This document shows positions 1 through 33,190 of a DNA stretch of 33,190 nt, in pieces. Both the position numbers and the translations under genes were made by a program. Location: the NCBI GenBank assembly GCA_020832405.1, contig JAFIET010000043.1:1-33190 (forward strand), in the 5' to 3' direction. The notes under the pieces are model-generated. The model was not told the origin of the DNA. It did no database searches and saw only the letters and a program-made list of their open reading frames with translations. This DNA comes from Balneolales bacterium (GTDB taxonomy: Bacteria; Bacteroidota; Rhodothermia; Balneolales; Cyclonatronaceae). Positions within the stretch are counted from its first letter, which is position 1, and every line of letters begins with the position of its first letter.

Positions 1-54
1 GATGAACTGATTGAAACGGCATTGCTTGAAGCCGGTGAATCATTCCGGTCCTGA
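1..54 (+). CDS. 3' end of an unidentified gene (partial)
   Basis: Frame 1 is open from the first base and ends at a TGA at 52-54, giving a 17-residue C-terminus that begins DELIETALLEAG. It lies on the same strand as lpdA, and a possible hairpin terminator follows at 133-160. The fragment is too short to recognise, and an open frame of this length can occur by chance. The call rests on position and on the amphipathic, helix-like composition of the residues. Confidence 0.45.
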   Translation, partial: DELIETALLEAGESFRS

Positions 55-114
55 ACCCGAAGCTGGATGGCACGCGGATTGGCCGGATCGGGCCGGATTT
101 CCGCGGATTTTTTT
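55..114. repeat. Intergenic degenerate ATCCGCG-type repeat, copy 1
   Basis: Read on the minus strand, 68-114 consists of ATCCGCG-like units about every 9-11 bases: ATCCGCGGA, ATCCGGCCCG, ATCCGGCCA, ATCCGCGTGCC. The flank ACCCGAAGC (55-63) recurs at 290-298, ahead of copy 2. A third copy in the opposite orientation is at 3261-3304. It lies in the non-coding spacer before lpdA. Function is unknown. Confidence 0.7.
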
Positions 115-132
115 CCTGCTTCGCAAAGTGCC

Positions 133-160
133 CGCTTCATCCCGAGCGAAGCGTGTTTTT
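133..160 (+). terminator. Possible terminator of the upstream gene
   Basis: CGCTTC at 133-138 pairs with GAAGCG at 148-153 across a 9-base loop, and a TGTTTTT stretch follows. The stem is short, so this is a moderate call. It lies about 80 bases after the stop of the partial gene. Confidence 0.4.
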
Positions 161-212
161 ACCGAAAAACCTGTAATCCCGGTCCTGAACCCTGAAACTA
201 CCCGGAAACAAA

Positions 213-270
213 AGCCCCTCTCCTGAAGACCATCTCTGTGAGGCATCGTGGTAATATCAGGAGAGGGGCT
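213..270. repeat. Perfect 14-bp inverted repeat with 30-base loop
   Basis: AGCCCCTCTCCTGA at 213-226 is exactly complementary to TCAGGAGAGGGGCT at 257-270. The stem is strong and GC-rich, but no T-run follows on either strand, so it is not a standard terminator. It lies between repeat copies 1 and 2 in the spacer before lpdA and could be a REP-like element or a leader structure. Confidence 0.65.
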
Positions 271-289
271 GGGGTGAGGCCGGCACCGG

Positions 290-327
290 ACCCGAAGCCG
301 ACGGCACGCGGACTGGCCGGATTTTTC
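290..327. repeat. Intergenic degenerate ATCCGCG-type repeat, copy 2
   Basis: ACCCGAAGC at 290-298 is followed by GGCACGCGGA-C-TGGCCGGAT, which matches copy 1 at 55-90 with few changes. Both copies are followed further on by CCCGCTTC and ACCGAAAA stretches (about 131-167 and 400-430). The spacer may therefore hold two diverged copies of a longer unit. Confidence 0.6.
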
Positions 328-490
328 TTTCATGTTCCCAAAGCGCTCGCAGGTTAAAGCGCGAACCGGTTCATGCGCACGGTAGCACCTCCCCCGCTGC
401 AAAACCCGCTTCTTAACATTTTCACCGAAAATGCCTATTTTACAGAACTGAAATTGAACCGATAGTATTAACCCGCTCAAAAACAATATT

Positions 491-1909
491 ATGGCAAAAG
501 AATATGATGTAGTTGTGATAGGTACCGGCCCCGGCGGATATGTGGCGGCCATCCGGGCCTCACAGCTTGGCCTCAAAACCGCAGTTATTGAAAAAAGAGA
601 TTTAGGGGGCGTTTGCCTCAACATCGGCTGTATCCCGACCAAAGCATTATTGAAATCAGCCGAAACCTTCGAAAAAATTTCACACGCTTCCGAGTACGGC
701 CTCGAAGTCGGCGAAGCCAAAGTAAACTTCCCCAATGTAATCAAGCGCAGCCGCGGCGTGGCTGATAAAATGAGCAAGGGCGTTCAGTTCCTCATGAAGG
801 CCAACAAGGTCGATGTCGTGCGTGGTAAGGGCATCCTCGCCGGTAACGGCGAAGTGAAGGTGGTAGATGACAGCAATAAGGAAACCGACCGCCTCAAAGC
901 AGAGCACATCATCATCGCTACCGGTGCCCGCAGCCGCGAGCTGCCGAGCCTGAAGTTCGATAACGAAACCGTTATCAACTCCGAGCGGGCGATGAAGCTC
1001 GAAAAGCAGCCCAAGAAACTCGTAATCGCCGGTGCCGGTGCTATCGGTGTTGAGTTCGCCTACTTCTACCACACCATCGGCACGGAAGTAACCATCATCG
1101 AGCTTCAGAAGCACATCGTGCCCGCTGAGGACGAAGATGTGAGCAAGGAACTCGCCAAAATCTACAAGAAAAAAGGCATGAACATCATGACCGAAAGCTC
1201 TGTGGAAAAGGTCGTCAAAAAAGGCGACGGCGTTGAAGTTACCGTTAAGACCAAAAAGGGTGAAGAGAAAATCGAAGCCGATATGGTGCTTTCAGCGGTT
1301 GGCGTTGTGGGTAACGTTGAAGGCATCGGCCTCGAAGAAGCCGGCGTGAAAGTTGAAAGAGGCGCTATCGTTGTGAAAGCCAATACCTACGAAACCGATG
1401 CCAAAGGTGTGTACGCGATTGGTGATGTCATCGGCGGACCGTGGCTGGCGCACAAGGCTTCGCACGAAGCCATCGAGTGCGTTGAGCGTATTGCAGGGCT
1501 CGATCCCATCCCCGTTAACCACAAAAACATCCCCGGCTGTACCTACTGCCATCCGGAAATTGCTTCCGTGGGTCTCACCGAAAAAGCGGCTAAAGAAGCC
1601 GGTTACGAGGTGAAAGTGGGCAAATTCCCGTTTCAGGCAAGCGGCAAAGCTTCGGCTGCCGGCGCAACCGACGGCTTCGTAAAGGTCGTTTTCGATGCCA
1701 AATACGGCGAATGGCTCGGCTGCCACATGATCGGCGATAACGTTACCGAAATGATCGCCTCACCGGTACTCGCCCGCGATCTGGAAACAACGGGCCACGA
1801 AGTGATCGCATCCATCCACCCGCACCCGACCCTGAGCGAAGCGGTGATGGAAGCTGTTGCCGAAGCCTATGGCGAAGGCGTACACCTCGGCACGCCGCCT
1901 AAAAAATAA
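491..1909 (+). CDS. lpdA: Dihydrolipoyl dehydrogenase (E3)
   Basis: This flavoprotein reoxidises the dihydrolipoamide arms of 2-oxoacid dehydrogenase and glycine-cleavage complexes using NAD+. The 472 residues are the normal length. An FAD-binding GTGPGG motif lies at residues 11-16 and the redox-active pair GGVCLNIGC puts cysteines at 42 and 47. The NAD-binding GAGAIGVEF motif is near 181, the second FAD motif YAIGDV near 308, and the C-terminal catalytic HPHPTLSE motif near 441-449. The ATG at 491 gives a complete N-terminal Rossmann fold, so the start is secure. No obvious Shine-Dalgarno sequence is present, as is usual in Bacteroidota relatives. The gene stands alone, with a repeat-rich spacer before it and a strong terminator after it. 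The E1 and E2 partners are not in this window. Confidence 0.97.
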   Translation: MAKEYDVVVIGTGPGGYVAAIRASQLGLKTAVIEKRDLGGVCLNIGCIPTKALLKSAETFEKISHASEYGLEVGEAKVNFPNVIKRSRGVADKMSKGVQFLMKANKVDVVRGKGILAGNGEVKVVDDSNKETDRLKAEHIIIATGARSRELPSLKFDNETVINSERAMKLEKQPKKLVIAGAGAIGVEFAYFYHTIGTEVTIIELQKHIVPAEDEDVSKELAKIYKKKGMNIMTESSVEKVVKKGDGVEVTVKTKKGEEKIEADMVLSAVGVVGNVEGIGLEEAGVKVERGAIVVKANTYETDAKGVYAIGDVIGGPWLAHKASHEAIECVERIAGLDPIPVNHKNIPGCTYCHPEIASVGLTEKAAKEAGYEVKVGKFPFQASGKASAAGATDGFVKVVFDAKYGEWLGCHMIGDNVTEMIASPVLARDLETTGHEVIASIHPHPTLSEAVMEAVAEAYGEGVHLGTPPKK

Positions 1910-1970
1910 AGCTGTATTTCATCTGCGGTTATTTTAGGGTGATGTGCCCCCAAACCGCAGGCAGAGTTCA

Positions 1971-2007
1971 GGCCGGCTTCTCCGCATCGGAGTGGCCGGC
2001 TTTTTTT
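1971..2007 (+). terminator. lpdA terminator
   Basis: A two-part stem, GCCGGC (1972-1977) with GCCGGC (1995-2000) and CTCCG (1980-1984) with CGGAG (1988-1992), is followed by seven T residues at 2001-2007. It lies 62 bases after the lpdA stop. Confidence 0.9.
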
Positions 2008-2115
2008 GTATGATTGAAGGATTCGGCGGCATCTCCCCTTGATTCTCTCCTAAAAATGATGCACTATTGTAAGACGCTAACAATCGACTGAACAGGAACT
2101 TAACCGGGGAACACC

Positions 2116-2556
2116 ATGCAAATCAAAGAAATACTGAAAGTGAAAGGCTCCGATGTGTACAATATCGCTCCCGATGCTACGGTCTATGATGCCGTAAAGC
2201 TCATGTCGGATCTGAACGTCGGTGCGCTGCTGGTAATGCGCGACCGCAAAATGGCGGGCATCATTACGGAGCGCGATTACCGCAATAAAATCATCCTCAA
2301 AGGCAGGGCTTCAAAGGATACGGCCGTGCAGGAAATCATGACGACCGAGGTGTTTTGTGTGAAGGAAACCGAGACGGTGGACAGCTGCCTGCAGATCATG
2401 ACTGAGAAGAAAATCCGGCACATCCCGGTGATGAACGACGACCACAGCGTAGCCGGCATGGTTTCCATCGGCGACCTCGTTAAGGCCGTGATTCAGAAAC
2501 AGAAGGTGGAAATTTCAACGCTAAAGAGCTACATCTACGGGGAGTCGCCGCTGTAG
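2116..2556 (+). CDS. Two-CBS-domain protein
   Basis: The 146-residue protein is little more than a pair of CBS domains (about residues 14-62 and 77-135), with the typical strand-helix signatures 'GALLVM..RKMAGIITERD' and 'IRHIPVM..HSVAGMVSIGDL'. CBS pairs fold together (a Bateman module) and usually bind adenine nucleotides such as AMP, ATP or S-adenosylmethionine. Stand-alone pairs are common in this phylum and their partners are mostly unknown. The ATG at 2116 is preceded by GGGGA about six bases away, one of the few ribosome-binding-site-like sequences here. The gene is monocistronic between two terminators. The family is certain; the ligand and target are not visible. Confidence 0.92.
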   Translation: MQIKEILKVKGSDVYNIAPDATVYDAVKLMSDLNVGALLVMRDRKMAGIITERDYRNKIILKGRASKDTAVQEIMTTEVFCVKETETVDSCLQIMTEKKIRHIPVMNDDHSVAGMVSIGDLVKAVIQKQKVEISTLKSYIYGESPL

Positions 2557-2611
2557 CGATTTTGCCGAATTTAGCAGCAGAAAGCTTACAAATTTGGTAG
2601 ATTACAAAATT

Positions 2612-2664
2612 GCCGGTCTGAAACGCAGCCTGAAGTATTTCCAAAAAACAGACCGGCTTTTTTT
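2612..2664 (+). terminator. Terminator after the CBS protein
   Basis: GCCGGTCTG (2612-2620) pairs with CAGACCGGC (2649-2657), followed by seven T residues. The 28-base loop is long for a terminator, but the 9-bp perfect stem and the T-run support the call. Confidence 0.75.
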
Positions 2665-2696
2665 CGCTACTATTCACTAACTGATTTTTATCTGCT

Positions 2697-3071
2697 ATGC
2701 TTGAAACCTGGGTTCTGATTCACCTTATCGGTGTTTTTTTTATTTTCATGGCGCTGGGCGGCACGTTTGTGCACGTGATTAACGGCGGTACCAAAGAAAA
2801 CAACAAATGGGCCAAAGGCCTCGCTGCCATGCACGGCGCGGGACTGCTGGTCGTTCTTGTGTTTGGCCTTATGGGCCTGATCTCTCTGGGCGTAAAACCC
2901 TCTGAGTTCAACATGTACGTGTACCTGAAACTGCTCATCTGGCTGTTTTTGGGCGCTTCACTCACCATCCCGTACAAAGTAGAAGGCAGCGCCAAGCTGC
3001 TGATGTTCGTGATTCCGCTGCTCGCAGCCGTATCAACCTATATCGGGCTGAACTATATGATGCGGGTGTAA
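2697..3071 (+). CDS. Small four-helix integral membrane protein
   Basis: The 124-residue protein has about four hydrophobic helices, near residues 5-25, 42-65, 76-93 and 100-121. A charged loop (GTKENNKWAKG) lies between the first two. A histidine sits in helix 1 (LIHLIGV), and others follow in TFVHVI and AAMHGAG. This arrangement recalls small CopD/SirB2-like inner-membrane proteins that sometimes hold haem or metal, but no diagnostic motif allows a firm call. The ATG at 2697 directly precedes the first hydrophobic helix. The gene is separated from both neighbours by terminators. It is real by length, composition and placement; its function is unknown. Confidence 0.82.
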   Translation: MLETWVLIHLIGVFFIFMALGGTFVHVINGGTKENNKWAKGLAAMHGAGLLVVLVFGLMGLISLGVKPSEFNMYVYLKLLIWLFLGASLTIPYKVEGSAKLLMFVIPLLAAVSTYIGLNYMMRV

Positions 3072-3096
3072 GGCTCGCTTTTCAACTAAGAAGGAA

Positions 3097-3135
3097 CAAA
3101 GCCCCGGTGTACGCACATCGGGGCTTTGTTGGTTT
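3097..3135 (+). terminator. Terminator after the membrane protein
   Basis: CAAAGCCCCG (3097-3106) pairs perfectly with CGGGGCTTTG (3119-3128) across a 12-base loop and is followed by TTGGTTTT. Confidence 0.85.
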
Positions 3136-3237
3136 TATACCCCGGATTCATTTCAGACAGTACGACCGGCCGGGAAACGCAAGCCGGAAAGAGAATCCAA
3201 AAACGCGATGATGAAGACTCCGGGATTTTGCCTCTTT

Positions 3238-3264
3238 GTTAATGTGCCGTATATCTTTAAAAAA
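3238..3264. repeat. 27-base intergenic motif, copy A
   Basis: This stretch begins GTTAATG and contains GCCGTATATCT before an A-run. It matches 19993-20019 at 25 of 27 positions. Here it runs straight into ATCCGCG repeat copy 3. No same-strand gene follows closely, so a promoter role is doubtful. Confidence 0.6.
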
Positions 3265-3304
3265 TCCGCGCAAATCCCGCCCGATCCGTAAAATCAGCGT
3301 GCCA
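3261..3304. repeat. Intergenic degenerate ATCCGCG-type repeat, copy 3 (inverted)
   Basis: The plus strand reads AAAATCCGCG, AAATCCCGCC, CGATCCGTA, AATCAGCGTGCCA. It aligns along its whole length with the reverse complement of 68-114, with only scattered mismatches. It lies just past the 3' end of the GluR0-like channel gene. Confidence 0.7.
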
Positions 3305-3337
3305 TAACACAGCGTGAACACGCAGCAGCCGGCTCCT

Positions 3338-4432
3338 TCAGTCCTCCCCGTAATGCTGCCGGATTGCACTCCACTCGGGGCTGCTGATGAAATCGAGCAG
3401 CACGGTGTTTACGGCATTCCGGTAGGGGGCGCCCAGCGGCAGGGCGATGCCGTAATACTGATCGTTGAAGGTGCGGGGCAGCACCTGTACCTCGTTCCGG
3501 AAGTGCCGGTCGGTTTCGAAGCGGACGATGGGCGCATCGTGCACAAAGGCATCGATGCGGCCGTCCCTCACGGATTCCAGCCCCTCACGGATGCTGCCGT
3601 AGGTCGTGAACCGGATGCCGCGCTCCTGAAGCATGCCCACGGTCGCTGAGCCGGCAAGTACGCCGGTACGGACAAACGGCAGGTCTTCGGGTCCGCCCAC
3701 CTTGCTGTCAAGCTGCGAAACAGTAAGGCTCGACGCAATTGAGGCCGTAAAGAACGAAATCACAATTACCCCGGCAAACATCCAGATAAAACCGACGATG
3801 CGGCCGCCGAGGGTACGGGGTGATTTATCGCCGTAGCCCACGGTTGTCATGGTAACGGCTGCCCACCAGAAGCCGGCCCCGATGCCTTCTGATGTGCTGC
3901 CGCCAAATTCTTCCTCATTGCCCCGGCGCTCGAAAACCCAGACGAGCACCCCCCAGAACAGCAGTACTCCGAGCAGCAGCGCGAGAATAAACAAAAACTC
4001 CGGGCTAAACACGGCCAGAAAAGCCTGCCACACGCCCCGGGGGGTATAGCCGGTTGCGATACCGAGGCCGGTTATATAAAACGGATGCGTGAAATCGACG
4101 GCTTCTTCCCGCTCCGAAGTAATGGTTAGGGCGGCGGCCGCGGCAAAAAGGCTGCCGTCTTCAACACCGAGCAGCAGGCCTTCGATATCGCGGGTTTCAT
4201 AGCGGAACGGGATTTCGAGCTCCGCTGCGATGTGCTCCCACAGGCTAATGGTAATGCCCGAGAAGGAGCCGTCTTCCTCCTCAATCACAAAAGGCGGGGC
4301 AATGCGGATGCCGATCACGACCTCATCATCTGTTCCGGTTGCTGTCTGGATCGCGTGTGAGGGTTGCGGGAGCAGAAAGGAGACTACCAACACAAAAAGA
4401 AGGGGGAGCTGACCGGGAAATCGCATCATCAT
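3338..4432 (-). CDS. GluR0-like ligand-gated potassium channel
   Basis: The domain order is that of prokaryotic ionotropic glutamate receptors. There is a signal peptide (1-27), then ligand-binding lobe 1 (about 36-130). Next come a membrane helix (about 142-167), a re-entrant pore with the potassium filter TTVGYGD (196-202), a second helix ending FFTASIASSLTV (about 227-238) and ligand-binding lobe 2 (about 246-360). The last motif corresponds to the gating motif SYTANLAA of animal receptors. The ligand-pocket arginine is R108 in ALTITSEREEAVDF, which matches the iGluR element that grips the amino-acid carboxylate. D299 in FVHDAP occupies the lobe-2 acidic position that contacts the amino group. 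A tetrameric K+ channel gated by a periplasmic amino acid is the likely product. Three consecutive ATG codons leave the exact start open by two residues. The gene is divergent from the BspA-like gene. Confidence 0.9.
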   Translation of the reverse strand: MMMRFPGQLPLLFVLVVSFLLPQPSHAIQTATGTDDEVVIGIRIAPPFVIEEEDGSFSGITISLWEHIAAELEIPFRYETRDIEGLLLGVEDGSLFAAAAALTITSEREEAVDFTHPFYITGLGIATGYTPRGVWQAFLAVFSPEFLFILALLLGVLLFWGVLVWVFERRGNEEEFGGSTSEGIGAGFWWAAVTMTTVGYGDKSPRTLGGRIVGFIWMFAGVIVISFFTASIASSLTVSQLDSKVGGPEDLPFVRTGVLAGSATVGMLQERGIRFTTYGSIREGLESVRDGRIDAFVHDAPIVRFETDRHFRNEVQVLPRTFNDQYYGIALPLGAPYRNAVNTVLLDFISSPEWSAIRQHYGED

Positions 4433-4576
4433 AAAATAAAATTAGAAAAAGGGCAGATATCCCGGTGAAGTTGTGGAATCAGGGCTGAAATTGCAACCGT
4501 GATCAGGTTTTTGTGCGGCTTTCAAAACGAGTTGTGGAAATAAAACGCAGGTTTTACTAATGAAAGGATGCTTTTG

Positions 4577-4591
4577 AGCAGTACAACTGCT
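4577..4591. promoter_or_regulatory. Possible operator in the divergent spacer
   Basis: AGCAGT (4577-4582) and ACTGCT (4586-4591) form a perfect 6-3-6 palindrome. It lies about midway between the divergent channel gene and the BspA-like gene, in a 295-base AT-rich spacer with no gene. The site is short and may be chance. Confidence 0.3.
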
Positions 4592-4727
4592 GTCAGGATG
4601 CCACTTACAAGTTTATAACTACCACTTAAAAAAAGGATCTTCGCATTTACATAACTATAAGGTAGTTTCTATCCACAATTATTGAGTAATAAAATCAATA
4701 ACTTATCATTAAGTATTAACAAATATT

Positions 4728-7049
4728 ATGTTTAAATATCTACAGACTGCAGCTGTGCTGCTTGTTATGACGGCCGTGCCTTTTCCAGCAGCGGCACAGG
4801 GAAATTTCTTCCTCGATGAAAATGGCGTAACCATTAAATGCACCGGAGCCACTCCAGGCGAAACCGGAACCGTAAACGGCGTGGAATACGAGGCCGTTGA
4901 CCGCGATTTGTTAATTCAGCGAATTGCCGATGAAGCTGATCTTACTGTTGTTTGTACTACGCCGGTAGTCACGTTAGAATCCATTTTTAACAACAACTCA
5001 TCCTTCAATCAGGACATCAGCAGCTGGGATGTTAGTAATGTTACCTCGCTTTTTCAGGCATTCAGAAACACGAGCTCTTTTACACAAAGCCTGAGCGCAT
5101 GGGATGTTAGCAATGTAACCGATATGGGGGGTGTATTTATCAACAGCGCATTTAACGGAGATATCAGCAACTGGGATGTAAGCAATGTGACATGGATGTT
5201 CGGTATGTTTAATGAGAGTGTTTTTAATCAGGATATCAGTGGCTGGGATGTCAGCAGTGTTACCAATATGCAACAGCTATTCCGCTGGAATTTCAACTTC
5301 AATCAGGATATCAGCAACTGGGATGTGAGTAATGTCACCGACATGAGATACATGTTTAGCAATGCAACTTCTTTCAATCAGGATATCGGTAACTGGGATG
5401 TAAGCAGTGTCACTAATATAGATTACATGTTTCTCGGAGCCACAGCCTTTAATCAGGACATCAGCAACTGGGATGTAAGCAACATAACAAATATGCAGGC
5501 CGTGTTTGCTGGCGCAACATCATTCAATCAGCCTTTAGATAGCTGGAACGTTGGAAGTGTTACTGCCATGACGGATATGTTCCGTGATGCAGCGGCCTTT
5601 AATCAGCCCCTGAACAGCTGGGATGTAAGCAACGTAACTGTTATGGTCCGTATGTTTGCTGGCGCAACATCATTCAATCAGCCCCTGAACAGCTGGAATG
5701 TGAGCAGCGTGACGAATATGTTTCGAATGTTCTTCATTGCAACGGACTTTAATCAGGACCTGAACAGCTGGGATGTAAGCAGCGTAACCAACATGGAGGA
5801 AATGTTCCGGAACGCCGCAGCTTTTAACGGGAATATCAGTGCATGGAACACCTCTTCTGTAGAAACCATGACCTTCATGTTTTTCGGTGCAACGGATTTC
5901 AATCAGGCTATTGGCGGATGGAATATGAGCAACGTAACAAGCATAGCACAGATGTTCAACGGGGCATCTTCCTTTAATCAGGATCTTAACAATTGGGATA
6001 TCAGTAATATAACAATGCTTACCGCAGTATTTGCTAACAGCGGATTCAACGGAAATATCAGCGACTGGGATGTCAGCCAAGTAACGATGCTAAATGCTAC
6101 CTTTGCCGGAAGTCCGTTTAACGGCGATATCAGTGGCTGGGATGTAAGCAGTGTAGAGATAATGGGCGGTGTTTTTGCAGACAGTCCGTTTAATCAGGAT
6201 ATCAGCGGCTGGGATGTAAGCAATGTTACCAATATGAGCCTTTTGTTTCGGTCAAACAGCGCCTTTAATCAGCCCATCGGAAGCTGGGATGTGAGTAATG
6301 TTACAACTATGAGACAAATGTTTGACAAGGCTACATCCTTTAACCAGGATATCAACAGCTGGAATACGGGGAATGTTACCGATTTTAATTTAATGTTCGA
6401 CGGAGCCACTTCCTTTAATCAGCCGTTGAACAGTTGGGATATGAGCAGTGCAACGTCAATAGCTTTTATGTTCCGTGATGCCACTTCGTTTAATCAGCCC
6501 ATTGGAAGCTGGGATGTAAGTAATGTTTGGAACATGAACTGGGTTTTTTATGGTGCAGAAAGCTTCAATCAGCCACTTGCAAGCTGGGATGTAAGCAGTG
6601 CGACCGCGATGAGTGCCATGTTTCGCGATGCCGCATCATTCAATCAGAACCTTAGCGGCTGGTGCGTGGAAAATATTACGAATGAGCCTGATCAGTTTGC
6701 CGCCGGCGCCCCGCTCGCACCGGCTTTTTTCCCTGTTTGGGGAACCTGCAACCCTACGAGCGTTGGGGAAGGCGGTGAGCTCGTAACCACATTCACCCTC
6801 TCCCAAAACTACCCCAACCCCTTCAACCCGACAACCCAAATTCAGTACGCCCTACCCGAAGCGGCAGAGGTGCGGCTGGAGGTCTTCAACCTTGCGGGTC
6901 AGCGGGTGGCGGTGCTGGTGAGCAGCATGCAGACAGCGGGCACGCACAGCGCCACCTTCAGCGGACAAAGCCTGGCAAGCGGGGTGTACCTGTACCGCCT
7001 GCAGGCCGGCAGCTTCGTGCAGACCCGGAAGATGCTGCTGCTGAAGTAA
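4728..7049 (+). CDS. BspA-like DUF285 repeat surface protein with T9SS tail
   Basis: The 773-residue protein has a signal peptide (about 1-24, ending AAAQ) and a short N-terminal region. It then has 23 repeats of 24-25 residues from residue 93 to about 660, with consensus [25 protein letters not shown]. This is the DUF285/BspA-type leucine-rich-like repeat (PF03382) seen in surface proteins of Mycoplasma, Vibrio and Bacteroidota. The last repeat is degenerate (SGWCVENIT) and a T9SS type A sorting domain (about 690-773, [13 protein letters not shown] through the terminal KMLLLK) follows. By family knowledge, T9SS exports the protein across the outer membrane and anchors or releases it after the tail is cut. 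Binding or adhesion is likely, but no ligand can be named. The repeat body is noticeably more AT-rich than the tail. A terminator follows. Confidence 0.93.
5004..6713 (+). repeat. Tandem 72-75-bp repeats encoding the DUF285 array
   Basis: Twenty-three in-frame units begin at each FNQ/FNG/FTQ codon group. Some neighbours are close at the DNA level: the 29 bases starting TTTGCTGGCGCAACATC occur identically near 5507 and 5653. Most other units have diverged, which suggests old expansion with some recent duplication or conversion. Confidence 0.9.
6796..7049 (+). repeat. T9SS tail module, copy 1
   Basis: These 254 bases encode the sorting domain. They align without gaps to 10623-10876, with about nine differences (roughly 96% identity), while the parts of the two genes upstream share no similarity. 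The module is markedly GC-richer than the repeat body before it. Confidence 0.9.
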
Positions 7050-7077
7050 GCCTCACGATTAACTTACCCGCGAAAAT

Positions 7078-7113
7078 AAAAAAGCCCGTGTTCAGAGAGC
7101 ACGGGCTTTTTTA
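7078..7113. terminator. Bidirectional terminator after the BspA-like gene
   Basis: AAAGCCCGTG (7081-7090) pairs with CACGGGCTTT (7100-7109) across a 9-base loop. An A-run precedes the stem and a T-run follows, so it could stop transcription from either side. The toxin-like fragment on the minus strand ends only seven bases away. Confidence 0.88.
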
Positions 7114-7119
7114 TTTTAA

Positions 7120-7218
7120 TTATACGAGGGTGCGACGGATAATATAATTGAGTAAACAGAGGTCTTCGTGTATGGCATAAATGATCTTGTGCTGTAATCT
7201 GATGTATGGGCCGATATG
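7120..7218 (-). pseudogene. Probable remnant of a RelE/ParE/YoeB-type toxin
   Basis: The minus strand encodes 32 residues ending at TAA (7120-7122). They include GPYIRLQHKIIYAIHED and IIRRTLV, which resemble the C-terminal strands of RelE-superfamily toxins ('R.iyrI.eD.i.il...RR'). An in-frame stop lies at 7219-7221. Sequence beyond it in the same frame (SFRLILPLIC) still looks protein-like, but no start or antitoxin partner is visible. A decayed toxin gene is the best reading. The stretch is too short to be sure, and chance resemblance is possible. Confidence 0.35.
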
Positions 7219-7524
7219 TTAGCAGATAAGGGGCAGGATAAGCCGGAATGAATGATTTAAATCAATATGATAGAATTATATGTGTTCTTTTAAGAAATAG
7301 GATTGGTTAGCGTATTGTACACTGTGCTTAATGATTAGTATTTATACGTATGTGCGTTAAGGAATTATATTTATGACAACTATTGCAAATAAAGTTTTGA
7401 TGTATTAATTTCACAATAATTAACATGTGATACCAGAAGTTATAGTGCTTGCAGCTCTGGTCTAAGATATTTTGGAGCAGCAGGCATAGGATACTCATCT
7501 GAATTTAAAATTGGACTTTACCTT
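7219..7524. other. AT-rich spacer without a recognised gene
   Basis: About 300 bases of strongly AT-rich DNA hold no convincing open frame. The region presumably carries the promoter and leader of the FGE-fold gene. No clear -33 TTTG / -7 element could be fixed. Confidence 0.5.
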
Positions 7525-9114
7525 ATGCACCGTTTTATACACCTGCAAGCTATACCCAAGCGTATAGCTTATGAAAGTTATGTACAGCAGCTCATGCTCA
7601 CACTGATGGTGACGGGCTTACTGCTTTTTTCGTTAGCTCTTCCAGCCCGGGCCAACAACATACAGGTCACTAATGTAACCGTCACCGGTCAAAATACGGC
7701 TGAGGGCTACTGGCTGGTTCAGTTCGATTTAAGCTGGGGAAACTCCTGGCGCACGGATAACATTTTCCCGGGTGACGGCCACGATGTTGGCAACTGGGAT
7801 GCCGCCTGGGTCTTTGTTAAATACCGCGTGGGCGAGGGCGAGTGGCAGCATGCCAAACTGCACAGCAGCGGTCACAGCACGGGCACCGGCACCCCGGCCA
7901 CGCTGCGTATAGGCGTGCCCAATGAACGCACAGCCTTTCACAGCACAGATAACCCAGGCGTGGGCGCCTTCATTTACCGCAGCCAAGACGGCAGCGGCAC
8001 CTTCTCCACCACCGGCAACCAACTGCGCTGGAACTATGGAGTGGATGGCGTGCCAAACTTTACGGAACTGGATATCAGGGTGTTTGCCATTGAAATGGTG
8101 TATGTGGCACCGGGCGCGTTTCAACTGGGCAGCGGGGGAAACGAAACCGGCCGGTTTCATGCAGGTGGTTCTACTGACACTACGCCTTTTCTGGTCACAG
8201 AGAACTGGGGTGGCTGTATAGCCAACACAAACGGCTGCCTGTGGGCAATTGGCACTATGGACACCGGCGGCAGCCTACATGAGCATTACCCAACAGGAGT
8301 GGAGGGTTTTTACAGTATGAAATACTCCGTCAGCCAGCAGCAGTATGTGGACTTTCTGAATACGCTGACATCAACACAAGCAAATATGCGCGCCTATACT
8401 GCTGGTACCAATCGCAACGGAATTTCTGTTAATAACGGCGTGTATGCTACCACCAATCCTTATGTTGCTAATAACTTTATGACATGGATGGATGGGGCGG
8501 CGTATCTGGACTGGTCGGGTTTGCGCCCGATGACCGAGCTGGAATATGAGAAAGCAGCCCGTGGCCCGGCTGCTCCGGTAGCCAATGAATATGCCTGGGG
8601 AACGGCACAAATTGCAGGCTCGGCCTACACCCTGAGCAACGCGGGTGGGGGCGATGAATCTATAGCTACTAACTATAGCACAACCGCGGGCAATGCTATG
8701 TACACTATCACAGCAAGTACAATTGGCGGGCCTGTACGTGTGGGGGTTTTTGCTACGGTCAGCAGCAACCGCGTGCAGACCGGCGCGGGTTATTGGGGTA
8801 TTATGGAGCTGTCCGGGAATTTGTGGGAGCGTCCGGTTACTGTGGCTAACACAACAGGTCGTAACTTTACAGGATTGCATGGTAATGGAATGCTCACTTC
8901 AAATGGTCATGCTGCGGTAGCGGGCTGGCCGGGTTTGTCAGGCGGAGCGATAACGATTTCCACCGGCTCCGGCCTCCGCGGGGGCTCTTATGGCAACAAT
9001 TTACCGCAGATCCAGGTCTCGGACCGCGCTGCTGCCGCTTCAATCGGCCCTCGGGACCGAGCCCAGGGGTTCCGTGGTGTGCGGTCGTTGCCTGCTGCCG
9101 TTGAGGGAAACTAA
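7525..9114 (+). CDS. Secreted FGE/SUMF1-fold protein, probably non-catalytic
   Basis: The 529-residue protein has a signal peptide ending PARA (about residue 43); a start at M24 (7594) would give a more ordinary one. A beta-rich N-terminal domain (about 45-190, [12 protein letters not shown]...[11 protein letters not shown]) precedes the formylglycine-generating-enzyme / C-type-lectin fold (about 191-520). Family marks in order are [13 protein letters not shown] (191), [38 protein letters not shown] (427) and the C-terminal LRGGSYGNN...GFRGVR (483-520). The two active-site cysteines of true FGE, which lie between the GGS and GFR motifs, are absent, so a binding role is more likely than sulfatase maturation. 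Such folds are also known targets of diversity-generating retroelements, with variation in exactly this C-terminal stretch. The T9SS-tailed gene starts 37 bases downstream with no terminator between, suggesting one operon. Confidence 0.85.
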
Positions 9115-9151
9115 AGTCTCAGAGTTAAACCAATTTTTATTTCTACTCGTG

Positions 9152-10876
9152 ATGAATATGAAATTAGTAAGCCTCATTGTAATAATAGTATTGGCAGCGT
9201 GGGAAACAGCCTCAGCCCAGTTTTTAGGGGGCACGGGCCGCGGGGATAATATGGGAGAAGCGCTGGGCATCGGAAATTTTATTAACCCTTTTATGGGTGG
9301 GGCTGGCCGCGGGGATAATATGGGGGAAGCGCTGGGCATCGGAAATTCTATTAACCCTTTTATGGGTGGGGTTGGCCGCGGAGACAGTATGGGCAGCTTT
9401 GAGCTCAGGGGCGTTGAATACACCGCAGGTCTGCCGGGCCCCAACGAAGGCTGGCGCATCCTCGGAGCCCCGACCGCAGGTGCAACTTACGGTGAGCTGC
9501 TCAGCGGGCTGTGGCTGCAGGGCTTCCCCGGGGCAAACGTGGACTTTGGTACACCAAACGTGTACTGGTACGATGAGGCAGCCCGTGCCTGGAATGTGCC
9601 GTCCCATGCTTCTGATGTGGTGGGCAGCAGCGCCGATACCTTTACCAACGCCGGCCGCGGCTTCATTGGATACATTTATGAGGATGACAACTATGACGGC
9701 AGTCCGAATGGCTGGCCCAAGACTATCGGCGTTACCGGCTTCCCGCACCGGGGCGATGTAAGTGTACCCCTCACATTTACCGATCCTGACAATGATGGCA
9801 GGGGCTGGCAGATTGTCAGTAATCCGTACCCGTTCGCTGTTTCCTGGGCGTCTGTATTTGCAGATGCAGCTGACCTTAACGCGAACGCCTACATCTGGGA
9901 TGCCAACCGTACCGGCGGTGCAGATTATATTGATACCGGAATCGAAGGCGGACATAACGGTATCATCGCTCCCTTTCAGGGGTTTTGGGTACGCGCAGAA
10001 AGCGCTGATGCAGCCCTCACATTCATGGAAAGTCACGAGGACGCGGGCAGCGCAGCTTTATTTGGCGCTGGTTTCTACCCCCTGGCAGAGCTGATTGTGC
10101 GTAACGACGGGTATCAGTCAGCTGCCTCGGTTGCCTTTGACGACAGCAGAAGCGCTCAGCCGGCGGTGTACAACGCACACCGATTGAGCAGCCTGAGCCC
10201 AAGCTATCTGCAGCTGTATTCTTCTTCTGAGGCCGGGGCCGCCTGGCGCCTTCAGTATCTGCCGGAGAGCATGCACGACGTGCAGGAAATACCGCTTCAC
10301 ATCAGCAGCACGGTGGGCAGTCAGCTTGTGATGGAGGCCGGTACCCTGCGTTTACCCGAAGGCGCTGAGCTGAACCTCAGGGACAATCAGACCGGTGAGC
10401 TCATGCCGGTAACGGCCGGGCTCAGCTACAGCTTTGAGCTGCATGAAACCCGCACTCCGGAAAGAAACGGCAGCACGACCGACCCGCTCAACCGGCTGAC
10501 GACAGCCGCAGCAAACGGCCCTGTAATCAGCACCGCTTCCGAAGCATCAGCCCGCTTCACACTTATGGTGTCCGGCAGCTTCACAAATACAGCCCCTGAG
10601 CGTGACCTGCCACGGCAGTTCGCCCTCTCCCAAAACTACCCCAACCCTTTCAACCCGACCACCCAAATTCAGTACGCCCTGCCCGAAGCGGCGGAGGTGC
10701 GGTTGGAGGTCTTCAACCTTGCGGGTCAGCGGGTGGCGGTGCTGGTGAGCGGCATGCAGACAGCGGGCACGCACAGCGCCACCTTCAGCGGCCAAAGCCT
10801 GGCAAGCGGGGTGTACCTGTACCGCCTGCAGGCCGGCAGCTTCGTGCAGACCCGGAAGATGCTGCTGCTTAAATAA
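9152..10876 (+). CDS. T9SS-exported protein with tandem GG-x-GRGD repeats
   Basis: With the ATG at 9152 (or 9158) the product has about 574 residues and a good signal peptide ([13 protein letters not shown]...ASAQ). The frame is open further upstream, but that part overlaps the FGE gene and encodes implausible arginine-rich sequence. Two and a half 23-residue repeats follow (24-80), each with GGxGRGDxMG. Next is a beta-rich domain (about 85-290, [18 protein letters not shown] ... [12 protein letters not shown]). I recognise this as recurrent in surface proteins of this phylum but cannot name it. A linker leads to the T9SS type A sorting tail (about 490-574). It is probably co-transcribed with the FGE-fold gene and displayed at the cell surface, perhaps as its partner. 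The molecular function is unknown. Confidence 0.85.
9221..9391 (+). repeat. 69-bp tandem repeats encoding GG-x-GRGD units
   Basis: Units at 9221-9289 and 9290-9358 differ at only a handful of bases. A third, partial unit starts at 9359 and diverges after GDSMG. The close DNA match points to recent tandem duplication, and the copy number may vary between strains. Confidence 0.88.
10623..10876 (+). repeat. T9SS tail module, copy 2
   Basis: This is the partner of 6796-7049. The match starts abruptly at CCCTCTCCC and runs to the stop codon; the two genes end in synonymous AAG TAA and AAA TAA. Confidence 0.9.
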
Positions 10877-11050
10877 ATTATACGGCAAACCGCATAGCGC
10901 AAACCGCAGCTCAGTTAACCCGGCAGGGAAAGGCCGCAGAGCCCTGACCCTCACAGCAGGCCAGCGGGCAACGAGCGGTTCCCCGGTCAACCCAAAACCG
11001 TTAATACCCGATTTTTTATCACAGCTTCTAACTGTAAATCAGCCTAACTT

Positions 11051-11332
11051 ATGAATCGATTCTTTTCCGCTTTCTTCTGCCTTTTTTTATTAACGCTGCT
11101 GTTCGCCTTTCCCCGGGGAGCGGAAGCGCAAGATCGTGATCAGCAGATCTGGCGCGACAACCCGCCTGCACAGCCGATGAACAATCCCGGACCGCCACAG
11201 CTGCCCGGTGCGCCTACCCAAACCCCGATCGGCAGCGGACTCGGCATCCTGCTTGCAGCGGGCGGCGCCTATGCCTTGCGCAAGCTGAAGCAGCAAAAAG
11301 GCGAGGGCGCAACTTCAGATCAGCAGCTGTAA
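11051..11332 (+). CDS. Small secreted protein with PID-CTERM-like sorting signal
   Basis: The 93-residue protein has a clear signal peptide (1-26, LLTLLFAFPRGAEAQ), a proline-rich middle (residues 34-56) and a C-terminal hydrophobic segment PIGSGLGILLAAGGAYALRK (about 57-76). A basic, polar tail follows. The segment closely fits the PID-CTERM pattern of small Bacteroidota proteins (PIDGGL..LLAAGaayg.KK), thought to be a sorting or membrane-anchoring signal. Here the third residue of PID is replaced by glycine. It lies 174 bases after the T9SS gene on the same strand, with no obvious terminator between. The function is unknown. Confidence 0.78.
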   Translation: MNRFFSAFFCLFLLTLLFAFPRGAEAQDRDQQIWRDNPPAQPMNNPGPPQLPGAPTQTPIGSGLGILLAAGGAYALRKLKQQKGEGATSDQQL

Positions 11333-11368
11333 GCAGCATCCCACAGTGCAATTTTGAAACGGCTCCCG

Positions 11369-11656
11369 GATCATAGGTTTCGGGTGCTGTCTGTGGTTTA
11401 TGATCTCGCGAATAATGCGATTTATCCACAGCTTGAAATGTATTATGAATCTGCCCCTATGCCGCAGCATAGGTTCAGGGCTGGTTTTTAGATTAGATGA
11501 TTTTAGCAGCACCGCAATCAGGCCGGGAAATATTTTTTGTAAGGAAAAGCATCATCCTTCATTCAGAGATGATGCGGCTGCACAAACTTCCTTACTTTAG
11601 CCCATACACACAGGCGGGCGCAGGAGCCACCGGGTTCCTGCCCCGCCTGTTTTTTT
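11369..11656 (+). ncRNA. Candidate structured RNA or leader (several hairpins plus terminator)
   Basis: The 361-base spacer holds no gene but an unusual density of perfect inverted repeats. GATCATA (11369-11375) pairs with TATGATC (11399-11405), and CTGTGG (11391-11396) with CCACAG (11426-11431), which may be alternatives to each other. CCTATGC (11456-11462) pairs with GCATAGG (11467-11473) across four bases. GCATCATC (11549-11556) pairs with GATGATGC (11568-11575), nested within GTAAGGAA and TTCCTTAC (about 11539-11596). A strong terminator closes the region 38 bases before the YciI-type gene. It could be a stand-alone small RNA or a regulatory leader. No known riboswitch class was recognised. 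Confidence 0.45.
11611..11656 (+). terminator. Strong terminator upstream of the YciI-type gene
   Basis: CAGGCGGG (11611-11618) and GCAGGA (11620-11625) pair with CCCGCCTG (11642-11649) and TCCTGC (11636-11641), with one bulged C and a 10-base loop. Seven T residues follow (11650-11656). It lies 279 bases beyond the PID-CTERM gene, which suggests it ends a separate transcript or attenuates the next gene. Confidence 0.88.
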
Positions 11657-11693
11657 ATTCTGAACTGTTAGCCCGTCATCCTTTAATCCAACC

Positions 11694-12194
11694 ATGATGA
11701 AATCCTTCCGCTTTGCCTTGCTGCTTTTGGCTCTCCTTTTATTTTTCGGGGGATGTGCCTCCGAAGCCGAAAACCCGGCTCCCGATTCGGACTCAGCAGA
11801 AATTGCGGGGCGGTTTGATGCGGCCCTTGCCGAAGAACTTGGGGCCGATGCCTACGGGATGCGGCTTTATGTGATGGCTTTTCTCAAGGCAGGGCCCAAT
11901 CAGCAGATGCCGGCTGAGGAGGCCGCGGCACTGCAGCGCGGACACATGGCGCACATCCGGAGCCTTTCAGAGGCCGGTGAGCTGATTCTTGCCGGACCGT
12001 TTGTCGGCGGCGGGGATGTGCGGGGCATTTTCCTGTTCGAGACCGACTCCGTGGAGCGGGCGCGTGAGCTCACCGCACAGGATCCGGCGGTTGCCGCCGG
12101 ACGCCTTGAGATGGAGCTGCATCAGTGGTACGGCTCTGCCGCCCTGCTTCAGGTTCCCGAAATCCATGCCCGCATTGCCCGGGAAAATCCCTGA
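11694..12194 (+). CDS. Lipoprotein with YciI-like (YCII) domain
   Basis: The 166-residue protein begins with a lipoprotein signal peptide whose lipobox ends GGC at C21; an ATG-ATG start leaves one residue of ambiguity. The rest, from about residue 55, is a YCII-type dimeric alpha-beta barrel. The markers are HMAHIRSLSEAGELILAGPF, followed by GIFLFETDSVERARELTAQDPAV and a C-terminal ELHQWYG, with the His and Asp expected of the family's polar pocket. YCII proteins are small, mostly uncharacterised putative enzymes. Lipid anchoring to the envelope is less usual, since most are cytoplasmic. It converges with uvrA; no terminator is evident in the 71 bases between the two stops. Confidence 0.87.
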   Translation: MMKSFRFALLLLALLLFFGGCASEAENPAPDSDSAEIAGRFDAALAEELGADAYGMRLYVMAFLKAGPNQQMPAEEAAALQRGHMAHIRSLSEAGELILAGPFVGGGDVRGIFLFETDSVERARELTAQDPAVAAGRLEMELHQWYGSAALLQVPEIHARIARENP

Positions 12195-12265
12195 GCAAGC
12201 AAGCGGCGCAGCAGGCTCGGTTCAGGGGGCAGTCAGCCGGGATGCAGGTTCAGGGCTGAGTCCCG

Positions 12266-15082
<2,817 letters not shown>

Positions 15083-15243
15083 GGATAAAGTAAGATTCGG
15101 GGCCGTTTAGCGAACATCACCGGTTTGTAAATCATTCTGAAACGGGCTCGGGGGAAACAGGGCAACACCCAAGATACGGAACACAGCATTCGGCTTCCGG
15201 ATTAGTTTAGGCCCGGAAACACATCACCCTAAAAACAGCACAA

Positions 15244-15280
15244 ATAAAAAACGGGTCCGCCTGTCCGGCTAGACCCGTTT
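15244..15280 (-). terminator. Terminator of LruC-domain gene 1
   Basis: AAACGGGTC (15249-15257) pairs with GACCCGTTT (15272-15280). On the minus strand the stem is followed by TTTTTATTTG. It lies 47 bases after the stop of the gene at 15327. Confidence 0.85.
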
Positions 15281-15326
15281 CAACCATGAAAAATAAAAGT
15301 AATAGCTATCTGTATGAAAAAAAGGG

Positions 15327-17369
15327 TTAGTTGTTTTCCGTATTCGGATTAATGAACAACTTGCCGCGGTCGCGGTAGCCATCCTGATCGCGGTACCAGT
15401 CTTTATAGATGGCGCCGCCTGACTCTGCCCAGTCAGCGAACCGGAGCATGGCGTTGGTCATATCTACGCCTTCGCGCGGGTAAGGAACGCTTTCCGGGAT
15501 GTTGATGGCCCAGTTGAGGTTGGCACGGCTTTGGTACCAGCGGTTTTGACCAGGATCGGAACCGTCGTTACGGGTTCCAAAAAGAGACATATCTGCGAGC
15601 GCGGTGGGTTTCATACCGGGCAGGTGAATCTCACGCTTGCGGTCGCCTTTTCTGAAAACAAAAGGGTTGTACGGCATGGCGCCCAGCTGACCTTTGGGTA
15701 CAGGGTTGATGAATTCAACCGTGATAACCAAATCGTCGTAAGGAACGACACGGTTGGGGTCAAGCACGTTGGCAAAGCCGGGCAGGTTTTCGTTAGCGTT
15801 ATCGAAGGCGATAAAAACGGCGTTTGTATGGCCGGCTTCGAGGCCGTTAGGCAGGGTTTCGATGTTGCCGGTTGAAAGGCGGGTACCGGTTACGGACCGG
15901 ACGTTGGAGGCAGGTACGTTATCGAGGGAGAAACCCATACCGTTTACAAAGGCCGCGCCGGTTGCACGGATACGCAGGCGGAATTCGATTTCTTCGATGT
16001 TGTTATTGGCGTTGGCGGTTTCCATGATCTGATAATCTACTACCAGGTCGTTCATGTCGTAGTCACCGTAGGAAGGCCAGAGGTCTTCAAAAGCCAGGGT
16101 ACCAAAGCGGCCTTCGCCGGGACCGAAATTGAAGATCTTACGGGGGGCGTCTTCAGGGTCGCCGAGTACCGGCACCTCTGACATATCAATGCTTTCTACC
16201 GGGTTCCAGGAAGTGAAGAACATTACATCGTTGAAGTCTTCGTCGCTTGAACCCTGACGTGAGATGTCTTCCCAGCCGAGAACCAGTTTTTCCTCAATGG
16301 TATCATAGAAAACAACAAGGTGTTCGCGCTTGTTGGGGTCGGTGATGTGGGTGTTCAGGTTGTGGTCTGAGTAGTGAATCCAGCGGCCGGCTGAAAGCTC
16401 GCTTTGATTTGGTATCCAGCCGTCGGCAATCAGGAAGAAGCCGATGCGTGTGCCGGCCGGGAAGGCGTTGAAATCGAGCTCACCCTGCAGCGGGCCTTTC
16501 AGTTGCACTTTGTCACCGGGGCTGAGTGCGCCGTCACGGAAGTGCGCGTGCGGGAAGATGATATAGTGTGTGTCGATATCCGAAGGTCTTTGGGGCTTGT
16601 TGTCTTCGGTGTAGTAATAGTAGCCCATAGCATTGCGGTAACCTGCGCCGGTACCTACAAAAGTGACCCAAACGTGGGCGTCTTCAGTAAGAACGAGATC
16701 ACGCGGGATGTTTGAATCAAGCAGTTCAGGGCGGTCGCGGGGAACACGCTGTGTGCCGGGCAGGAAGGCATTTACACGGCTCAGGAAGTTCATATCGAGT
16801 TCGTCAGGTACCGTGAGGTAATCCGGGCGGCCGACGGAATTCCAGGTGCCGATGGGGGTGAAGGTCACATTCTGCAGGCGCAGCGGCTCGGGCATTACCT
16901 GCTCGGTATCAAAACCATTTCCGGCAGGTCTGAAAGAACCCTGAGATACGGTTGGCTGGTAGGTGTAATTGGCAGAACGCCCTGAAACAGGCACTTCAGC
17001 GAAGGTTTCTACCCCGATAAAATCAGTGGTGATAAACAGGGTTTCGAGGCGGGTAGGTACGTTAATGGTGGTTGAGAGCTGCCCCTGATTGTCCAGGAAA
17101 AAAGAGCCAAGACGGGTTGCTTCAGTTTCTTCATCAAAGGGATCAGCGTCGTAAACGTTGTAAACAACGCCTGCTACCGGCTCGCCATTGGCAAGATTGG
17201 CAGAAATATTCAGTGTGATATCCTGTGTGCTGCTAAAAGTAAAGTTAGCGGGAATGCGAAGCCCGTTAAAACCATCGCCGGGTTCATCGTTTCCGGTATT
17301 GCCACTGTTGCAGGCTGTAAACACAGCTGCTGTTGTAAAAATAAAAATGAGGTAGATCAGTTTTTTCAT
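15327..17369 (-). CDS. LruC-domain lipoprotein, paralogue 1
   Basis: The 680-residue protein has a lipobox FTAC with Cys20. It carries the two regions that mark LruC-domain proteins. A DUF4114-like segment reads LVLGWEDISRQGS..DFNDVMFF (about 364-388) and a DUF4842-like segment reads FEDLWPSYGDYDMNDLVVDYQ (about 424-444). A beta-rich C-terminal half follows and ends WAESGGAIYKDWY...LFINPN. The N-terminal part (about 35-150) resembles a carboxypeptidase-regulatory-like beta-sandwich ('ANLANGEPVAGVVYNVYDAD'). Leptospira LruC, the namesake, is an outer-membrane lipoprotein; the biochemical role is unknown. The Asp/Asn-rich motifs suggest calcium binding, which is inference. It is the most diverged of three tandem copies. 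Confidence 0.9.
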   Translation of the reverse strand: MKKLIYLIFIFTTAAVFTACNSGNTGNDEPGDGFNGLRIPANFTFSSTQDITLNISANLANGEPVAGVVYNVYDADPFDEETEATRLGSFFLDNQGQLSTTINVPTRLETLFITTDFIGVETFAEVPVSGRSANYTYQPTVSQGSFRPAGNGFDTEQVMPEPLRLQNVTFTPIGTWNSVGRPDYLTVPDELDMNFLSRVNAFLPGTQRVPRDRPELLDSNIPRDLVLTEDAHVWVTFVGTGAGYRNAMGYYYYTEDNKPQRPSDIDTHYIIFPHAHFRDGALSPGDKVQLKGPLQGELDFNAFPAGTRIGFFLIADGWIPNQSELSAGRWIHYSDHNLNTHITDPNKREHLVVFYDTIEEKLVLGWEDISRQGSSDEDFNDVMFFTSWNPVESIDMSEVPVLGDPEDAPRKIFNFGPGEGRFGTLAFEDLWPSYGDYDMNDLVVDYQIMETANANNNIEEIEFRLRIRATGAAFVNGMGFSLDNVPASNVRSVTGTRLSTGNIETLPNGLEAGHTNAVFIAFDNANENLPGFANVLDPNRVVPYDDLVITVEFINPVPKGQLGAMPYNPFVFRKGDRKREIHLPGMKPTALADMSLFGTRNDGSDPGQNRWYQSRANLNWAINIPESVPYPREGVDMTNAMLRFADWAESGGAIYKDWYRDQDGYRDRGKLFINPNTENN

Positions 17370-17442
17370 GGGGAAAGTTTTTATTCGTTACATGTTTTGT
17401 ACGGCTAATGATAAGCACAAAACAGCGGATTACGGGTTTTAT

Positions 17443-17449
17443 TCGATGA
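17443..17449. promoter_or_regulatory. TCGATGA motif upstream of LruC paralogue 1
   Basis: A single TCGATGA lies about 75 bases before the start codon. The same heptamer occurs upstream of both other paralogues, where a second copy (TCGATTA) lies 21 bases away. Here no second copy is evident at that spacing. Confidence 0.3.
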
Positions 17450-17512
17450 ACTGCATTGAATGAGAGACTAAATGCAGGCCCTGAATCATTAGCAGTTTAT
17501 TACATGCAGGGC

Positions 17513-17547
17513 AAAAAAAGAGCCCGACCGGTCAGGGCAGGGCTCTT
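17513..17547 (-). terminator. Terminator of LruC-domain gene 2
   Basis: AAGAGCCC (17518-17525) pairs with GGGCTCTT (17540-17547), with a T-run on the minus strand (A-run 17513-17519). It is identical over the whole hairpin to the terminator at 20014-20048, and the sequence beyond (ATGGGTATAT) is also shared. Confidence 0.88.
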
Positions 17548-17597
17548 AATGGGTATATGTGTAATTGGAAACAATGCGGGTAATCTGTTTCTGAAAG

Positions 17598-19649
17598 TTA
17601 ATCCCCGCCGCCGTTTTCTTCGCTGCCGTTGGGATTGATGTAGAGTACGGATTGATTTCGGTAGCCGGGTAAATTTTTGTACCAGTCAGGGAAAGCTTTG
17701 CCGCCTGACTCCGCCCAATCTCCAAAACGGGTGTATGCCTGTGTGAAGCTGCTGTTTTCCTGCGGATAGGGGATATGGTAGGGTACATTCAGCGCCCAGT
17801 TCATGTTGCCATTGCTGATGTAAAACCTGCCCGAATCCGGATTTGTGTTGTCGTCATGCGTGCCAAAATAGCTGGTGTTTGCAAGGGAAGTTGGCCTGCG
17901 CCCGGGCAGGTGTATTTCTCTGTCTCTTTCCTGAGTACGGAAAGAATAGACGTTGAAGGGGCTGTTGCCAAGGATGGCTTTGGGTACAGGGTTTACAAAC
18001 TGAACGGTTACCCGTACCGTGTCATAATCAACATGAGTGCGGGCCGGGTACACGTTGCCGAAAGAAGGCATGTTGTAGTTGGCGTCGTCGAATGCAATAA
18101 TGTTAGCCCATTGCTGCCCGCTTTCAGTTCCGTTGGCATTGAGGGATATATTGCCTGTTGTGAGCCGGTTACCGCTTACTCCGGCAACATTTGAAGGCGG
18201 CACATTGTTGAACTGGAAGCCGATACCGTTACGAACAGCTGCACCGGCCGCACGAAGAACGAGCGTGAGCTCAATTTCCTCAATGTTGTTGTTGGCATTT
18301 GCGGTTTCCATGGTTTGGTAACTAACCACAAGGTCGTTCAGGTCGTAATCTCCGTAGAATGGCCACATATCTTCAAACAGCAGTGTACCAAAGCGATCCT
18401 CGGCGGGGCCGAAATTGTAGATTTTTCTTGCCGGTGCGTCCGGATCGCCGACAACAGGTACACCGTTGGTATCGACTGCTCCCGGAGGGTTCCAGGTTGC
18501 GTAGAACATCACATCATTAAAATCATTGTCGGCACCGGAACCTCTGCGAAGGTCTTCCCAGCCTAAAACGAGCTTGGATTCTTCCACATCATAAACCACA
18601 ACAAGCTGCTCTCTGAGATCAGGATTACTGGTTTGCGTGTTCAGGTTACGGTCTGAGTAATGGATGAGCCGGCCGTTGGTAAGGCGCTCGCCGGGATCGT
18701 TGTCCGGTTTCCAGGCGTCTCCGATCAGGAACCAGCCGATGTAGGTGCCTGCCGGGAAAAGTCCGTCAGGTCCGGGACCGGGAAGCTGCACCCGGTCTCC
18801 GGGCAACAATGCACCCTGTGCCGGTCTTGCTCTTGGGAAGATCAGATAATGCGTATCGATTTCATTGGCGGTTTGTGGCCTTGTGTCGTCGGTGTAGGTG
18901 TAGAACCCCAAAGCATTATTCCAGCCGGAACCGGAACCAAGGAAAGTTACCCAAACCTGCCCGTCTTCAATAAGGTGAAGGTCACGGGGAATGGTCGGAT
19001 CAAGCAGGTGAGGGTGGTTGTCCGGTACGCTTTGTCTCAAAACAAGCAGTGAGTTTACACGATTCAGGAAATTCATGTCAAGCTCATCCGGCAGGGTGAG
19101 GTAATTTGGCCTTCCGTTGGTTTCATCCCAGGTACCGATTGGCGTTAGGGTTACATTCATGAGCCCGGCTTTGTTGGCAGCTGAAGCTGCCTGAAACAGG
19201 TCGGGAGTTTCTGAGCCCCTGTTAGCAGCAGCAGAAACCGGCGCATAATGGTACACTATACGATTACCGTTTACCGGTACAATAGCGTGATTTTCAATAC
19301 CAATAAAATCAGTGGTAATGTGAACTTCTTCAAGCCATGAAGGCACGGGAAGGCTTGTATTAACTGTACCGGAAGCGTCGGTGTAAAAAGAGGAGAGCCG
19401 TTTGCCGCCATTATCCGGATCGGCGTCAAAGATGTGATAAATCACCCCTGAGACGGGCTGTCCGTTTTTTAAAGCGGATGTGATCTCAATTGTGACATCA
19501 TTAGTCGAACTGAAAAGAAAAGAGTTAGGAATGTTGAGTTCAAACGGGTTGGTGCCGGTACCATCGCCGGGTTGAAGTGTGTGCCCCTTGCAACCTCCCA
19601 AAAGAGTAAGGAAAAACGCGAAAAGAAGGATTCGGTATGGAGTAGTCAT
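17598..19649 (-). CDS. LruC-domain lipoprotein, paralogue 2
   Basis: It has the same architecture as paralogue 1: 683 residues if the ATG at 19649 is used. That start gives a lipobox LGGC with Cys20, the same position as in the other two paralogues, so it is preferred over the ATG eight codons upstream at 19673. The DUF4114-like segment reads LGWEDLRRGSGADNDFNDVMFY (about 372-393) and the DUF4842-like segment FEDMWPFYGDYDLNDLVV (about 426-443). It is closest to paralogue 3, sharing long runs through the C-terminal half (HLPGRRPTSLA, SSFTQAYTRFGDWAESGG) and the acidic glycine-rich end. The product is an envelope-anchored beta-rich protein of unknown function. Confidence 0.9.
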   Translation of the reverse strand: MTTPYRILLFAFFLTLLGGCKGHTLQPGDGTGTNPFELNIPNSFLFSSTNDVTIEITSALKNGQPVSGVIYHIFDADPDNGGKRLSSFYTDASGTVNTSLPVPSWLEEVHITTDFIGIENHAIVPVNGNRIVYHYAPVSAAANRGSETPDLFQAASAANKAGLMNVTLTPIGTWDETNGRPNYLTLPDELDMNFLNRVNSLLVLRQSVPDNHPHLLDPTIPRDLHLIEDGQVWVTFLGSGSGWNNALGFYTYTDDTRPQTANEIDTHYLIFPRARPAQGALLPGDRVQLPGPGPDGLFPAGTYIGWFLIGDAWKPDNDPGERLTNGRLIHYSDRNLNTQTSNPDLREQLVVVYDVEESKLVLGWEDLRRGSGADNDFNDVMFYATWNPPGAVDTNGVPVVGDPDAPARKIYNFGPAEDRFGTLLFEDMWPFYGDYDLNDLVVSYQTMETANANNNIEEIELTLVLRAAGAAVRNGIGFQFNNVPPSNVAGVSGNRLTTGNISLNANGTESGQQWANIIAFDDANYNMPSFGNVYPARTHVDYDTVRVTVQFVNPVPKAILGNSPFNVYSFRTQERDREIHLPGRRPTSLANTSYFGTHDDNTNPDSGRFYISNGNMNWALNVPYHIPYPQENSSFTQAYTRFGDWAESGGKAFPDWYKNLPGYRNQSVLYINPNGSEENGGGD

Positions 19650-20013
19650 ATAGGTGCGGAGTTTTATCATCACTTGGATTAATTATTTCTAAGGGCCTAA
19701 TATCCGTAAAAACCACAGTGTTTTTGAGTTCTTTCGATGAAAGCACAGCTGTGCTCGATTAAACCCTGCTTCTTAGCAGTTTTGGCATTTAACTCCGGCC
19801 CCAAAGTGCCAAATAACGACAAAATGAATTCTTATGCCTGCAACCGCGTCATGAGAAAGCGCCCGGATCTCCCCCGGATAAGAATGGCTTTGCGGGGATG
19901 TTGCACGAAAGTAAGTGTAAATACGTGGCTTTAGTTTGGGAAAATATTGTGCGTAAGTACTGCTGCCATAAGTTTGTCTGATTTTTGAGCGGGTTAATGA
20001 GCCGTATATCTAT
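19650..20013. other. Spacer upstream of LruC paralogue 2
   Basis: No gene is visible. It holds the TCGAT motifs and palindrome at 19734-19761, a 7-bp inverted repeat TTTGGCA (19781-19787) / TGCCAAA (19807-19813), and the 27-base motif at 19993-20019, which overlaps the next terminator. Confidence 0.5.
19734..19761. promoter_or_regulatory. TCGAT motif pair with 14-bp palindrome upstream of LruC paralogue 2
   Basis: TCGATGA (19734-19740) and TCGATTA (19755-19761) start 21 bases apart. Between them is the perfect palindrome AGCACAGCTGTGCT (19742-19755). The site is about 85-110 bases before the preferred start codon and looks like an operator or activator site. Confidence 0.4.
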
Positions 20014-20019
20014 AAAAAA
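19993..20019. repeat. 27-base intergenic motif, copy B
   Basis: This matches 3238-3264 at 25 of 27 positions. It overlaps the A-run of the paralogue 3 terminator. Confidence 0.6.
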
Positions 20020-20048
20020 AGAGCCCGACCGGTCAGGGCAGGGCTCTT
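20014..20048 (-). terminator. Terminator of LruC-domain gene 3
   Basis: AAGAGCCC (20019-20026) pairs with GGGCTCTT (20041-20048); the minus-strand T-run is the A-run at 20014-20020. The hairpin is identical to that of gene 2, which shows that the duplication included the 3' untranslated region. Confidence 0.88.
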
Positions 20049-20100
20049 GTATGGGTATATATGTGTTAAGATTAAAAAAATCAGAAGCTATACATGAGGG

Positions 20101-22143
20101 TTAATCCTCACCGCCGTTATCCTCACCGCCGTTTGCATTAGGATTGATGTACAGGTGAGAGGTATTTCGGAAGCCCGGATTATCTTTGTACCAGTCGGGG
20201 AAAGAAACTCCGCCTGATTCAGCCCAATCGCCAAAGCGGGTGTAGGCCTGGGTGAAGCTTGAGTTTTCGTTTGGATACGGGATGTGATCCGGTACATTTA
20301 AAGCCCAGTTTAAACCACCTCTGCCGATATAGAATAAGCCGGCCGCCGGGTCGGAGTTGTCGTCGTGCATGCCAAAAAGGCTGGTATCCGCAAGGGATGT
20401 AGGCCGGCGCCCCGGAAGGTGGATTTCCTTACTGCGATTTGTTGTACGGAAAGAAAAGACGTTGTAAGGGCTGCTTCCGAGAATAACTTTCGGCACCGGG
20501 TTTACAAATTCTACGGTAACAACCAGTGTGTCATAATCGACATGTGTACGACCGGGGTACACATTCGCAAATGACGGCAGGTTAAAGTTGGCATCATCAA
20601 AAGCGATAATCGTAGCCCACTGCTGCCCGCTTTCGGTTCCGTTGGCGTTTGTTGAGATATTGCCGGTAGTGAGGCGGTTGCCGGAAACGCTTGCCACATT
20701 TGAAGGCGGAACATTATCGAACTGTATGCCGATTCCGTTTCGGACAGCCGCGCCGGCTGCACGAAGTACCAACGTAATCTCAATCTCTTCAACATTGTTG
20801 TTCACGTTGGCTGTTTCTTTGGTCTGATAGCTAACAACAAGGTCATTAAGGTCATAATCGCCGTATGAAGGCCAAAGGTCTTCGAACAGGAGGGTGCCGA
20901 GGCGGTCCTGAGCAGGGCCGTAGTTAAAGATTTTTTGCTCAGGGGCATCAGGGTCGCCGGTAACCGGTATGCCGTTGGCATCAACTGCTCCGGGCGGGTT
21001 CCAGGTGGCGTAAAACAACACGTCGTTGAAGTCATTCTGGAAGTCACGATTTCCTCTGATCAAATCTTCCCATCCGAGAACAAGCTTGGATTCCTCAACA
21101 TCATACAAAACAACGAGGTGACGTTCTCTGCCTTCAGGCGCGTGCGTATTCAGCGCTGCATCTCCGTAGTTGGTGTGCCGGCGGTTGGTAATCTCGCCGC
21201 CATTGTTTGGGCGCCAGCCGTCAGCCACAAGAAACCAGCCGATGTAAGTACCCGCCGGAAAGGCACCGTTAAGACCCGGACCGGGCAGCTGAACCCGGTC
21301 GCCGGGCTGCAGACCTGAACCAGCAGTCGCATTCGGGAAAATCACATACTTAGTGTCAATATCGTCAGGCGTAGCCGGTCTGTTACCAGCAGTGTAGGTA
21401 TAAAAGCCCAGTGTGTTAACGTAAGTGGCACCCGGATCACTCCCGAGAAATGAAACCCACACCTGACCTTCCTGTTCCAGGAACAGATCTGTCGGAATGC
21501 CTGAGTCCAGCAGTTCAGGGCGGGTATTTGCAATATTAGTTCCGTCAAGCACCTGATTGATGCGTGTAAGGAAATCCGGATTGATGGCATCTGGCATCGT
21601 AAGGTAATCCGGCAGGCCACTCGAGTTCCAGGTACCGATAGGGATATAAGGGCCGCTGTTCATTAAACCGGCTTCCTGTGTGGTTTGTGTTGTTGTAAAC
21701 CCGGTGTCCGGAATCTGCCGGTTGGCGGCAGCTTGCTGGTGGTTAAGCGTGATGCTGTTTCCGTTTACGGGTACAACAGCGTGATGCTGTGCGCCAATAT
21801 AGCTGGTAGTGATGTGCACCTCGTTCAGCATTGTCGGTATTTCAATGCGTGTACTAACCGTACCGCTTTCATCAAGAAAGAAAGAAGACAGGCGTTTGCC
21901 GCCTTCGGCCGGATGTGCATCCCAGATATTGTAAACCGCGCCCGCCAGGGGCTGACCACCGGGGAGTTTGGCGCTGATATTAATGGCTACATCCTTTGTG
22001 GATGAAAACAGAAAGGACTGAGGTATTTTCAGATCAAACGGATTGGTATCGTTGTCAGCAGGGGGTTGCAGGGTGTTTCCTGAGCAGGCTGAAAACAAAC
22101 CTGCTGTAACAACCAGGAGCAATATTTTATAAGCAGGTATCAT
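20101..22143 (-). CDS. LruC-domain lipoprotein, paralogue 3
   Basis: It has 680 residues from the ATG at 22143, with lipobox FSAC at Cys20. The longer start at 22167 adds eight residues (MHPKYPFT) that spoil the signal peptide. The DUF4114-like segment reads LGWEDLIRGN..QNDFNDVLFY and the DUF4842-like segment FEDLWPSYGDYDLNDLVVSYQ. The C-terminal half is nearly collinear with paralogue 2. The protein ends in an acidic Asn-Gly-Glu-Asp tail. Being first in the run of three and preceded by its own TCGAT motif pair, it probably has its own promoter. Each copy looks monocistronic because a terminator follows each. Confidence 0.9.
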   Translation of the reverse strand: MIPAYKILLLVVTAGLFSACSGNTLQPPADNDTNPFDLKIPQSFLFSSTKDVAINISAKLPGGQPLAGAVYNIWDAHPAEGGKRLSSFFLDESGTVSTRIEIPTMLNEVHITTSYIGAQHHAVVPVNGNSITLNHQQAAANRQIPDTGFTTTQTTQEAGLMNSGPYIPIGTWNSSGLPDYLTMPDAINPDFLTRINQVLDGTNIANTRPELLDSGIPTDLFLEQEGQVWVSFLGSDPGATYVNTLGFYTYTAGNRPATPDDIDTKYVIFPNATAGSGLQPGDRVQLPGPGLNGAFPAGTYIGWFLVADGWRPNNGGEITNRRHTNYGDAALNTHAPEGRERHLVVLYDVEESKLVLGWEDLIRGNRDFQNDFNDVLFYATWNPPGAVDANGIPVTGDPDAPEQKIFNYGPAQDRLGTLLFEDLWPSYGDYDLNDLVVSYQTKETANVNNNVEEIEITLVLRAAGAAVRNGIGIQFDNVPPSNVASVSGNRLTTGNISTNANGTESGQQWATIIAFDDANFNLPSFANVYPGRTHVDYDTLVVTVEFVNPVPKVILGSSPYNVFSFRTTNRSKEIHLPGRRPTSLADTSLFGMHDDNSDPAAGLFYIGRGGLNWALNVPDHIPYPNENSSFTQAYTRFGDWAESGGVSFPDWYKDNPGFRNTSHLYINPNANGGEDNGGED

Positions 22144-22573
22144 AGTAAAGGGGTACTTGGGGTGCATTTTGTCGCAATTAAATGTTTCAGAAACAAAATC
22201 CGTATGAATCCCTAAGAATAAAAATGACTTTCGATTAACACCCTGTATTACTCGATGAATGAAAATGGTTCTGATTGAGATCAGACAGGGTCAGTTTGTC
22301 GGGGCTTGTAGTGAGCCAAAGCGAGTTTAATCAAAAGGTAAGCTCGATGGAGCTTGATCGTTAGGTGAATAAAAGCACAATTTTTTTTTGAAATGCCTCT
22401 CATGAACAGAAAACAGCCCTTACGGTAGCGTTTTTATGTAGAAATACGAAAATCTGAGTTTGGTCGTAAGCGCCCGTTTAAGTTGATTATTTTGTGCTGC
22501 GCCATCAACGGATGTGTATTTTGTAGTGTTAAAAGGCAAAAGAAAACTATTTAGTCACCATATCTACCCGATA
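22144..22573. other. Divergent spacer between LruC paralogue 3 and polX
   Basis: No gene is visible. It contains the TCGAT pair (22231-22258), a perfect 6-4-6 inverted repeat AAGCTC (22340-22345) / GAGCTT (22350-22355), and a nine-T run at 22381-22389. It must hold the promoters of both divergent genes. Confidence 0.5.
22231..22258. promoter_or_regulatory. TCGAT motif pair upstream of LruC paralogue 3
   Basis: TCGATTA (22231-22237) and TCGATGA (22252-22258) start 21 bases apart, the same spacing as at paralogue 2 but in swapped order. Confidence 0.4.
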
Positions 22574-24343
22574 ATGCCCTCACTTGATAATAAAACCGTA
22601 GCCGCACTGCTCGAAGAAACCGCTGTTTATATGCGGCTTGCAGGCGTAAATGACTTTAAAGCGATTGCCTTCGACAGGGCAGCCCGTACCATTGAGACCC
22701 TCGAATCAGAGGTTGAAGCCCTCATCACCGAAAAAAAACTCACCGATATAAAAGGTATCGGCAAGTCGATCGCGCAGGATCTGTACGCCTATGCTGAAAC
22801 CGGCGAAATTCCGGTACTTGAAGAGCTGAAGCAGCAGGTGCCCGCCTCTTTGGTGGAATGGCTCAACATTTCCGGACTGGGGCCTAAAAAAATCTACAAA
22901 ATCCACAACGAGCTGGGAATTACCACCATTGAAGAGCTTCAGGAGAAGTGCGCTGACGGCTCGGTCGCTGCACTGAGCGGGATGGGGAAGAAATCCGCCG
23001 ACAAAATCCTGAAATCCATCGAGTGGATGCAGCAGTTCTCGGAACGCTGCCGTCTTGATGAAGCTACCGAAATCGCACAGCGTTTCTACGAAGACCTGAA
23101 ATCGGTCGCAGGCGTTCAGGAGATTTCCATCGCCGGCTCCCTGCGCCGCAGCGCGGAAACCATTGGGGATATCGACATCCTCATCGCGGCCGAAAAAGCC
23201 GAAACGGCGGGTATCTTCGAGACCTTTCTGGCACACGACAGCGTGCTTGAAGTGCTGGGGCAGGGCGACACAAAAGCTTCCGTGCGTACCAAAGAAGGGC
23301 GGCAGGTGGATGTGCGCATTGTGGACCAAAAGCAGTTTCCGGCTGCGCTTATGTACTTCACCGGCAGCAAGGAGCACAATGTGGTGATGCGGCAGCGGGC
23401 ACGGGATAAAAAGCTGACCCTCAATGAATACGGCCTCTTCCACATGGATGCCGACGGAAACACCGATTTCAGCCGCCCGCTCGAAACCGGCAGCGAAGCC
23501 GGCATCTATCAGGAGCTGGGCCTCAGCTTTGTGCCGCCCGAGCTGCGGGAGGACCGCGGGGAGTTCGCCTTTTTTGCCGGGCACACGCTCGAAGAGGCCA
23601 ATCTGCCCGAAGTTTCTGATATCCGCGGTGTGCTGCATGCGCACAGCACCTGGAGCGACGGCAAATATTCCATCCGGGAAATGGCCGAAGCCTGCATGGC
23701 GCGCGGTTACGAATACCTAGGCCTCACCGATCACTCGCGAACGGCATCCTACGCCGGCGGACTCACCGTTGAGCGGGTTCAGAAGCAGTGGGCCGAAATT
23801 GATGCGCTGAACAACGAGTTTGCCAAAAACGGCCAAAATTTTCGCATATTCAAGGGCATTGAATCCGACATGCTGCCCGACGGCAGTCTCGATTACCCCG
23901 ACGACATCCTGGCAGGGTTCGACTTCGTGATTGCATCCCTGCACGCTTCGCTTGATATGGCCCCGGAGAAAATGCTGGAGCGCTACCTCCGCGCCATCGA
24001 AAACCCGTACACCCGCATTGTGGGTCACCCGACGGCCCGGCTGCTGCTTAAGCGCGACGGCTCCAAGGTGGACCTGAACAAAATGATTGAAGCCGCCGCC
24101 GCGAACAACACGGCGATCGAAATCAACGCGAGCCCCTGGCGGCTCGATATCGACTGGCGCTACGGGCAAAAAGCCAAAAAAGAAGGCCTGTACACCGCTA
24201 TCTGCCCGGATGCGCACGATATAGAGGGCATTGACGATACCGCATACGGCGTGGCCATTGCGCGCAAGGGCTGGTTCAGCAAAGACCGCATCATCAATAC
24301 CATGAGCACCGAAGCACTCGAAGCCTGGTTTAAAAAGCGGTAA
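22574..24343 (+). CDS. polX: DNA polymerase X with PHP domain
   Basis: The 589-residue protein combines a family X DNA polymerase with a PHP-type 3'-5' exonuclease / AP-endonuclease and acts in gap filling during base excision repair. Helix-hairpin-helix motifs (GIGKSIAQDL, GLGPKKIYKI, GMGKKSADKI) bind DNA. The nucleotidyltransferase core has GSLRRSAETIGDIDI (about 188-202) with the first two catalytic Asp residues and VDVRIV (about 245) with the third. The PHP domain shows LHAHSTWSDGKYS (about 354), LTDHS (about 386), GHPTAR (about 483) and PDAHD (about 546), all metal-ligand motifs and all intact. The start at 22574 gives the usual N-terminus MPSLDNKTVAALLEE. An earlier in-frame ATG at 22514 adds 20 residues without family similarity. 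Confidence 0.96.
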   Translation: MPSLDNKTVAALLEETAVYMRLAGVNDFKAIAFDRAARTIETLESEVEALITEKKLTDIKGIGKSIAQDLYAYAETGEIPVLEELKQQVPASLVEWLNISGLGPKKIYKIHNELGITTIEELQEKCADGSVAALSGMGKKSADKILKSIEWMQQFSERCRLDEATEIAQRFYEDLKSVAGVQEISIAGSLRRSAETIGDIDILIAAEKAETAGIFETFLAHDSVLEVLGQGDTKASVRTKEGRQVDVRIVDQKQFPAALMYFTGSKEHNVVMRQRARDKKLTLNEYGLFHMDADGNTDFSRPLETGSEAGIYQELGLSFVPPELREDRGEFAFFAGHTLEEANLPEVSDIRGVLHAHSTWSDGKYSIREMAEACMARGYEYLGLTDHSRTASYAGGLTVERVQKQWAEIDALNNEFAKNGQNFRIFKGIESDMLPDGSLDYPDDILAGFDFVIASLHASLDMAPEKMLERYLRAIENPYTRIVGHPTARLLLKRDGSKVDLNKMIEAAAANNTAIEINASPWRLDIDWRYGQKAKKEGLYTAICPDAHDIEGIDDTAYGVAIARKGWFSKDRIINTMSTEALEAWFKKR

Positions 24344-24381
24344 CAAAATCCCTTCGCGGCAGTTTGCGGAGGATAATTTTG

Positions 24382-24427
24382 AAGGATGATCAAAACCGGA
24401 TACCCGGCTGATGGTCATCCTTTTTTT
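24382..24427 (+). terminator. polX terminator
   Basis: AAGGATGA (24382-24389) pairs with TCATCCTT (24415-24422), an inner CCGG/CCGG pair stabilises the loop, and a T-run to 24427 follows. Confidence 0.85.
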
Positions 24428-24637
24428 GTTTTTGGGATGTATGATGCCGCCCTGAATCAAAACGACCGGCCTGTACCGCTGAAAGATGCAGCAAAGATCC
24501 GCTGGGATATAAGTGTGAGGCAGGATCACAAACCTGCACTGACAAACTGGCAAAGCGCTTTCAGCAGGGGGAGTAAAATTATTTTGCAGGGTAACAGAAC
24601 GATACTTGTCATGATCAGGTTCAAGCGCTTAACTTAC
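24428..24637. other. Spacer before tetR
   Basis: About 210 bases between the polX terminator and the operator half-sites hold no recognised gene. A long-range 8-bp inverted repeat (GCTGAAAG / CTTTCAGC) is present but weak. Confidence 0.4.
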
Positions 24638-24660
24638 AGTCAATTACTGACTACCAGTCA
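24638..24660. promoter_or_regulatory. Probable TetR operator at the tetR promoter
   Basis: Three half-sites are present: AGTCA (24638-24642), TGACT (24648-24652) and AGTCA (24656-24660). The last two form TGACTACCAGTCA. It ends 11 bases before the tetR start codon, so bound repressor would block transcription or early elongation. The same TGACT-n3-AGTCA palindrome occurs at 25335-25347. Confidence 0.65.
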
Positions 24661-24671
24661 TAAACTACCTG

Positions 24672-25337
24672 ATGCCAACAACAGAACGAAAAAAACGAGA
24701 GCGGGAAAACCGGCGAAACACCATAGTTGAAGCCACCGAGCGGCTGATTACCGAGCGGGGTTTTGAATCAATTACTATGGACGATATCGCAGAGGCAAGT
24801 GAAGTAAGCAAGGGTACCCTGTATCTGTACTTCCGGAACAAATCAGAAATTGCACTCGCAATGCACACGGTCGGCATGCAGGAAATGCTGAACCGCATCG
24901 CAGGTCTGATTGCAACCTCCGGAACAGGTCTTGAAATTATCCAAAACATGGGCCGGCTGTTTGTCGATTTTGCCCGTGAAAACGACCATTACTTCAAGTG
25001 CATGGTGTATCTGGAAAGCATGGGGTTCGAAGCGTTTAAGGGGCTCAAAGACACCGATACCTTCGGGAGCCTTCAGGATTCGGACCGTGCAATTTATAAT
25101 TACATCCGCCGCGCTATTCAGATCGGCATACAGGACGGGAGCATAGATACGGGGTTTAAGCCGGATCTGCTGCCGCTTCAGATTATGATGACCGTGCGCG
25201 GCATGATGCAGTTCATCATTTACCGCGATGCCGGCCTGTTTATGGCATCGGGTACCGAATCGGCAGGTGTTACCCTCGAAAGCCTCCTCGATGACTATGC
25301 GGAACTCCTTACAAGAGCCCTGCGGCCATCGCGCTGA
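24672..25337 (+). CDS. TetR/AcrR-family transcriptional regulator
   Basis: The 221-residue protein has an N-terminal TetR helix-turn-helix (about 12-58). The markers are TIVEATERLITERGFESITMDDIAEASEVSKGTLYLYFRNKSE, which covers the canonical 'ia..aGvskgtlY.YF.sK' signature. The variable C-terminal domain should bind a small ligand or pump substrate. It lies 99 bases upstream of the tolC-adaptor-RND operon on the same strand, the usual setting for a local efflux repressor. Matching 13-bp palindromes before this gene and across its stop codon support autoregulation and control of the pump. The inducer cannot be predicted. Confidence 0.94.
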   Translation: MPTTERKKRERENRRNTIVEATERLITERGFESITMDDIAEASEVSKGTLYLYFRNKSEIALAMHTVGMQEMLNRIAGLIATSGTGLEIIQNMGRLFVDFARENDHYFKCMVYLESMGFEAFKGLKDTDTFGSLQDSDRAIYNYIRRAIQIGIQDGSIDTGFKPDLLPLQIMMTVRGMMQFIIYRDAGLFMASGTESAGVTLESLLDDYAELLTRALRPSR

Positions 25338-25347
25338 CTGTCAGTCA
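25335..25347. promoter_or_regulatory. Probable TetR operator of the efflux operon
   Basis: TGACT (25335-25339), GTC, AGTCA (25343-25347) form a perfect palindrome whose first three bases are the stop codon of tetR. It lies about 90 bases before the tolC-like start codon in an AT-rich promoter region. Confidence 0.65.
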
Positions 25348-25436
25348 ATTTTTGGTGAACATATATTTTCCAGACTCGTAAAAGCACCTCATCCCGAAAA
25401 ACGTATTAAACTCAAATTCATTAATAAACAGATAAC

Positions 25437-27038
25437 ATGGCTAAGGCCTTTTTACTTAGTTTGCTGATTACCGGACTGCTGCTGCCGGTCGGAAGCCTGA
25501 AAGCGCAGCAATCACAGCCCGGACAGGTGCAAGCCGAAAACGGCACCGTTACCCTTTCTTTAGATGAAGCCATTCAGATTGCAATGGTGAACAACTATAT
25601 GATCCGACGGGGGCTGCTCGATATTGAAAATGCGAATGCGCAGATACGCGAAGCCTGGGGCGCGGTTTATCCGCAGGTGAATGCCTCGGCGCAGTACACG
25701 CGCAACATTCAGATTCCCAATCCTTTTGCCGGATCTGATGCCGGGGGTATCTTTCAGGCTTTCGGCGCCCTTGAGTGGCTCGCATTTAATGAAGGCCGCC
25801 GCACCGACGGCGATCCGGGCACCGAGCCCATTCCGTTTGATGACTTCCTCGAGCGTCAGGCGCAGGGCTACCGGGATGCAGGCCTTACGCCGCCCGGCTT
25901 CGATTCGGACAACCCGTTCGCCATCGAAAATGAGTTTCAGTTCGGGGTGAATGTTACACAGGCGCTGTACAACGGCTCGGCCTTTGCGGCTATCCGCGGG
26001 GCAGAACAACTCCGGCAGATCAACCTCGATCAGGTGGAGCGCGACCGTCAGGTCATCACCGATCAGATAACCGAGGCCTTTTATACCGCACTTCTTGCCC
26101 GCGAGCAGTATCAGGTGCTTGAACTGAGCGTGCAGCGCCTGCAGCAAACCGTGGAAGAAACCCGGCGCGCGGTGCAGGCCGGCGTGCTTTCCCGCGTGGA
26201 CCGCCTCAGCGCGGAAGTCGAGCTGGTGAATCTGGAGACCGACCTCATTCAGGTCGAAAATCAGGTTGCGCTCGCTGTCAAAAACCTGAGCCTGATTCTC
26301 GGCATTCCGGTAAGCACAAATCTTGAACTGCGCGGCAGCCTCGCCTTCGATGAAAGCATGGCGGAGCTTGTTCCCGATGTGGAAGCATCTTATCAGCTCG
26401 CCGTTCAGCGGCGGCCGGATGTTTCGCAAGTGGATAACCTGATTTCATTGCTCGACGTGCAGCGAAGCATCACCCGCTCGCAGTATTTCCCGGTGGTGAA
26501 TGCCTTTGCCAATTACGCCTATATCGGTCAGGTACCGGATAGCCGTCAGCTCGTCACACAGGTACAAGGTCAGGATTTTCAGTTTGAAGCGCGCGACCGT
26601 TCCTTTTTCGATTCCGGCTACTGGAACCCGGCTTTCAATGTGGGCATCAGCATGAGCTGGAATCTGTTCAACGGCTTTCAGACCCGCGCCCGGGTACAGC
26701 AGGCAACCATTGCGAAGCGTCAGGCCGAAATTGACCGGGAGATGCTCCGCAATGCCGTGTACCTCGAAATCGAAGCCGCCGTGCGCAATCTTGAAAACGC
26801 CTACCGCCGGATTATGAGTCAGAAAAGAAATATTGAGCGGGCAGAACTGAACTACGAAATTGCAGCACAGCGGCTGCGTGAGGGGCTGGGTACCGCGCTT
26901 GAAGAGCGGCAGGCCTCATCGCTGCTTGATCAGAGCCGGCTCAACTATCTCTCAGCTATCTTTGATTATAAAGTTGCCCTCAGCAAGTACAACACTGCCG
27001 TTGGCCTCACCCGCGACGGGGCCTCCGTAAATCCATAA
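25437..27038 (+). CDS. TolC-family outer-membrane efflux protein
   Basis: The 533-residue protein has a signal peptide (about 1-24, ending LKAQ) and the two long coiled-coil/beta-barrel repeats of outer-membrane efflux proteins (OEP). Repeat 1 starts with VTLSLDEAIQIAMVNNYMIRRGLLDIENANAQIREAWG. Repeat 2 contains YFPVVNAFANYAY, SMSWNLFNGFQTRARVQQA and the C-terminal LEERQASSLLDQSRLNYLSAIFDYKVALSKYNTAVG. An insertion in the first barrel section (about 88-150), rich in Gly, Asp and Pro, makes it longer than the usual 430-480 residues. It is expected to form the trimeric exit duct for the pump encoded by the next two genes, in the order duct, adaptor, permease. Confidence 0.95.
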   Translation: MAKAFLLSLLITGLLLPVGSLKAQQSQPGQVQAENGTVTLSLDEAIQIAMVNNYMIRRGLLDIENANAQIREAWGAVYPQVNASAQYTRNIQIPNPFAGSDAGGIFQAFGALEWLAFNEGRRTDGDPGTEPIPFDDFLERQAQGYRDAGLTPPGFDSDNPFAIENEFQFGVNVTQALYNGSAFAAIRGAEQLRQINLDQVERDRQVITDQITEAFYTALLAREQYQVLELSVQRLQQTVEETRRAVQAGVLSRVDRLSAEVELVNLETDLIQVENQVALAVKNLSLILGIPVSTNLELRGSLAFDESMAELVPDVEASYQLAVQRRPDVSQVDNLISLLDVQRSITRSQYFPVVNAFANYAYIGQVPDSRQLVTQVQGQDFQFEARDRSFFDSGYWNPAFNVGISMSWNLFNGFQTRARVQQATIAKRQAEIDREMLRNAVYLEIEAAVRNLENAYRRIMSQKRNIERAELNYEIAAQRLREGLGTALEERQASSLLDQSRLNYLSAIFDYKVALSKYNTAVGLTRDGASVNP

Positions 27039-27085
27039 AACAGACAAAAACTTTCCATTCAGAAACGACCTATTGAATTTTCATC

Positions 27086-28201
27086 ATGAATAAACTCAGT
27101 CTTTTACTTATTTCTGTACTGCTGGCCGTGCTGATAACCGGCTGCGATGATTCCAACGGCAACGGGGAAAACAACGGGGAGCGGGTTCGTGAAATCCCGG
27201 TGGAAACCATTACCCTCGTGCCTGACCGCTTCGACGATTTTGTGCGGCTCACCGGCTCGGTCGAAGCCATCAGCGATGCCGTGATTTCCTCCGAAGTGAG
27301 CGGCAACATCGTGCGCATTGCCGACCGCGGACAGCGCGTATCCCGCAACGGCATCATCGCCCGGGTGGATGACCGCATGCTGCAGGCCAATTTCCGGGCC
27401 GCGAAAGCTGCCTTTGAGTTTGCCGATGAAACCCTGCAGCGCCTTGAGCCGCTCTACGCCGACTCCATCGTTTCGGTGCAGGATTTCCGGGCCGCCCTTA
27501 CCGAGCGCGATGCCCGCCGGGCACAGCTTGATCAGGCCGAAACCGCGCTCTCAAACGCAGAAATCCGCGCCCCTTTTGCGGGCCGGGTAGAAGAACGCAT
27601 GGTGCGCACCGGTGAGCTCATCAATCCCGGAATGCCGGTCGTAAGGCTGGTAAGCACCGAGCGCGTGCGCGTTCGGGTTGGCGTACCGGAGCGCTACAGC
27701 AGCGAAATCCGTGAAGGCAGCGAAGCCATCGTAAGCCTGCGCAGCTACGGCGGCGCTGAACTTGTGAGCGAGGTGAGCTTCGCCGGAAGCGTGATTGATC
27801 AGGACCGCCGTACCTATCCGGTGGAAATCGAGATGGCAAACCCCGAGGGCATCGTGAAGCCCGAAATGGTGGTGAGCGTGCAGCTGAAGCGCCGTGCCAT
27901 TGAAGATGCCATCATTGTGCCGCGTACCGCCATTATCCGCGATGAGGGGACCGAAAATATTTTTGTGGCCCGGGAAGTAAACGGGCATCTGGTGTCCGAG
28001 CTGGTGGAGATCAGAACCGGCACGGCAACAGGCCCGCTGGTTGAAGTGCTGGAAGGTCTCGAGCCGGGTGATGTGGTTGTAGTCGCGGGCATGAGCGCCC
28101 TGAGCATTGGCGACCGCCTGAACGTGCTGCGCAGCGAAACGAGCACCGAGCGTTCACAGCGGCTTCAGGCACGCAACGGCGGCCTTGCACAGGTCCGGTA
28201 A
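27086..28201 (+). CDS. RND efflux periplasmic adaptor (membrane-fusion protein)
   Basis: The 371-residue lipoprotein (lipobox ITGC, Cys20) has the HlyD/AcrA layout. A beta-barrel and lipoyl half-motif is at about 55-95 (GSVEAISDAVISSEVSGNIVRI). A short alpha-hairpin with a Leu/Ala-rich coiled coil follows (about 100-155), then the second lipoyl half (AEIRAPFAGRVEERMV) and a C-terminal membrane-proximal domain. A low-complexity Asn/Gly linker (DDSNGNGENNGE) follows the lipid anchor. It links the TolC-like duct to the RND permease. The spacing of 47 bases to the gene before and 103 to the gene after is consistent with one operon; no terminator lies between. Confidence 0.95.
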   Translation: MNKLSLLLISVLLAVLITGCDDSNGNGENNGERVREIPVETITLVPDRFDDFVRLTGSVEAISDAVISSEVSGNIVRIADRGQRVSRNGIIARVDDRMLQANFRAAKAAFEFADETLQRLEPLYADSIVSVQDFRAALTERDARRAQLDQAETALSNAEIRAPFAGRVEERMVRTGELINPGMPVVRLVSTERVRVRVGVPERYSSEIREGSEAIVSLRSYGGAELVSEVSFAGSVIDQDRRTYPVEIEMANPEGIVKPEMVVSVQLKRRAIEDAIIVPRTAIIRDEGTENIFVAREVNGHLVSELVEIRTGTATGPLVEVLEGLEPGDVVVVAGMSALSIGDRLNVLRSETSTERSQRLQARNGGLAQVR

Positions 28202-28304
28202 TCATCACCCTGCAAACCGCCATTCTTCCCCAAAACAGATTTTTTAACGCATCAGGAAAGCTTCCGCAGACGACTGCACGCGAAGCAACCAAGCGCACAT
28301 ATCT

Positions 28305-31300
28305 ATGAAATTAAACGAAATTACACTCAAGAACCGGACTGTGATTCTGGTGCTGGCCGTGATTCTGATCTTTGCCGGTGCCTATTCCTACAGTACCATC
28401 CCGAAGGAATCGAACCCCTCGATTGAGATTCCGATTTTTATCGTCAATACCATTTATCCCGGTATTAGTCCCGCCGATATGGAGGCCCTGGTTACGCAGC
28501 CCATCGAGCGGCAGCTGCAGGGCATCAACGGGGTGAAGGATATCCGCTCAACCACCCTGGAAAGCGTGAGCAGCGTGGTGGTGGAGTTTGATCTGGACGT
28601 TTCGCTGGTGGAAGCGAGTCAGCGGGTGCGGGAGCGGGTTGATATTGCCCGCGCCGATCTGCCGCCCGATGTGGAAGAGCCGATGATTATCGAGATCGAC
28701 CTGGATGACTTTCCGATCCTGACGGTGAACCTTGCCGCGGATTATCCGCTTTCACGCCTAACGGAAGTGGCGAAGCGCATGACCGATATGCTCGAAACCG
28801 TGCCCGGCGTGCGGGAGGTTGACCGCATCGGTGAGGTGGAGCGTGAGGTGCAGATTAATGTGGATATCAATGCCCTCAACAGTTACGGCATCCCGCTGCA
28901 GGCGCTGGTTGGCGCCATTCAGGGCCAAAACCTGACCATACCCGGTGGTACGATTGATGTGGACCGTATGAGCTATCTCATCCGAATCAGCGGGGAGTTT
29001 CAGAGTCCGGAAGAAATTAAAGATCTGGTGATTATCGGCGGAGGAGGCGGCGGAGACGGGCCCGTTCCCGAAGGGCTGGTGTATATGCGGGATGTGGCCG
29101 AGGTGGTTTTTGGCTTCAAAGACCGTGAAAGCTTTGCGCGCCTGCGCTCCTACAAAGTGGATGACAACGGCAGGCTGATCGACGTACCCGCCGAAGACAT
29201 CCGCGATCTCGAGGTGATTTCCCTCAACATCAAAAAACGTCCTTCTGCCAACATTCTGGAAACCGTTGAGGCCGTACTGGCCGCGGTGGAGCAGTTCCCG
29301 GTTCCGGGCGGCACGCAGGTTGTAATTACCGGCGACCAAAGCGAGGATGTGCGTAACCTCATCAGCGATCTCGAAAACAGCATCATCAGCGGGATGCTGT
29401 TTGTGGTGCTGGTACTCGTCTTTTTCCTGGGCATCCGGAATGCGCTGCTGGTGGGTACCGCCGTGCCGCTTTCAATCCTGGTGGGTTTCATCGTACTGCT
29501 GGCGCTGGGCTACACGGCCAACTTCGTGATTCTGTTCAGCCTCATCATTGCCCTGGGTTTGCTGGTGGATAACTCCATCGTGGTGGTGGAGAACATCTAC
29601 CGCTACCGCGAGATGGGCTACGAGCGCTTCGAAGCCGCCAAAAAAGGCGCGGATGAAGTCGGCTACGCGCTGATTGCCGCGACCTCAACCCTGCTGGCTG
29701 CCTTTATCCCCATGACCTTCTGGCCGGGCATTATCGGGCAGTTTATGGGCTACCTGCCGCTCACGCTCATTATCGTGCTGTTGTGCTCACTGTTTGTGGC
29801 ACTGGTGATTTACCCCGTGCTTACGGCCTATCTCGTGAAACTCGACGGAGAGAAATCCCGCCCGATGTCGAAAGGCTTCAAAATGGTGATGTACGCCCTG
29901 GCCGTCTTTTTTGTGGTGGCCGTTGGTATGGCAAACCCGATTACCCTGCTGGTTTCGGTGATTGCGGCCGTTCTGTTTGTGGTTAGCTACCGCTTCGTAA
30001 TCAGGCCGCTTTCGGCGGTCTTCATGGAGCGAACCCTGCCGGCCATTCTGGACTGGTACCGTAACTTCCTGAACTGGATGCTGCGCCGGAACTACAAAAT
30101 CCGCCTGGCGATGCTCCGCAACACCTTTTCGCTGGGCGCGCTCAGCCTCGGTGCCCTGCTGGCCATTCTTGGTGCTGTGGTGAATATCTTCTCGCCGGCC
30201 GGACAGTTTCTGGTGATGGCCGGAGGAATTCTCGCCGCAATCGGCGCCCTTGGCATCATGATTCACTTTGTGGAAATCATGCTCAGAGGCAACATTTACT
30301 CCGTTTACTCAGGCCTGATATTGGGCGGTTTTATCGCAGTTGTGCTGGCGGTGGTTTCTATTGGGCAGCCGGTTGGCGCTACGGTCTGGATTGTCCTGAT
30401 GGGGCTTCCGGTGATGCTCGTTGTGCTGGGCGCCATCGGAAAAGTGTTCGGTGCCAAAACCAACAAGCCGCTGCTGGTAACCGATAACCGCTCGCTGCTG
30501 CTGAACTCCGTAATGGGGCTCATGATCAGCATCTTCCTGCTCTTTGCCGTAATTCCGACCGGCGTTGAGTTCTTCCCCGAAACCGATCCCAACCGGATTA
30601 TTATCGAGCTGGAAGGGCCCATCGGCATGAATGTGCACGCGAGCAATGAAACGGCCTTCGAGGTACAGCAGCGCCTGTATCAGCTGATTGACGACGACCC
30701 GAAGGTGAAAGCCAACATCGAAAATATTCAGATCAACGTGGGCGTAGCCGGCGATCCGTTCTTTGGCGGCGGCAATCAGAGTCCGGAACTTTCCCGACTC
30801 ACGGTTAACCTGGTTGATTACGGCGACCGCGCTGAGCCTTCCGCGATCACCCTGAGCAAAATCCGGAGTGTTGTTACCGATCTGCCCGACATCATTGTGA
30901 GCATTGCGGGAGAAGAGGTCGGTCCGCCGACCGGCGCGCCGGTCAACATTGAGGTTTCCGGCGAAGATTTTGATGAGGTGGTGCGCATTACCCGCGAAAT
31001 CACCCAAAAGCTGATTGAGGCTTCGACTACCCGGCAGATTCCCGGCCTGGTCGATATCCGCAACAACATCAGCGGCGGCATTCCCGAGTACCGCATCCTT
31101 GTGGATTATGAGCGGGCCAACCGCTTTGGTCTGAACCTGGCCGATATCGCACAGACCATTCGCATCGCCAACAACGGCCTTGAAGCCAGCAAATGGCGCG
31201 ACGGCGAAGATGAGTACGACATCGTAGTGCGCCTGCGCGAAGAAGACCGCCAAAACCTCGAAAGCCTGGCGAGCCTCAATATTGGCTCGCCTAACGGACT

Positions 31301-32111
31301 CATCCCGCTGGTTTCGGTAGCATCTTATGAAGAAGGCATCGGCCTCGGATCCATCACCCGTCTGAACCTGAACCGGACGGCAACCATCGAAGGTCAGGCC
31401 GAAAGCGGCTTCTCCGGTCCTGCCGTGCTGGGTGAAGTACAGACGCTGCTGGCCTCTTACGTCGCAGACCTGCCCTTAGGCTACACCGTGCGCTACACGG
31501 GCGAAAGCGAAGATCAGGAGGAAGCCTTCGGGTTCCTTACCGCGGCCCTGCTGATCGGCTTCGCGCTCATCTTCCTGGTGATGCTCGCCAAATTCAACAA
31601 CGTGAAATCGCCCCTCATCATCATGACGGCCGTCGGGCTCAGCCTTATCGGCGTACTGCTGGGGCTGATCCTTACGCGGACGCCTTTCGGACTCATGACC
31701 TTCATCGGGATTATTTCGCTGGCGGGCATTGTGTGCGTGAACAACGTGGTACTGCTCGATTATGTGAAGCAGCTCACCGAGGGCGGCATGAGCAAGCGCG
31801 AAGCCATCGTAGAAGCCGGCACCATCCGTTTCCGTCCGGTAATGCTCACCGCGCTGACGACCATCCTGGGTCTGGTACCGCTTACCTTCGGTATCAACAT
31901 CGACTTCGTTGGCCTGTTCACCACCATGGATCCGAACCTGCAGTTCGGCTCTGAGAGCACGGCCTTCTGGGGACCGATGGGCATCGCCATCATCAGCGGC
32001 CTTACCTTCGCGACCTTCCTCACCCTGGTTGTGGTGCCGGTGCTGTACTCGGCCTTCGACTCAGTCGCTGACCGCCTGAGCAGTAAACTTTACGAGGCCG
32101 AAACCCCGTAA
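28305..32111 (+). CDS. RND efflux permease with an enlarged central membrane region
   Basis: This proton-driven inner-membrane pump of the AcrB/MexB superfamily has 1268 residues against the usual 1020-1060. The start is conserved (LKNRTVILVLAVILIFAGAYSY), followed by the porter domain and TM2-TM6 with GLLVDNSIVVVEN (D422-N423). Residues about 511-729 then replace the usual short linker between TM6 and TM7. They contain about six extra hydrophobic segments (near 525-570, 608-665 and 670-720). The second half resumes at SLLLNSVMGLMISIFLLF and ends after TM12. Proton-relay positions differ from AcrB: Asp-Asn in TM4 instead of Asp-Asp, and Asn-Asn (about 1146-1147) in TM10 where AcrB has Lys940. 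The substrate cannot be predicted. The gene is last in the efflux operon, and a strong terminator follows. Confidence 0.95.
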   Translation: MKLNEITLKNRTVILVLAVILIFAGAYSYSTIPKESNPSIEIPIFIVNTIYPGISPADMEALVTQPIERQLQGINGVKDIRSTTLESVSSVVVEFDLDVSLVEASQRVRERVDIARADLPPDVEEPMIIEIDLDDFPILTVNLAADYPLSRLTEVAKRMTDMLETVPGVREVDRIGEVEREVQINVDINALNSYGIPLQALVGAIQGQNLTIPGGTIDVDRMSYLIRISGEFQSPEEIKDLVIIGGGGGGDGPVPEGLVYMRDVAEVVFGFKDRESFARLRSYKVDDNGRLIDVPAEDIRDLEVISLNIKKRPSANILETVEAVLAAVEQFPVPGGTQVVITGDQSEDVRNLISDLENSIISGMLFVVLVLVFFLGIRNALLVGTAVPLSILVGFIVLLALGYTANFVILFSLIIALGLLVDNSIVVVENIYRYREMGYERFEAAKKGADEVGYALIAATSTLLAAFIPMTFWPGIIGQFMGYLPLTLIIVLLCSLFVALVIYPVLTAYLVKLDGEKSRPMSKGFKMVMYALAVFFVVAVGMANPITLLVSVIAAVLFVVSYRFVIRPLSAVFMERTLPAILDWYRNFLNWMLRRNYKIRLAMLRNTFSLGALSLGALLAILGAVVNIFSPAGQFLVMAGGILAAIGALGIMIHFVEIMLRGNIYSVYSGLILGGFIAVVLAVVSIGQPVGATVWIVLMGLPVMLVVLGAIGKVFGAKTNKPLLVTDNRSLLLNSVMGLMISIFLLFAVIPTGVEFFPETDPNRIIIELEGPIGMNVHASNETAFEVQQRLYQLIDDDPKVKANIENIQINVGVAGDPFFGGGNQSPELSRLTVNLVDYGDRAEPSAITLSKIRSVVTDLPDIIVSIAGEEVGPPTGAPVNIEVSGEDFDEVVRITREITQKLIEASTTRQIPGLVDIRNNISGGIPEYRILVDYERANRFGLNLADIAQTIRIANNGLEASKWRDGEDEYDIVVRLREEDRQNLESLASLNIGSPNGLIPLVSVASYEEGIGLGSITRLNLNRTATIEGQAESGFSGPAVLGEVQTLLASYVADLPLGYTVRYTGESEDQEEAFGFLTAALLIGFALIFLVMLAKFNNVKSPLIIMTAVGLSLIGVLLGLILTRTPFGLMTFIGIISLAGIVCVNNVVLLDYVKQLTEGGMSKREAIVEAGTIRFRPVMLTALTTILGLVPLTFGINIDFVGLFTTMDPNLQFGSESTAFWGPMGIAIISGLTFATFLTLVVVPVLYSAFDSVADRLSSKLYEAETP

Positions 32112-32175
32112 CGAAATCCGGCGTCAGGCCGCCGCGATAAGCATTTTCCTACATATCCCACTATCAAAGTTGAAG

Positions 32176-32207
32176 GGGCATCCGGTGAATCGGATGCCCT
32201 TTTTTTA
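32176..32207 (+). terminator. Terminator of the efflux operon
   Basis: GGGCATCCG (32176-32184) pairs with CGGATGCCC (32191-32199) across a 6-base loop and is followed by eight T residues. It lies 64 bases after the permease stop. Confidence 0.92.
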
Positions 32208-32278
32208 TGCAAATGAAGCCGGATTTCAGCATATTTCAGGAGCTTATTTATCCTCAGTAACATCCAAAAAAATACGTC

Positions 32279-32683
32279 ATGAATAAAATTGAGCACATCG
32301 GCATAGCCGTAAGCAACCTCGAAGAAGCCATCAAAACCTGGGAAACCCTGCTCAGCACGCCCTGCTACAAAAAAGAAACCGTCGCCTCTGAAAAAGTGGA
32401 CACCGCGTTTTTCAAAACCGGCGAATCCAAAATTGAGCTGCTCGGGGCAACTTCGGAGGAATCCGTGATTCACAGCTTTATCGAAAAGCGCGGGCAGGGC
32501 CTGCACCACGTGGCCTTTGAGGTAGATGACATTCGCGCCGAAATGCAGCGCCTGCGCGATGCCGGTTTTCGTCTGCTGCAGGAAGAGCCCAAGCGCGGCG
32601 CCGATAACAAGCTCGTAGCCTTCCTGCATCCCAAAAACAGCAACGGCGTGCTCGTTGAGCTTTGTCAGTCTGTAAGCAAATAA
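32279..32683 (+). CDS. mce: Methylmalonyl-CoA epimerase
   Basis: This enzyme interconverts the (2S) and (2R) forms of methylmalonyl-CoA, linking propionyl-CoA carboxylase to methylmalonyl-CoA mutase. The 134 residues form a typical vicinal-oxygen-chelate protein with two beta-alpha-beta-beta-beta modules. Metal-ligand candidates are His6 in IEHIGIAV, the His76/His77 pair in GLHHVAFEV and Glu127 in GVLVELCQ. The inter-module signature RGQGLHHVAFEVDDI is the usual marker of the epimerase subgroup. The ATG at 32279 is the only sensible start. Mutase and carboxylase genes are not in the window. Other VOC proteins look alike, but the full-length fit favours this call. Confidence 0.93.
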   Translation: MNKIEHIGIAVSNLEEAIKTWETLLSTPCYKKETVASEKVDTAFFKTGESKIELLGATSEESVIHSFIEKRGQGLHHVAFEVDDIRAEMQRLRDAGFRLLQEEPKRGADNKLVAFLHPKNSNGVLVELCQSVSK

Positions 32684-32796
32684 ACGCCCTTCATCCGTCC
32701 CGCCCTCAAATAAACCGAACCTAAAAAAAATTTGTTTTGACTTCATCCCGCCGCAGCAATCCGACTCAGAACCCGTCTTCCTTCATCCTTCAAAAA

Positions 32797-33190
32797 ATGT
32801 GGCTGCTGTTTGGCCTGGCTGTTTTTATCGGGGGGATGGCTCCTCAGCCAACGGCCGCGCAAACAGAAAGGCCGCCGGTTCCGGAAGACCTCGCGGCATG
32901 GATCGAAACCGGTATGGCCGCTTGGGACATCCCCGGCATGTCGGTTTCCATTGTGCGGGATGATGAGGTCATTTTCGCGCAGGGCTTCGGCATCCGAAAG
33001 CTGGGCGAAACCGAAGCGGTAGATGAGCACACCATTTTCGGCGTGGCTTCCACGACCAAAGCCTTCACGGCAGCGGCGCTGGGGCTGCTGGTTGATGAAG
33101 GCCGCCTCGGCTGGGACGATCCCGTGACCCGCCATCTGCCGGGCTTTGAGCTGTACGATCCGTACGTAACCCGTGCTATCACCATCCGCG
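32797..33190 (+). CDS. Serine hydrolase, class C beta-lactamase family (5' part)
   Basis: The reading frame runs off the end of the window. The visible 131 residues begin with a signal peptide (MWLLFGLAVFIGG..., ending TAAQ) and continue into a beta-lactamase/transpeptidase-like fold: IPGMSVSIVRDDEVIFAQGFG, then the catalytic SxxK as STTK in FGVASTTKAFTAAALGLLVDEGRLGWDDPV. The family includes AmpC enzymes, D-aminopeptidases and esterases, and the fragment does not discriminate between them. The start is uncertain. From the ATG at 32797 the signal peptide lacks a positively charged n-region, whereas a TTG at 32737 in the same frame would supply SRR and further residues; a stop at 32722 bounds it upstream. 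The product is exported and probably periplasmic. Confidence 0.88.
   Translation, partial: MWLLFGLAVFIGGMAPQPTAAQTERPPVPEDLAAWIETGMAAWDIPGMSVSIVRDDEVIFAQGFGIRKLGETEAVDEHTIFGVASTTKAFTAAALGLLVDEGRLGWDDPVTRHLPGFELYDPYVTRAITIR

Follow-up and report, generated by a model that had tools for sequence, protein, structure and literature searches.

The gene at positions 7525–9114 of the window, the 33,190-nucleotide stretch of Balneolales DNA analysed here, is probably a former target of a diversity-generating retroelement (DGR) that was duplicated and is now frozen, and that is accompanied by a tagged surface partner exported by the type IX system. The features of the locus are as follows.

7525..9114, + strand: secreted protein of the FGE fold (C-type-lectin type), assigned to a DGR target family (PF03781, AlphaFold2 model, structural matches)
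8977..9084, + strand: variable-repeat-like stretch, [36 protein letters not shown], with a putative eroded DGR footprint (paralog variation, template columns of L066, pooled codon bias)
9152..10876, + strand: partner, a predicted secreted protein with N-terminal tag repeats and a C-terminal type IX sorting domain (translation, PF18962, TIGR04183)
9227..9247, + strand: tag copy 1, GGTGRGD (whole-genome pattern search)
9296..9316, + strand: tag copy 2, GGAGRGD, at 69-bp tandem spacing (whole-genome pattern search)
9365..9385, + strand: tag copy 3, GGVGRGD (whole-genome pattern search)
10637..10861, + strand: type IX C-terminal sorting domain of the partner (Por_Secre_tail, residues 496–570 of P0002)

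The open reading frame at 7525–9114 encodes a protein of 529 residues, with a hydrophobic segment at the N-terminus and an FGE domain at about residues 189–523. The Pfam FGE-sulfatase model PF03781 matches the protein at 27.1 bits (cut-off 23.3) and matches 47 of 47 relatives. An AlphaFold2 model computed from 47 family members is of good quality (pLDDT 85.7). In structural alignments, its Z scores are 19.9 with formylglycine-generating enzymes (FGEs), 19.4 with PorK, a ring protein of the type IX system, 18.6 with TvpA (2y3c), a DGR variable protein, 12.0 with TaqVP, and 11.1 with Mtd. The Pfam and structural matches bear out the FGE fold that an earlier note, made from the sequence alone, had claimed for this protein. 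The same note described the protein as lacking catalytic cysteines, and the catalytic cysteine pair of FGE was indeed not found in the translation of the frame. Only two cysteines are present, [10 protein letters not shown], and they are distant from the RGG...GFR segment, the site of the catalytic pair in FGE; that segment is replaced by the 36 residues of the variable-repeat-like stretch, without a cysteine. A C-terminal variable repeat (VR) within a C-type-lectin/FGE fold is one feature by which the protein is placed in the DGR target family. TvpA of Treponema denticola shows the same combination of FGE-type C-type-lectin fold and C-terminal VR, but TvpA is part of a DGR, whereas the window has no reverse transcriptase (RT) or template and a tagged partner gene follows the target.

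A genome-wide search found 396 stretches that encode relatives of the protein, in Balneolales, Bacteroidales, Ignavibacteria, Flavobacteria, and other groups. At four of 79 loci (L066, L090, L110, and L140), the target has a DGR-type RT beside it, together with an Avd-like gene. In L066, the gene order is target, RT, bAvd, template repeat (TR), and tagged partner gene; the RT has the motifs IGNLTSQ and YMDD, and the accessory gene matches bAvd at 43.4 bits (cut-off 40). The mismatches between TR and VR are confined to template adenines in L066 (21 of 21), L090 (23 of 23), and L140 (17 of 17), that is, 61 of 61 in all. These three cassettes have a target homologous to that of the window, with the VR at the same position, and L066 has, in addition, a GGNGRGD-tagged gene downstream. 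They differ in having RT, Avd, and a TR with adenine-only differences, whereas the window has target and partner only. The C-terminal stretch singled out by the earlier note as the place where DGRs rewrite their targets is thus the VR position of relatives with complete cassettes. Judged from these sequences, the family of the 529-residue protein is a genuine DGR target family by descent. In L110, the target beside the apparent DGR is frameshifted inside the VR. Strong matches to a DGR-type RT (over 180 bits, our own cut) were found in about seven of 50 family-bearing genomes, and the RT-bearing members are scattered over the target tree, so that the genomes of most family members are without such an RT. 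One Ignavibacteriae MAG (G143, the genome of L079) has family matches at 13 places. Viral contigs yielded two distant homologs, both without RT and tag, and therefore a phage origin is not indicated.

The window's genome has five paralogs, the window copy included; the other four are 62–72% identical to the window copy, and one of the five has an in-frame stop. In the five-paralog alignment, 8977–9084 is the most variable segment of the gene and ranks among the top windows. Columns with four or more residues make up 44% of the VR stretch versus 11% of the rest of the gene, an excess greater than chance and one that the earlier note had anticipated. Among the five paralogs, pN is 0.41 in the VR versus 0.22 outside it, and pS is 0.60 versus 0.73. 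The pS of the VR is near that of the rest, and the synonymous sites are not homogenised, which speaks against recent overwriting by retrohoming. The stretch is framed by conserved RGG, VS, R, and GFRGVRSLP positions. Three or more residues are found at 12 of the 13 columns that are AAC or AAT (AAY) in the L066 template, versus 9 of 24, with p = 0.0014; these template columns are those of L066, another organism, rather than those of the lost template that the window's own lineage would have had.

The earlier note considered certain codons of the stretch (GCT GCT GCC, GGC AAC AAT, and ATC GGC) compatible with adenine changes from an AAC/AAT-rich template, and these codons are present. A count of C/T-ending codons without amino-acid matching was judged confounded, as Kordia also gives 9–11 of 13, and a fourfold-codon test was therefore used. 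Because this test is limited to fourfold-degenerate codons, amino-acid composition is unable to produce the C/T signal. In the pooled paralogs, C or T is the last base of 25 of 32 fourfold codons at template-N columns; outside these columns, the figure is 418 of 766 (p = 0.006). The same test gives 13 of 13 for active-DGR loci, the positive control, and 22 of 40 for conserved Kordia homologs, the negative control. With amino-acid matching, the C/T-end bias of the five paralogs has z = 2.6. The cleanest endings are those of paralogs C97 and C36, together 14 of 15 fourfold codons. The C97 paralog (L033), which is the one with the in-frame stop, has the cleanest template footprint, 13 of 13 codons ending in C or T. 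The window copy by itself has six of eight fourfold codons ending in C or T, which is not significant (p = 0.2); its VR has lost one codon and carries non-adenine changes; W is replaced by Y, and the codons at 3 of the 13 template-N columns end in A or G. The adenine-template signal in the codons is significant for the pooled set and not for the window copy taken by itself. Against ordinary selection, the codon footprint of the five-paralog set is an argument of moderate strength. The paralogs are old, with pS about 0.7, and we therefore infer the DGR phase from its remnants.

The window's genome (3.96 Mb in 188 contigs, with completeness estimated by the tool at 100%) contains no RVT_1, no L066-type RT when the L066 RT is the query, and no bAvd. 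Beyond the five VRs, there is no copy of a template repeat in a peptide search and no near copy in a DNA search. With RT, Avd, and an adenine-limited template repeat all absent from the assembly, no active DGR is found. The earlier note had remarked that the window holds neither RT nor template, which is true and extends to the whole genome; the genome search that it proposed, for a DGR-type RT and a near-identical template copy, recovered neither. What it called a possible hypervariable binder is upheld as regards the DGR target family and the most variable stretch, but not as regards active hypervariability, given the missing RT, Avd, and template. Two observations had been named there as counting against the idea: the lack of any retroelement in the genome, which is what we find, and the lack of excess variation in the stretch, which is not. 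Among 11 genomes of the window organism's family (f1), one of them, other than the window's, a single contig, no L066-type RT was found with the L066 RT as query. Two RT matches in the same genus were set aside. The match in G003 (L051) is, by eye, a long Ty3-like frame with a polymerase and an RNase H-like part, not a DGR, and is probably eukaryotic contamination of that draft genome; the match in G001 is a short fragment only.

A pair of loci in relatives presents the cassette-bearing and the cassette-less state side by side. L065 and L066 are 98.5% identical through target and VR, but L065 is without the 1,972 bp that separate VR and TR in L066. After the VR, L065 passes directly into sequence found beyond the L066 template, and the junction falls inside the VR/TR repeat. 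All 22 differences between the L065 VR and the L066 template are at adenines, and no RT was found in the L065 genome. Recombination between VR and TR would explain the L065 layout in one step, its direction being unproven; the pair is one of cassette presence versus absence, and gives no direction for the window's lineage. The layout of the window, target, 37 bp, and partner, is the same as that of L065.

The partner gene, 9152–10876, was not covered by the earlier note. Its product ends in a sorting domain (PF18962, TIGR04183), which marks it as a type IX-secreted protein. Downstream of each of the five paralogs is a gene whose product has a signal peptide followed by AQFxGGxGRGD. The GGxGRGD codon pattern occurs seven times in the whole genome, each time a short way downstream of one of the five paralogs. 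Across 14 other genomes, 42 of the 71 occurrences follow a family member at a distance of no more than 3.6 kb, against a background expectation of 0.04, and the tag is found downstream of 30 of the 44 family matches. By our count, the tag or its GDGF(D) variant is present at 42 of 79 relatives' loci. The variant is found in arrays of 23–27-residue repeats in relatives from Flavobacteriales and Lewinella; in the Lewinella and Kordia relatives L121, L136, L131, and L132, it takes the form GGxGDGF(D), in up to eight repeats of 25–27 residues. Outside the tag, the partners are widely divergent, often with a type IX sorting domain at the end. Neither Pfam nor NCBIfam has a model that includes the tag, the open-access literature has no mention of it, and on a link between DGRs and type IX secretion that literature offers nothing past a passing review mention. 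At the start of the partner in the window, 9227–9385 consists of nearly identical tandem units of 69 bp with the tag, two and a half in number, evidently a recent duplication. The upstream gene, 4728–7049, encodes a surface protein of the DUF285/PARCEL-repeat type that also has a type IX sorting tail. The last 258 bp of that gene (6792–7049) and the partner tail (10619–10876) have 96% DNA identity, which suggests that the genes on either side of the FGE gene have recently exchanged sorting domains.

The main rival to a DGR past is ordinary diversifying selection. In this case, the lineage would never have had a DGR, the FGE binding face would have evolved fast after duplication, and the variable columns would coincide with those of the L066 template as exposed positions of the fold. 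The lack of an L066-type RT in the 11 genomes of family f1 agrees with such a history, as do the lack of significant codon bias in the window copy by itself and the variability of further loops of the gene. However, the five paralogs are C/T-biased, C97 and C36 most cleanly, and the conserved Kordia homologs are not, and we consider this history rather unlikely. A DGR still acting in trans, with RT and template inside an assembly gap, would be compatible with an assembly of 188 contigs and with the remote DGR targets already on record (Roux 2021, PMC8144416). Such a DGR is highly improbable given the estimated completeness of the genome without any RT, Avd, or template match, the other f1 genomes, one of them a single contig, without an L066-type RT, and the synonymous sites of the VR, which are not homogenised.

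Two further alternatives concern what the protein does. The fold is the same as that of the formylglycine-generating enzyme SUMF1 (Z about 19–20), as expected for an enzyme of the FGE, EgtB, or PvdO kind, but the catalytic segment is without cysteines, the region of the FGE active site is the variable region here, and the NCBIfam search of the protein gave no enzyme family; we give an enzymatic role very little credence. PorK and GldK have the FGE fold in a non-enzymatic role, PorK aligns closely with the model, and the partner is type IX cargo, all of which would fit a structural part of the type IX machinery. PorK and GldK, however, are core ring components of a secretion machine, whereas the window protein belongs to a set of five paralogs and is distinguished by a hypervariable face and a tagged partner. 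In addition, the NCBIfam search gave no PorK/GldK equivalog-level match, similarity to GldK is sub-threshold only and was seen for the relative L066, and the family is missing from many order-mates. That the protein belongs to the machinery is, on this evidence, most improbable.

The reading that we favor, a former DGR target that is now frozen, would have the following course. In an ancestor, adenine-templated mutagenic retrohoming would have diversified the C-terminal strand-loop of an FGE-fold binding protein. The target would have been duplicated to five loci and the retroelement lost afterwards, likely through direct-repeat recombination of VR with TR, which would delete RT, Avd, and TR and leave target and partner adjacent. 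The present variants would then be inherited, drifting under ordinary mutation and selection. Secretion of the target would proceed by its own signal peptide and export of the partner by the type IX system. Through its mature N-terminal GGxGRGD tag, the partner would most likely keep the target attached to it on the cell surface, and the variable FGE face may bind a ligand.

To our knowledge, neither a display route nor a partner is known for most bacterial surface DGR targets. A tag marking the neighbor gene in distant phyla provides a family of hypervariable binders with a testable partner. It is tempting, though still speculative, to see here a widespread two-protein surface display module, in which an FGE hypervariable protein is joined by a type IX-exported protein with an N-terminal GGxG(R/D)G(D/F) tag, onto which the FGE protein docks. 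DGR cassettes might enter between the two genes and exit by VR–TR recombination, so that lineages could switch between diversifying and frozen repertoires. Cassette-less loci with adenine marks suggest that DGRs can be temporary, their products being fixed and duplicated later. If so, surveys based on RT only would underestimate the protein diversity that DGRs have produced.
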